Shown in pieces: positions 1-64,000 of a DNA stretch of 64,000 nt; the first letter of the stretch is position 1, and the number at the start of each line of letters is the position of its first letter. The translations under genes and the position numbers were made by a program. A model generated the notes under the pieces. That model had not been told where the DNA came from, did not search any database, and worked only from the letters and a program-made list of their open reading frames with translations. Source of the DNA: Rufibacter roseus (GTDB lineage Bacteria > Bacteroidota > Bacteroidia > Cytophagales > Hymenobacteraceae); contig NZ_LRML01000006.1 of the NCBI RefSeq assembly GCF_001647285.1, forward strand, positions 1 to 64,000, in the 5' to 3' direction.

Positions 1-228
1 GTTATTAATAATTTACAGAAGTACCCACGCGACATAGCTTTATAGAAGAACGGCAGTTGCTAATGCTTAATTTAAAGAGGATCAGTTAAGAGTAATCTTT
101 TAATTTGTTATGAATCTAAAGGCAGATTATAGTATCTTGTTCAGTAGTTCTATGAAAATTGGTAAGGTATATGTTATAAAAGCCTATACAAGTCAATCTT
201 GATTATTTTAGAATAAAGCTATCCTTAT

Positions 229-1905
229 ATGAAGACAAAGAAGAATTGCCTTATACCTTTTGGTATATCCTGCTTGTTTATGATTGGTGTAGTTACTACA
301 GCCAGCGCACAAGATGAAGGAGTACCTTTAGATAAAATTGACAAAAAATATCTGAACTGGTATAACCAAGACGCCAAGTTAGATCAAATACAAGGTGCAA
401 GTGTGAACCAGGCCTATCAGCAGCTACTGAAAGGAAAACAGCCTAAAAAGAAAGTGGTAGTGGCGGTGATTGACAGTGGGGTAGACATATTTCATGAAGA
501 TCTGAAAGGCCGAATCTGGACGAACAAAAAGGAAATTGCGGGTAACGGACAAGATGATGATAAAAACGGGTATGTAGACGATGTTCATGGTTGGGGCTTT
601 TTGGGCACCGCTACCGGTGAAGATATTGAGTTTGAAACCTATGAGTATGTCCGTATCCTAAGGGATCTTTCTCCTAAGTATGCCAATATAAAATCAAACA
701 GCGAGGTGCCTGCCGGAAAGATGAACGAATATAAATTGTACCAGGAGGTCAAGAAGAAATATGATAAAGAGTTAGCCGAGTACGTGAAAACTCAGGAGAA
801 CATCATTGCCTTCGAAAAATCTTTAAATTATGTAGAGACCCTGTTGGCGCAGCATCTGAAGAAAGAGAAACATGCCCTCACAAAAGAAGATGTGGCGGGA
901 ATTTCTTCTTCTGATGAAAACGTAACGAGAGCGAAGGCTTGGCTTTTAGAGAAGTATGACCTTGGGCTATCACAGGAGGCTCTAAAGGGAATGAAGGAGC
1001 ACTACAAGCGCTTTCTGGAGTATCACCTGAACCTTGATTTCACACCTCGTAAGGCCTTAGCCGATAATGTAGAAGACATCAATGACAGAGGCTACGGCAA
1101 TAGCAATGTGAAAGGCCCACGGCCAAACCATGGCACCCCAGTCTCCGGAATAATTGCCGGTATCCGGAACAACAACATAGGTATTGACGGAATTGCCGAA
1201 AATGTAGAGATAATGGCCTTACGTGCGGTACCCAGCGGCGACGAGTACGATAAAGACATTGCCTTGGCAATAAGATACGCAGTAGACAACGGTGCCAATA
1301 TCATTAACATGAGTTTTGGGAAAACCTATTCGCCACAGAAGCAGTTGGTAGACGAGGCTATTAAATATGCCCAGGAGCATAACGTGTTGATGGTTCACTC
1401 TGCCGGTAATGATGCCACCAACATAGACGAAGAAATGCACTATCCTTCCAAAACAACATTGGTAGGAGAGAAAGTGAACAATTGGATAGAGGTAGGAGCC
1501 TCATCTATGCTGCTTGACGAGAACTTGGCCGGTAAATTCTCCAACTACGGGCAAAAGACTGTAGACATATTTGCGCCAGGCGTTGATGTGGTTTCTTTGT
1601 TCCCCGAGAACCAATATGTAAAAGTTGACGGCACCAGCTTTTCTGGGCCAGTTGTATCTGGCGTGGCCGCCTTGGTGTGGTCCTATTATCCCGAATTGAC
1701 TGCTGCCCAATTGAAAGATGTGTTGTTGAAATCGGCCACAGTTCATTCTAACTTAAAGGTGAACCTGCCTAATCGTACCTCTGACAAAAAGAAGAAGGCC
1801 AAATTTTCTTCGCTTTCTGCAACTGGCGGTTTAGTGAATGCCTATCAGGCGCTTGAGTTGGCAGAAAAAGTAGTAAAAGATCCATCTGCCAGTGCCATTA
1901 GATAA
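229..1905 (+). CDS. Secreted S8 (subtilisin-like) serine protease
   Basis: A 558-aa subtilase that should be exported and cleave proteins outside the cytoplasm. Residues 1-28 form a Sec signal peptide ending in TASAQ. The catalytic triad is visible as Asp82 (VIDSG), His301 (NHGTPVSG) and Ser470 (GTSFSGP). The Asp-His distance of about 219 residues is far larger than in classical subtilisin (about 32), so a ~190-residue, Lys/Glu-rich, probably helical insertion sits between the first two catalytic motifs. No propeptide domain or C-terminal type IX sorting domain is obvious. It is a single gene with a hairpin terminator just downstream. The family call is firm; the substrate is unknown. Confidence 0.93.
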   Translation: MKTKKNCLIPFGISCLFMIGVVTTASAQDEGVPLDKIDKKYLNWYNQDAKLDQIQGASVNQAYQQLLKGKQPKKKVVVAVIDSGVDIFHEDLKGRIWTNKKEIAGNGQDDDKNGYVDDVHGWGFLGTATGEDIEFETYEYVRILRDLSPKYANIKSNSEVPAGKMNEYKLYQEVKKKYDKELAEYVKTQENIIAFEKSLNYVETLLAQHLKKEKHALTKEDVAGISSSDENVTRAKAWLLEKYDLGLSQEALKGMKEHYKRFLEYHLNLDFTPRKALADNVEDINDRGYGNSNVKGPRPNHGTPVSGIIAGIRNNNIGIDGIAENVEIMALRAVPSGDEYDKDIALAIRYAVDNGANIINMSFGKTYSPQKQLVDEAIKYAQEHNVLMVHSAGNDATNIDEEMHYPSKTTLVGEKVNNWIEVGASSMLLDENLAGKFSNYGQKTVDIFAPGVDVVSLFPENQYVKVDGTSFSGPVVSGVAALVWSYYPELTAAQLKDVLLKSATVHSNLKVNLPNRTSDKKKKAKFSSLSATGGLVNAYQALELAEKVVKDPSASAIR

Positions 1906-1936
1906 GAATAACCGATAAGATCATATTTGCACCAGT

Positions 1937-1971
1937 AGACCTGCTTTCCTTTTTGGAGGGCAGGTCTTCTT
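1937..1971 (+). terminator. Intrinsic terminator after the S8 protease
   Basis: Inverted repeat AGACCTGC / GCAGGTCT around a T-rich loop, followed by TTCTTAAT. It lies about 30 nt after the protease stop codon. Confidence 0.65.
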
Positions 1972-2052
1972 AATATTATAAAGCACTGCTCAGCGTTTTT
2001 TTTTTTAATTACTAGATTTTGGGCTACTAAGCTCTTATTCGTTTTGGACAAT

Positions 2053-2087
2053 ATTTTTAGGCTAATTTTTAGAAATAAGGTTAAAGC
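2053..2087. repeat. Dispersed palindromic repeat, degenerate copy
   Basis: A weak match to the ~40-bp palindrome family: a TTTTTAGGCT left arm and an AAGGTTAAAG right arm around TTTTTAGAAA. It lies in the 357-bp gap after the protease. This is the least certain member of the set. Confidence 0.4.
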
Positions 2088-2172
2088 CATAGTTATGTTT
2101 AGTGTTAGTAATCAGTTGTTTCGCACAAACTACAGCATCCTCAAGATCCATTAAAATATGGATTCAATAATG

Positions 2173-2211
2173 CTGTTTTAGCTCTGTTTTTAGCAAATAA
2201 GGGCTAAATCA
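2173..2211. repeat. Dispersed palindromic repeat
   Basis: Left arm CTGTTTTAGCTCTG and right arm AAGGGCTAAAT around a TTTTTAGCAAAT centre. AGCTC pairs imperfectly with GGGCT. It is intergenic, between the S8 protease and the Gre factor. Confidence 0.7.
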
Positions 2212-2262
2212 ATCTTAGAATTACTACAAAACTCCTTAAAGAGAAAATACGTTTATAGCGGC

Positions 2263-2778
2263 ATGAGCCGAGCTTTTGTAAAAGAAGACGATGCAGGTGA
2301 ACCGCCCATTATTCCACCTCGGGCTGCCCTTCCGCCTGGCGTACAGAACTATGTCACTCCCTATGGGCTGTCCTCTCTTAAGAATGAGCTAGAGGAACTT
2401 GAAGCGCAGAGAGGGCGTGCTGAAGCCAATAGGGAAGATGAGGCAAACCGTACCCGCCAATTAACCATAATAAAAGGACAGATCAATGCCCTTAATGAAC
2501 GGCTAGCCACGGCCAAAGTGGTTGACCCTGCCCAACAACCTACAGATGAAGTACGGTTTGGCGCAACCGTTACATTAGTTACCTTAAGCGGTGGCAAACC
2601 TGCCACCAAAAGAACATTCACTATAGTTGGGGTAGACGAAGCCTCTATCAATGAGGGTAAAATAGCTTTTGTAGCTCCCATTGCCAAGGCTGTTATAGGA
2701 GCAAAAATAGGCCAAGCAGTAACTCTTAAATTAGGAAGGGAGGAGGAAAGGGTAGAGGTGGTGAAAATTAGCTATTGA
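2263..2778 (+). CDS. GreA/GreB-family transcript cleavage factor
   Basis: A 171-aa Gre-type elongation factor, expected to enter the RNA polymerase secondary channel and stimulate cleavage of backtracked RNA. Residues about 28-90 form the N-terminal coiled coil (LSSLKNELEELEAQRG onward). Residues about 95-171 form the C-terminal FKBP-like domain that ends in the beta-strand-rich segment containing LGREEERVEVV. The opening SRAFVKEDD followed by a proline-rich stretch is typical of the longer GreB-like group common in Bacteroidota. The ATG was chosen because that conserved N-terminus starts there. The gene is monocistronic, with a bidirectional hairpin downstream. Confidence 0.88.
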   Translation: MSRAFVKEDDAGEPPIIPPRAALPPGVQNYVTPYGLSSLKNELEELEAQRGRAEANREDEANRTRQLTIIKGQINALNERLATAKVVDPAQQPTDEVRFGATVTLVTLSGGKPATKRTFTIVGVDEASINEGKIAFVAPIAKAVIGAKIGQAVTLKLGREEERVEVVKISY

Positions 2779-2856
2779 TCAGCTGGCTGCATATTAAGGT
2801 TCCAGAACAAGAACTCTATTCATACAAATACTTAGGCTAACGTTTATCAAAGCATA

Positions 2857-2894
2857 AAAAAAGCTCCGGCACTTTACGTGTCGGAGCTTTTTGT
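2857..2894. terminator. Bidirectional hairpin terminator, gre / tRNA-Met
   Basis: AAGCTCCG ... CGGAGCTT stem with A7 on the left and T5 on the right, so U-tracts follow the stem on both strands. It sits directly after the tRNA 3' end on the minus strand. Confidence 0.75.
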
Positions 2895-2895
2895 G

Positions 2896-2969
2896 TAGCG
2901 GGGAGCAGAATCGAACTGCCGACCTCAGGGTTATGAATCCTGCGCTCTAACCATCTGAGCTACCCCGCC
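2896..2969 (-). tRNA. tRNA-Met (CAT)
   Basis: The reverse complement folds as a 74-nt cloverleaf. The acceptor stem is GGCGGGG/CCCCGCT (1:72 is G-U) with discriminator A. The D-arm is GCTC..GAGC, and the anticodon loop is TTCATAA with anticodon CAT. The T-arm is GGCAG/CTGCT with loop TTCGATT. The 31:39 pair of the anticodon stem is A-C, a mild irregularity. The acceptor stem pairing and D-arm suggest elongator rather than initiator tRNA. CCA is not encoded. Confidence 0.93.
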
Positions 2970-3104
2970 GAATTGTGGTGCAAATGTAGGGAGAAGATTT
3001 ATAACTGCACAAACTTTTTTGTGTAAAATATTTTCCCTTATTTGAGAAAGTTATTACCGACCTGATTACTATACCCTTTCCATTTACTTTAGCTCAACAA
3101 AAAT

Positions 3105-3500
3105 ATGAGTAAAATAAAGTTTATTCGTGAGTACTCGCTCAATGCATCTGCAAAAATGCTTTATCCGTACCTGAGCACTTCCTCAGGGCTTTCACAATGG
3201 CTCTGCGAAGATGTGGCCCAGGTGGGGGAGCGCCGCTTCAACCTTATCTGGGATAATCAGGATCACTTAGCTGACATGACCAGCCACCGCATGAACAAGT
3301 CTGTCCGCTTCACTTTTCTCAATACAAACAAAGGCGTACCCGGTGACTATAGCTATATTGACTTCTCTATTGAAACAAGTGAACTGACCCAAGAACAATT
3401 TTTACGCATTGTAGACTATACAGATGTGGGGGACGTTGAACAACTGACTGAGCTTTGGGACAACCTGGTGCAGAATTTGCGAGAGTTGATAGGCGGATAA
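3105..3500 (+). CDS. START-like domain protein (Bacteroidota-specific small family)
   Basis: A 131-aa cytoplasmic protein with the START/AHSA1-like helix-grip pattern: an N-terminal strand-helix (KFIREYSLNASAKMLYPYLS), a central beta sheet, and a long C-terminal helix (LTELWDNLVQNLREL). It has no signal peptide or membrane segment. Similar small START-like proteins are conserved singletons in Bacteroidota with no assigned ligand. It is followed at 97 nt by the LptF/G permease gene, so the two may be co-transcribed. The fold call is moderately sure; function is unknown. Confidence 0.75.
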   Translation: MSKIKFIREYSLNASAKMLYPYLSTSSGLSQWLCEDVAQVGERRFNLIWDNQDHLADMTSHRMNKSVRFTFLNTNKGVPGDYSYIDFSIETSELTQEQFLRIVDYTDVGDVEQLTELWDNLVQNLRELIGG

Positions 3501-3596
3501 CTAATCCTATCAACTGTTTTCGTAATTTCAGCCACTTTTTCCGGTCTATAAGGGTTATGTCTGTATAGCCCTTCCTGGAAGGCGCGGTCTTTCTAC

Positions 3597-5006
3597 ATGA
3601 AAAAATTAGATAAGCTTATTTTAAAGTCCTTTATAGGACCCTTTGTGCTCACGTTTGCGGTGGTGGAGTTCATTCTGTTGCTGCAAGTAATTCTGAAGTA
3701 TTTAGATGACCTAGTAGGGAAAGACTTGGGCGCCCTTGTTATTGGTGAACTGCTGTTCTATTTTAGTTTGAACCTGGCACCCATGGCATTTCCACTGGCC
3801 ATTCTGCTCTCTTCGCTCATGACCTTCGGGAACCTGGGTGAGCACCATGAGTTGACAGCCATTAAAACTTCGGGCATTTCCTTGGTGCGTACCCTGCGGC
3901 CAGTTTTCTTTTTTGCAGTACTTCTCACCATTGCCGCCTTCTTTTTTCATAACACCATCGTTCCCAAGGCCAACTTGAGGGCGTACAGCCTCATGTGGGA
4001 TATTCGGCAGAAAAAGCCTTCATTAGATTTAAAAGAAGGGGCCTTTTACAATGGCTTGCCCAACCGCAGTATCAGGGTAGGTAAGAAGTTTGAAGACGGC
4101 CAAACGCTGAAGGACATCATGATCTATGACCACAGCAACGGGCAAGGAAACACCGTGGTCATGTTGGCCGATTCCGGTAAAATGTACACTCAGCACAATG
4201 ATCAGTATCTGGTGTTGGAGATGTTCAACGGTAAAACGTTTGTAGAAGACAAAGGCAACCCAAGCAGCTACCAGCAAAGCAGCGGCTATGCACGGCAGGG
4301 TTTTACCAAGAATAAAATGGTGGTAAACCTTTCATCGTTCCAGATGACCCGCACCAACTCGCAGTGGTTTTCGGAGAACAAGATGATGAAAAACATCAAT
4401 CAGCTTACACAGGTAACTGACTCGCTTGATAAGCAGAAGGTGGCAGAGACCAATATGTTGGAGCCGAACCTAAGGTCTTATTATTCTTACCAGAACTCAA
4501 GTTTGCTGCCAGACTCCCTTAAACAAAAGAAGTTTGAACCGAAGCCTTTGCCAAAGCCAAGCCTGCAAGATGTGCAGATAGCCGCTGAGGCAGCCCGTAA
4601 CGTGAAGAGTTATACCAGTTCTTATGCCTCCAGGCTTTCCAGCATACAGCGTGAGCGGAACAACTATGAAATAGAGATCTATAAAAAGTTTACCCAAGCG
4701 TTTGCCTGCTTTGTCATGTTCTTGATTGGTGCCCCGTTAGGAGCCATCATAAGAAAAGGCGGACTAGGCATGCCGGTGATTATCTCCATCGCGTTCTTTA
4801 TTATTTACTACGTGCTGAGTATTTTAGGTGAGAAATGGGGTCGTGAAGGTGTGGCACCGGTACCAGTAGGAATGTGGGCGGCCAATATGATTTTACTTCC
4901 GGTTGGCATTTTCTTTTTGATACAGGCTCGCAACGACTCTAGCCTTCTGGAGGTGGATATTTGGCGAAAAATTACCGCAAGGTTCAGGCGTGGCAAAGCC
5001 ATGTAA
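3597..5006 (+). CDS. LptF/LptG-family permease (YjgP/YjgQ)
   Basis: A 469-aa inner-membrane protein of the lipopolysaccharide exporter family. LptF and LptG form the membrane part of the LptB2FG ABC transporter that extracts LPS. Three transmembrane helices lie in the first ~125 residues (after KKLDKLILKSF, a typical family start). A large periplasmic beta-jellyroll region with a disordered insert (about 260-345) follows, then three more helices near residues 365-450. The two partner permeases are usually encoded apart in this phylum, so which of LptF or LptG this is cannot be settled from sequence alone. Confidence 0.85.
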   Translation: MKKLDKLILKSFIGPFVLTFAVVEFILLLQVILKYLDDLVGKDLGALVIGELLFYFSLNLAPMAFPLAILLSSLMTFGNLGEHHELTAIKTSGISLVRTLRPVFFFAVLLTIAAFFFHNTIVPKANLRAYSLMWDIRQKKPSLDLKEGAFYNGLPNRSIRVGKKFEDGQTLKDIMIYDHSNGQGNTVVMLADSGKMYTQHNDQYLVLEMFNGKTFVEDKGNPSSYQQSSGYARQGFTKNKMVVNLSSFQMTRTNSQWFSENKMMKNINQLTQVTDSLDKQKVAETNMLEPNLRSYYSYQNSSLLPDSLKQKKFEPKPLPKPSLQDVQIAAEAARNVKSYTSSYASRLSSIQRERNNYEIEIYKKFTQAFACFVMFLIGAPLGAIIRKGGLGMPVIISIAFFIIYYVLSILGEKWGREGVAPVPVGMWAANMILLPVGIFFLIQARNDSSLLEVDIWRKITARFRRGKAM

Positions 5007-5060
5007 ACCTTTTCATTCTTTTATTTGGCGCTATATTTTTTAATATTAGGTATTTATTTC

Positions 5061-5068
5061 TATCTTTG
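5061..5068 (+). promoter_or_regulatory. Probable -7 element of the rpsO promoter
   Basis: TATCTTTG matches the Bacteroidota -7 consensus TAnnTTTG exactly and lies 46 nt before the rpsO start. A convincing -33 TTTG at the usual spacing is not visible. Confidence 0.5.
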
Positions 5069-5114
5069 CGCCTTATAATAACTGCGATAAAAAAGACAAG
5101 TACAGTTACACGCA

Positions 5115-5390
5115 ATGAAATTAACTACTGAAGCAAAAAAAGAGATCTTCCAAAACAGCGGTTTTGCAAAATCAGCAACTGACACTGGTTCTGCTGAGTC
5201 ACAAATCGCCCTGTTCACGGCTCGTATCAACCACCTGACTGATCACCTGAAGTCTAACAAGAAAGATTTTTCTACTCGTTTAGGCCTTCTGAAATTGGTT
5301 GGTAAGAGAAGAAGATTGCTGAACTACCTGACCAAGACCGATATTAACCGCTACCGTGCTATTATCGCTGAATTAGGCATTCGTAAATAA
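5115..5390 (+). CDS. rpsO: 30S ribosomal protein S15
   Basis: A 91-aa S15, of standard length, which binds the central domain of 16S rRNA early in 30S assembly. The family signatures are present: the [21 protein letters not shown] helical segment around residues 22-42 and the [15 protein letters not shown]-binding motif around residues 60-71. It is followed by a strong hairpin terminator and then pnp, the same gene order seen in many bacteria. Confidence 0.98.
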
Positions 5391-5400
5391 CATCATCATA

Positions 5401-5440
5401 AGATTAGGGAATTCATAAACGGGATTCCCTAATCTTTTTT
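5401..5440 (+). terminator. Intrinsic terminator between rpsO and pnp
   Basis: A 12-bp stem AGATTAGGGAAT / ATTCCCTAATCT with an 11-nt loop and a T6 tract, starting 10 nt after the rpsO stop. It should separate or attenuate transcription into pnp. Confidence 0.85.
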
Positions 5441-5530
5441 ATTGCCTTTACATTTCCCCTCTTTCTGTTAGCGCCCCGGGCTCTTGTCTGTGGGTGCCTT
5501 TTACATTGATTGGATCTTATATCAAGAACG

Positions 5531-7678
5531 ATGTCATATAACGCTATAAATAAAACTATCCGCATGGCCAATGGCCGTGACATCAACATAGAAACCGGAA
5601 AGTTGGCCAAACAGGCCGATGGTTCTGTGGTGGTGAAGTGCGGAAACGCCATGTTGTTGGCGACTGTGGTCTCTAACAAAGAGGCTCGTGAAGGGGTAGA
5701 CTTTCTGCCGCTTTCAGTAGATTACCAAGAGAAATTTGCTTCTTCAGGTAAGATTCCAGGTGGTTTCCTGAAAAGAGAAGCCCGTCTTTCTGACTACGAA
5801 ATTCTGATCAGCCGTTTGGTAGACCGTATACTGCGGCCAATGTTCCCAGACGATTATCATGCTGAAACGCAAGTTATCATCAACTTGATCTCTGCTGACC
5901 CTGAGATTTTGCCGGATGCTTTGGCTGCTTTAGCCGCCTCTGCTGCTATTTCGGTATCTGATATTCCTTTCAACGGACCAATCTCTGAAGTTCGTGTAGC
6001 ACGCATTGATGGTCAGTTCCAGATCAACCCTTTGTTGTCTGAGCTTAGCCGTGCTGACATTGACCTGATGGTTGGTGGTTCTGCTGACAGCGTAGCCATG
6101 GTGGAAGGTGAAATGAGCGAGGTGTCTGAAGAAGACATGTTGGAAGCTATCCGGGTTGCCCATGAAGCGATCAAAGAGCAAGTACAAGTGCAAGTTGAGT
6201 TAGCTCAGGAAGTAGGTAACACTACAAAGCGCGAGTACAGCCATGAAACAAACGATGAAGAGCTGAAAGAGCGCATTTTCAAAGCCGTTTATGATAAGGC
6301 CTATCAAGTGGCTGCTTCAGGCAACAATGTAAAAGCTGAGCGTAAAGCTGCCTTTAAAGCTATTAAAGAGGAGTTTGTAGCTTCTTTACCAGAAGACCAT
6401 ACCTATGACAGCACGCTGATTGGAAAATACTTCCATGATGCTGAAAAAGAAGCAGTACGTGATGTGGTGTTGAAAGAGCGCCGCCGTTTAGACGGACGTG
6501 CCTTAGATGAAATTCGTCCTATTTGGTCTGAGGTGAACTATCTTCCTTCTGCACACGGTTCAGCCGTATTTACCCGCGGTGAGACACAGTCTTTGACCAC
6601 TGTTACCTTGGGTACTAAATTAGATGAGCAGATGATTGACGGAGCTATGTTCTCTGGCTTCAACAAATTCATGCTGCACTACAACTTCCCTCCATTCTCA
6701 ACCGGTGAGGCCAAGCCTATGCGTGGTACAGGCCGTAGGGAAGTAGGGCACGGAAACCTGGCTATGCGTTCGTTGAAGAAGGTATTGCCGCCAGAAGATG
6801 AAAACCCTTACACCATCCGTATTGTTTCTGACATTCTGGAATCAAACGGTTCTTCTTCAATGGCAACTGTTTGTGCTGGTACGCTGGCGTTAATGGATGC
6901 CGGTATCCAGATTAAAGCTCCTGTGTCAGGTATTGCCATGGGTCTGATCATGGATGAGGAGACAGGCAATTTTGCCGTTCTTTCTGATATCCTAGGAGAC
7001 GAAGATCACTTGGGTGACATGGACTTTAAAGTAACCGGTACTGCCAAAGGCATCACCGCTTGCCAAATGGACATCAAAGTAAAAGGCCTTTCTTTTGAAA
7101 TTTTAGGCCAGGCATTGGCACAGGCAAAAAACGGTCGTCTGCACATCTTAGGTGAGATGAACAAAACTATTGCGCAGCCAAACGCAGACTTCAAGCCTCA
7201 TACCCCTCGTTCTCAAAACATCATCATCGACAAAGAATTTATTGGCGCTATCATTGGACCAGGTGGTAAAGTGATTCAGCAGATCCAGCGTGATTCAGGT
7301 GCGGTGATCCAGATTGAGGAGAAGAACGACAAAGGTTACGTGAACGTGTTCGCAACAAACCAAGAAGCCATGCAAATGGCTGTTTCTAAAATCAAGGCCA
7401 TTGTAGCTGTGCCTGAGGTAGGAGAGACGTATACCGGTAAGGTGAAATCAATTCAGCCGTACGGAGCGTTTGTGGAGTTTATGCCAGGTAAAGATGGTCT
7501 TCTGCACATTTCTGAAGTGAAGTGGGAGCGTTTAGAAAGCATGGAAGGTGTACTGGAATTAGGCGAAGAAATCCAGGTAAAACTGGTGGATGTAGACCCT
7601 AAAACTGGCAAATTCAAGCTTTCGCGCAAAGCTTTGTTGCCAAGGCCTGAGCGCCAGGACGCACCTAAAAAAGACTAA
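5531..7678 (+). CDS. pnp: Polyribonucleotide nucleotidyltransferase (PNPase)
   Basis: A ~715-aa phosphorolytic 3'-5' exoribonuclease and RNA-tailing enzyme. Domains in order: first RNase PH core (about 10-220), helical linker, second RNase PH core (about 310-540, with [17 protein letters not shown] and [10 protein letters not shown]), KH domain with the GPGGK loop near 575-590, and S1 domain from about 630 with [19 protein letters not shown]. The frame is open from 5510, but the ATG at 5531 (MSYNAINKT) gives the normal family N-terminus and is preferred. The C-terminus is short, without an extended degradosome-binding tail. Confidence 0.97.
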
Positions 7679-7696
7679 CGTTTTTTATACCCATAG

Positions 7697-7745
7697 CCCA
7701 ACCATTTCCGTTCTTACCAATGAAACGGAAGTGGTTGGGTTTTTG
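7697..7745 (+). terminator. Intrinsic terminator after pnp
   Basis: A long stem, CCCAACCATTTCCGTT / AACGGAAGTGGTTGGG, followed by T5. It starts about 20 nt after the pnp stop and abuts a palindromic repeat copy. Confidence 0.85.
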
Positions 7746-7776
7746 GCCTGTTTTTTAAATTACAAGCCTAAAACAG
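7738..7776. repeat. Dispersed palindromic repeat
   Basis: Left arm GGTTTTTGGCCTG and right arm CAAGCCTAAAACAG around TTTTTTAAATTA. The left arm is merged with the 3' end of the pnp terminator. Confidence 0.65.
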
Positions 7777-7882
7777 AAGCAGTTTGAACTTGTTTCAACT
7801 GAAAGAGAACTTTTGGAGCCATGGAAGGTGTTACCTCACCAGTCCTACATACACAGAATTACACAGATAGACATACACTCCA

Positions 7883-8746
7883 ATGAGACAGCTGAAAATA
7901 AGCAAGCAGATTACCAACCGCGAAAGCCAATCCCTTGATAAGTATTTACAGGAGATAGGTAAGGTGGACTTGCTCACCCCGGACGAGGAGGTAACGCTTG
8001 CCCAGCGCATCAGAGAAGGCGACCAGTTCGCCCTCGAAAAATTAACCAAAGCCAACCTTCGCTTCGTGGTGTCGGTGGCAAAGCAATACCAGAACCAAGG
8101 TCTTTCCCTTGGTGACTTGATCAATGAAGGAAACCTTGGCCTTATCAAAGCTGCTAAGCGTTTTGACGAAACCCGTGGTTTTAAATTTATATCCTATGCC
8201 GTTTGGTGGATCCGTCAGTCTATTCTGCAGGCTTTGGCCGAGCAGTCTAGAATTGTTCGTTTGCCATTGAACCGGGTAGGTTCTTTAAACAAAATATCTA
8301 AGTCTTTCTCCGAGCTAGAGCAGAAGTTTGAACGTGAGCCTTCTCCTGAAGAAATTGCTGAGGTTCTGGAACTTACTACTGCTGAGGTGGTGGATACCTT
8401 GAAGATATCGGGCCGTCACGTATCAGTAGATGCACCTTTCGTACAAGGCGAGGAAAACCGTCTGTTAGACGTGTTGGAAAATGATGACGAAGAGACTCCG
8501 GATTCTGGTCTGATGAACGACTCACTTCGCAAAGAAGTACAACGTGCCCTTTCTACCTTAACCAAGCGTGAAGCAGATGTGATCACTCTTTACTTTGGTT
8601 TGAACGGCGAGCATTCTTTAACTTTGGAGGAAATCGGGGAGAAGTTTAACCTTACCCGTGAGCGTGTTCGCCAGATCAAAGAGAAAGCAATCCGTCGTTT
8701 ACGTCATACTTCCCGCAGCAAAGCATTGAAGCCTTACTTAGGTTAA
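7883..8746 (+). CDS. rpoD: Primary sigma factor RpoD (Bacteroidota sigma-AB type)
   Basis: A 287-aa sigma-70 factor that directs RNA polymerase to housekeeping promoters. It starts almost at region 1.2 (residues 15-40) and has no region 1.1, the usual state for the Bacteroidota primary sigma. Region 2 includes [20 protein letters not shown] and the -10 recognition helix [13 protein letters not shown]. Region 3 lies at about 125-205. Region 4 carries the helix-turn-helix [23 protein letters not shown] near the C-terminus. This form pairs with the TTTG/TAnnTTTG promoters seen elsewhere in the window. A hairpin terminator follows. Confidence 0.97.
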
Positions 8747-8768
8747 TCAATATTATATTGCCTATACT

Positions 8769-8805
8769 AAAGCCTTGGCCTAACAAGCCAGGGCTTTCTA
8801 TTTTT
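8769..8805 (+). terminator. Intrinsic terminator after rpoD
   Basis: AAAGCC-T-TGGC / GCCA-G-GGCTTT stem with loop CTAACAA, followed by CTATTTTT. A palindromic repeat copy overlaps its T-tract. Confidence 0.75.
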
Positions 8806-8837
8806 AACCTCTTTTTCCTAAAATAGGCCAAAAACAG
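8798..8837. repeat. Dispersed palindromic repeat
   Basis: Left arm CTATTTTTAACCTC and right arm ATAGGCCAAAAACAG around TTTTTCCTAAA. It overlaps the end of the rpoD terminator. Confidence 0.65.
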
Positions 8838-9009
8838 AAGAGTACTCTATTCGCAGAATTATTTTTTCTGAAGAATTGTTTCAAAGCCCGACAGGTTAAA
8901 GTTTCCCTAAGGAAAGTTTGTTTAAATGTGCTGTTGCCATTGCCCTTGGGTATCTGCCAAGGGTCTGTGAAATAATTCGTAATATTGCACTCCAAAATCA
9001 ATACCCGCT

Positions 9010-9954
9010 ATGGATACCCAAAAGGAGAGTGTGAAGTGCTTGATCATAGGTTCTGGACCTGCTGGCTATACGGCTGCTATCTATGCCGCCCGGGCAGGTT
9101 TGAAACCGGTAATGTATCAAGGCTTGCAACCCGGTGGTCAATTGACCATTACTAATGATGTAGAAAATTACCCAGGTTACCCCAATGGAGTGAACGGACC
9201 TCAGATGATGGAAGATTTCCGTATGCAGGCTGAGCGTTTTGGGGCCGATATTCGCTACGGTATTGCCACTTCCGTTGATTTCTCCGGAAAGCCACATAAG
9301 GTGGTCATAGATGAGCAAAAAGAAATAGAAGCACAAACGGTAATCATTGCCACCGGAGCCTCAGCAAAATGGCTTGGTCTTGAGTCGGAGATGCGTTTAA
9401 ACGGAAGTGGGGTTTCGGCCTGCGCCGTGTGCGACGGCTTCTTTTACCGTGGCCAGGAAGTAGCTATTGTAGGGGCTGGAGATACCGCCTGTGAAGAAGC
9501 ACACTACCTGTCTAACCTTTGCTCTAAAGTGTACATGATCATTAGACGCGATGAAATGCGTGCCTCTACCATCATGCAAAACAGAGTGAAGAATACGCCA
9601 AATATTGAAATACTCTGGAACAGTATTACTGAGGAGATTTTAGGTGAGTTTGGTGTAGAAGGAGTTCGTTTGAAAGATACCCGCACCGGTGAAACAAGAG
9701 AGATTGCCGTAAAGGGTTTCTTTGTGGCTATTGGCCATGAACCAAATTCAAAAATATTTCAGCCTTACCTGGAGCATGATGCCAATGGATATCTGAAGAC
9801 CATTCCGGGCACCTCTAAAACAAACGTGGACGGGGTGTTTGCCTGCGGAGATGTGCAGGACAATGTATACCGACAGGCTGTGACCGCTGCCGGAACGGGC
9901 TGTATGGCCGCTCTGGATGCAGAGCGCTACCTGGCTTCACTAGAGGCACACTAA
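9010..9954 (+). CDS. trxB: Thioredoxin-disulfide reductase
   Basis: A 314-aa low-molecular-weight flavoprotein that passes electrons from NADPH to thioredoxin. The N-terminal FAD-binding GSGPAGYTAAIYAAR lies at about 14-28, the redox-active pair is Cys138/Cys141 (CAVCDG), and the NADP-binding motif is GAGDTACEEA near 156-165. The C-terminal FAD motif is GVFACGDVQD near 276-285. Length is normal. The neighbouring bshB1 gene (bacillithiol synthesis) gives the area a thiol-redox theme, but a M23 peptidase gene and a terminator lie between them. Confidence 0.95.
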   Translation: MDTQKESVKCLIIGSGPAGYTAAIYAARAGLKPVMYQGLQPGGQLTITNDVENYPGYPNGVNGPQMMEDFRMQAERFGADIRYGIATSVDFSGKPHKVVIDEQKEIEAQTVIIATGASAKWLGLESEMRLNGSGVSACAVCDGFFYRGQEVAIVGAGDTACEEAHYLSNLCSKVYMIIRRDEMRASTIMQNRVKNTPNIEILWNSITEEILGEFGVEGVRLKDTRTGETREIAVKGFFVAIGHEPNSKIFQPYLEHDANGYLKTIPGTSKTNVDGVFACGDVQDNVYRQAVTAAGTGCMAALDAERYLASLEAH

Positions 9955-9964
9955 AAAGTGAAAG

Positions 9965-10015
9965 TACCTGCCATTTTACCCATAAGGCAATAAAATGGCA
10001 GGTATTCAGTTTTAA
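9965..10015 (+). terminator. Intrinsic terminator after trxB
   Basis: A perfect 14-bp stem, TACCTGCCATTTTA / TAAAATGGCAGGTA, with a 12-nt loop, followed by a T-rich stretch (TTCAGTTTT). It starts 11 nt after the trxB stop. Confidence 0.75.
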
Positions 10016-10059
10016 AACCGAATCCAACTGACACCGGCTTCGGTGAATAATTTGAGTAA

Positions 10060-11109
10060 ATGCTAATAAGAAAAATACCTTTCTTTCTTCTGCTTTGTTT
10101 TAGCTCCCTTTTTGGGCTTTTACAAGACGCTCAGGCACAGAAGGGGGCGAAAAAAGACTTGTTCAAGATTAAGGCTCCTAAAATAAAGTATGTGAAGCCA
10201 GATACTTCGGTTTTGATTAAACACGAGGTATTTCAGGACGGCGAAAAGAGCACCCGTGGCATCTTTAGCCCCATCAAAAAGTTGTCTATTGTAGCCGAAG
10301 ACACAAGTACCCTGGATCTGGGGGAGCAGAGCATTGTTGAGATATCTGAAGAGATTCAGGTAGATGACAGTGTATGGGTGAAAATTGCCGGCTATTACGC
10401 CATTTGGGATACCCATAACATCAATCCTTACCGTAAGGACGGTCGCCAAATTGAAGACACCATAGACATCAAGCTCTTTGATGAGAAACACCCTTATAAA
10501 ATGCCTTTGGTAAAAACACCTGTTACCTCTGATTTTGGCTTTAGAGGGTACCGCTGGCATTATGGCACTGATTTGGATCTGGACACCGGCGATTCAGTGA
10601 AAACCGCCTTTGACGGCGTTGTGCGTATCTCAAAGTGGGACGGTGGCGGTTACGGCAACTACATTGTAGTACGCCATGTGAACGGTCTGGAAACCCTGTA
10701 TGGTCACATGAGCAAGCCAGTCGCCAAAGTGGGGCAGTATGTGAAAGCCGGAGAGTTGATTGGCTGGGGCGGCAGTACCGGACGTAGCTCCGGGCCACAC
10801 CTGCATTATGAAGTACGTTACCAAGGAAATCCCATAGATCCGGAAGAATTGTATGATTTTCCTGAATACCTTTTAAAAGGAGAAAACTTCCAAATAACTT
10901 CTGCACTGTTCAACTACTATAATAGAGCCAAAAAAACGTCATCACGGGCCAAAGCAGCGCGCAGAACGGTGTACCATACTGTTAGAAGGGGAGATGTATT
11001 AGGAACTATAGCCCGTAAGTATGGAGTGTCGGTCTCGCAGATTACCCGCCTGAACCGAATTTCTACCAGAACAACACTTGCCATAGGCCGCAGGCTTCGT
11101 ATCAGATAA
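10060..11109 (+). CDS. Secreted M23 peptidase with C-terminal LysM domain
   Basis: A 349-aa LytM/M23 family protein expected to act on peptidoglycan cross-links in the periplasm. Residues 1-26 are a signal peptide ending in DAQAQ. The M23 domain spans about 145-245, with metal-binding motifs HYGTDLDLD and GPHLHYEV. A LysM domain (VRRGDVLGTIARKYGV) occupies the last ~45 residues after a basic linker. Both M23 histidine motifs look intact, so it is probably an active hydrolase rather than a degenerate EnvC/NlpD-type regulator. The bshB1 start is 7 nt downstream, so they are likely co-transcribed. Confidence 0.88.
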   Translation: MLIRKIPFFLLLCFSSLFGLLQDAQAQKGAKKDLFKIKAPKIKYVKPDTSVLIKHEVFQDGEKSTRGIFSPIKKLSIVAEDTSTLDLGEQSIVEISEEIQVDDSVWVKIAGYYAIWDTHNINPYRKDGRQIEDTIDIKLFDEKHPYKMPLVKTPVTSDFGFRGYRWHYGTDLDLDTGDSVKTAFDGVVRISKWDGGGYGNYIVVRHVNGLETLYGHMSKPVAKVGQYVKAGELIGWGGSTGRSSGPHLHYEVRYQGNPIDPEELYDFPEYLLKGENFQITSALFNYYNRAKKTSSRAKAARRTVYHTVRRGDVLGTIARKYGVSVSQITRLNRISTRTTLAIGRRLRIR

Positions 11110-11116
11110 AAATTCA

Positions 11117-11851
11117 ATGTCTATAAAACTAGATTTACTTGCTTTTGCCTCCCATCCAGATGATGCGGAGCTTGGGTGTGTGGGTACTATACTTGCCCAC
11201 CAGGCGCAAGGCAAAAAAGTAGGTATTGTTGACTTAACCCGCGGCGAGCTTGGTACCCGAGGCACACCGGAAACCAGAGCACAAGAATCTGAAGAAGCCA
11301 CCAGAATTTTAGGATTGGATGCCCGTGAGAATTTAGGTATGGCCGATGGCTTTTTCCAAAATGACCGGGAACACCAATTGAAAGTAGTGGCCGCTATCCG
11401 GAAATACCGTCCTGAGATTATACTTATGAATGCCATTCATGACCGCCATCCAGATCACGGGCGTGGCAGCCAGCTTGTATCAGAGTCCTGCTTCTTGTCA
11501 GGGCTAAGAATGGTGAAAACACAAGATGAAAATGGGCAGGAGCAGGAGGCTTGGCGACCGAAAGCCGTTTACCATTACATCCAAGACCGGTTGATTACTC
11601 CGGATTTGGTAGTTGACATCACGCCTTATTGGGAAAAAAAGAAAGAAGCTATTTACGCTTTTAGTAGCCAGTTTCACACTCCAGGTACAAAGAATACCAA
11701 TGAACCTGCCACGTATATATCTTCCCCAGATTTCATTCGTTTTATTGAGGCACGCGCTCTTGAAATGGGACACTCTATAGGAGTAACCTATGGCGAAGGA
11801 TTTACCAAAGAGCGGAATTTAGGGGTGCGGAATCTTTTCGATTTACTGTAG
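11117..11851 (+). CDS. bshB1: Bacillithiol biosynthesis deacetylase BshB1
   Basis: A 244-aa LmbE/PIG-L zinc deacetylase that converts GlcNAc-malate to GlcN-malate in bacillithiol synthesis. The zinc-binding SHPDDAELG motif (His13, Asp15, Asp16) is at the N-terminus. The BshB1-type LTRGELGTRGTPETRAQE follows, and the second metal motif DRHPDHGRG lies near 111-119. Length and motifs separate it from mycothiol MshB. The partners bshA and bshC are not in this window. It begins 7 nt after the M23 peptidase gene. Confidence 0.93.
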   Translation: MSIKLDLLAFASHPDDAELGCVGTILAHQAQGKKVGIVDLTRGELGTRGTPETRAQESEEATRILGLDARENLGMADGFFQNDREHQLKVVAAIRKYRPEIILMNAIHDRHPDHGRGSQLVSESCFLSGLRMVKTQDENGQEQEAWRPKAVYHYIQDRLITPDLVVDITPYWEKKKEAIYAFSSQFHTPGTKNTNEPATYISSPDFIRFIEARALEMGHSIGVTYGEGFTKERNLGVRNLFDLL

Positions 11852-11878
11852 CAGGTATAATGTTGATTTACACAGAAG

Positions 11879-11918
11879 CCGTTTTTGATTTGTTTTCATG
11901 AAAATAGACTAAAAACGG
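11879..11918. repeat. Dispersed palindromic repeat
   Basis: CCGTTTTTGATTTG / AATAGACTAAAAACGG around TTTTCATGAAAA. The stem extends outward with AAG/CTT to about 11876-11922. It lies between the convergent bshB1 and accC genes. Confidence 0.75.
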
Positions 11919-11970
11919 CTTTCGCTTTCTTTCCTGCTACTGATCATTTTGAGTGTATCGGATCATTTAA

Positions 11971-11996
11971 ATGGCGCAAGCGGACACTTGCGCCAT
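11971..11996. terminator. Perfect 10-bp hairpin between bshB1 and accC
   Basis: ATGGCGCAAG / CTTGCGCCAT with a 6-nt loop, 40 nt beyond the accC stop. The following T-run on the minus strand is short (CATTTAAAT), so termination is plausible but not certain. Confidence 0.45.
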
Positions 11997-12036
11997 GGTA
12001 GAGACTATAAGTCAATATCTATAGAAATGTTGTAGC

Positions 12037-13542
12037 CTATTTTAATCTATTCTTTCTCCAACCTGAACCTGAAGGAGTGGTTTGGGCAACCGCTTCTTGA
12101 GGAGCTGACTTTTTCGCTTGGCCGGCAAAAAGGGCGGCTAAAACAGCGGCCAATTCTTCTTCCTCTGGGGCTGGAGATGATTTCAGCACCGACGGATCTT
12201 TGAAGTAGCGCTCAATAAACTTGGTGTCAAAGTTACCGGAGCGGAAAGCCTCATGTTGCATCACAAACCTTCCGAAGGAAAGAGTAGTCTCTATACCAGT
12301 GATATGGTATTCGTCAATGGCTCTGATCATCTTCTCAATAGCTTCTTCACGGTTTTTGCCGAAGGTGACAAGCTTGGCAATCATAGGGTCATAGTAGATG
12401 GGAATTTCCATTCCTTCTTCAAAACCATCGTCTACACGCACTCCTAAGCCCTGAGGCAGCTTATAGGTAACCAATTTTCCTATGTCTGGTAAAAAGTTAT
12501 TCGTTGGGTCTTCGGCGTATACCCGCAGTTCCAGCGCGTGTCCTTGTATTTTCAGGTCTTCTTGGCGGAAGGAGAGAGGCTCTCCCTGTGCTACCTTTAT
12601 CTGCTCTTTCACCAGGTCAAGCCCAGTAATTTGTTCTGTGACCGGATGCTCTACCTGCAGACGGGTGTTCATCTCCAGAAAATAGAAGTTCTTGTTCTCG
12701 TCTAAAAGAAATTCAACGGTGCCAGCCCCTACGTAATCACAGGCCTTGGCTACGTTTACGGCGCAGCGGCCCATCTCATCCCGTAGCTCGGGAGTTAACA
12801 CTGCTGAAGGTGCTTCTTCCACTACTTTCTGGTGACGGCGTTGGATGGAGCATTCCCGCTCAAACAAATGCACAATATTGCCGTGGGTATCACCTAATAC
12901 TTGAATCTCAATGTGGCGCGGGGAGCCTATGTATTTCTCAATAAAAACAGAACCATCACCAAAGGCGGATGTCGCCTCACTTACGGCCAGCTTCATCTGT
13001 TCCTCAAAATCTTCTACACGCTCCACCACCCGCATTCCTTTTCCGCCTCCGCCTGCGCTGGCTTTGATCAGAATAGGGAAACCTATTTGTGTGGCAATGG
13101 TCTTGGCTTCTTCTACATCAGTGATAGCACCTTCTGTGCCAGGCACCATGGGAATATTGTAAGTGGCTACAGCTGCTTTGGCGGCCAATTTACTTCCCAT
13201 TAACTCTATTGCCTCTGGCGAAGGACCAATAAAAGTGATTCCTGCTTCTTCTACCTGCTTGGCGAATTGTGCATTCTCAGATAAAAAGCCATAGCCAGGG
13301 TGTATGGCATCAACGCCTAAGTTTTTACAAACCTCCAAAATAACATCGCCTCTAAGGTAAGACGCGCTGGAGGCGGGGGGGCCAACGCAAACGGCTTCGT
13401 CGGCATAGCGCACGTGCAGGGCCTGACGGTCGGCCTCAGAATAAATGGCAACGGTTTTTATTCCCATTTCACGGGCAGAGCGCATGACACGCAATGCAAT
13501 TTCGCCGCGGTTTGCTACTAGTATCTTCTCAATTTTTTTCAT
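12037..13542 (-). CDS. accC: Biotin carboxylase subunit (acetyl-/propionyl-CoA carboxylase)
   Basis: A 501-aa ATP-grasp enzyme that carboxylates protein-bound biotin. The N-terminal KIEKILVANRGEIALRVMRS, the glycine-rich loop KASAGGGGKGMR near 160-170 and MNTRLQVEHPVTE near 290-302 are all present. Standard AccC is about 450 aa. This one adds a ~50-residue Ala/Pro/Glu-rich tail with a basic end (SGWRKNRLK), and no biotin carrier or carboxyltransferase gene is adjacent. That suggests the subunit of a second, propionyl-CoA-type carboxylase, though AccC proper is possible. The frame opens at a TTG at 13545; the ATG at 13542 gives the normal start. Confidence 0.88.
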   Translation of the reverse strand: MKKIEKILVANRGEIALRVMRSAREMGIKTVAIYSEADRQALHVRYADEAVCVGPPASSASYLRGDVILEVCKNLGVDAIHPGYGFLSENAQFAKQVEEAGITFIGPSPEAIELMGSKLAAKAAVATYNIPMVPGTEGAITDVEEAKTIATQIGFPILIKASAGGGGKGMRVVERVEDFEEQMKLAVSEATSAFGDGSVFIEKYIGSPRHIEIQVLGDTHGNIVHLFERECSIQRRHQKVVEEAPSAVLTPELRDEMGRCAVNVAKACDYVGAGTVEFLLDENKNFYFLEMNTRLQVEHPVTEQITGLDLVKEQIKVAQGEPLSFRQEDLKIQGHALELRVYAEDPTNNFLPDIGKLVTYKLPQGLGVRVDDGFEEGMEIPIYYDPMIAKLVTFGKNREEAIEKMIRAIDEYHITGIETTLSFGRFVMQHEAFRSGNFDTKFIERYFKDPSVLKSSPAPEEEELAAVLAALFAGQAKKSAPQEAVAQTTPSGSGWRKNRLK

Positions 13543-13637
13543 CAAAACAGAGTAAGCATTGTTTATCTATCAAAGAACGAACATTCGGCCCAAACATAAA
13601 AATGGAAGCCTATAATTCATTCTATCACGCTTTTGGC

Positions 13638-13668
13638 TTTGTATTTGTTAGCATTCAATGTAAATTTG
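13638..13668 (+). promoter_or_regulatory. Bacteroidota-type promoter for the alpha-oxoamine synthase
   Basis: TTTG at 13638-13641, a 19-nt spacer, and TAAATTTG at 13661-13668: a full match to the TTTG/TAnnTTTG pattern. It sits 84 nt before the start of the synthase gene. Confidence 0.6.
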
Positions 13669-13751
13669 CAGGCCTTTCTAGTTCATTATTTGATAAATAA
13701 TGCTGACTTTTAAAGGTCGGACTATCATCAACCGCCTTAATCTTATCTAAA

Positions 13752-14990
13752 GTGGATTTATTTGAAAAGTTATTAGCCAACCGCGGACCGCTTGGCAGCC
13801 ATTCTCACTATGCAGACGGATATTTTGCTTTCCCTAAATTGGAGGGGGAAATTTCACCGCGTATGGTGTTTAGAGGCAAAGAAGTGCTCACCTGGAGTTT
13901 GAACAACTACCTTGGTTTGGCTAATCACCCGGAAGTAAGAAAAGCCGATGCCGATGCCGCCGCTGATTGGGGTATGGCTACGCCAATGGGAGCCCGTATT
14001 ATGTCTGGTAATACTACCTACCATGAGAAACTGGAGAAAGAGTTAGCTGACTTTGTACAGAAGCCTGCCTCTCTGCTTTTAAACTTCGGTTACCAAGGAG
14101 TGGTTTCTATCATTGACACCTTAGTAGACCGCCGTGACGTGATTGTTTATGATGCCGAGTCGCATGCCTGTATCATTGATGGGGTACGCCTGCACCAGGG
14201 CAAGCGTTTTGTGTACCAGCACAACGACATAGAAAGCCTTGACAAACAATTGCAGCGAGCTACCCGCTTAGTAGGCGAAACTGGAGGTGCTATTTTGGTA
14301 ATAACCGAAGGTGTGTTTGGTATGAGTGGCAATCTGGGCAAGCTGCGCGAAGTAGTGGCCCTGAAAGAAAAATATGAATTTAGACTGATGGTAGATGATG
14401 CTCACGGCTTCGGAACCATGGGAACTACCGGTGCCGGTACTGGTGAGCATTTAGAAATTCAAAACGGCATTGATGTGTACTTCTCTACCTTTGCTAAGTC
14501 AATGGCCAGCATTGGAGCGTTCGTAGCCGCGGAAGCACAGGTGGTAGAATATCTGCGTTACAACATGCGTTCACAGATCTTTGCTAAGTCACTGCCTATG
14601 CCATTGGTGATTGGTGCCCTGAAGCGTTTAGAACTGCTTCGTACGCAGCCAGAGCTGAAAGCCAATCTCTGGAAAGTAGTAAATGCCTTACAGTCTGGGT
14701 TACGCGAGAAGGGCTTTAACATTGGCACCACTGAGTCGCCGGTAACGCCTGTGTTGCTGAACGGACAGATCTCTGACGCTACTTCTCTTACCCTTGATTT
14801 ACGCGAAAATTACAGCATTTTCTGCTCAATTGTAGTGTATCCTGTTGTGCCTAAGGATGTTATCATGCTTCGCCTGATTCCTACCGCGGTACATACCCTA
14901 GACGATGTGGCTGAGACCATTGCCGCCTTTGAGGCGGTGTCAAGCAAGCTAGATAAAGGACTTTATACTAAAACACCAGTAGCAGTCTAG
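13752..14990 (+). CDS. Alpha-oxoamine synthase, candidate sphingoid/sulfonolipid base-forming enzyme
   Basis: A 412-aa PLP-dependent fold-I enzyme that condenses an amino acid with an acyl-CoA. The core has SLNNYLGLANHP near 55, the PLP-ring motif AESHACIIDG near 133, DDAHGFGTMGTTG near 213-225 and the Schiff-base lysine Lys249 (TFAKSMASIGAF). The family includes serine palmitoyltransferase, AONS, KBL and cysteate acyltransferase. The long N-terminal arm and membrane-lipid context of Bacteroidota favour a serine- or cysteate-acyl-transferase role over biotin or threonine metabolism. No bio or tdh gene lies nearby. The start codon reads GTG in the sequence. Confidence 0.8.
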   Translation: MDLFEKLLANRGPLGSHSHYADGYFAFPKLEGEISPRMVFRGKEVLTWSLNNYLGLANHPEVRKADADAAADWGMATPMGARIMSGNTTYHEKLEKELADFVQKPASLLLNFGYQGVVSIIDTLVDRRDVIVYDAESHACIIDGVRLHQGKRFVYQHNDIESLDKQLQRATRLVGETGGAILVITEGVFGMSGNLGKLREVVALKEKYEFRLMVDDAHGFGTMGTTGAGTGEHLEIQNGIDVYFSTFAKSMASIGAFVAAEAQVVEYLRYNMRSQIFAKSLPMPLVIGALKRLELLRTQPELKANLWKVVNALQSGLREKGFNIGTTESPVTPVLLNGQISDATSLTLDLRENYSIFCSIVVYPVVPKDVIMLRLIPTAVHTLDDVAETIAAFEAVSSKLDKGLYTKTPVAV

Positions 14991-15030
14991 AAAAGGCCTT
15001 CGGTAATAAAATAATGCAATCAGATATTTT

Positions 15031-15061
15031 TTTGCACCTTATTTTATAATTCCTATATTAG
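15031..15061 (+). promoter_or_regulatory. Promoter of the histone H1-like gene
   Basis: TTTG at 15031, a 19-nt spacer, and TATATTAG at 15054-15061 (one mismatch to TAnnTTTG). This would give a ~35-nt leader before the start at 15102. Confidence 0.5.
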
Positions 15062-15101
15062 AGCCATTAAACGAATTGTTAAACCTTTAAAACAAGCTCT
15101 A

Positions 15102-15290
15102 ATGAACAATTTTTCCAAACTGAAGGATCTGGTTCTTTCACTTGAGAGTGACTTCGAAAAATTCTATGACAAGAAGAACTCTGCTGCTGGTACTCGCGTG
15201 AGAAAAGGCATGCAAGATCTTAAAAACATGGCTCAGGACATCCGTAAGGAAGTTCAGGACATGAAAAACAGCGAAGCCGCTGCCAAATAA
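15102..15290 (+). CDS. Histone H1-like (Hc1-type) small DNA-binding protein
   Basis: A 62-aa, highly charged, predicted helical protein. It resembles the short histone H1-like proteins common in Bacteroidota: NNFSKLKDLVLSLESDFEKF at the start, the AAGTRVRKGMQDLKN stretch, and a Lys/Glu-rich second helix. A nucleoid-associated role is known only by family similarity. It has its own promoter and a strong terminator, so it is a separate transcription unit, probably highly expressed. Confidence 0.8.
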   Translation: MNNFSKLKDLVLSLESDFEKFYDKKNSAAGTRVRKGMQDLKNMAQDIRKEVQDMKNSEAAAK

Positions 15291-15311
15291 TAAGTTGCTT
15301 GTAAATATCAT

Positions 15312-15346
15312 AAAAAAAGGAAGGCCTACAAGTCTTCCTTTTTTTA
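15312..15346 (+). terminator. Terminator after the histone H1-like gene
   Basis: AAAAAAAGGAAG / CTTCCTTTTTTT stem with a 10-nt loop and a T7 run, 20 nt after the stop. Confidence 0.85.
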
Positions 15347-15380
15347 TGCGCTAGTTTGATTCTAATTCAAGTTGTATAAT

Positions 15381-15412
15381 AAAAGGAGCCGACGTTTATC
15401 GGCTCCTTTTAT
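15381..15412 (-). terminator. Terminator after icmF
   Basis: AAAAGGAGCCGA / TCGGCTCCTTTT stem with a 6-nt loop. On the minus strand TTTTATTAT follows the stem, 63 nt past the icmF stop. The arms also give a T-run on the plus strand, so it may work both ways. Confidence 0.7.
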
Positions 15413-15474
15413 AAAAACAGGTCAAAAACAAGTCAAGTTCTGAATTCAAGACCCAGACACTGGACTCTTTTTAA

Positions 15475-18400
15475 TTACATGTTTCTCCGGTATTGCCCGC
15501 CTACGGCAAACAGTGCATTGGTAATTTGACCAAGAGAACAGAACTTAGATGCTTCCATGATGGCCTCAAAGATGTTGCCGTTCTGTATGGCCACTTCCTG
15601 CAGGTGCTTTAATTGGGCAGGAGCCGTCTCTGAGAAACGGGCGTGCAGATCTTTCAGCATAGAGATCTGGTACTGCTTTTCTTCTTCTGTGGCTCTGATT
15701 ACTTCTGAAGGAATAACAGTAGGTGAGCCTTGGCTGCTCAGGAAGGTATTCACACCTATGATCGGGTATTCTCCGGTATGCTTAAGGGTTTCGTAGTACA
15801 AGCTTTCCTCCTGAATCTTGCCGCGCTGGTACATGGTTTCCATAGCACCTAACACGCCACCACGTTCAGTAATTCTGTCAAACTCCAGCAACACCGCTTC
15901 CTCTACCAAATCAGTTAGTTCTTCTATGATGAAGGAGCCTTGCAGTGGGTTCTCATTCTTAGCCAAGCCTAACTCTCGGTTGATGATCAACTGAATGGCC
16001 ATGGCGCGGCGCACAGAGGCCTCTGTAGGCGTGGTAATAGCCTCATCATAAGCATTCGTATGTAGTGAATTACAGTTATCGTAAATGGCATACAGAGCCT
16101 GCAGAGTAGTTCTAATATCGTTGAAGTCTATCTCCTGTGCGTGTAGTGAACGCCCTGAGGTTTGGATGTGGTACTTCAACATCTGGGATCGAGCATTGGC
16201 GCCATACTTCAATTTCATAGCCTTCGCCCAAATTCTACGAGCTACACGGCCAATGACAGCGTACTCAGGATCTATACCATTAGAGAAGAAGAAGCTTAGG
16301 TTAGGAGCAAACGCGTTGATGTCCATGCCACGGCTCACGTAGTATTCTACAAAAGTAAAGCCATTGGCTAACGTAAATGCTAACTGAGTGATAGGGTTAG
16401 CGCCCGCCTCTGCTATGTGGTAGCCCGAGATGGAAACAGAGTAAAAGTTACGGACGTTGTGGTCAATGAAGTACTGCTGCACGTCACCCATTAACCGTAG
16501 GGCAAACTCTGTGCTGAAGATACAGGTGTTCTGCGCCTGATCTTCTTTCAGAATGTCAGCCTGAACGGTTCCACGAACAGAGGCCAAGGTTTTCTCTTTA
16601 ATCTGAGCATAGACATCGGCTGGTAAGACCTGATCTCCGGTTACGCCCAAGAGCATCAGGCCTAAACCGTCATTCCCTTCTGGCAATTCGCCTTGGTAGC
16701 GCGGGCGTTTTTGGCCTGATTTTTCGAAAATAGCCTTGATTCGCGCTTCAACCTCTTCCTCCAGACCATTTTCTTTGATGTACAGCTCGCACTGTTGGTC
16801 AATGGCTGCGTTCATAAAGAAACCGGTCAAAATAGCAGCTGGTCCATTGATGGTCATAGACACAGAAGTCATTGGATGCGCCAGGTTAAAGCCGGAGTAC
16901 AGCTTCTTGGCATCATCCAGACAGGCAATGCTCACCCCGGAATTGCCAATTTTACCGTAAATGTCAGGGCGTAGATCTGGGTCTTCACCGTAAAGCGTTA
17001 CCGAGTCGAAGGCCGTAGACAGGCGCTTAGCCGGCAGTCCTTTGCTCACGTAATGAAAACGACGGTTGGTACGCTCAGGTCCGCCTTCACCGGCGAACAT
17101 ACGGGTCGGGTCTTCGCCTTCGCGCTTGAACGGGAAAACGCCCGCTGTGTACGGGAATTCGCCCGGCACATTCTCCTGCAGGTTCCATTTAAGTAAATCG
17201 CCCCAGGCTTCATACCTTGGCGTAGCCACTTTAGGAATTTCCAGTTGCGAAAGGCTGTTGGTGTGGGTTTTCACTTTTAGAACCTTGTCTCGCACCTTGA
17301 ATTCATAGAACTCATTTTTGTAGCTTTGGCGCTTCTCTGGCCATTGCTCCAGCAACTTTTTATTCTGCCCATCCAGTTTTAGAGCCGTTTCTTCATAAGC
17401 ATACTCCAACTGTTTTATCAGGCGGTCTTTGTCTTCTACCTCAATGGTCTGAATGGCTTCGATAGACTGACGTAAGCCATAAAGTTTCTGCGCCACTCCA
17501 GCCTGTTCTACGACCCATTTGTCATAGTTGCGGTTGTTCTCGGCAATTTCAGAAAGGTAACGGGTGCGGCTAGGCGGAATGATGTACACTTTCTCTGACA
17601 TCTCACCGGTGGCTTGCATCTTAGAATCAAAGTTTACACCTGTCTTCTCAGAGATTTTAGCTATCACGGCTTTGTACAGGCGGTTCATGCCGGGGTCATT
17701 GAACTGAGAGGCTATGGTGCCGAACACCGGAATTTCCTCATCGCTCACATCCCATAACTGATGATTGCGCTTGTACTGTTTTTTGACATCGCGCAATGCG
17801 TCTAGTGCACCGCGTTTATCAAACTTGTTCAGCGCAATGATATCAGCAAAATCGAGCATGTCAATTTTCTCCAGCTGGGTTGCTGCGCCGTATTCAGGCG
17901 TCATTACGTACAGGCTGGCATCTGAGTGCTCTATGATCTCCGTGTCTGACTGACCAATACCAGAGGTTTCTAAAATGATCAGATCAAAGTTGGCCGCCTT
18001 CACAATGTCTACCGCGTCTTGCACGTAGCGGCTCAAGGCTAAATTGCTCTGTCGGGTAGCCAATGAACGCATGTACACACGGCTGTTACTGATGGCGTTC
18101 ATGCGAATTCTATCGCCTAAAAGGGCACCACCAGTTTTGCGTTTAGAGGGGTCAACAGAGATAATGGCAATAGTTTTGTCCTGAAAATCCATCAGGAAGC
18201 GGCGCACCAACTCATCTACCAGTGAGGACTTACCTGCACCACCGGTTCCGGTAATACCCAAGACAGGTGTTGCTAATTGCTGATTCTTATTTGTTGATTG
18301 TTGTTCAATACAAGAGAACAGCTGCTTCTTCACCTTGGCATATTCCTCAGGAAAGTTTTCAGCGGCAGAAATAAGACGAGCAATGGATTTGGCGTCTTTT

Positions 18401-18885
18401 TGCTGTAGGTGCTTCACCTCGCCGTTTAGGTTTTGACCTGTTGGGAAGTCGCATTTCTCCAGCATGTCATTGATCATGCCTTGAAGACCCATAGCGCGTC
18501 CGTCGTCAGGGGAGTAGATGCGGGCAATGCCGTAGCCGTGCAACTCCTCAATTTCAGAAGGCAGAATAACACCGCCACCACCGCCAAAAATGCGAATGTG
18601 GCTGCTGCCACGCTCCTTCAGGAGGTCGTACATGTATTTGAAATACTCCAGGTGACCACCTTGGTAGGAGGTGAGGGCAATAGCCTGAGCATCTTCTTGA
18701 ATGGCGCAATCCACAATTTCCTGCACCGAGCGGTTGTGGCCAAGGTGAATGACCTCAGCACCCGATGCCTGAATAATGCGGCGCATGATATTGATAGAAG
18801 CATCGTGGCCATCAAATAAAGAGGCAGCCGTTACAATGCGGATATGATTGACAGGTTTGTATGGTTGTACAGTAGTAACTGACAT
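15475..18885 (-). CDS. icmF: Fused isobutyryl-CoA mutase IcmF
   Basis: An 1136-aa B12-dependent acyl-CoA mutase that carries its own G-protein chaperone. Domain order: B12-binding Rossmann domain (about 15-145, with FDGHDASIN, the His being the lower cobalt ligand), MeaB-like GTPase (about 205-420, Walker [14 protein letters not shown]), linker, then the TIM-barrel mutase (about 560-1136). This order is diagnostic of IcmF and differs from the separate methylmalonyl-CoA mutase subunits. It isomerises isobutyryl- and n-butyryl-CoA, and some members use isovaleryl/pivalyl-CoA. No cobalamin riboswitch is seen upstream. The gene is monocistronic. Confidence 0.95.
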
Positions 18886-18966
18886 TTGTTAGGTTGCTAG
18901 TGATTGGTATGCGAAAGTACGAAATTTCCAGTGAACGCAGATAACCAGTGTAGGCAGGCGCTCTTG

Positions 18967-19004
18967 CGTTTCAGGTGTGTTTTCTGAAAACGGGCTAAAA
19001 ACAG
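18967..19004. repeat. Dispersed palindromic repeat
   Basis: CGTTTCAGGTGTG / AACGGGCTAAAAACAG around TTTTCTGAAA. Unusually, it lies between two divergent genes (icmF and the TRIC channel), so it is not on the 3' side of either. Confidence 0.7.
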
Positions 19005-19072
19005 GAAATGTTCAGTTTAAGTTGCTTCTGCAAACTGTATTTGCGTAGTTTCAGGATAAATAACCAAATACC

Positions 19073-19699
19073 ATGGATCAACTCCACGTGCTCCCCTTTA
19101 TCCCTGTTCTGGAAATCATAGGTACTTTTGTTTTTGCTATTAGCGGAACTCTTACCGCGGCAGAAAAGAAATTAGATCCGTTTGGCGCTTCTGTCATAGC
19201 TTTTGTAACCGCTCTTGGCGGAGGAACCGTTAGAGACTTACTCCTAAACTTACGACCCGTTTGGATTCAGGAAGAGAGATACTTGCTGACGGTGTTTATC
19301 TCAGTGGTGGTGGCAGTGTTGTTCCGGAAGCAGATAAATAGGCTGAGGCGCACCCTCTTCTTATTTGACACCGCAGGAATTGCTCTTTTTACCATACTAG
19401 GCATGGAGAAAGCCTTAAGGATTGGAGTGCCACCCATCATTGCCTTGGTGATGGGGGTTGTGTCAGCAGTATTCGGGGGAGTAGTAAGAGACATTCTCTG
19501 CAACGAGATTCCGCTGATTTTCCGGCGGGAAGTCTATGCAACTGCGTGCTTGACGGGGGGAGGAGCTTATCTGCTGATGCGCTTGGCTCCATTGCCTGAA
19601 GGCGTACCGGTAGCGGTTGCAATTGGCATCATTATTTTGATACGCATATTGGCTGTACGGCTGCATTGGGCATTCCCAAATCTGAGGTCTGAAGAGTAA
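19073..19699 (+). CDS. TRIC-type cation channel family membrane protein (UPF0126)
   Basis: A 208-aa integral membrane protein with two repeats of three helices. Each repeat carries the signature GGG-TVRD: TALGGGTVRDLLL near 42-54 and AVFGGVVRDIL near 130-140. Bacterial homologues of the trimeric intracellular cation channels have this 7-helix layout and form K+-permeable pores. The older name is UPF0126/YadS. No co-transcribed partner is seen. The family call is firm; the physiological role is not established. Confidence 0.88.
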   Translation: MDQLHVLPFIPVLEIIGTFVFAISGTLTAAEKKLDPFGASVIAFVTALGGGTVRDLLLNLRPVWIQEERYLLTVFISVVVAVLFRKQINRLRRTLFLFDTAGIALFTILGMEKALRIGVPPIIALVMGVVSAVFGGVVRDILCNEIPLIFRREVYATACLTGGGAYLLMRLAPLPEGVPVAVAIGIIILIRILAVRLHWAFPNLRSEE

Positions 19700-19786
19700 T
19701 TCAAAATAATAGAAGACCTTAAATAGCTTAAGTATTCACCATCTAATGATTACTTATAGCTTTTTTAATCCCTTCTAAACTAGAAT

Positions 19787-19825
19787 CGTTTTGGGGCTGA
19801 TTTTTCAAATACAGCTCCAAAACAG
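19787..19825. repeat. Dispersed palindromic repeat
   Basis: CGTTTTGGGGCTG / CAGCTCCAAAACAG around ATTTTTCAAATA. The stem pairs GGGGCTG with CAGCTCC through one G-T wobble. Confidence 0.8.
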
Positions 19826-19963
19826 AGTTTTATCTGTAGAAGAACCTTCTGTGGGCTCTAAAATATCTACATATGTTTAATTCAAACTGAAAGTATAATT
19901 TGATGCAAGACAGAATGGTTGAATAAGTATTTTTTGAGAAGCACTTTCGGTATATTTACTTCT

Positions 19964-20767
19964 ATGAAAATTAACCCCACGTTTGTAAAACCCCATCTGC
20001 TGCGAGCATTGGTTATTTTAATCTTTTGTTTTATTGCCTCACCAGGTATAGCACAAGATTGGAACAAGAAAAAAGCCGCTGTGGTGCTTACCTATGATGA
20101 TGCGTTAAACGTGCACCTTGACCATGTTCTACCGGCTCTAGATTCCTTAGGATTGAAAGGCACCTTCTACTTGACTGCCGGTGCCCAAGCTTTTAGGCAG
20201 CGCCTGCCCGAGTGGGAAAAAGTTGCCAATAATAAACATGAATTGGCTAACCACACCCTTTTCCACCCTTGCGATGGCAGCCTTCCCGGAAGATCGTTTG
20301 TTTCAGAGTATGACTTGGCCAAATATTCTATACGGAGGTTATCAGATGAAATAAAGATGACTAATACCGTGCTGCAGGCATTGGATGGCAAAACAGAGCG
20401 CACCTTTGCCTACCCCTGTGGAGACACGAAAGCAGGGGGTGAGTCTTTTGTTCCCATGGTCAAAGAGAATTTTGTGGCTGCCAGAGGGGTGCAGAAAGAA
20501 ATGTTGCCTAGACAAGCTACGGATGTTTATATGATTGGATGCCACAGCGGTAACGGACAAAACGGGGAGGAACTGATTGCGCTGGTAAAAGAGGCTATAC
20601 AAAACAGACGCATGATCGTTTTCCTTTTTCATGGAGTTGGGGGAGAGCACAGTCTAAATGTATCAAGAAAGGCACACGCTGAGTTATTAGGTTTCTTGAA
20701 GAAACATGAAAAGGAAATTTGGAACCCCACTTTTATTGAAGCTGCTAAATATTTGAAGTCTGAATAG
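19964..20767 (+). CDS. Secreted polysaccharide deacetylase family protein (NodB-like)
   Basis: A 267-aa exported protein of carbohydrate esterase family 4. After a signal peptide (about residues 1-31, ending SPGIAQ) come the NodB motifs. The first is VVLTYDDALNVHLDHVLPAL with adjacent aspartates (motif 1), the second KHELANHTLFHP (the metal-binding HxxxH pair, motif 2), and the third FAYPCGD. It should deacetylate N-acetylated sugars in the periplasm or outside. The frame opens at TTG 19919, but the ATG at 19964 gives the better signal peptide. A bidirectional terminator follows. Confidence 0.85.
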   Translation: MKINPTFVKPHLLRALVILIFCFIASPGIAQDWNKKKAAVVLTYDDALNVHLDHVLPALDSLGLKGTFYLTAGAQAFRQRLPEWEKVANNKHELANHTLFHPCDGSLPGRSFVSEYDLAKYSIRRLSDEIKMTNTVLQALDGKTERTFAYPCGDTKAGGESFVPMVKENFVAARGVQKEMLPRQATDVYMIGCHSGNGQNGEELIALVKEAIQNRRMIVFLFHGVGGEHSLNVSRKAHAELLGFLKKHEKEIWNPTFIEAAKYLKSE

Positions 20768-20778
20768 TTGAACAAATC

Positions 20779-20822
20779 AAAAGCAGAAAGGGCAGAATAT
20801 AAATTCTGCCCTTTCTGCTTTT
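20779..20822. terminator. Bidirectional terminator, deacetylase / broken gene
   Basis: A near-perfect 20-bp stem, AAAAGCAGAAAGGGCAGAAT and its complement, with a 4-nt loop. It serves convergent genes. Confidence 0.8.
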
Positions 20823-20854
20823 AAAAACTATATATACTTTTTTTTGATAGAAGA

Positions 20855-21461
20855 TTAATAATTAGTAGTTAACTCAACGTACTTCTTTAAATATGACTTC
20901 AACTTTTTATTTTTCTTTTCTTCTTTTTCAAACTCCAAAAGCAATTCAGTTTCAGTTGCTATTATTTTTCTTAATGACTTTTTGTCCAGAAGAATAGTTT
21001 TTCCAGTATTTACATCAAGAACCTTTTCAACTAATTGAAAAGTATTATTACCATATCCTCCCGATCCTCGTATTCCATAGTCGGTAAAATAGAGGTAGTT
21101 TCCAATTTTCTCAGTTTTGGAAAATTCTGTTTTCGGACCAAGTGCTGAATCAGAGGTTTTAATATAAAAGTTTATTCCGTCACTAAACCCAAAGATATAG
21201 CCTATGGAACGTCCTGTTTTTTTATCAATGTTAATGTTGTATAAACTAACACTGCCAGATGCATTTAAAAAGCCAGTTCCTTTATTAAATGGTAAATGGG
21301 ACTATACTATAATCAAATTCAACAGTAGGACTATTATTCTTGAATTCTTCAAAGTTTCTAAAAATTCCTTTCTTTAGCCTAAGATCATTTGATGTCTGGC
21401 CTACGCTATAAGAAAGACTAATTACAAAACAAAGAATAGTGAATATTAAGCTTATTTTCAT
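20855..21461 (-). pseudogene. Secreted hypothetical protein gene frameshifted by a 7-bp tandem duplication
   Basis: Read on the minus strand from ATG 21461, the first frame encodes a signal peptide (MKISLIFTILCFVISLSYS) and about 58 residues, then stops just after VPF. The downstream frame is open for a further ~145 codons to the TAA at 20855, with ordinary composition (DKKTGRSIGYIFGF; ELLLEFEKEEKKNKK). The break coincides with two adjacent copies of TAAATGG (plus strand 21286-21299). Deleting one copy joins the frames in register (VPF-NKGTGF) and gives a 199-aa protein. I do not recognise the family. It could be a true pseudogene, a slippage-switchable gene or an assembly error. Confidence 0.75.
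21286..21299. repeat. Tandem 7-bp duplication (TAAATGG x2) causing the frameshift
   Basis: Two perfect, abutting copies of TAAATGG inside the broken gene. The length (7) is not a multiple of three, and removing one copy exactly restores the reading frame. Confidence 0.85.
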
Positions 21462-21586
21462 GTAGTTATTTTTAATAGAATATTAAATAAAAGTTATTTA
21501 TAAAACTGTTTAGTGATAGAATTTAAGGGTCGTCTTTACCAAATACAGAAGCTACAATAATTCCTCTGCTGCTACATTTAGCACTA

Positions 21587-24523
21587 CTATTTTAACGCTT
21601 CATACAATACCTCTATCGGGTGTTGAGCGGTTCTGCCGGTACCGTCGTGAATCTGGTGGCGGCAACTTGTTCCAGGGGCGGCAATAATGACTTCTTCAGG
21701 TTGCTGGCGTACCGTTGGGAAAAGCACTAATTCCCCTATAGCCATGGACACATCAAAATGCTCGGCTTCATAACCAAAGGAACCAGCCATGCCGCAGCAG
21801 CCAGAAGGAATCACCTCTACCTTATAGTTTTTTGGCAGCGTGAGCATTTGTTGTGTGTAGAGCACACTGCTCAACGCCTTCTGGTGGCAATGTCCGTGCA
21901 ATTTGATCAGCCGCTCTTCCTCCTTGAACAGATTGGTATCTATGTTCTTGTTCAGGATTTCACGGGCAATGAATTCGTCAAATTGTAAACAATGGATGGA
22001 AAGTGCTTGGGCAGCTTCTACCTGATCATCATTCACCAGATCTAAATATTCATCACGGAAGGTGAGGATACAAGACGGTTCTATTCCAATGAGGGGCGTT
22101 TCAGCGGTAATCAGTTCATGCAAAAGCGCCACGTTACGCTGGGCCAGTTTTTTGGCGTCACGCACCAAACCTTTTGAGAGATAGGTGCGGCCACTTTCCT
22201 CATGTTCTGGTATGATTACTTCATAGCCTAACTTCTCCAGTAACAGCACCGCCTTCTGGCCGATTGGTGTATCGTTGTAATTCGTGAATTCATCACAGAA
22301 CAGATATACCTTCTTTTTAAAAGTTTTGTCTCCTCTTTCTTTCTGATGCTTTTTAAACCAGCTTTTGAGCGTGGTGTTGTGCAGGAGCGGTAAAGAACGT
22401 TTGGTGGCAAAACCTATAGATTTTTTGAAGAGATTAGCGGTAAAATTATTCTTGAACAGTAGGTTATAAGCCCCCGGAAGTAGAGACGCCAGTTTGTTGG
22501 CATTGTTGAAATTACCGATCAACCGAGTTCTGAAAGGAATACCGTTGGCATCATAATAATGCTGCAGAAACTCGGCCTTCAGTTTAGCTACGTCCACGTT
22601 AGAGGGGCACTCAGACTTGCAGCCTTTGCAGGAGATACACAAGTCCATGGCTTCCTTTATTTCATGATGATCAAACCGGTTGGCTTTGGGGGAGCGGGTT
22701 AAAAACTCACGCATCACGTTCGCACGTCCACGCGTGGTGTCGCGCTCATTACGGGTTACCATATAGCTAGGGCACATGGTGCCGCCAGTTAAATGTGTTT
22801 TACGGCAGTCGCCGGAACCGTTGCACAATTCTGCTGCCCTTAATACACCACCTGCCTGACTGAATTTGAAGACGGTGTCAAACTCCGGAGTTTCCTGGCC
22901 TGGCTCATAGCGCAGGTAGGTGTTCATGCTGGGAGTATTCACAATCTTTCCAGGATTGAAGATGTTCTCCGGGTCCCATACCCGTTTCACTTCTTCCACC
23001 AGCCGGTAGTTTTCTTCCCCAATCATGAATGGAATGAATTCACCGCGCAAGCGGCCATCACCATGCTCACCGCTCAAAGAGCCGCGGTACTTTTTCACCA
23101 GGTGCGCAATCTCAGTGGCTATGGTACGGAAGAGTTGATTTCCTTCAGCGGTTTTTAAGTTTATAATGGGGCGGAGGTGAAGTTCACCAGAGCCGGCATG
23201 GGCGTAATGCACGCAATAAAGGTCATGCGTTTTCAGGGTCTCATTGAATTCCGCAATAAAATCTGGCAGGTCTTCTACGGCTACGGCAGTATCTTCAATT
23301 ACTGCTACAGGCTTAGCGTCGCCGGGTATGTTAGACAGCAATCCTAAACCTGCTTTGCGCAGATTCCATACCTTTTTGATGTCTGGGCCATACACCACCG
23401 GGTAGTGATACCCCAAACCAGCCGCCTCTAAATCTTGAATCAAAGCGTGCGCACGCTGTTCAATTTCTTTAGGGCTGTCGCTGGCCAATTCCACTACCAA
23501 AATGGCTCCAGGGTCTCCTTTCACAAAGAACCTGTTCTGGCTTTGTTCAATGTTGGTTTTGGTACACTCCAAAATGTAGTGGTCCATGAGTTCACTCGCC
23601 GTTGGCTTGTGTTTTAGGGCAACCAAATTAGCTCGAAGTGACTCGTCAATGGTGTGGCAGTGAATACAAACCAGCGCCGCCTCTTTGGGAGGCAATGGGT
23701 TTACGTGCAGCTTTATTTCGGTCAAGAAGGCCAAAGTGCCTTCTGAGCCCGCAATGAGTTTGCAGAAATTGAAAGGTTCTTTGCCAGAAGTAAAAGGCTC
23801 GGTTTCCAGTAACAGATCAATGGCATAGCCAGTGTTACGGCGTTCAATGCTGGGTTTAGGGAAATGAGCCCTTATGTTCTCCTGTGACGGAACATGGCTT
23901 AGCATAGACTTGATGCCTTGGTAAAGACGCGTCTCCAGTGGGCCAGAGGTGCCTTCGCCTCGTGTTTTGGCTTCAAATTCGTCTAAGGTCAGAGCTCCAA
24001 ACTCAGCTTCGGAACCGTCGCTCAGTATTGCTTTTACAGACAGTAAGTGCTCGCGAGCGCTACCGTAAATAATGGAGTTTGAACCACAGGAGTTATTACC
24101 TACCATGCCGCCAATCATGGCGCGGTTGGCAGTAGAGGTTTCTGGTCCGAAATAAAGGCCGTAGGGCTTCAGGAACATGTTCAGCTCATCTCTGATTACT
24201 CCCGGCTGTACCCGCACCCAGCCTTCTTCGGCGTTTACCTCCAATATTTTAGTAAATGCGCGCGAAACATCAACCACAATGCCATTGCCCACCACCTGAC
24301 CAGCCAATGAGGTGCCAGCGGTACGCGGAATGATGGAGGTTCCTTCTTTGCGGGCAAAGCTGATAAGGGTTTTAATGTCTTGCACCGACGCCGGAAAGGC
24401 TACTGCCAGGGGAACCTCGCGATAGGCGGAGGCATCGGTGGCGTAAAGCGTACGCATGGTGCTGTCAAAAAAGAATTCTCCTTCTAGTTGATTGGCAAGC
24501 GCCTGAAGCTTTTGTGTGTTCAT
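21587..24523 (-). CDS. FAD-binding and Fe-S oxidoreductase (D-lactate/2-hydroxyacid dehydrogenase type)
   Basis: A 978-aa fusion. The N-terminal FAD_binding_4 domain (about 30-245, with PRTAGTSLAGQVVG and GGMVGNNSCGSNS) joins a GlcD-type FAD-oxidase C domain (about 270-535, with GSGELHLRP and SGEHGDGRLRGEF). A cysteine-rich ferredoxin region (about 570-660, including CISCKGCKSECPSN) follows, then a GlpC/CCG cysteine-rich domain whose GCCGMAGSFGYE lies near 900. This YdiJ/Dld-II-like layout oxidises D-lactate or another 2-hydroxyacid and passes electrons to the membrane quinone pool. The exact substrate cannot be read from sequence. It stands alone. Confidence 0.88.
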   Translation of the reverse strand: MNTQKLQALANQLEGEFFFDSTMRTLYATDASAYREVPLAVAFPASVQDIKTLISFARKEGTSIIPRTAGTSLAGQVVGNGIVVDVSRAFTKILEVNAEEGWVRVQPGVIRDELNMFLKPYGLYFGPETSTANRAMIGGMVGNNSCGSNSIIYGSAREHLLSVKAILSDGSEAEFGALTLDEFEAKTRGEGTSGPLETRLYQGIKSMLSHVPSQENIRAHFPKPSIERRNTGYAIDLLLETEPFTSGKEPFNFCKLIAGSEGTLAFLTEIKLHVNPLPPKEAALVCIHCHTIDESLRANLVALKHKPTASELMDHYILECTKTNIEQSQNRFFVKGDPGAILVVELASDSPKEIEQRAHALIQDLEAAGLGYHYPVVYGPDIKKVWNLRKAGLGLLSNIPGDAKPVAVIEDTAVAVEDLPDFIAEFNETLKTHDLYCVHYAHAGSGELHLRPIINLKTAEGNQLFRTIATEIAHLVKKYRGSLSGEHGDGRLRGEFIPFMIGEENYRLVEEVKRVWDPENIFNPGKIVNTPSMNTYLRYEPGQETPEFDTVFKFSQAGGVLRAAELCNGSGDCRKTHLTGGTMCPSYMVTRNERDTTRGRANVMREFLTRSPKANRFDHHEIKEAMDLCISCKGCKSECPSNVDVAKLKAEFLQHYYDANGIPFRTRLIGNFNNANKLASLLPGAYNLLFKNNFTANLFKKSIGFATKRSLPLLHNTTLKSWFKKHQKERGDKTFKKKVYLFCDEFTNYNDTPIGQKAVLLLEKLGYEVIIPEHEESGRTYLSKGLVRDAKKLAQRNVALLHELITAETPLIGIEPSCILTFRDEYLDLVNDDQVEAAQALSIHCLQFDEFIAREILNKNIDTNLFKEEERLIKLHGHCHQKALSSVLYTQQMLTLPKNYKVEVIPSGCCGMAGSFGYEAEHFDVSMAIGELVLFPTVRQQPEEVIIAAPGTSCRHQIHDGTGRTAQHPIEVLYEALK

Positions 24524-24624
24524 GTATGTTGTCTGGAGCGGCTTTAGCGGTAAATCACCAGAAAAAGGGAACCAGGTTTAAATGAAAAGAAAAAGGGGAG
24601 AAGGGAGACATATAGAGAGTCTTT

Positions 24625-24664
24625 CTGTTTTGAGCCTGTTTTACCTAAAACTGCTCTAAAACAG
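24625..24664. repeat. Dispersed palindromic repeat (first of a pair)
   Basis: CTGTTTTGAGCCTG / CTGCTCTAAAACAG around TTTTACCTAAAA. It shares the 24524-24929 gap with a second copy at 24873; apart from these two repeats I see nothing else in that gap. Confidence 0.8.
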
Positions 24665-24872
24665 AAGTAAAACAACTTCATCTTCTCCTCAACCCGAAAG
24701 TAAAGCGTGGCTGAATAAAGTCAAAGCAGAAACCGAAAAAGGGTTCTATTTTCATTTAAAAACAATAGAAATGTTTTCATAATGATATTGGCTGCTAATG
24801 AAAGGTATGATGGAAGACAGCGACAATTTCCTTCTTACTAACAGCTTTTGTTATCTCCAAAGGGTTATAAAA

Positions 24873-24911
24873 CGTTTTGGGCCTCCTTTTCGCAAAAGAG
24901 GCCCAAAACAG
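24873..24911. repeat. Dispersed palindromic repeat (second of a pair)
   Basis: One of the cleanest copies: CGTTTTGGGCCTC / GAGGCCCAAAACAG around CTTTTCGCAAAA. It is 18 nt beyond the stop of the outer-membrane receptor gene. Confidence 0.85.
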
Positions 24912-24929
24912 AAGCTTGATCAGAAGAAA

Positions 24930-27815
24930 TTACCTTCTGGAAGAACCAAACTGACGCAGGTTATAATTGAAGCTGACCATAAAGTAACGTTGCAGCACAG
25001 TGGTTTGCACGTCTTCAATGTAAGCGTTGGTCACATTACGCTGAATGCTTGTATTCTGGCCTAACAAATCAAACGCGGACAACCTGATTTCTGCCTGGCG
25101 GTCTTTCATGAACTTATAGCCAATGCCACCATTCCAAAGAAGATAGTTGGCATCTATGCCTTCGGCCAGACCTCCATTGTACTGGTGGTTTAGCTCAGAA
25201 GTAACGGTAAGACCTTGCCAGATAATCCAATTCAATCTGAACTGGCTGTTTTGGCTGTAGTAGTTGTTGTTCTGCGTAGTCAGAAACTCATACTTCACGT
25301 TATTGTAGCTGGCATTGGTTGATATCAAAAAGTCTAGATTCTCGCTGATATTACTGCTAATGACAACTCCACCACCCATGTTCAAGGCTTTGGTAGCGTT
25401 CGATACTTCCCTATAGTCGGTTCTATAATCGGCGTACAAAGAAGGGGTGTTAGAGTAATTTGCGTTTAGATTCAGATTCAGGTTAGACTTGATGAAACTG
25501 ATCGGAATTCCATAGTTCAGGAATGAACGCATGGTGTATTGTCCGTCTAAATTCGTTTGGTAAGAAAGCTGCTGACCACGAGATAAAGGTACTCCAGAAG
25601 GAGTGGTGATTGGCTCTTCATTTCTACCAGGTCCATTCACGGCAGGGGAGTTGTTGCGGTAGGTGCTGCGGCCAATGTAGTTTTGTGCAAAAGAACCACC
25701 GAACAAGAAGAAGAACGAGGATGACTTTTCAGGATTATTCGCCTGGTACCGCATGTTCAGGTTATGGCTAAAGCTTTGACCCAACCTAGGGTTCCCTTGG
25801 GTAAGCAACGTAGGGTTTGAAATGTCTACGGCACTCTGTAACTGCTCTACTGACGGCGTTTGTGTACGGCCCATGTAGAACAACCGCAGGTTTTTATCTT
25901 GGCTTAGGTTGTACCGCAACATGGCAAAGGGTAAAATGTTGTGGTAGGTTCTGGTGGTGTCAATAGTAGTTGGGTACAGCTGATCAGTTGCCAACTGCAG
26001 CCACTGGTAGCGGGCACTCAGCATCATCTGGAAATCCTTGCTGTTGTAGCGCCAGCCGCCGCCAAGCTCTTGGGTAAGGGTTCTGTTGTCTACCGTGCTA
26101 GATTGATTTGTGACCAGGCTGTCATAGGCCTCGGTTCTTGGGCGGAATTGAAACGTACGTTTGTCACCGTCTGAATTGTTGTAGTTGGTGTTGTAGGTTA
26201 ACTGCAACTGTGTATTCTGGGTGAGTGGCTCTGTGTAATTGAGGTTGGCTCCGACATTGTAACCTTGGTTGTTCAGGCTTGAGTTCAGGTACAGCAGCGA
26301 ATCATCTCCTTCGTTAACCACATCAAAAAGATAGGCAATTTCAGAGCGGCTGTCCCCTTTGTTCTGGTTGTAACCATTTTCTAGGTTCACGCTGAAGGTA
26401 CGCCCCCTTTTAGCAAAGCTGTGGCGCCACAAAATGCTGTTGTTGAAGTTAATGCCTGTGAGGTCTGACTGAAACAGGTTGTCAAAATTGTTAATCAACA
26501 TGTTGTCATCACGCAGAGAAGAAACAGAATTGAGTCTAGATTCTGTCAGGCTGGTACCGTCGTTCATTTGCAGGCTTAGCCGCGGGCGGATGATCAAAGA
26601 GTTGGCTGAATCTATGTTATAGGTAATGCGGAGGTTCAGACGGTGGTTCTGGTTTTTGGCATCTGAATTACCAAGCTCCCTCACGTTCATTTCGTCTTCG
26701 GAATCTGTCTGAAACTGACGGAAAGAAGAATAGTTGTAGTCGTTGTTGGAGTGGTTGAAGAAGTAGCTGCCCTGTACGTCTACCTTCTGGCCCCATTTGT
26801 CCAAGTAATTAATACCAATAGCGTTGGTGCGGGCAATACCGTTGTTGGCATTCACCAGGAAATCCCCGGTGTTATTGCCGCCGCCCCAGCCGCCACCGCC
26901 GCCTCCACGGGGTCCTCCGCCACCGCGTCCACCACGGCCACCGCCTCGGCTAGAGGCACTGGCTACACCCACTAAATCTTCAGATGAAAAGTTCTGTTCG
27001 TTTACGTTGTTACTCAAACCTACAATTGATACGCGGCGATCGCCGTCAAACTCATTGATGTTGCCGCTTAAACGGTATCGGCCGTCGGTACCAATACCAG
27101 CGCTGATTCGGCCAAACTTGCCGTTGCGCATTTCGGGTTTGGTAATGATGTTGATGGTTTTTTGCTCATTGCCATCGCTGAAGCCTGTAAACTGCGATTG
27201 GTCGCTTTGGCGGTCAAATACCTGTATTTTCTGTATTACTTCGGCGGGCAGGTTTTTAAGTACGGCGTTCGGGTCTTCCCCAAAAAATTCTTTACCGTCT
27301 ACCAATACACGCTGTACCCGTTCGCCCTGAGCCTGTACCTCACCATTCTGCACGGTTATACCCGGCATCTTCTGTATAAGGTTCTCTGCGTTGGCATCTC
27401 GGTTAACTTTAAAGGCAGCAGCGTTCAGTTCAGTGGTGTCACCTCTGGTGATGGCGGTTGCCGCGCGCCCTACTACTTCTACTTCTTTTAAAGTAGTAGC
27501 GCCGGATGTTAAGGCAAGGGTGCCTAAATTAACCGGAGCCCCGGCTACTTCTACACGTTTGATCAGGTCGTTGAACCCTAAATAGGTAATTTTAACTAAA
27601 TATTGTCCGTTTCGAACGGCAGGAAATCTAAATTGACCCTCTACATCGGTAGAGACCCCATTGACTACTGATGAATCACGGGCATTCAAAAGAGAAACAG
27701 TAGCGGAGATAAGAGGAGATCCTTCGCCCACTGCTTGACCATTAATGGAGCCAGTCTGGCTGTAGCCTAAAAAAGAGAGGAAAAACAGAAAGAACAGTAA
27801 ACTTATTTTTTTCAT
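24930..27815 (-). CDS. Outer-membrane beta-barrel receptor with carboxypeptidase-like N-terminal domain (TonB-receptor-like)
   Basis: A 961-aa outer-membrane protein. A signal peptide (1-19, ending SFLGYSQ) precedes a CarboxypepD_reg-like domain (about 20-110) and a plug-like region (about 115-235, with NLIQKMPGITVQNGE and VLVDGKEFFGEDPN). A large beta barrel with many Asn/aromatic-rich strands ends in FMVSFNYNLRQF. It matches the Bacteroidota outer_membrane_beta-barrel/TonB-linked group. A ~30-residue Gly/Arg-rich stretch (about 285-314) lies between plug and barrel. No SusD partner is adjacent, so a glycan-uptake role is not supported. The ligand is unknown. Confidence 0.88.
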   Translation of the reverse strand: MKKISLLFFLFFLSFLGYSQTGSINGQAVGEGSPLISATVSLLNARDSSVVNGVSTDVEGQFRFPAVRNGQYLVKITYLGFNDLIKRVEVAGAPVNLGTLALTSGATTLKEVEVVGRAATAITRGDTTELNAAAFKVNRDANAENLIQKMPGITVQNGEVQAQGERVQRVLVDGKEFFGEDPNAVLKNLPAEVIQKIQVFDRQSDQSQFTGFSDGNEQKTINIITKPEMRNGKFGRISAGIGTDGRYRLSGNINEFDGDRRVSIVGLSNNVNEQNFSSEDLVGVASASSRGGGRGGRGGGGPRGGGGGGWGGGNNTGDFLVNANNGIARTNAIGINYLDKWGQKVDVQGSYFFNHSNNDYNYSSFRQFQTDSEDEMNVRELGNSDAKNQNHRLNLRITYNIDSANSLIIRPRLSLQMNDGTSLTESRLNSVSSLRDDNMLINNFDNLFQSDLTGINFNNSILWRHSFAKRGRTFSVNLENGYNQNKGDSRSEIAYLFDVVNEGDDSLLYLNSSLNNQGYNVGANLNYTEPLTQNTQLQLTYNTNYNNSDGDKRTFQFRPRTEAYDSLVTNQSSTVDNRTLTQELGGGWRYNSKDFQMMLSARYQWLQLATDQLYPTTIDTTRTYHNILPFAMLRYNLSQDKNLRLFYMGRTQTPSVEQLQSAVDISNPTLLTQGNPRLGQSFSHNLNMRYQANNPEKSSSFFFLFGGSFAQNYIGRSTYRNNSPAVNGPGRNEEPITTPSGVPLSRGQQLSYQTNLDGQYTMRSFLNYGIPISFIKSNLNLNLNANYSNTPSLYADYRTDYREVSNATKALNMGGGVVISSNISENLDFLISTNASYNNVKYEFLTTQNNNYYSQNSQFRLNWIIWQGLTVTSELNHQYNGGLAEGIDANYLLWNGGIGYKFMKDRQAEIRLSAFDLLGQNTSIQRNVTNAYIEDVQTTVLQRYFMVSFNYNLRQFGSSRR

Positions 27816-27879
27816 TTCAGCATTGGTTTGTGTTTAGATGGCAGCGGCTTGATAAGGTTTAATGCAGAAACAAAAAATT

Positions 27880-27919
27880 CTGTTTTAGACCTGTTTTAAA
27901 GAAAACAAGCCCAAAACAG
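27880..27919. repeat. Dispersed palindromic repeat
   Basis: CTGTTTTAGACCTG / CAAGCCCAAAACAG around TTTTAAAGAAAA. It is 33 nt after the alpha/beta hydrolase stop. Confidence 0.8.
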
Positions 27920-27952
27920 AATGTGCGAATTTCTATAAACGAAAATGAAAAA

Positions 27953-28957
27953 CTAGGATTTAAGGAACTGTAGTAACGGCTTTATGAAGCGGTCAAATGC
28001 CTCTATGTGTGGGAGGTGCCCCACATTATCTAGTTCCACCAATTTGGCATTTTGTATTTTTTTTGCAGTCTCTTTTCCTAAAGCAGGATAGTTACCCAAT
28101 TTCTCGCGCGCTTCAGGGCTGGCCTGCGCTTTTCCCAAAGCGGTACGGTCGCGTTGCCCAATAATGAGCAGGGTGGGCATTTTGAGTTGATCAAACTCAT
28201 ACACCACCGGTTGAGTGAAAATCATGTCATAGGTGAGGGCGGCGTTCCAGGCAATCAAAGGGTAATCAGGACCAACTGTCCAACCTGCTAATAAATTAAC
28301 CCACTGGTCATACTGAGGTTTCCACTGGCCGCCGTAGTAGTTCTGCAGTTGGTATTTTTTTATGCCTTCTCGGGTTTGCTTCAGTTCGTTGGCGTACCAT
28401 TGCTCAATTGGCTGATAGGGAACCCACTTTTTCCAGTCTTCCAGGCCAATAGGGTTGGTAAGAATAAGCTTTTCTGTAAAAGAAGGGTACATAAGAGCAA
28501 AACGCGTAGCCAGCATTCCACCCATGGAGTGACCTAATACTGCTGCTTTCTTTACTCCGAGGCTGTCTAGTAAACCTTTGGTGTTCATTGCCAGCGCCTG
28601 AAACGTGTACTGGTAATATTCAGGCTTAGTGGACTTCCCGAAGCCAATCTGATCTGGTATAATTACCCTGTAGCCATTGTTGCTTAAGGCTTTGGCTGTT
28701 TCCTCCCAATAGGCACCATTAAAGTTTTTGCCGTGTAAAAGCACTACCGTCTGGCCACTGGGTTTCTGAGGTTTCACATCCATATAAGCCATTTTTAGTT
28801 TTTGATTCTGGGCTTGAACAGGATAATGAGATACCGGGAAGGGGTATGTGTAGTTGGTCAACTCGGCATCTAAAGGCTTTAGCTGCCCAAACGCCGGTAT
28901 TACGCAGAATTGCAACAGGAGAATAAGCGCCAGTAGGGGCCGGAAAAGGTCTCTCAT
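27953..28957 (-). CDS. Secreted alpha/beta hydrolase
   Basis: A 334-aa alpha/beta-hydrolase fold protein with an N-terminal signal peptide (residues 1-24, ending PAFGQ), so it is likely periplasmic. The oxyanion region VVLLHGKNFNGAYW is near 73-86, the nucleophile is Ser144 in GHSMGGM, an acid residue lies in GQRDRT near 270 and the catalytic His in VGHLPHIEAF near 315. It looks complete and active. The substrate cannot be inferred, since hydrolases, haloperoxidase-like enzymes and esterases share this fold. Confidence 0.85.
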   Translation of the reverse strand: MRDLFRPLLALILLLQFCVIPAFGQLKPLDAELTNYTYPFPVSHYPVQAQNQKLKMAYMDVKPQKPSGQTVVLLHGKNFNGAYWEETAKALSNNGYRVIIPDQIGFGKSTKPEYYQYTFQALAMNTKGLLDSLGVKKAAVLGHSMGGMLATRFALMYPSFTEKLILTNPIGLEDWKKWVPYQPIEQWYANELKQTREGIKKYQLQNYYGGQWKPQYDQWVNLLAGWTVGPDYPLIAWNAALTYDMIFTQPVVYEFDQLKMPTLLIIGQRDRTALGKAQASPEAREKLGNYPALGKETAKKIQNAKLVELDNVGHLPHIEAFDRFIKPLLQFLKS

Positions 28958-29131
28958 GAAGTACTTTCAATTTTAGTTTATTTAATGAACTAGTTAGAGT
29001 ACGAACAGGGTGGAAATAGGATGGCAAGTATGGAGATAGTAAGTAACCTGGGTGAAACCAGTTGAGCAGATAGTACCCAAAGCTCTGATATATATAAAGA
29101 CAGCTAGAACTCCTCTTATTGTTAGCAGTGA

Positions 29132-29171
29132 CTGTTTTTGATCTCTTTTTCTGAAATCAGGCCTAAAACAG
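29132..29171. repeat. Dispersed palindromic repeat
   Basis: CTGTTTTTGATCTC / TCAGGCCTAAAACAG around TTTTTCTGAAA. It lies in the 28958-29260 gap together with the asnB terminator. Confidence 0.75.
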
Positions 29172-29204
29172 CAGCTATACTTTAGTTCTACATTATTATG
29201 TCTT

Positions 29205-29240
29205 AAAAAAAAGCCCTACTAACGTAAAGTTAGTAGGGCT
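29205..29240 (-). terminator. Intrinsic terminator after asnB
   Basis: On the minus strand, a 12-bp stem AGCCCTACTAAC / GTTAGTAGGGCT with a 5-nt loop is followed by T8. It begins 20 nt after the asnB stop. Confidence 0.9.
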
Positions 29241-29260
29241 TGCATTAAATTTTTGTATTG

Positions 29261-30958
29261 TTAACCGGCTACTTCCGCCAGTTCCTCTTTCTTCTTGTAG
29301 GCATCTGCGTGTACGTTGGCTACTGCTCTGCCTGAAGGGTCGTTCATGTTTTTGAAGGAAGCATCCCATTCAAGAGCTATAGGTGTACTGCAAGCCACCG
29401 ACGGTACTGACGGTACAGAAAGAGCCGCTGCGTCGCTTGGGAAGTGTTTGGAGAAGATAGAGCGGTAGTAGTACTCTTCTTTGGTAGAAGGTGTCTGAAT
29501 AGGGAATCTGAAGCGGGCGTTAGCCAGTTGCTCATCACTCACTTTCTGGTTCACCATTTCTTTCAGGGTGTCAATCCAGCTGTAACCTACTCCGTCAGAG
29601 AACTGCTCTTTCTGGCGCCACGCCACGCTGGCTGGCAGGTAATCTTCAAACGCTTTCCGAAGCACCCATTTTTCCATACGCTCCCCATTGATCATTTTGT
29701 CCTGTGGATTAATGCGCATGGCTACATCCATGAACTCCTTGTCCAGGAAAGGAACACGGCCTTCAATACCCCATGACGCTAATGATTTGTTAGCCCTGAG
29801 GCAATCGTACATGTGCAGCTTGTCTAACTTGCGCACCGTCTCTTCATGGAATTCTCTGGCATTAGGTGCTTTGTGGAAGTACAGGTAACCGCCAAATAAT
29901 TCATCAGAACCCTCGCCGGAAAGCACCATTTTAATGCCCATGGCTTTGATGGCACGAGCCATCAGATACATAGGAGTAGAAGCACGTATGGTGGTAACAT
30001 CATACGTTTCCAAGTGGTAGATTACGTCTTTTATGGCGTCTATACCTTCCTGTATGGTGAATTTTATTTCGTGATGAACGGTACCAATATGATCGGCCAC
30101 TTTCTGTGCTGCCGCCAAATCAGGAGAGCCTTCCAAGCCTACGGCAAAGGAGTGCAGCTGTGGCCACCAAGCCGCTTCTTCGTCATTGGTTTCAATGCGT
30201 CTTTCAGCGTATTTTTTGGCAATGGCAGAGGTGATGGAAGAATCTAATCCACCTGAAAGCAAAACGCCATAAGGTACATCACTCATGAGTTGGCGGTGAA
30301 CGGCCGCTTCTAAAGCCTCGCGTAGAGCCTGAATATTGGTTCCATTCTCTTTCACGTTTTCAAACTCCATCCATTCACGGCCATACCATTTCTGGAAACC
30401 TTCTTCTTTGCTGGAGAGGTAATGGCCCGGAGGAAACAACTCTATCTTGGCGCATCTGCCTTCCAGGGCCTTCAGTTCTGAAGCCACATAGAACGTTCCG
30501 TTCTGATCCCAGCCAATGTACAGCGGAATAATTCCCATGTGGTCACGAGCGATCAGGTATTCGTCCTTTTCTATGTCATAGATGGCAAAGCCGAAGATAC
30601 CATTCAGGTCATCTAAAAACTTAGCACCTTTCTCTTGATACAAGGCAAGTATGACTTCACAGTCTGACTTTGTCTGAAAATTATAAGGAATTGAAAGTTG
30701 ATTACGGAGTTCCAGGTGATTATATATTTCGCCATTGGCAGCAAGCACCAAATTACCATCTTCGCTAAACAAAGGTTGTTTACCAGAGATGGGGTCTACA
30801 ATAGCCAAACGCTCATGCGCCAATATGGCTTTTGAGTTACTGTATATACCGCTCCAGTCCGGACCGCGGTGACGAATACATTTCGCCATTTCCAGTAACT
30901 GAGGGCGCAACGCCTCAGCAGATTCCTTTAAATCGAAAGCACAAACAATTCCACACAC
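29261..30958 (-). CDS. asnB: Asparagine synthase B (glutamine-hydrolysing)
   Basis: A 565-aa class II glutamine amidotransferase that makes asparagine from aspartate, ATP and glutamine. The start is a GTG, placing the catalytic Cys at position 2 (MCGIVCAF). The N-terminal Ntn domain (1-190, with IRHRGPDWSG) is followed by the synthetase domain, with PP-loop VLLSGGLDSSI near 232-242 and SGEGSDELFGGY near 343-354. Length fits the AsnB type of E. coli and Bacteroidota. The last ~60 residues are divergent. The gene is monocistronic, with a strong terminator. The start codon choice is supported by the need for an exposed Cys2. Confidence 0.95.
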   Translation of the reverse strand: MCGIVCAFDLKESAEALRPQLLEMAKCIRHRGPDWSGIYSNSKAILAHERLAIVDPISGKQPLFSEDGNLVLAANGEIYNHLELRNQLSIPYNFQTKSDCEVILALYQEKGAKFLDDLNGIFGFAIYDIEKDEYLIARDHMGIIPLYIGWDQNGTFYVASELKALEGRCAKIELFPPGHYLSSKEEGFQKWYGREWMEFENVKENGTNIQALREALEAAVHRQLMSDVPYGVLLSGGLDSSITSAIAKKYAERRIETNDEEAAWWPQLHSFAVGLEGSPDLAAAQKVADHIGTVHHEIKFTIQEGIDAIKDVIYHLETYDVTTIRASTPMYLMARAIKAMGIKMVLSGEGSDELFGGYLYFHKAPNAREFHEETVRKLDKLHMYDCLRANKSLASWGIEGRVPFLDKEFMDVAMRINPQDKMINGERMEKWVLRKAFEDYLPASVAWRQKEQFSDGVGYSWIDTLKEMVNQKVSDEQLANARFRFPIQTPSTKEEYYYRSIFSKHFPSDAAALSVPSVPSVACSTPIALEWDASFKNMNDPSGRAVANVHADAYKKKEELAEVAG

Positions 30959-31348
30959 AATACTAGAATTTTAAATGTTATGATTATCAAATATCGTATA
31001 TAATATTGAAAAACCAGTGAATATTGATAATTTTTTTTCTAAAACGTTGAAAATTACACAACAAATGTTAGGTTTAGTTGAAGTTGCTGAAGAAGAAGGA
31101 ATTAAGCTTTTGCGATTTTCGCAAGAAAAGAGGTAAAAATAGTAAATATGGCAAAAAAACTTCTGAGGCGGGGTGGTTGTGTTTGAAGTTTTATTTTGCT
31201 GCTTCTTCAGTTATGATCTGCTTGAGACGCATCTGATGCCGCATTGTTTTTTTACTGGAGTAAGTTAATGGAATATTAAGAGAATATCAAAAGGAGTTTA
31301 CCTTTATAGGTAAAACAGCATGTGAAGCTAAAAATATTTAGCAGCTTA

Positions 31349-32071
31349 CTACCTCCTGGTCACGACAAGGGGCGCCACACTCAACGCAACTACCAAAGCA
31401 GCAATGAAAGATGCGATTACATGCCCATACTGTTGAAACTCCAGGCCGGCTAAAATTCTACCCATCATTACAACACCACAAATAATGGTAACTAAAATCC
31501 AATATTTTGCCTTTGCCTTTGTAACGACGGAATCGGCTGTGGGTAGATGAATGAAAGCGTAGGCAAGTATTGCTGCTCCTAGAAGTGAACTGGAATGCTG
31601 CAAAATTTTATAAATAGGTATAGTAGTAGAGCCTATTTTAACAGTGTTCACCAATACAGGTAAAGCCCGGGCGAAATAACCTGTATAATGGGTAAAGCTA
31701 TCCCATAACAAATGAGATGCTGCCCCCACTATAATAGATAGTACCACCACAAACCACCGTTTTTTAAAATAGCGCGGCCAGTTGAACGAACTATAAAGTA
31801 TTACCCTTGCCTGAAACATGGTAGGGGAGTTCAAAATAAGGCTATTGCGAATGAGCAGGTGAAATAGAAACGTGAGCAAAATTCCTAGCGGGAGATCAAA
31901 CCAAAATAATCCCGTAAGAGTGTGGCTGAACTCGCTCTTCACCTTCATTCTAAGAAAGTATTCGAAATCAGGAGTAACGCTGCCTACCACCAAACCTGTT
32001 AAAGAATACCACCTACGCGGAAGCAAAGTGAATGGTAATACAATGGCTGGGTGAGAAAAGGTGAAAGGCAT
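31349..32071 (-). CDS. DUF4184-family membrane protein
   Basis: A 240-aa polytopic membrane protein with about six hydrophobic helices. The N-terminus MPFTFSHPAIVLPF and the GSVTPDFEYF motif near 31-40 are hallmarks of DUF4184, a family with conserved His/Asp residues (SHP, DFEYF, HLLWDSFTHY near 119-128) reminiscent of metal-dependent membrane hydrolases. The biochemical activity is unknown. It is the downstream member of a same-strand block of small accessory genes. A weak AT-rich inverted repeat (GCTAAAAATATTTAGC) overlaps the stop region. Confidence 0.8.
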   Translation of the reverse strand: MPFTFSHPAIVLPFTLLPRRWYSLTGLVVGSVTPDFEYFLRMKVKSEFSHTLTGLFWFDLPLGILLTFLFHLLIRNSLILNSPTMFQARVILYSSFNWPRYFKKRWFVVVLSIIVGAASHLLWDSFTHYTGYFARALPVLVNTVKIGSTTIPIYKILQHSSSLLGAAILAYAFIHLPTADSVVTKAKAKYWILVTIICGVVMMGRILAGLEFQQYGHVIASFIAALVVALSVAPLVVTRR

Positions 32072-32176
32072 GCTGGTTGTTTGATATACTATTCTGGTCT
32101 TGCCGGACTACCATGCCAGCACATATATTTAATAAGCAAATGACAGTAAAATGATAAGTGCTAGAACTGAATCACT

Positions 32177-32848
32177 TTATATCATTGACCCCACCAATCT
32201 TTGTTTTAAGCCATTTTTAGTAAAGACCCATACTACCTGGTAAGCGCCTGCTCCATCACTGTTCCATTGGTACACGACGTAGCAGTCACCGCTTTTGTAA
32301 ACGTTGAAGGTATTGGTGCATTCAAACAAATCGCAATAGAAGGCTTTGCTTATGTCTAATTTATTCCCCTCAATTGTAACAAGTAGGTCTTTCACCTGAG
32401 TCTTAGGAAAATCCCCATCAGTCCCCCATACTGGTCTGCCAGCAATGGCTGTCACGGCCCCGTTGTATCTGTCCACAATTCTGTTGTTCAGGGCAAAAGG
32501 TTCCAGTAAATATTTAAAAGAGAAGTCTTCGCCTTTGTAGGGCTGTAGCTTTTCAAGCGGCTTTAGCCTGGACGTATGAATATAACCTTCAATATAGTCT
32601 GACTGAGTAGAACCTAATGAGTAGGGGTTTTTGGGTATATAAACAAGAACCCATTCCTCATCAGATTTTCTTTCATCATTGATATACCAGAAGGCTTCAT
32701 TATTATTAATTCTATGAATGATGTTTGACTGCCCATTCGGTTTCTCCCTCACATTTGTATATCCATCTTTATCCTGTATGATAGCTACCTGCGCAGAAGC
32801 TACAGCATTCATTAGAAACAGAACTACCAGCAAAATGAGGTTTTTCAT
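32177..32848 (-). CDS. Exported hypothetical protein with SH3-like N-terminal domain
   Basis: A 223-aa protein. A signal peptide (MKNLILLVVLFLMNAVASAQ) is followed by an SH3b-like segment, about 22-90, with the typical DKDGYTNVREKPNGQ pattern. The C-terminal domain I do not recognise contains a CDLFECTNTF cysteine pair and a WNSDGAGAYQVVW strand. Similar SH3-containing exported proteins in Bacteroidota are uncharacterised. The frame opens at a TTG at 32866, but the ATG at 32848 starts exactly at the signal peptide. It lies in the accessory block, 64 nt downstream of the SMI1-like gene. Confidence 0.7.
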   Translation of the reverse strand: MKNLILLVVLFLMNAVASAQVAIIQDKDGYTNVREKPNGQSNIIHRINNNEAFWYINDERKSDEEWVLVYIPKNPYSLGSTQSDYIEGYIHTSRLKPLEKLQPYKGEDFSFKYLLEPFALNNRIVDRYNGAVTAIAGRPVWGTDGDFPKTQVKDLLVTIEGNKLDISKAFYCDLFECTNTFNVYKSGDCYVVYQWNSDGAGAYQVVWVFTKNGLKQRLVGSMI

Positions 32849-32912
32849 AAGAAGATTTACTCCCAAGTATACTTGTACACTTTTATTAATCTGAGTTGGG
32901 TATAGAAGGCCT

Positions 32913-33380
32913 TTAATTCTTGCTTACTTTCTTCTGTTTTAACCACTTATATAGTCCGCTGTTCCCGAAAACGCCACCACCACCTATATACCTTTCTACA
33001 AAATCAAAAATTGAATTTGTTAAATAAATCGGTTCTTCTTGCTGATGGTCACTATTGATGATTACATATTGTTCAGGTCCATGTATAGAAATTGTCCAGG
33101 TGTCGCTATAAATCATGTACTCGGCAAAATAAAACGAAGTGGCTCCTAATTCATCCTTATACTTGAGAACTTCATGTACTGGTAAAATTCGAAACAAAAA
33201 GTCATCGGTCTCAAAACCATTGCAAAACCTGTAGAAGCTTGCCACTTCCATTGGAAGCTTTTGCATGAGGCTGTTTTCTAACTCTTGAAGTTCTTCTCTT
33301 AGAGCTGGTGGATTAAGTGAAATACCCAAACCTCTAGATTTAGATTGTAGCCTCTGAAAAAGTGCTTCGTAGTTTTCCAT
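32913..33380 (-). CDS. SMI1/KNR4-family protein
   Basis: A ~155-aa cytoplasmic protein with the SMI1/KNR4 (SUKH) pattern. A helix carrying PPALREELQELENSL is followed by LPMEVASFYRFCNGFE near 46-61 and a beta sheet ending in an aromatic/Gly-rich tail. In bacteria this superfamily is rich in immunity proteins against polymorphic toxins, but no toxin gene is visible here. ATG 33380 (MENYEALFQRL) fits the family start; in-frame alternatives at 33461 (ATG) and 33488 (GTG) would add residues that look unlike the family. The family call is moderately sure; an immunity function is only inference. Confidence 0.65.
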   Translation of the reverse strand: MENYEALFQRLQSKSRGLGISLNPPALREELQELENSLMQKLPMEVASFYRFCNGFETDDFLFRILPVHEVLKYKDELGATSFYFAEYMIYSDTWTISIHGPEQYVIINSDHQQEEPIYLTNSIFDFVERYIGGGGVFGNSGLYKWLKQKKVSKN

Positions 33381-33490
33381 GAATGTTGTCTCACCTAACG
33401 GTTTGGTATAGGGCAAGCAGGGTAGCAAAATGGATAATCTTTCAGATTTTAATTTGTTCATTAATACCACCGAACTTTCCTTAACCACCA

Positions 33491-33524
33491 AACAGCCTAT
33501 TGCTACATACAGTGTTGTAGTGCG
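33491..33524. other. Structured 3' element with TGTTGT core (cassette-end-like)
   Basis: Located right after the stop of the membrane-protein gene. A small hairpin CTACA / TGTAG (33503-33520) contains the TGTTGT core also found after three other hypothetical genes. TTGTAGTGC (33515-33523) is an exact inverted repeat of GCACTACAA at 34297-34305 on the other side of the gene. Confidence 0.35.
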
Positions 33525-33528
33525 TTTC

Positions 33529-34284
33529 TTAATTCCATAATCTAAGAATGAATGGTTTTAGGATCTCCAATTTACCATTTACCTTTTCTAACGGAATCTT
33601 CGCTGGACTACTAAAATTTACTTTTTTATCTATTTCACTATTTCTAAATGATAATATCTCAGCCGAGGATATTTTTCCAAAATTAGTGACCACGCGAACT
33701 TTTGTTTCAGGACAGTAGTAACCATTTCGACCTTCATATTGCAAGGCTTCATTTTTAACTTCTTTTTTCAACTCTTCTGATGATAACTCAACCTCAAAAG
33801 TTCTTTCAGGTGCTTCTGCAAACAGTACTTTGTAAGTTTTTTCATTACCCAAATAATACCAGCAATTGACTTCTTCAATAGTCGGTTTATATACATACGA
33901 GCCAATTCCCAAAATCAGAAAAAAAGGAACTAAAGCAAATCTCTTAGTAAAGGTGTTTAATAATTTAAATTCTATTTGAGCTGTGAGGAGGAGTCCTGTA
34001 CTTATCATAAATGGAATCACGCCTATCAACATTCTTCCGTATTTGCCTTCATCGAAGAATATTACAAATCCAATAGTTTCAGCACTTAGAATAATCCACA
34101 GACAAGCAGAGATGAAGAAGACGATATCAGCTTTTTTGTTCTTGCTAATGCCCATTATGATGGCAATCACTGTTAGTACAGTTAGAAAGGGGAAATGAGA
34201 ACCTACTGAGAATAGTTTAGCCCAAGCTATTAGTATTCCCCATATTACCAAAAAAGTAGAAAAGATATATTTAAATGTTTTCAT
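33529..34284 (-). CDS. Hypothetical membrane protein
   Basis: A 251-aa protein I do not recognise. The first ~135 residues contain four to five transmembrane helices (for example around 5-27, 32-47, 53-76, 84-102 and 115-130). The rest is soluble, with a KVLFAEAPERTFEVEL strand pair and two cysteines (VNCWYYLG, YYCPETK). Composition is AT-rich compared with the housekeeping genes. It is flanked on both sides by the outward-facing 9-bp inverted repeat GCACTACAA, which suggests it may have arrived as a unit. Confidence 0.6.
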   Translation of the reverse strand: MKTFKYIFSTFLVIWGILIAWAKLFSVGSHFPFLTVLTVIAIIMGISKNKKADIVFFISACLWIILSAETIGFVIFFDEGKYGRMLIGVIPFMISTGLLLTAQIEFKLLNTFTKRFALVPFFLILGIGSYVYKPTIEEVNCWYYLGNEKTYKVLFAEAPERTFEVELSSEELKKEVKNEALQYEGRNGYYCPETKVRVVTNFGKISSAEILSFRNSEIDKKVNFSSPAKIPLEKVNGKLEILKPFILRLWN

Positions 34285-34296
34285 CTTTTTGTAAAT

Positions 34297-34305
34297 GCAC
34301 TACAA
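34297..34305 (+). repeat. Outward-facing inverted repeat (5' side of membrane-protein gene)
   Basis: GCACTACAA, the exact reverse complement of 33515-33523. The pair brackets the 33529-34284 gene. Nine bases alone could occur by chance; the matching arrangement at two other loci makes it worth noting. Confidence 0.35.
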
Positions 34306-34322
34306 TGTTTAGTATATACATC

Positions 34323-34366
34323 AAGCTTTGCGGTCGGCCAAGGCTGCATTTTAGGTTTTGTTATCT
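34323..34366. other. attC-like structured element at the 3' end of a hypothetical lipoprotein gene
   Basis: It spans the stop codon of the next gene (TAA within AACCTAA on the minus strand). Reading on the minus strand it begins ATAACAAAACCTAA and continues to GGCCGACCGC. It shares this layout, including GTCGGCC(A/G)AG, with the element at 48758-48814, 14 kb away. Confidence 0.4.
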
Positions 34367-35121
34367 GCTGACTTTTTCCCTATCCATCTATATTTGCTGC
34401 TGTATTTCTTATCTTCATTTATTATTTTGTACTTTATATTCGGACGGTTATGGACAAGATAATATTGCACCATGTCCGAATAAAGGTCATTTGAATAGAA
34501 GATGATCGTATTGTCTTTGTTCCATTTCCCATTTAAGGCATAGCCCGATTGCATATCTGCAATTAAGTAATTCCCATATTTAGGAATAATTCCGCCTGCA
34601 GGGATGACTGAAACATGAATAAAATTTAGTTTGTGTTCATCGTTCATGTAGCGGTAAGCAACTAATTCATATTTTCCATTAGGTGATTTCTCCCGATGCT
34701 CGATTATTAGTTTTGCATTGGGTTCAATAAAGTCAAAGGCAGAAACTTTAACCTTAATCCCATTTAATTCAGTGTCTTTAAAATTGGGTTGTGCTCCGCT
34801 ACGTATAAAAGGTATAGTGTCATATTTGGCAGAGACAGTATAGTTGTCGAGCCATATAAAACGGACTAAGGAATTTGGCAAGGTATATTCTCTTAGGTTT
34901 TTTGACGTATCACTGAGGCTCAATACTGCCGTTCCTGCATGTCCATAGCCAAACGTACCTTGGTCAATCCCATAGTTTAATAATAACATAGAACTGTCAG
35001 GTGAAGCTAACCGCCAAAACTCTACAAAGTCCTTGTCAGTCATGAAAACTTCTTCCTTCCTGTCATACAACGAACAGCCGTAGAGGATAGACAAAGCAAA
35101 AATGGTGATAAGCTGTTTCAC
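34351..35121 (-). CDS. Hypothetical lipoprotein
   Basis: A 256-aa protein with a lipoprotein signal: LSILYGCS gives a lipobox Cys at about residue 16, so it is probably membrane-anchored in the periplasm or at the outer membrane. The rest is beta-rich with alternating charged segments (IIEHREKSPNGKYELVAYRY near 135-155) and no domain I recognise. The stop codon lies inside an attC-like element. It is one of three adjacent same-strand hypothetical genes, AT-rich, in the accessory block. Confidence 0.6.
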   Translation of the reverse strand: MKQLITIFALSILYGCSLYDRKEEVFMTDKDFVEFWRLASPDSSMLLLNYGIDQGTFGYGHAGTAVLSLSDTSKNLREYTLPNSLVRFIWLDNYTVSAKYDTIPFIRSGAQPNFKDTELNGIKVKVSAFDFIEPNAKLIIEHREKSPNGKYELVAYRYMNDEHKLNFIHVSVIPAGGIIPKYGNYLIADMQSGYALNGKWNKDNTIIFYSNDLYSDMVQYYLVHNRPNIKYKIINEDKKYSSKYRWIGKKSADNKT

Positions 35122-35138
35122 TATTTATTTTTAAAGTT

Positions 35139-35193
35139 GCAGCTAACCTTTAGGCTATGGCGCGTTTTAGTGCGCTATAGGTATTGTTGTGGG
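35139..35193. other. Structured 3' element with hairpin and TGTTGT-type core
   Basis: It follows the stop of the 35202-35993 gene. A hairpin CTATGGCGC / GCGCTATAG (35155-35180) lies beside GTATTGTTGTGGG. GTTGTGGG (35186-35193) is the exact inverted repeat of CCCACAAC at 36011-36018 beyond the gene's 5' end. Confidence 0.4.
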
Positions 35194-35201
35194 AGGTTGT
35201 T

Positions 35202-35993
35202 TTATTTATCTAAGTTAATGTCTACAAGGTACCAGCATTTCACTTTGTGTGAATTAAACATAGCTGGCTCCCATGGCTTCATCTCCTCAATTATGCTCTT
35301 AATTTGCTTTTTGAGATGACTTAAAAACTTATTGTTAGAATATTTAAGATTATAACCAAAATCACCAACCTTAATGTTTGACACTGCGCCTGTTGTATCA
35401 ACTACAAATTCAGCTTCGATATACTGTCTCTCACTTTGCATGGGTTCATAATCCCAACCAACAGGTAAATTTAGCTTACTCAATATAAATGTATCTGGGG
35501 GAACTTTACCATACTTAGGCTCCACATCAACGTGCCAGTACTCATAAGTCTTGGTTGCCCATCTCGCCTCAAACATGTGGTCTGCAATCTGACTCAGGCT
35601 GCTGATGAAGTTTACCCCGTACTTCTCAGTAATAAGGCTGTCCATGTATAAACCATAGCAGTTTAATTCGCCTGTGCAATTCATTCCCAAGGGCTCATAA
35701 GCAATATTGAATTTCTTCAGCAGCTCCTTCAATTCCTCATCATGCCTCCTGATTTTCATTCCCTCGTACTTTGAGTAGACAAGTTTTCCTTTCATTGCGT
35801 CTAACCTTGCCCTTTCGATTTCAGCTACACAAAGTTCATTGTTGCGGTCAATTTGTTCGCCTATCGGAGGAGGTGGCGGAGGTAGATTTGCTTTTTTAGC
35901 TAAACCCTGATCAGTCAATGTTTCTGCTTTCTCTGAACTTTCGTCAGAGCAGGAAAGCATGAGAAGGCTTATAACTAAAGGAATGTATTTCAT
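35202..35993 (-). CDS. Hypothetical lipoprotein with TonB-C-like C-terminal region
   Basis: A 263-aa protein with a lipobox (LLMLSCSDE, Cys at about 15) followed by a six-proline tract (LPPPPPPIG) near 38-46. The C-terminal third (YIEAEFVVDTTGAVSNIKV, then an Ile/Lys helix and EEMKPWEPA) resembles the TonB C-terminal fold in pattern. No N-terminal transmembrane anchor typical of TonB is present. Two cysteines (CTGELNC) lie mid-protein. Inverted repeats CCCACAAC flank it. The TonB-like reading is tentative; function is unknown. Confidence 0.6.
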   Translation of the reverse strand: MKYIPLVISLLMLSCSDESSEKAETLTDQGLAKKANLPPPPPPIGEQIDRNNELCVAEIERARLDAMKGKLVYSKYEGMKIRRHDEELKELLKKFNIAYEPLGMNCTGELNCYGLYMDSLITEKYGVNFISSLSQIADHMFEARWATKTYEYWHVDVEPKYGKVPPDTFILSKLNLPVGWDYEPMQSERQYIEAEFVVDTTGAVSNIKVGDFGYNLKYSNNKFLSHLKKQIKSIIEEMKPWEPAMFNSHKVKCWYLVDINLDK

Positions 35994-36010
35994 TTTTTAT
36001 TTATCAATCA

Positions 36011-36018
36011 CCCACAAC
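36011..36018 (+). repeat. Outward-facing inverted repeat 5' of the TonB-C-like lipoprotein gene
   Basis: CCCACAAC, the reverse complement of 35186-35193. The remaining 35994-36383 interval shows no gene I can support. Confidence 0.3.
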
Positions 36019-36383
36019 TTCGGTCAAGCAGGACTTTACTTTGATAAAAAGTCTATTTTTCTATACCATGAAAATTGATTCATAGCATAGCTTCTATTAA
36101 TCTTCATACAAGATAAACTTTCCCTTCACTTAAAACAATCACTATTAGCGTCTGTAAGTAATATGTTTATAAACTGAAGCATGAATAGTGGGCACAATAT
36201 GTGAGGAATTGAAAGAGCCGGGGTTAATGCTATCAATCAGAGTCAACCGCAGCACAAGAAGTAAAGGTCTATTGTTCTCAATGATTATAAATTTAAAATC
36301 AACCAGTATCCCCAGATCTACGTTTAGTTGTGTGAAACAGCTCAATGAAGCTTTTTTACCTAAAAGCAATTAAAACTAAAACT

Positions 36384-36689
36384 ATGAACTATACAGAAAA
36401 CTTTGAAGGAATCAGAATTGACGTACAGGCAGTTGATATTACCATTACCGATGGACTGCAGCAGCGCGTTCGTGACGCAATCACTAAAATGAAGCGCTTT
36501 GTGCATGACATCAACTGGGTAGACGTGTATTTTAAGGTGGAGCCAAACCACGCTACCAACACCAAAACCGTCAGCATGAAATTAGGTATACCTGGCGAAG
36601 ATGTTTTTGCGTCTGAATCTGGTGATGAGTGGTTTCCGATCATGAACAGCATTGAAGACAAACTGCGGAAACAGCTGGAGAAACGGTAG
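36384..36689 (+). CDS. hpf: Ribosome hibernation-promoting factor, short HPF/RaiA type
   Basis: A 101-aa protein of the S30AE/sigma-54 modulation family, which binds the 30S decoding site in stationary phase. The beta-alpha-beta-beta-beta-alpha pattern is visible: RIDVQAVDITITDGLQQRV, then YFKVEPN, TVSMKLGIPG and the C-terminal helix MNSIEDKLRKQLEKR. It lacks the C-terminal dimerisation domain of long HPF. The frame is open from 36345, but the ATG at 36384 (MNYTENFEG) follows an A-rich stretch and starts the domain. A strong bidirectional terminator follows. Confidence 0.9.
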   Translation: MNYTENFEGIRIDVQAVDITITDGLQQRVRDAITKMKRFVHDINWVDVYFKVEPNHATNTKTVSMKLGIPGEDVFASESGDEWFPIMNSIEDKLRKQLEKR

Positions 36690-36704
36690 TCGATTTGTAG
36701 AGAA

Positions 36705-36740
36705 AAAGAAAAGGGAGCCTCTTGAGGCTCCCTTTTCTTT
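36705..36740. terminator. Bidirectional terminator, hpf / GH16 gene
   Basis: A perfect 17-bp stem, AAAGAAAAGGGAGCCTC and its complement, with a 2-nt loop. A-rich and T-rich flanks serve both strands. Confidence 0.88.
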
Positions 36741-36798
36741 AGAAAAAATATAGCTCCCAAGGGGAGCCACATTTCCAAGTCTACCTATTCCAAATACA

Positions 36799-39264
36799 TT
36801 ACTCTTTCACAAAACGATGGCGCATGGTGCTGCCGTTGTTATGGATTTGCATTAAATACACTCCTGAATTCAACCTAGAAACATCCAGGGTACCATTCTT
36901 TAGTGTACTTGTAAGAACTGGTCGCCCCACTACATCCATAACTGTTACTGTACTTCCTTCTAAATTGCGTTTAGACTGAAGCTGGAGGAAACCAGTAGTA
37001 GGGTTGGGGTAAATGTTTGTCTCCGTTTTAGCTATTTCCTCATCTGACATACCCAAGGGTTCAAGGCTGTAGTAAATATTATCAAAGAAATATTCCTGTC
37101 CCTGAGTTGGAGCCGAAACAGACGCTACCATGAATGACTGATTTACGTTGTTTAGATTAAAACCAGTTACCGTCATAAACTGACTTAGCGGAATGGCCAC
37201 TTGGTGCCAGTTCCCATCTCTTGTTAAACCATATTGCTGACCATCAGGAGCAAAATTTATCCAACTCTCCAGGTTGCCGCTTTTTATGCCTACCTTGAAT
37301 GTGCCGCCTGCCGTTGTTTTCATATGAAATTTCAACATTCCGTTGGCCGCATAACCAGAGAGGTTTTTGTCTGAATTAGCAATGCCAAATCCGAACCAGC
37401 CTATATTGTTCACTTTCACCGCAATTACTTCTGAACCTTCCTGTGGAGTAGGGGCCGGAGTAGTAATAGGAGACAAGGTATTATCCCATAGATACAGGTT
37501 CGCGTCGCCATCGTAGTTCAGTGCGTCTGTGGTAGGGGTGGTTTCAGTAAAAACTCCAAAGTTGCCTATAGTGGGGGCGGCATTTACAGTAATGTTTCTG
37601 GCAGAGGAAAGGGTTGTGTGGCCTTCGTTGTCAAAAGCTTTGGCAGTAATCACATAAGTTCCTGCGGGCACATTTGTCCAACTGAAGGCATAAGGGCTGG
37701 ATTCATCTGTACCTAAAAGTGTATTGCCGCTGTAAAACTGGACTTTGGTTATGGTACCGTCAGTATCAGAGGCATTGGCTGCTATTGTTACAGAGGCCGG
37801 AGCTGTATAAACTTGGTTCTGATCTGGTGACGCAAGGCTTACAAATGGCGCACTGGGGAAAGTGGAGCCAGTGGAATAGTAAATGTTGTCTAGCTGAAAG
37901 TCGAAATTGGCGGTTGGTGCGTCTCCGGCAAACATAAAAGTAGAGGTAAGGTTGGTGAAATCAACCGCCGGATTCTGGAATGCACTTAATGGAATAGAGA
38001 CTTGGTGCCATTCGCCGTCTCGTACTAAACCATACTGTTCACCGCTGCTGGTAAAGTGTATCCAACTTTCCGTGGTGCCATTTTTCACGCCCACTTTAAA
38101 AGTGGCCGCAGAAGAAGTCTTCATGTGGAATTTTAAGCTTCCGTTGGCAAGGTAAGCCGAGAGGTTTTTTCCGGAGTGGTCGGTGCCCATGCCAAACCAG
38201 TTGTCAGAGGAAGCTCTGAAAGCTAGAGCTTCAGTGCCTTCAAGAGGTGATCCCGCATTTTCTAAGGCCGTTAGTGCATTATTCCAGATATAAAGATTAG
38301 CGTCACCATCATAATTCAGGCGGGCAACAGTAGGAGTGGTTTCAGTAAGTACGCCAAAGTTACCGGCAGCAATCACGTTCTCCTTAGCCAGGTACAGTAC
38401 ATCACCTGGGTTCTGATAAAGCCTCACGTAGTCTACATACATTTTGGCAGGAAGCGGAGCAGTAATGTTGGCTTGGTTTGTAATGCCAGTATAGTTACCG
38501 CCAACCGCCAGATTCAATATTAGAAAGTGCGGGTTATGGAACTCCTCTAAATCACTTGACGCGGCTCCCTGTATATTGAAAGTAAAAAACTCGTGGTCAT
38601 CAATAAATACTTTGATAGACTGGCTGTTCCACACCATTTTGTAAGTGTGGTAGTCACTGGAGAGATTAGTTGGGGCGTCATAGTGCTGGCCATAATCAGC
38701 TCTTGTATTGTTATGCTCCCAATGCACTGCAGCACCCACACGCCGATTGGTAAGTCCGGCTTGAACGGCTTCTCTGATGCCCATCTCCATAATGTCTATT
38801 TCGCCGTTGGCAGGCCATACTCCGCCCACGGCGCCAAGTGTCCATAGAGCTGGCCATAAACCATCTTGTAGATTGGGAATCTTTATACGAGCCTCTACCG
38901 TTCCGTATTTGAACTGCACTTTCCCTTCTGTTTTGATTCTGGCAGAAGTGAACTGTCTTGTTTGAAATCCTTCTCTGCGGGCTTCTATAACTAGGTTGCC
39001 ATCTTCTATACGGGCATTCTCAGAACGATCAGTGTAGTACTGTAACTCCGCATTCCCCCAGCCGCAGATTCCCCTGTTGCAACCATCTCCAGTTTCAAAG
39101 CTCCAGTGTTCTGGATTAATGGACGTACCATCAAAATTCTCTTCCCACACCAACGTTTGGCCACTGGTTTGAAACCCCATGGCTACTGTGGCAGCACCTG
39201 TGAATAATAGTTTATTTAGACTAGAAACTGATTTCAATAAATAGGAAAAGTACACCATGGGCAT
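36799..39264 (-). CDS. Secreted GH16 beta-glucanase with duplicated CBMs and a T9SS sorting domain
   Basis: An 821-aa laminarinase-like enzyme. After a signal region (about 1-35, ending QTSGQ), the GH16 catalytic domain (about 36-290) carries the GEIDIMEM motif with nucleophile Glu155, Asp157 and acid/base Glu160. Two related ~165-aa carbohydrate-binding modules follow, both starting GNFGV-TETTPT and containing LNYDGDANLY. A Big_9-like Ig domain lies between them (about 480-565). The C-terminal ~75 residues (NIYPNPTTGFLQLQ ... GVYLMQI) are a type A T9SS sorting signal. It is likely an extracellular beta-1,3-glucanase. Direct repeats upstream suggest regulation. Confidence 0.92.
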   Translation of the reverse strand: MPMVYFSYLLKSVSSLNKLLFTGAATVAMGFQTSGQTLVWEENFDGTSINPEHWSFETGDGCNRGICGWGNAELQYYTDRSENARIEDGNLVIEARREGFQTRQFTSARIKTEGKVQFKYGTVEARIKIPNLQDGLWPALWTLGAVGGVWPANGEIDIMEMGIREAVQAGLTNRRVGAAVHWEHNNTRADYGQHYDAPTNLSSDYHTYKMVWNSQSIKVFIDDHEFFTFNIQGAASSDLEEFHNPHFLILNLAVGGNYTGITNQANITAPLPAKMYVDYVRLYQNPGDVLYLAKENVIAAGNFGVLTETTPTVARLNYDGDANLYIWNNALTALENAGSPLEGTEALAFRASSDNWFGMGTDHSGKNLSAYLANGSLKFHMKTSSAATFKVGVKNGTTESWIHFTSSGEQYGLVRDGEWHQVSIPLSAFQNPAVDFTNLTSTFMFAGDAPTANFDFQLDNIYYSTGSTFPSAPFVSLASPDQNQVYTAPASVTIAANASDTDGTITKVQFYSGNTLLGTDESSPYAFSWTNVPAGTYVITAKAFDNEGHTTLSSARNITVNAAPTIGNFGVFTETTPTTDALNYDGDANLYLWDNTLSPITTPAPTPQEGSEVIAVKVNNIGWFGFGIANSDKNLSGYAANGMLKFHMKTTAGGTFKVGIKSGNLESWINFAPDGQQYGLTRDGNWHQVAIPLSQFMTVTGFNLNNVNQSFMVASVSAPTQGQEYFFDNIYYSLEPLGMSDEEIAKTETNIYPNPTTGFLQLQSKRNLEGSTVTVMDVVGRPVLTSTLKNGTLDVSRLNSGVYLMQIHNNGSTMRHRFVKE

Positions 39265-39385
39265 CTTACGTTTTAGTGAAAAATTTCTTTACTACAGAAG
39301 AAGAGGTAGCGCAGGACAGGCACTATTATATCATTGTCTGTTACACAAATAACCTTTATGTAGCGCAAAATGACTAGTTTGTCTG

Positions 39386-39437
39386 TACATCAACACTACA
39401 TCACCTAACATTCTGGTACTACATCATTACTACATCA
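39386..39437 (-). promoter_or_regulatory. Four TACATCA direct repeats upstream of the GH16 gene (operator-like)
   Basis: TACATCA starts at 39386, 39397, 39420 and 39431: two pairs with 11-bp spacing, the pairs 23 bp apart. Three of the four extend to ACTACATCA. They lie about 120-175 bp upstream of the GH16 start. The 11-bp direct-repeat spacing is that of OmpR/PhoB-type response-regulator dimers; the actual regulator is unknown. Confidence 0.45.
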
Positions 39438-39577
39438 CACGGCTGAAAAATAACTTATTAATTTGCTAATAGACCTGCTCAACTTTTTATGTATTCAGAC
39501 ACAGTTTCTACTAAGTATAAAATTTTGTACTGGTAAGGGAGTGCCTAATAAAGTTTGAATTGTAATTAACAATGCGC

Positions 39578-39618
39578 CTTTTTTAGTCATGTTTTAACTA
39601 AAAGAGGTTCAAAACAAG
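39578..39618. repeat. Dispersed palindromic repeat
   Basis: CTTTTTTAGTCATG / AGAGGTTCAAAACAAG around TTTTAACTAAAA. It is a diverged copy in the 39265-39850 gap, which otherwise holds the direct repeats and the terminator at 39735. Confidence 0.55.
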
Positions 39619-39734
39619 TGCTAAACCGGAAACTTAAACTTAGAGTATATTAAAGCAATTTGCTTTCGTAAAACATTAAGAGAGGAGCCCAGATTACTTT
39701 GTATTTTACTGCAGATACCCAATGCCGCAGAAAT

Positions 39735-39765
39735 ACAAAACCCCGACTATTTAGTAGTCGGGGCT
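39735..39765 (-). terminator. Intrinsic terminator of the phenylalanine operon
   Basis: On the minus strand, a 9-bp stem CCCCGACTA / TAGTCGGGG with a 5-nt loop is followed by TTTTGTATTT. It lies about 85 nt past the DAHP synthase/chorismate mutase stop. Confidence 0.8.
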
Positions 39766-39850
39766 TTAGTACTAACCAAAGAAGAAAAGCGTAAACGTAA
39801 AATCTTTATTGAAATTCTTACTCTTGTCTATCTGTTAGATTAAGTTCAAC

Positions 39851-40957
39851 TTACACCTGAGGGGCAATTTCCGGTACTACGGTGGCAGCTTGCGTGTGCA
39901 GTGAGTACTGGTGAATTTCCTGGAAGATAGCTTTCACAAAGTTTTCTTCAAGTCCTTCGCGTTGTGCTTTGCTTAAACGCTGCTCCATTACCTGCTCCCA
40001 ACGTCCGGTTTGCAACAGGTTCATTTTGTTTTCTTTCTTGATGATACCAATCTGCTTTGACACAGAAGATCTACGGGCCAAAACATTGATCAATTCATTG
40101 TCTAAGTAATCGATCAGGTTACGCAGTTCTGCCAGTTCTTCTTCGTTGGCGGTAGCGGTAGCGTTTGCCACTGTAACTACTAATGAATCTAATAATTGTC
40201 TTAACCCCTCTGGCGTAACTTGCTGAGCGGCGTCAGAAAGAGCTACATCAGGGTTACAGTGGGTTTCAATCATTAAGCCGTCTACCTGCAGGTTTAGGGC
40301 TTCCTGGCTAATTTGCTGTAATAGGGAGCGCTTGCCGGCAATGTGGCTTGGGTCGCAGATCAACGGAATCTCTGGCAACAGTTTCTTGAACTCATAGGCC
40401 ATGTTCCATTTCGGGTGGTTGCGGTACGGTTTACTATCGAAGCTGGAGAAACCACGGTGAATGGCGCCTAAATCAGTGATACCGGCACGGTTCAAACGCT
40501 CCAAGGCACCTAACCATAACTGCAAATCAGGATTCACCGGGTTTTTTACAAGTACCGGAACATCAACACCTTCCAGAGCATCAGCAATCTCTTGTACTGA
40601 GAAGGGATTTACTGTGGTACGTGCACCAACCCAGAGAATGTCTACTCCTTGTTTAAGGGCATCATTCACGTGCTCAGCCGTGGCAACTTCACAAGCGGTC
40701 TTTAATCCGGTTTCTTCCTTCACGGTTTTCAACCACTTCAAGCCTACTTTGCCTATGCCTTCGAAGGCACCTGGGCGGGTACGTGGCTTCCAGATACCGG
40801 CTCTGAAAATGGTTACCTCTGGTACAGCGGCTAAGCCACGGGCTGTTTCTAGCATTTGCTCTTCGCTTTCGGCGCTGCAAGGGCCGGCTATGATAAGTGG
40901 CTGTCCGTTAGTGGTTCTGAATACGGACTGGGCGGACAGGTTTAAGGTCTTTGTCAT
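39851..40957 (-). CDS. Bifunctional DAHP synthase / chorismate mutase
   Basis: A 368-aa fusion. Residues about 15-265 are a type I-beta (KDO8P-synthase-like) DAHP synthase with IIAGPCSAESEEQM, the metal Cys in AGPCS, and DPSHIAGKRSLL near 195. Residues about 275-350 form an AroQ-type chorismate mutase helix bundle (LRNLIDYLDNELINVLARR). It catalyses the first shikimate step plus chorismate to prephenate. As last gene of the pheA operon, and with a chorismate mutase domain, it may be subject to feedback inhibition by chorismate or prephenate. It is separated by 4 nt from the upstream aminotransferase gene. Confidence 0.93.
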   Translation of the reverse strand: MTKTLNLSAQSVFRTTNGQPLIIAGPCSAESEEQMLETARGLAAVPEVTIFRAGIWKPRTRPGAFEGIGKVGLKWLKTVKEETGLKTACEVATAEHVNDALKQGVDILWVGARTTVNPFSVQEIADALEGVDVPVLVKNPVNPDLQLWLGALERLNRAGITDLGAIHRGFSSFDSKPYRNHPKWNMAYEFKKLLPEIPLICDPSHIAGKRSLLQQISQEALNLQVDGLMIETHCNPDVALSDAAQQVTPEGLRQLLDSLVVTVANATATANEEELAELRNLIDYLDNELINVLARRSSVSKQIGIIKKENKMNLLQTGRWEQVMEQRLSKAQREGLEENFVKAIFQEIHQYSLHTQAATVVPEIAPQV

Positions 40958-40961
40958 GGTA

Positions 40962-42152
40962 TTATAAAGAAAGGGCGGCCGTAGCCGTTACATGTGATTT
41001 AATTCGTTTAATGGCTTCTTCTAATTGTGCTTCTGCAGAGCAGAGGGAAATTCGTAAATATCGCTCTCCTTGTGTTCCAAATATTTTGCCTGGTGTCAGA
41101 AACACACCGGCTTCGTAGAGTATTTCGTCTAAAAAGGCCTCAACATCAGTAATGGCTTCTGGAACTTTGCCCCAGACGAACAGCCCTACTGTATTCTGTT
41201 CGTACGAACACTGTAAAAGGTCAAGCAGTTCATAAACCTTCTCGCGGCGTTGCGCATATACTGCGTTTCTTTCTGCGTGCCACCCGTCAAAATTCTGTAG
41301 GGCCTGAATGGCTGCCTGTTGCACTGGCAGAAACATACCGGAGTCTAAATTGCTTTTCACCCGGAGCACACACTGCAAATACTCTTTATGACCCAGTATC
41401 ATGCCTACCCGCCAACCGGCCATGTTATGTGATTTGCTCAGGGAGTTGAACTCAAGGCAGCATTCCAATGCGTTCGGCAGAGATAGGAGACTCAAAGGCT
41501 TATCGTTGGGCAATACCAGGCTATACGGATTGTCGTTGGCCAGCAGGAAGCGGTGGGTGCGGGCTAATTCTATTAAACCTGATAAAGCGTCGGCAGTGGC
41601 TTCGGCGCCTGTTGGCATGTGTGGGTAATTAATCCACATCAGCTTCACGTCACCGTCTTTTAACAGCTCTTGCAGTTCATTAGCATCTGGCAACCAGCCA
41701 TTTTGTTCTGAGAGCGTGTAGAAGACTGGTTCAGCACCTACTAAGCGGGCAGTTGCCGCGTAAGCCGGATAACCAGGGTTGGGCACCAGTACTTTGTCAC
41801 CGGGGTTCAAGAAAGCCATGGAAACATGGAAAATGCCTTCTTTTGACCCCATCAGCGGTAATACTTCCTCCTCAGGGTTTACTTCTACCCCATACGTGCG
41901 CTTGTACCAATGTGAAATGGCTTGACGCAAGGCCGGTATAGAGTTATAGGGCTGGTATCCGTGAACTCCTTCGCTCATAGAAGTTCTTACCAAGGCACTG
42001 ATGGTTTCTTCTGAAGGAGCCATGTCTGGGTCTCCAATGCCCAGGTTAATGATTTTTTTACCGGCGGCATTCAGGGCTCTTACTTCCGCCAGTTTTCTGG
42101 AGAAGTAGTATTCCTGTACCTGCTCTAGCCGTTTTGCGCCTTCAATGATCAT
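40962..42152 (-). CDS. Class I/II aminotransferase, aromatic amino-acid operon member
   Basis: A 396-aa fold-I PLP enzyme. The substrate and PLP regions are ANPGYPAYAATARLVGAEPV-like near 125-145, NYPHMPTGAEA near 172 and NDNPYSLVLPND near 205. The Schiff-base lysine lies in SLSKSHNMAGWRVGM near 238-252, followed by the C-terminal RISLCS arginine. Its start overlaps the pheA stop by 4 nt (ATGA), so it is translationally coupled. The context makes it the likely phenylpyruvate/hydroxyphenylpyruvate (or prephenate) aminotransferase of Phe/Tyr synthesis, although the fold alone would also allow aspartate or methionine. Confidence 0.85.
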   Translation of the reverse strand: MIIEGAKRLEQVQEYYFSRKLAEVRALNAAGKKIINLGIGDPDMAPSEETISALVRTSMSEGVHGYQPYNSIPALRQAISHWYKRTYGVEVNPEEEVLPLMGSKEGIFHVSMAFLNPGDKVLVPNPGYPAYAATARLVGAEPVFYTLSEQNGWLPDANELQELLKDGDVKLMWINYPHMPTGAEATADALSGLIELARTHRFLLANDNPYSLVLPNDKPLSLLSLPNALECCLEFNSLSKSHNMAGWRVGMILGHKEYLQCVLRVKSNLDSGMFLPVQQAAIQALQNFDGWHAERNAVYAQRREKVYELLDLLQCSYEQNTVGLFVWGKVPEAITDVEAFLDEILYEAGVFLTPGKIFGTQGERYLRISLCSAEAQLEEAIKRIKSHVTATAALSL

Positions 42153-43042
42153 ACTAATTCAGGTTCTTTTTGTAGCACAGAAGAAAGGCATCCGTTCAAT
42201 CTGTTCTGCGGAAGTGGGGCTTTTGCTTTCTCGTACAAGCCCAAAACCTGCAGGTTGGGAGATATTACTTGCAGCGCCGCCAGTGCCTCTGTTATTTGGC
42301 AGGCATTATGGCACTCGGCCTCCAGTACCCAAGCTTCCGGTTGACCCGGATGAACAGAGGGCAGTGGCTGCAGCATGGTCAGCTCAAGGTTACGCGTGGA
42401 CAAAACATCAAGCACGGCGTCTAAGGAGAATCTTACCACCGGGTAGGGCAGAAGCAAAGTAACCTTGTTTGCTACCTTCAATGAAGGGGTAGGTGCAATG
42501 ACCAAAAAGCGGGTAAAGTTATCCAGTTCATTGGCTACATTTTCCTGCAGTATTTCCAGACCATACAGTTCAGCGGCTTTACGGCTGGCAATGGCGGCCA
42601 CGCCTTCTATTTTCTGTTCTTTGATCACGCGGGCAGTGTCAGCGGTATCGGCGGTGGCTTTGGAGGTGGTGTTTGTTTGGGCCTCCACAAACTGGTTGCA
42701 TTGCAGCAGCGCTATGGGGTGAGACCAAATTTCTTTGATGTCAGACAGCTGCTGCCCCGGCAGCGCCATCAGCATTTGGTCTATTAGCAGCCACCGTTCA
42801 GCCGTGATAGAAAAACCATGTTCAGCCAACAGGCGGTAGTTGGGGAGAATGGGTCCAGCCACTGAGTTTTGCACCGCCATGACCGCAAAGTCTGCCACGC
42901 CAGACTGCAAAGTGTGGCACAACTCTTCAAAGGAAGAGCAGGGCAGAGTGCTGATAGACGAGGCGGCGAAAAGTTCTTTCGCGGCGGTTTCATGGAAAGA
43001 GGCGGCGCCTCCCTGAATGGCGATTTTTATGGCTCTGTTCAT
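42149..43042 (-). CDS. pheA: Prephenate dehydratase
   Basis: A 297-aa enzyme making phenylpyruvate from prephenate. The PDT catalytic domain (1-180) opens with IAIQGGAASFHETAAKELF and has VQNSVAGPILPNYRLL near 58-73 and the active-site TRF motif in LDNFTRFLVIA near 168-178. A C-terminal ACT domain (about 190-275) is the expected Phe allosteric site. It lacks the chorismate mutase domain of E. coli PheA; that activity is supplied by the last gene of the operon. It begins just after a transcription terminator, and a Tyr/Phe-rich leader ORF lies upstream, which implies attenuation control. Confidence 0.92.
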   Translation of the reverse strand: MNRAIKIAIQGGAASFHETAAKELFAASSISTLPCSSFEELCHTLQSGVADFAVMAVQNSVAGPILPNYRLLAEHGFSITAERWLLIDQMLMALPGQQLSDIKEIWSHPIALLQCNQFVEAQTNTTSKATADTADTARVIKEQKIEGVAAIASRKAAELYGLEILQENVANELDNFTRFLVIAPTPSLKVANKVTLLLPYPVVRFSLDAVLDVLSTRNLELTMLQPLPSVHPGQPEAWVLEAECHNACQITEALAALQVISPNLQVLGLYEKAKAPLPQNRLNGCLSSVLQKEPELV

Positions 43043-43046
43043 AATG

Positions 43047-43073
43047 AAAAAAGCCCCGCTTTTGGCGGGGCTC
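43047..43073 (-). terminator. Attenuator terminator in the phe leader
   Basis: On the minus strand, AGCCCCGC / GCGGGGCT with loop CAAAA, followed by T6, ends five bases before the pheA start codon. Its 5' arm (GAGCCCCG) is complementary to CGGGGCTC inside the leader ORF (plus strand 43115-43122), giving a competing anti-terminator. Confidence 0.85.
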
Positions 43074-43105
43074 TAAGGTTTCTTATTGTTATTCAACGCA
43101 AAGTC

Positions 43106-43174
43106 TTACCTGTTGAGCCCCGGCTGAGGTCCAAAAAAGTAAAAACCGTAAAAGTATGCGTTGTGCTGTACCAT
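43106..43174 (-). CDS. Phe/Tyr-rich leader peptide of the phe operon (pheL-like)
   Basis: A 22-codon ORF on the minus strand from ATG 43174 to TAA 43106, too short for ordinary gene calling. The peptide is MVQHNAYFYGFYFFGPQPG followed by LNR. Seven of eight consecutive codons (TAC TTT TAC GGT TTT TAC TTT TTT) specify Tyr or Phe. An A-rich region (AAGAAAGAAAC) precedes the start. Codons 18-20 (CCG GGG CTC) form the anti-terminator arm. A ribosome stalled at the Phe/Tyr run would leave that arm free, whereas one reaching the stop would cover it and let the terminator form. This is the standard amino-acid attenuation logic. Confidence 0.85.
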   Translation of the reverse strand: MVQHNAYFYGFYFFGPQPGLNR

Positions 43175-43194
43175 GTTTCTTTCTTAATGATGCT

Positions 43195-43226
43195 CAAACA
43201 TACTAGGTCAAATCACAACTTCCAAA
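43195..43226 (-). promoter_or_regulatory. Promoter of the phe leader/operon
   Basis: On the minus strand, TTTG (43226-43223), a 20-nt spacer and TATGTTTG (43202-43195): an exact TTTG/TAnnTTTG promoter. The start site should fall near 43188, about 14 nt before the leader ATG. Confidence 0.75.
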
Positions 43227-43318
43227 GGTTTTAGAAAAATGTTTTTAAAATTTTCATTAAAACAGTTGTTAGTTTTGAAAAATGTAAGTAAATGCAAACG
43301 GTAGTTAGGTAAATGGCA

Positions 43319-43358
43319 TTGTTTTAGACGTTTTTTTCTGAAAATAAGCCTAAAACAG
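43319..43358. repeat. Dispersed palindromic repeat
   Basis: TTGTTTTAGACG / AATAAGCCTAAAACAG around TTTTTTTCTGAAA. It ends 8 nt past the serine hydrolase stop. Confidence 0.8.
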
Positions 43359-43366
43359 CCAAGGCG

Positions 43367-44425
43367 CTAGCGTGTAAGTTCTGGTAGAGCATAGATTAAA
43401 TTTGAAGCTAGTTCTACAGAAGTAGTTTTTAAAACCTTTTGCACTAGGTCAGGAAGTAGCAAATGGTTATTTGCGATATTGGTTAGGCAGATAAGCAAAA
43501 GGTCATGCGCCGGTAATCTAACAACTAAATTGCTAAAACCACACGTGTTGCCCGTGTGGTACATTTCAAGAGATCCGTCTTGCCGTTCAGAAAAGAACCA
43601 CCCCATTCCGTAGTGCCAGTTCCTATTGCTGTTTATAACAGCAGACGATTTCCTTAGCAATGTTTCAAGGTCAAACCGTGGATTTTCTTTCAATGCCTCG
43701 TGCCACAGTTCATATTCTTGTACGGAAGTATAAAGGCAGCCGTCGCCTTTTGTAGCGCTGCAGGTACTTTGGTCAGAAAATACTGTTTCAGCCAGATCAT
43801 TTTGGGCATACCCCATTGCCCTGTGCGGAATAGGTATAGTTGGTGCATACAAAGTAGTAGAATACATACCCAGAGGGCGAAAGATGTTTTCCTCCAGAAA
43901 ACTCTGTAATGACTTGCCTGATACCTGCTCTATAATTAGACCTAGCAAAACATAACCCGTGTTGCTGTATCTGAATTCAGAACCAGGGGTGAAATAGGTA
44001 TGGGTATGGCCTGTGGTTATCTGCAGCACTTCCTGATCTGCGACCTGCTCTTCTCTGGTCTCTGACACAAAAGCTTCATAGTCTAAAAGGCCTGAGGTGT
44101 GATTGAGTAAATGCTGCAAGGTTAAACTTTCACCTGTTGCACCAAAGTCCGGGAAAAACTTCAGAAGGGAGTCCTGAAAATTTAATTTTCCTCTCTGCTC
44201 CAGCAATGCAATACCCATGGCGGTAAATTGCTTAGAGACAGAGGCCAGCCTGAAATTAGTAAGGGGTGTTACTTGCTCCTGTTTCTCCACATTTGCTAAG
44301 CCTACCGTTTTCTGGTATACTGTTTCGTCGTTTACTTTCAAAAGAATAGCAGCACCCGGCCCACCAGAAGTAAAATTTGATTCTATAAATTGATCTAAAG
44401 CTGATACATTAAGGAGGCAGGCCAT
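43367..44425 (-). CDS. Serine hydrolase (class C beta-lactamase-like)
   Basis: A 352-aa member of the beta-lactamase class C/DD-peptidase family (Pfam Beta-lactamase). The nucleophile motif SVSK is Ser62-Lys65, the YSN motif is in FRYSNTGYVLLG near 151-162, and HTG is in MYHTGNTCGF near 290. No N-terminal signal peptide is evident, as the protein starts almost at the domain (MACLLNVSALDQF). That is unusual for true beta-lactamases and suggests a cytoplasmic esterase or peptidase. The substrate is unknown, and resistance should not be assumed. Confidence 0.82.
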   Translation of the reverse strand: MACLLNVSALDQFIESNFTSGGPGAAILLKVNDETVYQKTVGLANVEKQEQVTPLTNFRLASVSKQFTAMGIALLEQRGKLNFQDSLLKFFPDFGATGESLTLQHLLNHTSGLLDYEAFVSETREEQVADQEVLQITTGHTHTYFTPGSEFRYSNTGYVLLGLIIEQVSGKSLQSFLEENIFRPLGMYSTTLYAPTIPIPHRAMGYAQNDLAETVFSDQSTCSATKGDGCLYTSVQEYELWHEALKENPRFDLETLLRKSSAVINSNRNWHYGMGWFFSERQDGSLEMYHTGNTCGFSNLVVRLPAHDLLLICLTNIANNHLLLPDLVQKVLKTTSVELASNLIYALPELTR

Positions 44426-44591
44426 AGGCGTACATTTACTAATTGCGGTCGCAAAATAATAACTTCTGCATAGTATATGTCTGAATATGCAAAAGCTTGA
44501 TTTTTTAAACCAGAAATGTGAAAGCTGGTTGGTAAGCTGTTTTTTTTCAGAGGTGAATTTGTATTACCGCTGATATAAAATGAATAAGCTC

Positions 44592-44631
44592 CTGTTTTAG
44601 GGCTGCTTTTAGAAAAAGAGCCCTAAAACAG
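44592..44631. repeat. Dispersed palindromic repeat (near-consensus)
   Basis: CTGTTTTAGGGCTG / GAGCCCTAAAACAG around CTTTTAGAAAAA. The stem extends outward as GCTC/GAGC to 44588-44635, making this the longest paired copy. Confidence 0.88.
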
Positions 44632-44704
44632 GAGCAAGTAGAATAAGATATTTAATATAAATGTTTAAAAGTATATTGAATTGAATGTTAGATATAAACG
44701 CTTT

Positions 44705-45286
44705 TTATTTATGATTACTGACTAAGATGATAGTGCCTATAAATATGGTGGCAACTCCAATAGCAGTGCCTGTGGCGGCTTTCCCTATTTTTCTTTTATG
44801 TGCTTGTTTTTTGTAGCCCCTCACGTAGTTCCAGTCATTGAGCAGCAAAGGTTCAGAAACTTCAGTAGGCTTAATTTTTGGTGGAACTGCGGCAATAACA
44901 ATCGGACCCAGTAACATGGTGTAAATACTTGAGACAGCGCTGCCCCACATGGCTCCATTGCCTTTGTAATAGATTTTAGCGTCTCTGCGCCCAAGTTCAT
45001 ACATTTGCTGAGGTGTCAAAGGCTGGGCATCCATGTTTTCTTCGGCAGGAGTTGCTGCTATTAATTCTTTTTCTCCATTGGCATATTTGATCATGAACAC
45101 CTCATTTTTAGTGATGGAAAAAGTAGGTGACCCCGCGGAATCTGAAAGCTGATACAAAATGTCTGTTATAGAGATTTCTAGCACCTTTGCTTTTATTTCT
45201 TCGCCTGTGTTTTTGATGATAAGATCCTGTGCCTGCACATGAACAGTGAAAAGCAGAAGAAGCCAAAAAAGTAAAATTCTTTTCAT
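44705..45286 (-). CDS. Exported hypothetical protein, paralogue of the next gene (membrane-anchored form)
   Basis: A 193-aa protein. A signal peptide (1-19, ending VHVQAQ) precedes an ~55-residue domain (DLIIKNTGEEIKAKVLEI ... NEVFMIKYANGEKE) shared with the gene at 45401. The C-terminal half has hydrophobic segments near 115-135 and 168-187 with a basic patch between. The shared N-terminal module is frequent in Bacteroidota exported proteins of unknown function. The two genes are adjacent on the same strand, 114 nt apart, and look like a duplication with different C-termini. Confidence 0.65.
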   Translation of the reverse strand: MKRILLFWLLLLFTVHVQAQDLIIKNTGEEIKAKVLEISITDILYQLSDSAGSPTFSITKNEVFMIKYANGEKELIAATPAEENMDAQPLTPQQMYELGRRDAKIYYKGNGAMWGSAVSSIYTMLLGPIVIAAVPPKIKPTEVSEPLLLNDWNYVRGYKKQAHKRKIGKAATGTAIGVATIFIGTIILVSNHK

Positions 45287-45400
45287 GCTGATTTTTTAAT
45301 AGGGGTGAAGTAGATTTGCTATGGAGATATTACTAGTGGCAAAGAAGAAAACTGAATACTTGGCTATCCTATATAAGGCCAATGCAGGCTACTGTTTGCT

Positions 45401-46120
45401 CTAGTATTTGCGGGAGTTAAAACCAAACAGCAGACTGAAACGTGCCCCTGAATTACTTGGTACCACCGCCAGATTAACCGGGAAATTAATTCCTTCAGTA
45501 TGAAAATTAGTACCCAAGGCTAGTGCCAAACCGGCACCGGTTGGTGTCAGATTTGGCCCAATGCCAAACTCAAACCCCTTAGCACCTCTCAATCCTATAA
45601 TGCCATTCAAGCTGGGTATAAACTTTCCTTGCTCTAAGCCACCAATAAGCGGTACAAACTCTACTAGGCCAGACAACCCATTAGAAGTAGTGAAAATGCG
45701 GGTCTCAAACTGCCAGCCAAACTGGGTTATAAAAGGGGAGAGGTTGTATTCTTCTCTAGCCTCCTGTACCTGCGCACCAGTTATAAGTGTGAATCCTACC
45801 CTGGGCCCTGCCAGTTTAATCACCTGCTGCATGGGGTGCTCCTGATATTGATTAGCTAAGGCTGGTCTTTGTGAAGGGGCAGTGGCCGCAGTTATAACTT
45901 CCTTGGTTCCATTGGCATATTTAATCATGAAAATTTCTGATTTTGCCAGTGAAATGGTAGGCCCATCTAAATAATCAAACCGCTTATATTTGACCACTTC
46001 TGGCGTTATTTCCAAAATCTTAGCATTGATTTCGTCCGCGTTCCGCTTTACAATAATGTCTTGAGCCACTACCTGAAGGCAGCAGATCAGAAGAAGCAGG
46101 GTGTGTAGAAGTGTTTTCAT
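45401..46120 (-). CDS. Exported hypothetical protein, paralogue with a barrel-like C-terminal domain
   Basis: A 239-aa protein. A signal peptide (1-19, ending QVVAQ) precedes the same N-terminal module as its neighbour (DIIVKRNADEINAKILEI ... SEIFMIKYANGTKE). The C-terminal ~140 residues are rich in Gly and alternating strands (PRVGFTLITGAQVQ, GWQFETRIF, GLRGAKGFEFGIGPNL) and finish ARFSLLFGFNSRKY, a pattern like a small outer-membrane barrel. Function is unknown. TACCTTTG 36 nt upstream is a good -7 element. Confidence 0.65.
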   Translation of the reverse strand: MKTLLHTLLLLICCLQVVAQDIIVKRNADEINAKILEITPEVVKYKRFDYLDGPTISLAKSEIFMIKYANGTKEVITAATAPSQRPALANQYQEHPMQQVIKLAGPRVGFTLITGAQVQEAREEYNLSPFITQFGWQFETRIFTTSNGLSGLVEFVPLIGGLEQGKFIPSLNGIIGLRGAKGFEFGIGPNLTPTGAGLALALGTNFHTEGINFPVNLAVVPSNSGARFSLLFGFNSRKY

Positions 46121-46155
46121 ATGAAGTGGTTGTGTATCAGGTGAATGTTGTTGAC

Positions 46156-46163
46156 CAAAGGTA
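46156..46163 (-). promoter_or_regulatory. Candidate -7 element for the paralogue pair
   Basis: TACCTTTG on the minus strand matches TAnnTTTG and lies 36 nt upstream of the 46120 start. No clear -33 box is seen. Confidence 0.4.
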
Positions 46164-46272
46164 GATAAGCTGTGAAGGCATATACATCTAATTTTTGCGT
46201 ATTCTTTACTTTTGTAATTTAAATAAATAATAATAAAACATTGATATACAATAGTTTGTAGCTTTAAAATAT

Positions 46273-46280
46273 TACTTTTG
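46273..46280 (+). promoter_or_regulatory. Candidate -7 element for the 46315 gene
   Basis: TACTTTTG matches TAnnTTTG, 35 nt before the start. The nearest TTTG upstream (46255) is at a poor 14-nt spacing. Confidence 0.35.
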
Positions 46281-46314
46281 AAAATCTAATCAAACCTAAA
46301 GTCATAGCAAACGC

Positions 46315-47826
46315 ATGGATGATTTAAAAACTACTGTTGAAACCCTTTCTCCGGAAGATGTGAGAGAGTTTACCTATTTCATCCAGCGGCAGAAAAAGAA
46401 GAAAGTCCGGAAAGACTATGAGCTGTTTAAACTATTGCTACAGAAGAAGAGATGGAAACCGCAGGAGTTAATGGCGCAACTTTACCCAGAGGGGGAGAGT
46501 ACGGTGGCTTATTACGCGCTGCGAAAACGGCTGATGCAGCACCTGACGGACTTTATCATGCTTAAGCGCACCACAGAAGACCCCACCGCAAGCTCCACTG
46601 TGATGGGTCTGTTGTCGCTTGCCCGGTATCTGTTTGATGCCCAAGCAGAACGGCTAGCTTGGAACATGCTCCGCAAAGCAGAAAAGACAGCTGAGCAAAA
46701 CGAACAGTATGAACTATTGAATACAGTTTATAACCTACAGATAGAAAAGGCCGGCAGTGCTTACTCTGATGATCTGGACTTGATCATTCAAAAGCGGAAT
46801 GAGAATAAAGCCATAGCCGATGAAGATGAGCGGGCCAACATTGCCAGTAGCATCATTCAAAAAAGGCTGGAGCAAGCTAGGGTTGATGGTAGGTACCTGC
46901 AGTTTGAAAGCACCATACAGGAAGTGTTGTCGGCTTATGGCCTGCAGAATGCCATCAGCCGCAGGCCTTCTTTGCTCTACAAACTCATGCAAATAGCAAG
47001 AAGCGCAGTATTGGCTCGCAAAGATTTCTATACGTTTGAACCTTACATCATAGAACAATACCTCGCGGCAGCCAACGCAAACGGATTTTCAAGAGCAAAT
47101 CAATATTACAAGGTCCACCTGCTGTACATGATTGCGCATGTGCTTTACCGCAACCGTAAGTTTCAGCAGTCTAATCATTATTTGGCACAGTTGCAGAATG
47201 CTCTGCAAAATGAAGCTAAAAGTTACTACGGGGCTTTCTATACAAAATGTATATTTCTTAAATCGGCGAACGACGCCTTTATGCGCAGTCTGCCTGAAGC
47301 AATACAGGCACTTGAGAATTTGCTGCAGAAAAAATCTAATCCATTGGCACCCCGTGAATTCCTGACGGCAAGGCTAGGCTTAAGCTTTCTTTATTTCGCA
47401 CAGGGCTCTTTCCAAAAATCCAATAACACCTTGCTGTTCATAAACAAGTCAGACAAATGGTGCGAGAAAGTAATGGGCAAGGAGTGGGTACTGAAGAAAA
47501 AATTAGGAGAGCTAATTCTTCAATATGAGATAGGAAACCCCGATGTAGCACTGGAGCAAATTAAGCTTGTAAAAAAGAATTACCAGCACTTGCTGGAGCA
47601 GCCATTTTACAGCAATGCCTCAGGCTTTTTACAATTGTTGGAGCACCTTTTCCTACAGCCAGATGTGGCATCCAGAAAGATTTTCTTGCAGCAGGTAGAA
47701 GATCTTCTGCAGTTTAAACCAACTGAGCAGGAAGATTTACCCTCTATGAGTTACTACGCCTGGCTAAAATCTAAAATGGTAAACAAATCTTATTATGAGG
47801 TGTTGCTTGAGTTAGCGGGTAGTTAA
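46315..47826 (+). CDS. Conserved hypothetical helical-repeat protein
   Basis: A 503-aa soluble protein without signal peptide or membrane segment. It is almost all helical, with paired-helix spacing like TPR/HEAT solenoids (for example LARYLFDAQAERLAWNMLRKAEKTA near 105-129 and HVLYRNRKFQQSNHYLAQLQNAL near 277-300). The N-terminal ~75 residues are very basic (RQKKKKVRKDYELFK) and contain a possible winged-helix-like segment (ELMAQLYPEGESTVAYYALRKRL). I do not recognise the family; a scaffolding or nucleic-acid role would be a guess. Confidence 0.65.
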   Translation: MDDLKTTVETLSPEDVREFTYFIQRQKKKKVRKDYELFKLLLQKKRWKPQELMAQLYPEGESTVAYYALRKRLMQHLTDFIMLKRTTEDPTASSTVMGLLSLARYLFDAQAERLAWNMLRKAEKTAEQNEQYELLNTVYNLQIEKAGSAYSDDLDLIIQKRNENKAIADEDERANIASSIIQKRLEQARVDGRYLQFESTIQEVLSAYGLQNAISRRPSLLYKLMQIARSAVLARKDFYTFEPYIIEQYLAAANANGFSRANQYYKVHLLYMIAHVLYRNRKFQQSNHYLAQLQNALQNEAKSYYGAFYTKCIFLKSANDAFMRSLPEAIQALENLLQKKSNPLAPREFLTARLGLSFLYFAQGSFQKSNNTLLFINKSDKWCEKVMGKEWVLKKKLGELILQYEIGNPDVALEQIKLVKKNYQHLLEQPFYSNASGFLQLLEHLFLQPDVASRKIFLQQVEDLLQFKPTEQEDLPSMSYYAWLKSKMVNKSYYEVLLELAGS

Positions 47827-47837
47827 AGACTTACGTT

Positions 47838-48548
47838 TTATTGTGCCAGATACTCATTTAGCTGCTGACCAATTTCCTGTATAGTTAGTAAAACCGCCTC
47901 TTTCTGAATTCGCCTAACCGCCTCAGACTGGTTCAGCTCTTCCTCCTGTTTTTGCGACAGGTAATCTCTTGTCACTACGGTAGAGAAAGGTACCAGACCC
48001 GTACGTACATCAATCAATACGGCCTGTGTGGTGGCAAAAGCTTTGATGTCATTTTTTGACAGGAATTTGTACCGGGAGTAAACATCATTGGTAATGGTAA
48101 AGACTAAGACCACATCGGCCTGCATGCGAACGGCTGCCTCTCGTATAGTAGTAAAACCAGGAGAGGAGGGAAGCAGTAAATCAGGAATGGTATTGTTTTT
48201 TGTAACTCTTCCAGAAATCAGCAACTGCTCGCTAAATAAATCTACATAAGCCTGCTGGGTTTTGAGGTAATCTTCATCGTTCCAATAGTAGTGCCTCTGT
48301 TTTGAATTTTCCAGCTTTACCAGGGCCACCCTTAATTTATTTGGCAGGCTGTAAGTGCCGTTCATGATTCTCTGTATGTTCTCCTCTGATATGGTGGCAT
48401 CCTTATCTTGAAACAAAGACTGGGTGATGTTATTCTCCTGTACCCCAGCCGCCTGATAAACTCCAGAGGAAGTAGAATTTGTGTGATGGGAAGACGTACA
48501 GGCGCCTAAAGCCAAAATAGGCAAACAAAATTTTAGAAGGAACTTCAT
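47838..48548 (-). CDS. Hypothetical lipoprotein
   Basis: A 236-aa protein with a lipobox (LGACTSSHHTNSTSSG, Cys at about 17) followed by a Ser/Thr/His-rich linker, so it is anchored in the periplasm or outer membrane. The core (RVALVKLENS ... DVVLVFTITNDVYSRYK ... AVLIDVRTGLVPFSTVVTRDYL) has the alternating strand-helix look of CsgG/LpoB/GNA1162-like periplasmic nucleotide-fold proteins, but this is a pattern impression only. It is convergent with the gene ending at 47826, only 11 nt apart, with no room for a separate terminator. Confidence 0.6.
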   Translation of the reverse strand: MKFLLKFCLPILALGACTSSHHTNSTSSGVYQAAGVQENNITQSLFQDKDATISEENIQRIMNGTYSLPNKLRVALVKLENSKQRHYYWNDEDYLKTQQAYVDLFSEQLLISGRVTKNNTIPDLLLPSSPGFTTIREAAVRMQADVVLVFTITNDVYSRYKFLSKNDIKAFATTQAVLIDVRTGLVPFSTVVTRDYLSQKQEEELNQSEAVRRIQKEAVLLTIQEIGQQLNEYLAQ

Positions 48549-48641
48549 TGACTTCTATAAGTAGTTTAAGAAAAAGCTCGGTTACATTAAATTCTTTGGT
48601 GCAAGCTGAAGCTATATTCAGCTACAGTGGTGTAGCGATTG

Positions 48642-48681
48642 CTGTTTTAAGCCTATTTTCAGGAAAATAGCCCAAAAACAG
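48642..48681. repeat. Dispersed palindromic repeat
   Basis: CTGTTTTAAGCCTA / TAGCCCAAAAACAG around TTTTCAGGAAAA. It lies between the two hypothetical lipoprotein genes. Confidence 0.8.
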
Positions 48682-48757
48682 GAACACAATAAGAACTCCA
48701 GCCCCAGATATTTGAAAAAATCTATTTTCTATTCTCTGGTCTTTTTATATCGGTTTG

Positions 48758-48814
48758 GCTAAACGACGGCGGAGGCCGTCGGCCGAGACGGGCGCTTAGC
48801 TGTTGTTATATGGT
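48758..48814. other. attC-like structured element at the 3' end of a hypothetical lipoprotein gene
   Basis: Nested inverted repeats GCTAAACG / CGCTTAGC and GACGGC-GGAG-GCCGTC, GC-rich in AT-rich surroundings, are followed by TGTTGTTATATGGT (48801-48814). That last string is the exact reverse complement of 49391-49404 beyond the gene's start. The stop codon of the gene lies within the element. The layout resembles an integron attC site, but no integrase is nearby. Confidence 0.45.
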
Positions 48815-49386
48815 GTTTTCTTTATTCTATAATAGCTGATATCTACAATGCTGTCATTTACTCTACTGAACTTCTTCCTCAATTTTAAATCTTTACTCTC
48901 TGCCAAAAATGCAAGGAACTTGTTGGCTTCTCTCTCTTGAAATGAGGTGTCTATTCTTTCAGCTCTAGACATTCTGTTAGTAAAGTCCTGCGAGTTTGTT
49001 TTGGAGCCCTTGCAGTAGAAGAACCCAATAAGTGATAGTCTTTCTTGGTCTTTAGTCTTGAAAATTATATCTCCTTGTAAAAAAAATTCTTTATGAGGAA
49101 TTGGCTCCAGAGAGAATTCCGACCAGTTTTGCCTTTCCTCAAGTAACTTCAAACACTCTCTGTCTTGCTTTACAGAAAACCCATGAACTAATTCTTTTAT
49201 TATTTTCCTATCATCTGTCAAGTAATAGTGTCCAGAGTCAGTAGGTAAAACAATCAATTTAATGTCCCTTTCTTTGACACCTCCTTTTTCTAGTGTCCCA
49301 AAAATTCCTTTCAAGGGTCTGCCCTCCTCAAAAGTATTGCAAGAGGTGATTATGACAATTAAGAATGTAAAGATTCTATTTTTCAT
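48796..49386 (-). CDS. Hypothetical lipoprotein flanked by perfect 14-bp inverted repeats
   Basis: A 196-aa protein with a lipoprotein signal (MKNRIFTFLIVIITSCNTF, lipobox Cys at 16). The rest is charged and unrecognised, with many Arg/Lys/Glu, a DRKIIKELVHGFSVKQDREC stretch near 60 and a C-terminus ending TPYNNS. An in-frame ATG at 49395 lies inside the inverted repeat; the ATG at 49386 starts directly at the signal peptide. The gene is AT-rich and bounded by the inverted repeats, so it looks like an inserted single-gene unit. Confidence 0.6.
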   Translation of the reverse strand: MKNRIFTFLIVIITSCNTFEEGRPLKGIFGTLEKGGVKERDIKLIVLPTDSGHYYLTDDRKIIKELVHGFSVKQDRECLKLLEERQNWSEFSLEPIPHKEFFLQGDIIFKTKDQERLSLIGFFYCKGSKTNSQDFTNRMSRAERIDTSFQEREANKFLAFLAESKDLKLRKKFSRVNDSIVDISYYRIKKTPYNNS

Positions 49387-49390
49387 AAAT

Positions 49391-49404
49391 ACCATATAAC
49401 AACA
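49391..49404 (+). repeat. 14-bp inverted repeat, 5' side of the hypothetical lipoprotein
   Basis: ACCATATAACAACA, the perfect reverse complement of 48801-48814. The pair brackets the gene with both copies facing outward. Confidence 0.7.
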
Positions 49405-49483
49405 ATGTAGATTTATAAAAATTACCTAAACCCTCCGAATTAGAAAAGGAGAATACAATAGTCTGTTCCTACTTTACCAATAA

Positions 49484-50518
49484 CTATTTCTGTAGTGCTT
49501 TCTTTACGGCAGGTGCCACTACTGTACCAAGTAATTCAATAGCGCGTAAAACCTGCGCATGTGGTAAGGTGCCAACGCTAATGTGCAGCAAAAAGCGGGT
49601 ATTGCCAAATAACTCGTACTGCCATAGAATCTTATCTATTACCTGTTGTGGGCTGCCTACCAACAAAGAACCTTCAGGCGCTCTCATTTGCTCGTACTGT
49701 TCGCGGTTCATGCCAGACCACCCGCGCTCCTGTCCAATTTTGCTCATGAGGTAAGCATAAGAACCATAGTACTGGTCTGCGGCTTTCTGTGAATCATCGG
49801 CAATAAAACCGTGAGAATTGATGGCGAGCTGCATTTTGTCTGCGTCGTGTCCCGCTTTTTGGGAAACTTCTTTGTAGAGGTTAGTGAAGGGAACAAACCT
49901 TTCAGGCATGCCACCTATAATGGCCAAAGCCATGGGCAAACCCTTAGAAGCCGCCCTGACCACCGATTCTGGTGTGCCGCCTACTGCCACCCAAATTGGC
50001 AACTCTTGTTGAGCAGGCCGCGGGTAAACTCCCAAATCATTGATTGAGGCTCTATGTTTACCACTCCAGTTTACTTTCTCGCTCTCATTAATTTTTAACA
50101 GTAGCTCCAGTTTCTCAGCGAAAAGAGTATTGTAGTCTTGCAGGTCATACCCAAAGAGCGGAAAAGACTCAATAAAAGATCCTCGGCCAGCCATAATTTC
50201 TGCTCTGCCGTTTGATAGAAGATCTACGTGGGCAAAATCCTGAAAAACACGCACTGGGTCATCAGAACTGAGTACAGTAACCCCGCTGGAAAGCTTTATC
50301 TGTTTGGTTTTAACAGCCGCCGCTGCCAGAACTACCGCCGGTGACGAAACTATAAAATCTGGCCTATGGTGTTCGCCAATGGAAAAAACATCAAGGCCTA
50401 CCTGATCTGCCAGCTCAATTTCCTCCATCAAATTTCTCATCCGCTCCTGCGGAGAAAGTAATTTGCCGGTGGTTGGGTCTGGGGTATTTTCAACAAAAGA
50501 AGTGATTCCTATTTCCAT
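49484..50518 (-). CDS. LLM-class flavin-dependent oxidoreductase
   Basis: A 344-aa bacterial-luciferase-like TIM-barrel monooxygenase using reduced FMN. Typical motifs: [10 protein letters not shown] at the start, [20 protein letters not shown] near 32-51, [20 protein letters not shown] near 76-95, [10 protein letters not shown] near 103-112 and [12 protein letters not shown] near 175. The substrate is not predictable; alkanal or alkanesulfonate-type oxidations are common in the family. It stands alone between a hypothetical gene and the divergent DinB gene. Confidence 0.88.
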
Positions 50519-50728
50519 AGTTCAATGTTACTACATCTTTTGATTTTTACTTAGAACTTCTGTGAAAGTTTGTGCATTGAAAATACATGTCTAGGGTAGA
50601 AGAGCCGTAAGTAGTTTTGTCGGGGTATGATATCAACCTGAAGGTATTTGCCAACACAAGTGTGGCAACTGGGTTTGCAAGTGTTCCGCAACTTAAGTTA
50701 CTTGTAAAAATTTCTACACTCTTGCACC

Positions 50729-51253
50729 ATGATTCAAAAACCTCAGCCCGGAGAATATAATCCATATTACGAACCATATCTTCAGTTATTTACCAATGAT
50801 ACTGATGTGCTGGATCTTCTACAGAAGCAGCAACAGGAAGTGGTTCAACTGTTAGGAAGAGTTACTGAGGGCGATGCTGACTTTGCCTATGAGCCAGGCA
50901 AATGGTCTATTAAAGAGTTACTGGGGCACATGAATGATACAGAAAAAATAATGGCCTACAGAGCCTTATGTGTTGCCCGTGGTGAAAATCAGCCATTGCC
51001 TGGTTTTGACGAAAACACCTACGTAGCAAATTCAAATTTTAAAGACCGTACCTTGAGCAGTCTTTTAGAGGAACATGCTGTTATCAGGGCAAACTCTGTC
51101 TTTTTCTTCAATACTTTATCTGAAGAAACATTTAGCCGAATAGGTAATGCCAATGGTAGCCCGGTATCAGTAGCGGCATTAGCCTTTATTATAGCGGGAC
51201 ATGAGCGCCACCACCTGAACATTTTAAAAGAGCGCTATCTAGTAAAGATATAG
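50729..51253 (+). CDS. DinB-family (YfiT-like) putative metalloenzyme
   Basis: A 174-aa four-helix-bundle DinB_2 protein. The three metal-ligand histidines are at the expected places: GKWSIKELLGHMNDTEK near 64-80 for the first, and GHERHHLNILKERY near the C-terminus for the other two. Members in Bacillota act as thiol S-transferases, for example for bacillithiol. The bshB1 gene in this window makes a bacillithiol-dependent role plausible, but this is inference. The ATG at 50729 is the only good start. Confidence 0.85.
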   Translation: MIQKPQPGEYNPYYEPYLQLFTNDTDVLDLLQKQQQEVVQLLGRVTEGDADFAYEPGKWSIKELLGHMNDTEKIMAYRALCVARGENQPLPGFDENTYVANSNFKDRTLSSLLEEHAVIRANSVFFFNTLSEETFSRIGNANGSPVSVAALAFIIAGHERHHLNILKERYLVKI

Positions 51254-51305
51254 CCGGTAACTGTAAGTTGTAATTAGTAGCCAGTGATCAGAATCTGTAG
51301 TAACA

Positions 51306-51345
51306 CGTTTTAGACCTCTTTTTGTAAAAACAGTTTGAAAACATG
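51306..51345. repeat. Dispersed palindromic repeat
   Basis: CGTTTTAGACCTC / ACAGTTTGAAAACATG around TTTTTGTAAAA. It lies between the convergent dinB-like and phoH-like genes. Confidence 0.7.
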
Positions 51346-51392
51346 ATACCCACTATAAAACACACTGGCCACTAATAACATTACATTATCAC

Positions 51393-52769
51393 CTAAAGCA
51401 GCTCATTGGCTAGATTGGCCAGTTCAGAGCGTTCCCCTTTTTGCAGAGTGATATGGGCATACAGCGGATGATTTTTTACCTTATCTATCAGGTAAGATAA
51501 ACCATTACTTTGGCTGTCAAGGTAAGGCGTATCTATTTGGTAAATGTCACCTGTGAAAATGATTTTTGTGTTTTCGCCGGCGCGGGAAATAATGGTCTTA
51601 ATCTCGTGCGGCGTCAGGTTCTGAGCTTCATCCACAATAAAAATGATGTTAGACAAGCTTCGGCCCCTGATGTAAGCCAACGGAGTAATAACTAACCTAT
51701 CATCTTCCACCATTTCTTTTATCCGGTTGCTCTCGCGGCTGTGGTCAGGAAACTGGTTCTGAATAAACTTAAGATTATCCCACAATGGCTCCATGTAAGG
51801 ACCTATTTTCGAGTTGGCGTCGCCTGGTAAGAAGCCAAGGTCGCGGTTGCTCAAAGGAACAATAGGACGGGCCAGGTAAATCTGATGGTATGTTTCCCGC
51901 TGCTCAAGTGCACCCGCCAAGGCCAACAACGTTTTACCTGTTCCGGCCACTCCTTGTATAGAAACGAGTTTGATATCTTGGTGCAGAATGGCGTGCAGCG
52001 CAAATGTCTGCTCTGCGTTCCGCGGTTTTATACCCACGGCCGTAATTTTGTCTACCCGTTCCAGTACCTTTTCTTGCGGGTTGTAATACGCTAAGGCAGA
52101 AACTTTATGATTGCGCAAGATAAAGTAGTGGTTATCTGAGGGAGGGTTAGGCAAAGCCTCTTCAGCCGGACAATAACCATCCTCGTACAAGCGCGTGATT
52201 ACTTCCTGCGGAAAATCTTCTATGATGTCGTTGCCGCGGTAAAGGTTTGTGACATTCTGTATTTTACCGGTCTCATAATCCTCAGCAGCCAGATTTAAAG
52301 CTCTTGCCTTCAGCCTCAGGTTAATGTCTTTGGTAACCAATATGACTTTGTGGTCAGGCATTTCCTGCTGTAACCCCAGCGTAGCGTTCAGAATTTTATG
52401 GTCTGCTTTGTTGTCGCTGAAGATTTTCTCGGCGTCAACAGCTATGCTTTGGCTCATGAGTACTTTGAAGCGCCCTTTGTTAGTTCCTTGCAAAGGAATC
52501 CAATTCTGCAGCATATGTTCTGTTGACAGGGCATCTATAAACCGTATGAATTCCCGCGCCTCAAAATTCTTGATGTCGTTTCCTTTTTTGAAGTTGTCCA
52601 GCTCCTCTAGTACCGTGATAGGTATTGCTACATCATGCTCCCCGAAATGCTCTACAGCACTGTGGTCGTAGAGAATGACAGAGGTGTCTAACACAAAAGC
52701 TTTTCTGGTTTTTAAATTTTCCTTTACAGATGAGCTGGCTTTTTTACGAGGCTTAGAAGGTTGCTTCAC
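51393..52769 (-). CDS. PIN-PhoH fusion protein (PhoH2/YlaK-like ATPase-ribonuclease)
   Basis: A 458-aa cytoplasmic protein joining a PIN ribonuclease domain (about 23-150, with KAFVLDTSVILYDHSAV and the acidic DHKILNATLGL) to a PhoH P-loop ATPase (about 235-458). The ATPase has Walker A GVAGTGKT near 270 and Walker B FIVDEAQNLTPHE near 378-390. Such fusions are described as RNA helicase/RNase proteins, in mycobacteria as the PhoH2 toxin. No small antitoxin-like ORF precedes it here. The basic N-terminus may bind RNA. Confidence 0.9.
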   Translation of the reverse strand: MKQPSKPRKKASSSVKENLKTRKAFVLDTSVILYDHSAVEHFGEHDVAIPITVLEELDNFKKGNDIKNFEAREFIRFIDALSTEHMLQNWIPLQGTNKGRFKVLMSQSIAVDAEKIFSDNKADHKILNATLGLQQEMPDHKVILVTKDINLRLKARALNLAAEDYETGKIQNVTNLYRGNDIIEDFPQEVITRLYEDGYCPAEEALPNPPSDNHYFILRNHKVSALAYYNPQEKVLERVDKITAVGIKPRNAEQTFALHAILHQDIKLVSIQGVAGTGKTLLALAGALEQRETYHQIYLARPIVPLSNRDLGFLPGDANSKIGPYMEPLWDNLKFIQNQFPDHSRESNRIKEMVEDDRLVITPLAYIRGRSLSNIIFIVDEAQNLTPHEIKTIISRAGENTKIIFTGDIYQIDTPYLDSQSNGLSYLIDKVKNHPLYAHITLQKGERSELANLANELL

Positions 52770-52929
52770 AGGCTATTAGTTAAGTACATAACACAGAAGG
52801 TTCTCAATACTGTTCTTAACGGAAGAACGGGCAATGCAGGTTATTAAATTCAGCTTATCTGCACAAGAAGTTGACATTGATTTAATTATTTCGTTACTTC
52901 AACTAATGTTTTAGTTAAAAAGTAATTTT

Positions 52930-53445
52930 ATGAAAGCGTCATCTTATTCTGCTGTGGCTTTGGGTTTTAAAGCTACTGCCGTTTGTCTTTTGCTTCTGCT
53001 GGGCAATTTAGAGGCACATGCCATTGTGTGGCCATGGTCATGGAATAAGGTAGATAAAAATGAGCTGAGGCATGGAAAGTGGCGAACCTTTCAGCACGAT
53101 AATCCTGAAGTTTTGCAGGTAAAGGGGCGCTATAAGCACGGGAAGGAGTGGGGCCGCTGGAAAACCTATTCCCCAGAAGGCAAACTCTATTTTAAAGAGA
53201 AATTCAAGCCGAAGAAAAAGGAAGTCATAACCACTTATTATCACCCCAACGGAAAGGTATCGCACAAAGGAGTTGCTTACCAGTTTGAAGGAAACAAAGG
53301 GATCTGGAATTACTACTGGGACGGCGAATGGAAGTTCTATGACGAGAACGGTAACTATATTGGCAGCAAAACCTACGTAAAAGGTACGGCCACAAGTGAA
53401 AAACCTATCATGCCTGAAGAAAAGACAACTAGCGCCAGGAAATGA
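52930..53445 (+). CDS. Exported MORN-like repeat protein
   Basis: A 171-aa protein with a signal peptide (about 1-32, ending LEAHA). Repeats of the MORN/YwqK type follow: LRHGKWRTFQHDNPEVLQVKGRYKHGKEWGRWKTYSPEGKLYFKEKF is the clearest block (about 48-95), with two more G-x-W-x-Y-Y repeats after it. It is strongly basic. MORN-like repeat proteins in bacteria are often of unknown role; some are listed as YwqK-type antitoxins, but export argues against that here. Confidence 0.7.
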   Translation: MKASSYSAVALGFKATAVCLLLLLGNLEAHAIVWPWSWNKVDKNELRHGKWRTFQHDNPEVLQVKGRYKHGKEWGRWKTYSPEGKLYFKEKFKPKKKEVITTYYHPNGKVSHKGVAYQFEGNKGIWNYYWDGEWKFYDENGNYIGSKTYVKGTATSEKPIMPEEKTTSARK

Positions 53446-53538
53446 TCTGACGAAATCTACCTCTGATTTTACAACCAAATGTTGCCATGAGCAGCAGGAG
53501 TGTTGTTAAAAGAAGCATTGTAAGGTAAATACCAACTC

Positions 53539-53577
53539 CGTTTTTACTTTCATTTTCAGAAAACACGTCAAAAACAG
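53539..53577. repeat. Dispersed palindromic repeat
   Basis: CGTTTTTACTTTC / ACACGTCAAAAACAG around ATTTTCAGAAA. A diverged copy between convergent genes. Confidence 0.6.
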
Positions 53578-53596
53578 ATTTACTTTCCAGATAGAA

Positions 53597-54235
53597 TTAG
53601 CTTAGCGTATAATAAGGTTCTTTTTCCTTGTCATGCATCCGCACAACGCCTTGCAGCACCAGTTCAACCAGTAGGCGCTGGGCGCGGCGTTTTGAAAGGT
53701 TGGCGTAGTGCATAAACTGTTTTACAGTCAGCTTTTGGTGCTTTTGTAGCAGAAGTAGAATCCGCAATTGCTGAGGGTCTGGTAGGGGCTTTTCTTCTTC
53801 AGGTTCTGGTTCAAGCGTTAAAGATTTCTCCACCAATTTGCTTGTCTGCACACTTTCATCTTTTACCCTGATGTAGCTGCGCCAGTCATTATCTTTCAAT
53901 TTAGCTACATGTGGCTTGGTGGCACTTTCCGGTATGATCACTTTCAAGATAGTACCGTCTTCCGTGTCTATCTCCTCATACCTCACCTTCACCGGAGGGT
54001 CACAGAAAAAAGTTATCGCTTTTTCAAGGGTATATTTTTCCTCCTCGGGGTCAACACCAGAAATGGAGCCATTGTCTTTTACACCCACCAATATCTGACC
54101 ACCCCGGGTATTGGCAAAGGAAACCAGGGTGCGGGCAATACGGTCAGCGTGCGTTATTTTCTGCTTGAACTCCAGAGTTTCTCCTTCCCCTTGAAGTATC
54201 AGCAGTTGCAGTTCCAGCATGTGGTTAGTTTTCAC
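53597..54235 (-). CDS. AlbA_2 (Schlafen-like) putative DNA-binding protein
   Basis: A 212-aa protein. Residues about 12-125 form an AlbA_2/divergent AAA_4 domain: GEGETLEFKQKITHADRIARTLVSFANTRGGQILVGVKDNGSISGV is its hallmark, in pieces ETLEFKQK and ANTRGGQILVGV. The C-terminal ~55 residues (LRILLLLQKHQKLTVKQFMHYANLSKRRAQRLLVEL) look like a winged helix. Such proteins are annotated as ATP-binding or transcriptional regulators without firm function. The neighbouring SDR gene ends 13 nt upstream on the same strand, so they are probably co-transcribed. Confidence 0.82.
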   Translation of the reverse strand: MKTNHMLELQLLILQGEGETLEFKQKITHADRIARTLVSFANTRGGQILVGVKDNGSISGVDPEEEKYTLEKAITFFCDPPVKVRYEEIDTEDGTILKVIIPESATKPHVAKLKDNDWRSYIRVKDESVQTSKLVEKSLTLEPEPEEEKPLPDPQQLRILLLLQKHQKLTVKQFMHYANLSKRRAQRLLVELVLQGVVRMHDKEKEPYYTLS

Positions 54236-54248
54236 AGAAGATACTTTT

Positions 54249-55103
54249 CTAGTTCTGATAACCGGTTTGTTCTTCGCTCAGTTTCCAAAGGCGCAGGGCA
54301 GTGTGGGTATTGTATGAATCGGCAGAAGATTTTACTGGAACACTGTTCTTGAAATATTTTCCACTAATACTTTTCACGGATGGGGAAGAAGCCAGAAAAA
54401 CAGATGTTTTAGCGCCTTCTCTTGGGGACTTCATGAACAGCCGCCCTACTTTCATCATGGATCTGATGAGAAGATTACTGGAATTGCCGAAGTTAGTGGC
54501 TACCACGCCTGGGTGCAGGCAGTTGATCGTTAAATTAGTGAATTCGGTACGGCGGGCTAATTCGTAAGTAAACAGAATGTTAGCCAGTTTAGAGTCTGCG
54601 TAGGAGGTAATAGCGCTATAGTTTTTAGGTTTACCCGCGTTGTCAAAGTCCAGCTGCCCCAGCCGGTGTGCCTCAGAAGAAACATTGATCACCCGACCTT
54701 GCTCTGCCGCCAATAAAGGTCCCATGAGTAAATTTGTCAGTAGAAAAGGCGCCAGATGATTAGTGGCCCAGCTCTGTTCCCAACCTTCAATGGTAATGTA
54801 TTGCTTGCCCGGTATCATGCCTGCATTATTGATGAGCACATCAATCACAGGGTAATTGTCATTCAATTCTTTGGCAAGAGTTCTAACCTCTTCCATCAGA
54901 GACAAATCTGCCAGGTGCAGTCTCAGCTGTGCCTCCGGAGTTTTTTCTTTAATTTTAGAAATGGCCTTTTCACCGCGTTCTTTATTACGGCACACCATGG
55001 CTATCATGACTCCCTGTTTCGCCAAGGCTTCTGCGGTGGCTTTGCCAATACCAGAACTGGCTCCTGTGATCACTACAACTTTTCTGTCAGGCTTGTCTGT
55101 CAT
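54249..55103 (-). CDS. Short-chain dehydrogenase/reductase
   Basis: A ~284-aa SDR with the classical Rossmann fold. The NAD(P)-binding motif is TGASSGIGKATAE near residues 13-25, NNAGM near 92, the catalytic Ser sits in INVSSEAHRL near 140, and the Tyr-x-x-x-Lys pair appears as SYADSKLANILF near 163-174. It resembles the retinol-dehydrogenase/WW-domain oxidoreductase subgroup. The frame opens at ATG 55139, but MTDKPDRKVVVITG at 55103 places the fold right at the N-terminus and is preferred. The substrate is unknown. Confidence 0.88.
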   Translation of the reverse strand: MTDKPDRKVVVITGASSGIGKATAEALAKQGVMIAMVCRNKERGEKAISKIKEKTPEAQLRLHLADLSLMEEVRTLAKELNDNYPVIDVLINNAGMIPGKQYITIEGWEQSWATNHLAPFLLTNLLMGPLLAAEQGRVINVSSEAHRLGQLDFDNAGKPKNYSAITSYADSKLANILFTYELARRTEFTNLTINCLHPGVVATNFGNSSNLLIRSMMKVGRLFMKSPREGAKTSVFLASSPSVKSISGKYFKNSVPVKSSADSYNTHTALRLWKLSEEQTGYQN

Positions 55104-55193
55104 GTATGCGTATAAGTCTTCGGCTACAGATACCCTCATTACGCAAACTCTGCTGTTTTAGCTGCCTCTAATTATTTACCTGTAAGTGCTTTA

Positions 55194-55227
55194 AAAAAAG
55201 AAATGCGGCCCCGTAGGAGCCGCATTT
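55194..55227 (-). terminator. Terminator after the DUF3127 gene
   Basis: On the minus strand, AAATGCGGC / GCCGCATTT with a 9-nt loop is followed by CTTTTTTT. It starts about 25 nt past the stop. Confidence 0.8.
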
Positions 55228-55251
55228 TAATATAAACCGAACTGGGATGAA

Positions 55252-55635
55252 TTAGAACGGAAGGTCATTGTCCATGTCATCGCTGATGAAGGAGCTGGAC
55301 TTAACTGGCTGCTGTGCATATCCGCCATTTCCGCCCTGCTGAGGCTGTGCACCGCTGTTAGCATGCTCTAATCTCCAGGCCTGTAGGTTGGTGAAGTACA
55401 TAGTAGTGCCATTTTTAGTGAACGGCTTGCCGCTCAGGTTAAAGGCTACTTTTACTTCATCGCCAGTTTTATAATTGTCTAGTATACTGCACTTGTCCTG
55501 AGTAAGCTGAAACTTGGCATACTGCGTATAAGAACCGTCCGGAATCTCTAACACGAACTCACGTTTGCGGAATTTTTCACTCACTTGGGTTTCGTCAAAA
55601 ATTTCGTGCAATCTTCCTTGAACATCAAAAGACAT
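55252..55635 (-). CDS. DUF3127 protein with an SSB-like acidic C-terminal tip
   Basis: A 127-aa protein whose first ~95 residues match DUF3127, an OB-fold-like Bacteroidota family (SFDVQGRLHEIFDETQVSEKF; YAKFQLTQDKCSIL; EVKVAFNLSGKPFTKNG). A Gln/Gly-rich linker (about 98-112) leads to an acidic end, SSFISDDMDNDLPF. The OB-like domain, flexible linker and D-D-x-x-D-x-P-F tip copy the architecture of single-stranded-DNA-binding protein, whose DDDIPF tip recruits repair enzymes. Binding to ssDNA or to SSB partners is inference. TATATTTG, 41 nt upstream, is a perfect -7 element. Confidence 0.82.
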   Translation of the reverse strand: MSFDVQGRLHEIFDETQVSEKFRKREFVLEIPDGSYTQYAKFQLTQDKCSILDNYKTGDEVKVAFNLSGKPFTKNGTTMYFTNLQAWRLEHANSGAQPQQGGNGGYAQQPVKSSSFISDDMDNDLPF

Positions 55636-55675
55636 AGGTGATAAATTTAGTAATTATTAGTAAAGTAAACTCATA

Positions 55676-55683
55676 CAAATATA
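55676..55683 (-). promoter_or_regulatory. -7 element for the DUF3127 gene
   Basis: TATATTTG on the minus strand, an exact TAnnTTTG match, 41 nt upstream of the start. A -33 TTTG is not evident at the normal spacing. Confidence 0.5.
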
Positions 55684-55814
55684 CAAAGAACACAGGTTTA
55701 AAATTCCACTGGCGGCACTTAAATTTATCCACCGGTACCAGACGGAACAGGGTAGTGTTTGCAGTTTTTGCACACGTTATAGAACCTGTATCTTTTCACC
55801 CATCACGATCTACT

Positions 55815-56750
55815 ATGGAAAAAAACACTCCTTTTGCCCTGGCCATTCATGGCGGGGCTGGCACCATTACCAGAGATTCTTTATCGGCTGAAATGGATCT
55901 TGAGTACAGGGCAATGCTGCGGCAGGCACTGAACATTGGCTATGAAATACTTAAGGCAGGTGGCACGTCTTTGGCAGCCGTGGAGGCGGCAGTGGTGGTG
56001 TTAGAAGATTGCCCTTTGTTCAATGCAGGGCACGGCTCGGTTTTCAATAAGCGGGGCCTCCATGAAATGGATGCCGCCATTATGGATGGGCGTCAGTTAG
56101 CTGCAGGAGCGGTGGCAGGAGTTCAAAATGTACGCAATCCTATTCAGTTGGCCAGTCAGGTGTTACATCATTCTGATCATGTGTTTCTGAGCCATGCCGG
56201 AGCCGAAGAGTTTGCCCGCAGCAGAGGCCTTACTTTTGAACCGGATGAATATTTCTTCAGCCAGCACCGCTATGAGCAGTGGCAAATGCTCAGAGATTCT
56301 GACGTGTTTATGCTCGACCATACCCAGGAGAAAAAGTTCGGTACTGTGGGGGCTGTATCGGTAGACAAACAAGGAGACTTGGCGGCCGCCACTTCAACGG
56401 GAGGTATGACAAATAAGAACTACAACCGTATTGGTGATAGCCCAGTCATTGGGGCCGGAACTTATGCCAATAACAGAACCTGCGCCGTTTCTTGTACAGG
56501 TCATGGGGAGTATTTTATCCGCCACGTAGTGGCCTACGATGTCTCCTGTTTGATCGAGTACAAAGGAATGACTTTAAGGGAGGCGGCAGAGTTGGTGGTA
56601 AACCAAAAGCTTAAAAACCATGGAGGGGAAGGGGGATTGATAGCTGTATCACCAAAAGGAGAAGTAGCCATGCCGTTCAACTCAGAGGGAATGTACCGTG
56701 CTTGCTGGGTGGAAGGGCAGGAGCCGTTAGTGGGTATTTACAACGACTAA
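55815..56750 (+). CDS. Isoaspartyl peptidase / L-asparaginase (plant type, Ntn-hydrolase)
   Basis: A ~311-aa precursor that self-cleaves to alpha and beta subunits. AIHGGAGTI near residue 10 and NAGHGSVFNKRGLHEMDAAIMDG near 70-92 form the alpha subunit. The cleavage site and N-terminal nucleophile is Thr177 in FGTVGAVSVD, followed by TSTGGMTNKNYNRIGDSP and the substrate-binding TGHGEYFIR near 236. It removes beta-aspartyl residues from peptides and hydrolyses asparagine. It has no signal peptide from ATG 55815, so it is probably cytoplasmic. The open frame runs back to 55638, but that extension reads through promoter DNA. Confidence 0.92.
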   Translation: MEKNTPFALAIHGGAGTITRDSLSAEMDLEYRAMLRQALNIGYEILKAGGTSLAAVEAAVVVLEDCPLFNAGHGSVFNKRGLHEMDAAIMDGRQLAAGAVAGVQNVRNPIQLASQVLHHSDHVFLSHAGAEEFARSRGLTFEPDEYFFSQHRYEQWQMLRDSDVFMLDHTQEKKFGTVGAVSVDKQGDLAAATSTGGMTNKNYNRIGDSPVIGAGTYANNRTCAVSCTGHGEYFIRHVVAYDVSCLIEYKGMTLREAAELVVNQKLKNHGGEGGLIAVSPKGEVAMPFNSEGMYRACWVEGQEPLVGIYND

Positions 56751-56755
56751 TAGGG

Positions 56756-56795
56756 CTGTTTTGGAGTTGTTTTTTGAAAAACAGCTCCAAAACAT
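56756..56795. repeat. Dispersed palindromic repeat
   Basis: CTGTTTTGGAGTTG / CAGCTCCAAAACAT around TTTTTTGAAAAA. GGAGTTG pairs with CAGCTCC through a G-T wobble. It starts 5 nt after the isoaspartyl peptidase stop. Confidence 0.82.
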
Positions 56796-56835
56796 TCTTC
56801 TGGTACAGCTTCTTTATCAAATATTGACAGCTGTA

Positions 56836-57321
56836 CTAATCCACAAACTGATGCCTTGGTATAAACAAGTCATCAAAGTTGACAACCGCGTGCAGAATTG
56901 GGTGCAGCTCTTCTCGGTGAAATTGAAAAATTTCTCTTGTGGTCAAAAACTTTACTTCTTCCAGCAGCTGCGCGTCAGGGGCATGTTCAGGGTCAATGCC
57001 TAAAGCAAGGTCGCCCTGTACCAGTTTTACCTCAAAAAATATCTCAATGGCATGCAGGGGCTCCCGCAGAAATTCATTGATATAGAGAAACCGCCCTACT
57101 TCCACTTCAAGACCTGTTTCTTCTTTAAACTCCCGCCGCAGGCAATCTTTTACTTTTTCACCGTAATCCAGACCGCCCCCGGGGGGCATCCAGAAGTATC
57201 CATTACCGAAAGCGGCTTTATGTCGAGCCAGCAACAGCTTGTTGTCTTGTACTAGAAGTCCGCAGACTCTTACTCTGGTTTTGAAACTATATGATTCCGC
57301 TAGCGGATGTATGTTCTCCAT
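56836..57321 (-). CDS. Nudix hydrolase
   Basis: A 161-aa Nudix-fold pyrophosphohydrolase. The Nudix box (G-x5-E-x7-REUxEExGU) is complete: GGGLDYGEKVKDCLRREFKE continuing ETGLEVE, around residues 47-74. The N-terminus RVCGLLVQDNKLLLARHK and the FFEVKLVQGDL strand are typical. Substrates of this subgroup (nucleoside diphosphates linked to other groups) cannot be told apart by sequence. It is divergent from the thioesterase gene, with only 38 nt between the two start codons. Confidence 0.9.
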   Translation of the reverse strand: MENIHPLAESYSFKTRVRVCGLLVQDNKLLLARHKAAFGNGYFWMPPGGGLDYGEKVKDCLRREFKEETGLEVEVGRFLYINEFLREPLHAIEIFFEVKLVQGDLALGIDPEHAPDAQLLEEVKFLTTREIFQFHREELHPILHAVVNFDDLFIPRHQFVD

Positions 57322-57324
57322 AGG

Positions 57325-57355
57325 TTGTAGCGCAGACCAAATGGCTGTACTTTTG
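57325..57355 (+). promoter_or_regulatory. Promoter directly abutting the thioesterase start (possible leaderless mRNA)
   Basis: TTG (57325-57327), a 20-nt spacer and TACTTTTG (57348-57355), then ATG at 57360. If used, transcription would begin at or beside the start codon. Confidence 0.4.
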
Positions 57356-57359
57356 CCAA

Positions 57360-57809
57360 ATGATCAAGAGTTATAATCCTCAGTTTAGAAATACGGTAAA
57401 AGAAAAACTTCAGCGGCAATTTTACATGCATTTGTTGGGTTTTGAAATAGAAACCATTGAAGAAGGCTTCATTGAAGGAAGGTTAAAGCTGGAGGAGAAG
57501 CACAAACAGCATAAAGGCTTTGTGCACGGAGGGGTGACCGCTACGCTGGCCGATATAGTTATGGGTTTTGCCGCCGTCAGCCTGGTGCCTGCAGATCAGC
57601 ACGTTGTCACTGCTGACCTTCGGGTGTCTTATCTGAACCCTGGGGTTGGAGTGGAGTTGTTTGTGAAAGGATGGGTGATGAAACAAGGAAAAATGTTGAA
57701 CTTTTGCGAGGCTGAAATCTTTAGTATAGATGAGCAGGGCCAGAAAACCTTGATTGCCAAAGCCTCTTCCACCATGGCTACTATACAGGCCTCCGCCGCT
57801 AAATCCTGA
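57360..57809 (+). CDS. PaaI-family hotdog-fold acyl-CoA thioesterase
   Basis: A 149-aa hotdog thioesterase. KGFVHGGVTATLADIVMGFAA near 51-71 holds the typical HGG motif and the Asp of the PaaI/4HBT group, followed by VVTADLRVSYLNPGVGVELFVKG near 83-105. It should hydrolyse acyl- or aryl-CoA esters. The helicase gene starts 7 nt downstream and is probably co-transcribed. The only in-frame alternative start is Met23 (57426), which would cut into the first helix. Confidence 0.87.
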   Translation: MIKSYNPQFRNTVKEKLQRQFYMHLLGFEIETIEEGFIEGRLKLEEKHKQHKGFVHGGVTATLADIVMGFAAVSLVPADQHVVTADLRVSYLNPGVGVELFVKGWVMKQGKMLNFCEAEIFSIDEQGQKTLIAKASSTMATIQASAAKS

Positions 57810-57816
57810 TTTTACT

Positions 57817-59244
57817 ATGAGCCCAGCAGACGCGCTAAGGCAGCATTTCCCTTTTGACCCCACCCCTGACCAAGCGTTGCTTTTTCAGAAGCTGGATCAA
57901 TTTATCATGCGCAAAACCGGACTGAAGGAAGTATTCATGCTCAAAGGTTTTGCCGGTACCGGAAAAACTACCGTTGTGAGTGCCCTCACCAAGATCTTGC
58001 GGAACTACGGATATAAATATGTGCTGCTGGCCCCAACCGGCAGAGCTGCCAAGGTCATGGCCACCTATGCCGGCCGACAGGCTTCCACCATTCATAAGAA
58101 AATATACAAGCAAACAGCTAATCCGTATGCCGAGGGTCTTGCTTTTGCGCGGCAGCCCAATAAGAGCGAAAACTACCTCTACATTGTAGACGAGGCTTCT
58201 ATGATCTCTGATGACAAAGCCTTTGGTGACAATGGCCTGTTGCAGGATCTGATGTCTTACGTGTTTGAGCAACCGAGCAACAAACTGCTGCTCATAGGAG
58301 ACACTGCGCAGCTTCCGCCGGTAAATCAATCCATCAGTCCGTCTTTAGATGCCGCTTATTTGCAAAGCAACTTTAAATGTCAGGTACATGAAATGGAGCT
58401 TAAGCAGGTGATGCGGCAGGCCGAGGAATCCGGAATTTTAATGAACGCCACCCGCCTACGGAACGAGTTGGTAAAAAAGGACCCGCACCTTTCTTTCCGT
58501 ACCAAAGGCTTCCGCGACATCTACCACATGAAAGGAGACAAGCTGGAAGACGGGTTGCGGTACGCTTATGACAAGTTCGGAATAGACAATACAACAGTCA
58601 TTTGCAGAAGCAATAAGAACGCGAACCTGTACAACCAGCACATCAGGCGGCAGATTTTAGCCAACGAAGATGAAATAGGGGTTGGCGATTACCTCATGAT
58701 TGTACGGAACAACTACACCTGGCTGCCTAAAGAATCTAGCATCGGGTTTATGGCCAATGGTGACTTCGTGGAGATCACCAAGATCATCCGGTACGAAGAA
58801 ATGTACGGTCTGAGATTCGCTGATGTTCGCATCAGGTTTGTGGACTATCCAGATGAAGAGGAGTTGGACACTAAAATTATGCTGGACACGCTCTATTCTG
58901 AGTCTCCGGCCTTGCCTGCTGACAAAAACCGTGAGCTGTACCAGCAGGTGCTGGTTGATTATCAGCATATCAAGAGCAAAAGGCAACGCACACTTGAAAT
59001 GCGGCAAGACAAATACTTAAATGCGCTGCAAGTAAAATTTGCCTACGCACTTACCTGCCACAAAGCACAGGGTGGGCAGTGGCCTGCCGTTTTTGTTGAC
59101 CATGGCTACCTGACAGATGAGATGGTGGGCCCAGAGTTTGCCAGGTGGCTATATACTGCCACTACGCGTGCCTCAGAAGAGCTTTTTTTAGTTAACTTTA
59201 ATGCCAAGTTGCTGGAAAATGCTCCGGCTCTGGATGAATATTAA
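57817..59244 (+). CDS. RecD-like / UvrD-C superfamily 1 DNA helicase
   Basis: A ~475-aa SF1B helicase-like ATPase. Motif I is GFAGTGKTT with Lys50, motif Ia LLAPTGRAAKVM near 70, motif II YIVDEASM near 120, motif III LIGDTAQLPPV near 152 and motif IV-like VICRSNKNA near 255. The C-terminal UvrD_C_2 block is LTCHKAQGGQWPAVFVD near 415-432, ending YTATTRASEELFLV. It is shorter than RecD2 (about 720 aa) and lacks RecD2's N-terminal HhH region, so it is a RecD-like/Dda-like single-subunit helicase. The frame runs back to 57754, overlapping the thioesterase; ATG 57817 avoids that. Confidence 0.9.
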   Translation: MSPADALRQHFPFDPTPDQALLFQKLDQFIMRKTGLKEVFMLKGFAGTGKTTVVSALTKILRNYGYKYVLLAPTGRAAKVMATYAGRQASTIHKKIYKQTANPYAEGLAFARQPNKSENYLYIVDEASMISDDKAFGDNGLLQDLMSYVFEQPSNKLLLIGDTAQLPPVNQSISPSLDAAYLQSNFKCQVHEMELKQVMRQAEESGILMNATRLRNELVKKDPHLSFRTKGFRDIYHMKGDKLEDGLRYAYDKFGIDNTTVICRSNKNANLYNQHIRRQILANEDEIGVGDYLMIVRNNYTWLPKESSIGFMANGDFVEITKIIRYEEMYGLRFADVRIRFVDYPDEEELDTKIMLDTLYSESPALPADKNRELYQQVLVDYQHIKSKRQRTLEMRQDKYLNALQVKFAYALTCHKAQGGQWPAVFVDHGYLTDEMVGPEFARWLYTATTRASEELFLVNFNAKLLENAPALDEY

Positions 59245-59281
59245 CCTGTGCGTTTACCATAATTACCCCACCTGAATTCAA

Positions 59282-59737
59282 ATGAAAAGATTAGTATTAG
59301 GAGCAGTGTTCCTTATAGTATCAGGCTCAGCAGCCATGGCCCAAACCGCAGATAATGCTTCTACGGCACCTGTTACCACTTACGCAACCGATACAGCAGC
59401 GGTATTGCCAAGAGTAGAGGGAGCTTCTATTTTATTTGAAGAGCAGAAACACGACTTTGGCGATATTAAACCTGGCGATGTGGTAGAACATACTTTCCGT
59501 TTTGTAAACAATGGTACACTGCCACTTGTTATCGCTAATGTGCGCACCACCTGCGGTTGCACTGCCACCAATTACCCAAAAGAACCAGTAATGCCTGGCG
59601 AGTCTGCTTCCATTACGGCACGTTTTAACAGCGCCGGCAAGAGAGGTCAGCAGAATAAAGTCATAACTGTAGAATCAAATGCCGTACAGGGGAGCACTCA
59701 AGTCATGATTGTGACTAATATCAAAGCAGCGCAATAG
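59282..59737 (+). CDS. Exported DUF1573 protein
   Basis: A 151-aa protein. A signal peptide (about 1-20, ending SAAMAQ) precedes a DUF1573/ASH-like beta-sandwich: FEEQKHDFGDIKPGDVVEHTF near 57-77, NNGTLPLVI, the conserved VRTTCGCTATNYPKEPVMPGE near 95-115 with the TCGC cysteine pair, and FNSAGKRGQQNKVITVESNA. Widespread in Bacteroidota as a secreted or periplasmic protein of unknown function. It lies 37 nt after the helicase gene. A palindromic repeat begins at the base right after its stop codon. Confidence 0.85.
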   Translation: MKRLVLGAVFLIVSGSAAMAQTADNASTAPVTTYATDTAAVLPRVEGASILFEEQKHDFGDIKPGDVVEHTFRFVNNGTLPLVIANVRTTCGCTATNYPKEPVMPGESASITARFNSAGKRGQQNKVITVESNAVQGSTQVMIVTNIKAAQ

Positions 59738-59777
59738 CTGTTTTGGGGCTTATTTTGAAAAAATAGCTTTAAAAGAG
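59738..59777. repeat. Dispersed palindromic repeat
   Basis: CTGTTTTGGGGCTT / TAGCTTTAAAAGAG around ATTTTGAAAAAA. The first base follows the DUF1573 stop codon directly, and its 3' end overlaps the terminator. Confidence 0.65.
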
Positions 59778-59818
59778 AAAGCCATCTTGAAGTTTAATCA
59801 AGATGGCTTTCTCTTTTA
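59774..59818 (+). terminator. Intrinsic terminator after the DUF1573 gene
   Basis: A perfect 17-bp stem, AGAGAAAGCCATCTTGA and its complement, with a 7-nt loop, followed by a short T-run (TTTT). It is convergent with the DUF423 gene. Confidence 0.85.
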
Positions 59819-59864
59819 GCTCAAACTAGTTAGCAAAGGCAGTGGTAAACCGCTGCCACTATAG

Positions 59865-60245
59865 TTATAGATTTTTTGCCAGCACCCACGCTAAATAGAG
59901 CCAGCCGCCAATCATGAATAGCCCCCCAATAGGAGTTATGGCGCCCATCCACCTCACCCCAGTAAGGCAAAGGATATAGAGCGAGCCTGAGAAAATTGTA
60001 ATACCAATCAAAAAGAATAGACCAGATAGCTTTAGACCTGTTGCTTGCGGGAACTGGTACATTAATACGCCAATAAGTAAAATCCCCAAAGCATGGTACA
60101 TCTGGTATTTCACGGCAGTTTCAAAGGTAGCGGTACGACCGGTGGCCTCTAGCATCTTCTGTAATCCGTGCGCCCCAAAGGCACCAATCATAACACCTAA
60201 ACCACTTAATAAAGCTCCTATAATCAATATTGTCTTTGCACTCAT
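59865..60245 (-). CDS. DUF423 membrane protein
   Basis: A 126-aa protein with four transmembrane helices. The start IIGALLSGLGVMIGAFGAHGLQKML and the TAVKYQMYHALGILL motif near 43-57 are the DUF423/YgdD signatures. Function is unknown. Its ATG overlaps the stop of the upstream membrane gene by 4 nt (ATGA), so the two are translationally coupled. Confidence 0.88.
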   Translation of the reverse strand: MSAKTILIIGALLSGLGVMIGAFGAHGLQKMLEATGRTATFETAVKYQMYHALGILLIGVLMYQFPQATGLKLSGLFFLIGITIFSGSLYILCLTGVRWMGAITPIGGLFMIGGWLYLAWVLAKNL

Positions 60246-60667
60246 TGGGTCAGTTTTTTAGTAAAGAATTTTTCAATAAAGACAGCTTGTAACGCAGCTG
60301 CTGCAAAACATGTTACAATACCTATGCCTACTATTGCACCGAAAGAACCGGCACCAAAATCTTTGGCATTTGCGAAGATAAAGGAACTGTATAAGAAGGG
60401 GGGTAGCACAAAAGCAAAGTGTGTGATGATACCTGTTATCAGCAATGCGTCAAAGGTAACAATAGGAAACAGATCATAATACCTTGTAAGGGCAACCGTA
60501 ACGGGCGTAGACATTAAAAACAAGATGAAGTAAGTCCAGCCAGTATATGGATTAGACATGGGCAGCTGAAAATAGTAGTGTATAGCATTAAACAAAAGCT
60601 CCTGAAACGGGACCGACAAACCCAGAAGCAGCCCTACCAATGCTGAAACCCAGTGCCTGTTCTTCAT
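60242..60667 (-). CDS. Hypothetical four-helix membrane protein
   Basis: A 141-aa protein with about four transmembrane helices (around 7-28, 42-60, 70-92 and 104-128). I do not recognise the family. It is the middle gene of an apparent yggS-this-DUF423 operon: 18 nt after yggS and overlapping DUF423 by 4 nt. The pairing with DUF423 suggests a shared membrane role. Confidence 0.65.
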   Translation of the reverse strand: MKNRHWVSALVGLLLGLSVPFQELLFNAIHYYFQLPMSNPYTGWTYFILFLMSTPVTVALTRYYDLFPIVTFDALLITGIITHFAFVLPPFLYSSFIFANAKDFGAGSFGAIVGIGIVTCFAAAALQAVFIEKFFTKKLTQ

Positions 60668-60685
60668 GTACTGCTCACAAGTTTA

Positions 60686-61363
60686 TTATTTTTGGTAATT
60701 TCGGTTCCCAAAGATAGCACTGCCCACCCTAACCATAGTGCTGCCTTCCGCAATTGCCAGTTCATAATCAGAACTCATCCCCATTGAAATCTCCTTGAAA
60801 TGAGGGGCTCCGTGAAAGAACTCTTCTTGAATGGTCTTGAAATACCCCCGCAGGGTGCTGAACTCTTTTTTTAGCTGTGCTTGATCTTCGGTAAAAGTAG
60901 CTACGCCCATAACGCCGCAAATACGCACGTTTTCCAATGCCCTATACTCTTCAGAGCGAAGCATTTCTTGGGCTTCTTCAAGGGAAAGGCCAAACTTTGA
61001 TTCTTCCTCGGCTATGAAAAATTGCAGTAAACAATCTATGACACGTTCGTTTTTCTGAGCCTGTTTATTTACTTCTTTCAATAGTTTCAGGCTATCAATA
61101 GATTGAATGAGGTGAACAAACGGAGCAATGTATTTTACCTTGTTAGTTTGCAGGTGGCCTATTAAATGCCATTGTACATCGGCTGGAAGCTCTGGTTGCT
61201 TTGCCACCATTTCCTGTACTTTGTTTTCGCCAAAAGCACGTTGCCCAGCCTCATACGCTTCTCTTATCAACTCTACTGGGTGAGTTTTAGATACAGCTAT
61301 GAGTTGGCACGAGGTACCTTTTAGCTTTTCCTGGAAATTAAGTATGCTTTCTTTGATGGACAT
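60686..61363 (-). CDS. YggS/PLPBP-family pyridoxal phosphate homeostasis protein
   Basis: A 225-aa single-domain alanine-racemase-fold protein that binds PLP but has no known catalytic activity; it buffers PLP and affects amino-acid homeostasis. The PLP lysine is Lys26 (LIAVSKTHP). GENKVQEM near 43, WHLIGHLQTNKVKYI near 66-80 and the phosphate-binding MGMSSDYELAIAEGSTMVRVG near 193-213 are all conserved. It heads an operon with two small membrane proteins. Confidence 0.92.
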   Translation of the reverse strand: MSIKESILNFQEKLKGTSCQLIAVSKTHPVELIREAYEAGQRAFGENKVQEMVAKQPELPADVQWHLIGHLQTNKVKYIAPFVHLIQSIDSLKLLKEVNKQAQKNERVIDCLLQFFIAEEESKFGLSLEEAQEMLRSEEYRALENVRICGVMGVATFTEDQAQLKKEFSTLRGYFKTIQEEFFHGAPHFKEISMGMSSDYELAIAEGSTMVRVGSAIFGNRNYQK

Positions 61364-61434
61364 TCTTCTTTTGAGGGAGGTTAATGTTTAAAAAACTGTC
61401 ACTGCTAATTGATTGCTAATTACTGTTCACTGCT

Positions 61435-62487
61435 TTAATCTTCCAACGCATTTGTAAAAAATGTGTTTTTAAGCAACAGCCACAGCAGGAGCAGCATAAT
61501 TGCCCAGCGCAAGTACACCTGGTAGAAATCATGCGTATCACGGTAGCGGGCTTCTTTTACTTCGGTTTTCTCTAAAGTGTCTATGCGCTGAAAAACCTGT
61601 GAAAGAGCACCGGCATCTTGCGCACGGAAAAATTGACCGTTCGTGATGCTTGCCAGCTGCCGAAGTGTTTTCTCTTCCAAACCAGTTTGAACCGTAATGG
61701 GCTTGCCACCGGTAGAATCATTGGGTAGCTGAATTGTCACGTCTTTGCCAATGCCAATGCTGTACACTTTCAGCTGAAAGGCATTGGCTAACTCTGCCGC
61801 TAGTTCAGGGTCTAAGCTGCCGGCCGTGTTTTCTCCGTCACTGATCAATATCACCACTTTAGATTTTGAATCAGAATCACGGAGCCGGTTTATAGAAACT
61901 GCCAGTGCACTTCCAATGGCAGTTCCTTCTTCCGGTATCATTCCGAATTTTATGTTTCGTATGCTTTCCCGCACCAGTTCATAATCGGTTGTAAGCGGCG
62001 CAAGTGAATATGATTTACCGGCAAATATTACTACCCCAATTCTATCCTGCACACGGCCATCCACAAAATCTAAGGCTACGCGCTTTGCTGCCTCTAACCT
62101 GTTTGGACTAAAGTCGGTGAGCTCCATAGAGCCAGACACATCCAATGCCAGTACAATGTCAATGCCCTCGGCGGATAGTTCTATGGTTTCATTTGTGCGC
62201 TGGGGGCGGGCCAAAGCCACTATTACCAGCATAAGGAACAGACCAAACACAATGTCTGGCAGGTAACGCAGCATGCTGGTCCAATGCCAGTTGGCATTTC
62301 CTTCAAACAGGGCTACATCCATTTTATTCCGTAAGCGCAAGTGTAAAAGCCAACGGAGTAGAAATATAAATGGCACTGCCAACAGCACATATAAAAACCC
62401 CGGATTGGCCCAGTCAAAAGATTGCCAGGTGCGCCAGGAGAACCAGTTGAGGTTGAGCCAAGAAAAATCAGCGGGTGCTTGCCACAT
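61435..62487 (-). CDS. batA: BatA-like VWA-domain membrane protein (aerotolerance cluster)
   Basis: A ~350-aa protein. A transmembrane helix near 37-60 (FLYVLLAVPFIFLLRWLL) and a second near 73-95 precede a von Willebrand A domain (about 110-300) with an intact MIDAS motif: DVSGSMELTDFSPNRLEAAK, then TAIGSALA and ISDGENT. A C-terminal helix (AIMLLLLWLLL) gives the BatA topology. Bat proteins are linked to oxygen tolerance and envelope stability in Bacteroides and Leptospira. The frame opens at 62529; ATG 62487 was chosen because it limits overlap with the upstream gene to 20 bp. No batB follows; yggS does. Confidence 0.87.
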   Translation of the reverse strand: MWQAPADFSWLNLNWFSWRTWQSFDWANPGFLYVLLAVPFIFLLRWLLHLRLRNKMDVALFEGNANWHWTSMLRYLPDIVFGLFLMLVIVALARPQRTNETIELSAEGIDIVLALDVSGSMELTDFSPNRLEAAKRVALDFVDGRVQDRIGVVIFAGKSYSLAPLTTDYELVRESIRNIKFGMIPEEGTAIGSALAVSINRLRDSDSKSKVVILISDGENTAGSLDPELAAELANAFQLKVYSIGIGKDVTIQLPNDSTGGKPITVQTGLEEKTLRQLASITNGQFFRAQDAGALSQVFQRIDTLEKTEVKEARYRDTHDFYQVYLRWAIMLLLLWLLLKNTFFTNALED

Positions 62488-63418
62488 TTCGCAAAGAATC
62501 GTGAATGATGAGGTATCGTGATGCGGCAAATTCTGCCAACTGGCTTAAAGCATTGGCCACCTCAGTTTCATCGTCTGAAATGATGTTTCCATAAATTGCC
62601 CGGTCACAAATCCTGAGCGAGTTACTTACCCGCTCGTCTTCCTGGTAGAAAGAGGTAATTTCTTTGGTGGTGAAGGAGCTGATTTCTTCATCCTCCAGTT
62701 TTGTGAGATAATTTTTCCAAAGCGTTATAGCTCTTTCAAGGTGTTCCAGCGTTTTGAGCCTTCTAAAGCGGTCTTGTACGGTCTGGAATCTGTTCTGAAA
62801 CTGCGCCTGGTCTTTTTGGAGCACGTACAGTTTATACCTGGTGTTAATGCTTTTACCGAAAATTCCCCAAATACCTCCAATTAGTACTGATGCGGCTACA
62901 ATGCCCAAACCCCAGTACAGATAATTAAACTGCTCAGGCACCGGTTGTAGCGGCGTGACAGCTTGTAGCTCAAGAGGGTCCTCTACCTGTGCCACATTCT
63001 GTATGAGAAAAACGGAGTCTGGTTTGGTATGCAACTCAAGGGTGTCTCCATACAGAAACAGGCGGACCTTTAACTGCAGTTGTTGTACGGGTTGTAACTT
63101 AAACGTTCGAAGGGTATACACGGTGCTGTCTGTACTCACTCCTTTGACGGTGCGGGTGGTAAAAAAGTCTTTTCGGATTAACTCAAAGGGATCAAACTTG
63201 AACGTTGTATCGGGAAACACAACTTCGGCCTGAGGAGCATGCCGAGACAACAGCACGTATTTCACCGCTTGCCCCAGTTCCACAGAATCGCGCAGAAAGT
63301 ACCCCTCCAGCCGTACGCTAGGCAGTTGTGCCCATCCAAGAACTGGCAATAGCAGCAATAGGGTAATGATGAACGACTTTAGCAGGTTTTTCAATATTTT
63401 ATTTTCAACTAAAAGCAC
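62468..63418 (-). CDS. Exported membrane-anchored protein of the Bat cluster
   Basis: A ~316-aa protein. A signal sequence (to about residue 31, LLLLLPVLGWAQ) precedes a periplasmic beta domain (about 32-150, with RLEGYFLRDSVELGQAVKYVL), a single transmembrane helix near 172-192 and a charged helical cytoplasmic tail. Position between the DUF58 and BatA genes and the beta-domain plus helix layout fit the accessory protein usual at this place in Bacteroidota aerotolerance operons, similar in plan to BatD. The first start is a GTG at 63418; a TTG eight codons later would also give a full signal peptide. Confidence 0.75.
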   Translation of the reverse strand: MLLVENKILKNLLKSFIITLLLLLPVLGWAQLPSVRLEGYFLRDSVELGQAVKYVLLSRHAPQAEVVFPDTTFKFDPFELIRKDFFTTRTVKGVSTDSTVYTLRTFKLQPVQQLQLKVRLFLYGDTLELHTKPDSVFLIQNVAQVEDPLELQAVTPLQPVPEQFNYLYWGLGIVAASVLIGGIWGIFGKSINTRYKLYVLQKDQAQFQNRFQTVQDRFRRLKTLEHLERAITLWKNYLTKLEDEEISSFTTKEITSFYQEDERVSNSLRICDRAIYGNIISDDETEVANALSQLAEFAASRYLIIHDSLRNVASTR

Positions 63419-63476
63419 TGGTATACTTTTAGTTATATTGTTTTAGTTACAGCCTTACTGTAAATGTTAGACGGTT

Positions 63477-63515
63477 CGTTTTTTGGCGTATTTTAAGGAA
63501 AACAGGTTAAAAACG
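63477..63515. repeat. Dispersed palindromic repeat
   Basis: CGTTTTTTGGCGT / AACAGGTTAAAAACG around ATTTTAAGGA. It lies 31 nt beyond the DUF58 gene stop, between it and the next Bat-cluster gene. Confidence 0.7.
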
Positions 63516-63546
63516 TGAATTTCTTTTTTTGCTATATAGAACAAAG

Positions 63547-64000
63547 TTAAGCACTACGCTTCATGGTTTTGTTTCGTGACCTGAAAAGGTTTACCAACTG
63601 TGGAACGTAATCTTGGTCTGTAAGAATCGGTAAAAAATCGGCTTGGTATTGGCGGCAAATTTTAGATAGTTTTTCCTGGTTCTGGGCGTAGGGGGCAAGG
63701 TATCTTGACCTGAAAGCTTTGGAAGAAGTATTCATCCAGATGGTTTTTCCGGTTTCTTTGTCCAGCAACGGAATGATGCCGAGCTTAGGAAATTCCATTT
63801 CGCGTTTGTCTATGAGTTGCAAGACAATAAGGTCGTGTTTTTTGGCAATCATGGTTAATTCCCGCTCATAATTCAGGTCAATGAAATCTGAGATAAGAAT
63901 GATAATGCTTTTGCGTTTCACCACATTTAGGGCAAGTCTTATTCCAGCTCCAATGTCTGTTTTAGTAGATTGAGGCTGTAGCTCGGCTAATGCTTTGATC
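63547..64000 (-). CDS. DUF58 protein, C-terminal part (runs off the window)
   Basis: The reading frame is open to the right edge, so the 5' part is missing. The visible ~150 residues are the C-terminal VWA-like portion of a DUF58 protein: TKTDIGAGIRLALNVVKRKS, then IIILISDFIDLNYERELTMIAKKHDLIVLQLIDKREMEFP in pieces, and the conserved RSRY. DUF58 genes normally sit just after a MoxR AAA+ ATPase gene at the head of the Bat cluster, which should lie beyond 64000. The GTG at 63924 is internal and not the true start. Confidence 0.85.
   Translation of the reverse strand, partial: IKALAELQPQSTKTDIGAGIRLALNVVKRKSIIILISDFIDLNYERELTMIAKKHDLIVLQLIDKREMEFPKLGIIPLLDKETGKTIWMNTSSKAFRSRYLAPYAQNQEKLSKICRQYQADFLPILTDQDYVPQLVNLFRSRNKTMKRSA

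Follow-up and report, generated by a model that had tools for sequence, protein, structure and literature searches.

The 64,000-nt stretch of Rufibacter roseus DNA analyzed here (contig NZ_LRML01000006.1, positions 1 to 64,000; hereafter the window) carries on its minus strand a short open reading frame (ORF) rich in phenylalanine and tyrosine codons, followed by a terminator directly in front of pheA. Does this leader control the genes downstream of it by ribosome stalling? Attenuation through a leader peptide is the textbook mode of pheA control in gammaproteobacteria, exemplified by the E. coli pheA attenuator with its leader peptide PheL (Rfam family Phe_leader). The E. coli and Rufibacter leaders are alike in having a Phe-rich peptide and an antiterminator/terminator switch placed before the gene for the prephenate dehydratase step; in contrast to E. 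coli, the Rufibacter leader mixes Tyr with Phe codons, has a promoter of the Bacteroidota type, and precedes an operon that includes a DAHP synthase-chorismate mutase. Comparison of sequences across the phylum argues, at a probability of about 0.88, that the pheA leader is a ribosome-mediated transcription attenuator responding to charged tRNA-Phe and tRNA-Tyr; when aromatic amino acids are plentiful, the leader very probably shuts the operon off.

Organization of the pheA leader and operon

The operon lies on the minus strand and consists of pheA (prephenate dehydratase, PF00800, E 1.7e-51; 42149..43042), a class I/II aminotransferase gene (PF00155; 40962..42152) that overlaps pheA by 4 nt, and a gene for DAHP synthase (PF00793) fused to chorismate mutase type II (PF01817; 39851..40957). 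The genes overlap or almost touch, and Pfam agrees with the functions proposed for all three in the initial annotation of this DNA. A terminator-like hairpin, found by consensus scan only, follows the operon on the same strand (39736..39768). The amino acids that would be sensed are products of the genes that would be controlled, as these are assigned by Pfam. Among the matches listed, the closest named PheA is that of Rufibacter ruber, with 73% identity.

Direct reading of the minus strand confirms the promoter, 22-codon Phe/Tyr ORF, CGGGGCTC segment, and terminator in the order given by the initial annotation. The putative promoter (43195..43226) reads TTTG-N20-TATGTTTG, with TTTG at 43226-43223 and TATGTTTG at 43202-43195, an arrangement that we take to be of the Bacteroidota type. 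The leader peptide ORF (43106..43174) encodes MVQHNAYFYGFYFFGPQPGLNR, from an ATG at 43174 to a TAA ending at 43106, and has similar counterparts in relatives. Its control codons, TAC TTT TAC GGT TTT TAC TTT TTT (43133..43156; four Phe and three Tyr), make seven of eight consecutive codons Tyr or Phe. The antiterminator element CGGGGCTC (43115..43122) lies within the end of the ORF and complements the terminator 5' arm, an assignment based on duplex energy and covariation.

The intrinsic terminator, AGAGCCCCGC-CAAAA-GCGGGGCTTT plus a T run (43047..43074, minus strand), is detected by terminator scan and conserved after the leaders of relatives. The scan places a hairpin of 10 pairs, seven of them G-C, with a loop of 5 at 43074-43050, and a T6 run extending to 43047; the GC-rich stem and T6 described before are borne out, and the stem length of 8 bp is not. 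Between the T run and the pheA ATG at 43042 there are four bases (CATT) rather than the five reported earlier. The minimum free energy (MFE) and centroid folds also predict a pairing absent from the initial annotation, in which CAACGCA inside the ORF (43157..43163) and TGCGTTG directly after the leader stop (43094..43100), both read on the minus strand, form a helix enclosing the control codons; the TTGCGT region after the stop is conserved in most alignment rows. The 150-nt leader fold is stronger than its shuffles (z = -3.15).

Short leader ORFs near start codons are common, and the accessible part of one study proposes that they boost translation of the next gene (PMC4833913), so the ORF might simply deliver ribosomes to pheA by coupling or reinitiation, with the terminator as a constitutive damper. 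The 63 nt that separate the leader stop from the pheA ATG greatly exceed the 10-14 nt proposed in that part of the study, and simple delivery of ribosomes leaves both the aromatic codons and the covariation of element and arm unexplained; this alternative is very unlikely.

Conservation of the leader and terminator

A PheA search of 59 relatives gave a match in 44, from which 30 loci were fetched. An aromatic leader and a terminator precede pheA in 28 of the 30, the two loci at which they were not found being L024 and L029. Relatives lacking the ORF or the terminator, which the initial annotation had regarded as evidence against an attenuator, do not occur among the own-family loci fetched in this search, 27 of 27 of which have both. 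In addition, the best 80 of 589 confirmed pheA loci were taken from a scan of named genomes, and 78 of these have a leader when the rule is relaxed to at least five of nine codons. The leader-bearing genomes among these best 80 of 589 belong to Rufibacter, Pontibacter, Adhaeribacter, Hymenobacter, Flavobacterium, and many other Flavobacteriaceae, together with two Bacteroidales MAGs and one KSB1 MAG.

The 30 fetched and 80 named loci, minus seven repeats, form a non-redundant set of 103. By a rule that asks for an ATG-initiated ORF, 9-50 codons long and no more than 250 nt away, in which some stretch of nine codons has at least six for Phe, Tyr, or Trp, a leader is present at 98 of these 103 loci, a set weighted by construction towards close relatives, versus 0.95% of 4120 dinucleotide shuffles; the antisense strand gives 1/103, and windows farther upstream give 0/406. 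The ATG rule finds no leader at L024, L029, L041, L056, and L091, the last of which has an aromatic leader with a GTG start. The promoter motif TTTG-N18-21-TAnnTTTG, with at most one mismatch and at most 90 nt upstream of the leader ATG, accompanies 69 of the 98 leaders versus 7.9% of shuffles; the exact motif accompanies 27 of 98 versus 0.6%.

A terminator stands between leader and pheA in all 98 cases, by a scan whose rule requires a T run; 4.4% of 1960 shuffles contain any hairpin, and none contains one as good as the real one. From the terminator to the pheA match the distance varies from 6 to 123 nt across loci, and this variation, with leader and terminator kept, fits the prediction of transcription control. 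The distances also bear on the proposal that the hairpin acts on translation, hiding the pheA start until translation of the leader opens it, with no termination of transcription. Such masking would suit the window and its 13 nearest loci in the genus (L001-L014), where the hairpin ends 6-9 nt before the pheA match; in many other lineages, however, 20 to 123 nt separate its end from the pheA match, a distance mostly too great for the start to be covered. A T run follows the hairpin in 98 of 98 cases; the scan rule demands this run, and few shuffles pass the rule. Control by masking is unlikely, and transcription attenuation is the reading retained here.

Some features of individual genomes deserve mention. 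The stop codon of Flavobacterium leaders (e.g., L044, L052) comes early (18-19 codons) or late (26 codons), and the antiterminator element lies after the leader stop in some Flavobacterium loci and before it in others. In the MAG labelled candidate division KSB1 (L040), pheA is preceded by an aromatic leader and a terminator that resemble those of the window's own family; this may reflect transfer or a misplaced contig. Two genomes of high completeness lack biosynthetic matches, G016 for pheA, HisG, TrpE, and IlvD and G007 for pheA and IlvD; both are possible amino-acid auxotrophs.

Distribution in the phylum was assessed with 198 genomes sampled evenly across it, 172 of which have the PDT family. 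In the same class outside the window's own order, 35 genomes have a match, of which 27 were examined (the remaining eight score lower); a leader, each with a terminator, was found at 24 of these 27 loci and not at L169, L191, and L197. The earlier view that a pheA attenuator is unusual in Bacteroidota does not survive this count, nor the elements before pheA and hisG described in the available text of PMC9723704. Outside the class, the best-scoring loci were examined and 0/29 have the leader. The own order, with the own family set aside, has 20 matches, of which 16 were examined; four have the leader (L025, L209, L210, L214) and 12 pheA loci are without it, six of which (L215-L220) carry a distantly related dehydratase of 28-31% identity. 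These 12 loci weigh against the attenuator reading. The leader element typifies many of the class's pheA operons but not all of them.

Covariation of the antiterminator element and terminator arm

Agreement of the element, the 5' arm, and the 3' arm is, at the level of sequence, the strongest evidence pointing to a real switch. In the window, the duplex of CGGGGCTC with the arm has an energy of -18.3 kcal/mol versus -10.5 for shuffles (p 0.01). Of 89 distinct cases, 71 show pairing between the terminator 5' arm and the stretch after the control codons that beats shuffles (p ≤ 0.05); in the other 18 it is not significant. The arm varies by lineage (GAGCCCCG, AAGTCCCG, AATCCTGAT, AGGTCCCG, AGGGCCCC, and others), and the element follows it. 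For 28 representatives whose arms all differ, the mean is -13.2 kcal/mol for own pairs versus -9.5 for exchanged pairs, the own-pair mean is reached by 0 of 2000 permutations, and the own arm falls in the best quarter for 22 of the 28 elements; the search for covarying stems in relatives, suggested when the attenuator was first described, has thus revealed an element and a terminator arm that change together. The parts, their order, their conservation, and this covariation are directly observed. Alignment-free pairing tests were used because the terminators of different lineages are misaligned in the MAFFT alignment, on which RNAalifold returned only nine pairs, two with change on both sides.

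Ribosome placement and proposed mechanism

The effect of a translating ribosome was modeled by folding, with the assumption that 15 nt are covered from the A site onward. The terminator arm is sequestered at a median of 0.75 with the ribosome on the control codons versus 0.02 with it at the stop; the difference between the two positions exceeds 0.4 in 91 of 98 leaders, and seven do not show the effect. Among 94 distinct leaders 95% exceed 0.4, compared with 57% when the element is shuffled (n=752); in this model the ribosome-placement effect is real, but the test is weak on its own because 57% of shuffled controls pass. By computation, then, both the masking by the ribosome and the pairing tests accord with the earlier proposal that the competing pairings and the position of the stop codon fit stalling-dependent control.

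For the window leader, predicted availability of the element is 0.6-0.9 at each of the seven control codons versus 0.11 at the stop; since each control codon leaves the element available, a shortage of Phe or Tyr alone should be sensed. In the classical scheme a protector (1:2) pairing allows the terminator to form when the leader is untranslated. The window leader folds with the CAACGCA/TGCGTTG helix, but in the model with no ribosome the arm is predicted to be sequestered too (0.85 for the window leader; median 0.76), so that a protector role lacks clear support. The terminator of the window leader is favoured at equilibrium in every computed ribosome state (0.72-1.0), and the switch must therefore rest on the order of folding during transcription, that is, on an assumed kinetic mechanism.

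For this leader we infer transcription, translation, ribosome stalling, termination in the cell, and a response to amino acids along the following lines. When Phe and Tyr are plentiful, the ribosome would read through the Tyr/Phe codons to the stop and mask CGGGGCTC; GAGCCCCG would then stay unpaired, and the terminator would form right before pheA. When Phe or Tyr is scarce, the ribosome would stall at codons 7-14 and CGGGGCTC would remain free to pair with GAGCCCCG before the 3' arm of the terminator is made, allowing transcription to continue.

Comparison with described regulatory RNAs

A 5' element that binds a protein or a tRNA (a T-box or an attenuator of the repressor type), to which the short ORF would be incidental, is the least probable of the alternatives, being extremely unlikely. 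That the region folds better than shuffles would be expected of such an element, and a conserved repeat pair upstream of the promoter suggests an extra DNA-binding regulator. Against it, only a tRNA matches Rfam (including Phe_leader, T-box, and Bacteroid-trp) in the window at gathering score, L001, L026, L040, and L052 match no Rfam leader family, Phe_leader included, at E ≤ 0.5, and the ORF remains rich in aromatic codons although the sequences differ greatly, suggesting that its translation matters. A broader Rfam search of 15 loci at E ≤ 0.5 gave one match above its cut-off, Flavo-1 (L052, downstream), and sub-threshold matches to Trp_leader (L135) and STnc430 (L134). No described RNA family was found that covers the pheA element.

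The repeat pair comprises the direct repeats CTAACTACCGTTT (43308-43296) and CTAACAACTGTTT (43272-43260), which lie 36 nt apart on the minus strand upstream of the promoter (43260..43308) and have the form CTAAC-N4-GTTT; both AAC-N4-GTTT cores occur at 36-nt spacing in 11 of 15 genus loci. As the mark of a regulon the repeat does not stand out, with eight matches in the genome versus six for the reversed pattern, and allowing one mismatch gives three matches in the window, a number reached by 23 of 100 shuffles. The pairing and conservation of the repeats are what point to them as a possible regulator site additional to the attenuator.

Leader-peptide attenuators have some precedent in the phylum and beyond. 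The transcriptome of F. psychrophilum, in the portion available, describes conserved, structured 5' elements before pheA and hisG with clues to leader-peptide attenuation (PMC9723704, 2021). The pheA element described here shares gene and phylum with those Flavobacteriaceae elements; that portion states conservation in other genera of the family without leader peptides or alignments, and the present comparison extends the pheA element, with controls, to Hymenobacteraceae and other lineages. The accessible section of a B. thetaiotaomicron map mentions short ORFs that call leader peptides to mind (PMC7366714), and the Bacteroid-trp RNA motif (RF01692), whose name points to trp genes, is listed among the candidate cis-regulatory RNAs of Bacteroidetes (PMC2864571, in part). 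Elsewhere, attenuators were predicted in Actinobacteria (PMC1262725, excerpt), and amino-acid attenuators were suggested to have perhaps originated in gammaproteobacteria with very few transfers, at a time when Rfam held four such motifs (PMC3766115, excerpt). As far as the available portions of these sources indicate, what is new is the comparison, its reach, and the serial attenuators for the same amino acid described below; the same pheA element may perhaps have been predicted by Lopatovskaya and others in 2010. The switch is of an ordinary type, well supported and little described in this group, and the serial arrangement found nearby is unexpected.

The distribution of the leader indicates that classical leader-peptide attenuation is a common control of aromatic amino-acid synthesis in the class. 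It also provides conserved short ORFs for experiment and a handle on transcription-translation coupling in the phylum.

Leaders of other operons and possible serial attenuators

Leaders with fitting codons also precede hisG (His), trpE (Trp), and ilvD (Ile/Val) in the same genome, which counts in favour of the pheA attenuator; attenuation in this genome probably extends to the synthesis of His and Trp, and perhaps of Ile/Val. Upstream of hisG, a His-rich short ORF (at least four His in 10 codons) is present at 11 of 12 fetched loci versus 4 of 600 shuffles (L115 in the own genome, and L111, L113, L114, L116-L122). Before ilvD, an Ile/Val-rich leader ending in PLPQGG is followed by a terminator-like hairpin at six of nine genus loci (L145 in the own genome, and L139, L142, L144, L149, L150); 14 ilvD loci were fetched overall, and eight of these have an Ile/Val leader versus 52 of 700 shuffles, a weaker result against chance.

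In the window's genus trpE is preceded by two Trp-Trp leaders in series at 15 of 15 fetched loci (L127, L128-L133, L136, L270-L276), and 0 of 750 shuffles have two. In the own genome (L127) both lie at -319..-133 relative to the TrpE family match. By a relaxed rule, a hairpin that ends in a T-rich tail stands after each trp leader and is weaker at the first; the promoter motif precedes the first leader in 15 of 15 and is found between the two leaders in none. Pairing of the element is significant for leader 2 in 14 of 15 loci; for leader 1 the first test gave 1/15 at p ≤ 0.05, and a second definition, set after the sequences had been viewed, gave 9/11, with 4 of 15 loci missed by the pattern. 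Outside the genus there is one leader at L124, L125, L134, and L135, and none was found at L123 and L126. The Bacteroid-trp motif RF01692 has no match at E ≤ 0.5 in six trpE loci (L124, L125, L127, L130, L134, L135).

The pheA leader itself is doubled in most of the Hymenobacter genomes examined. A PheA search of 61 genomes of this genus gave 55 with a match, and 52 upstream regions were examined; two serial Phe/Tyr leaders are present in 37 of the 52 and one in 15 (loci concerned: L026, L027, L028, L030, L073, L076, L094, L221-L269). Two pheA leaders are also found at L076 (H. mucosus) and at L028, which belongs to a different genus of the family. The element test is weak in Hymenobacter (leader 1, 15/41; leader 2, 20/41; single leaders, 0/15). 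The promoter motif, always before the first leader, occurs in only 13 of 57 Hymenobacter regions, so that the case for a single transcript is weaker there than for trp.

Among the titles listed in literature searches, none concerns serial attenuators that answer to one amino acid. A described parallel is the Salmonella mgtCBR leader, which likewise holds two attenuators; in the accessible part of that report they are tandem, answer to two signals (ATP and proline), and are termed a singular example (PMC3641672), whereas the trp and phe pairs described here repeat the same amino acid or acids. With somewhat better than even odds, the two members of such a pair are each a complete attenuator and sit one after the other on a single transcript, both answering to the same amino acid; in that case readthrough would depend on two stalling events multiplied together, and the response to amino-acid supply would be steeper and tighter than with one attenuator. 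The serial units offer a natural experiment on what repetition of an attenuator does to a response, and the 15 Hymenobacter genomes with one leader could be expected if each unit works alone.
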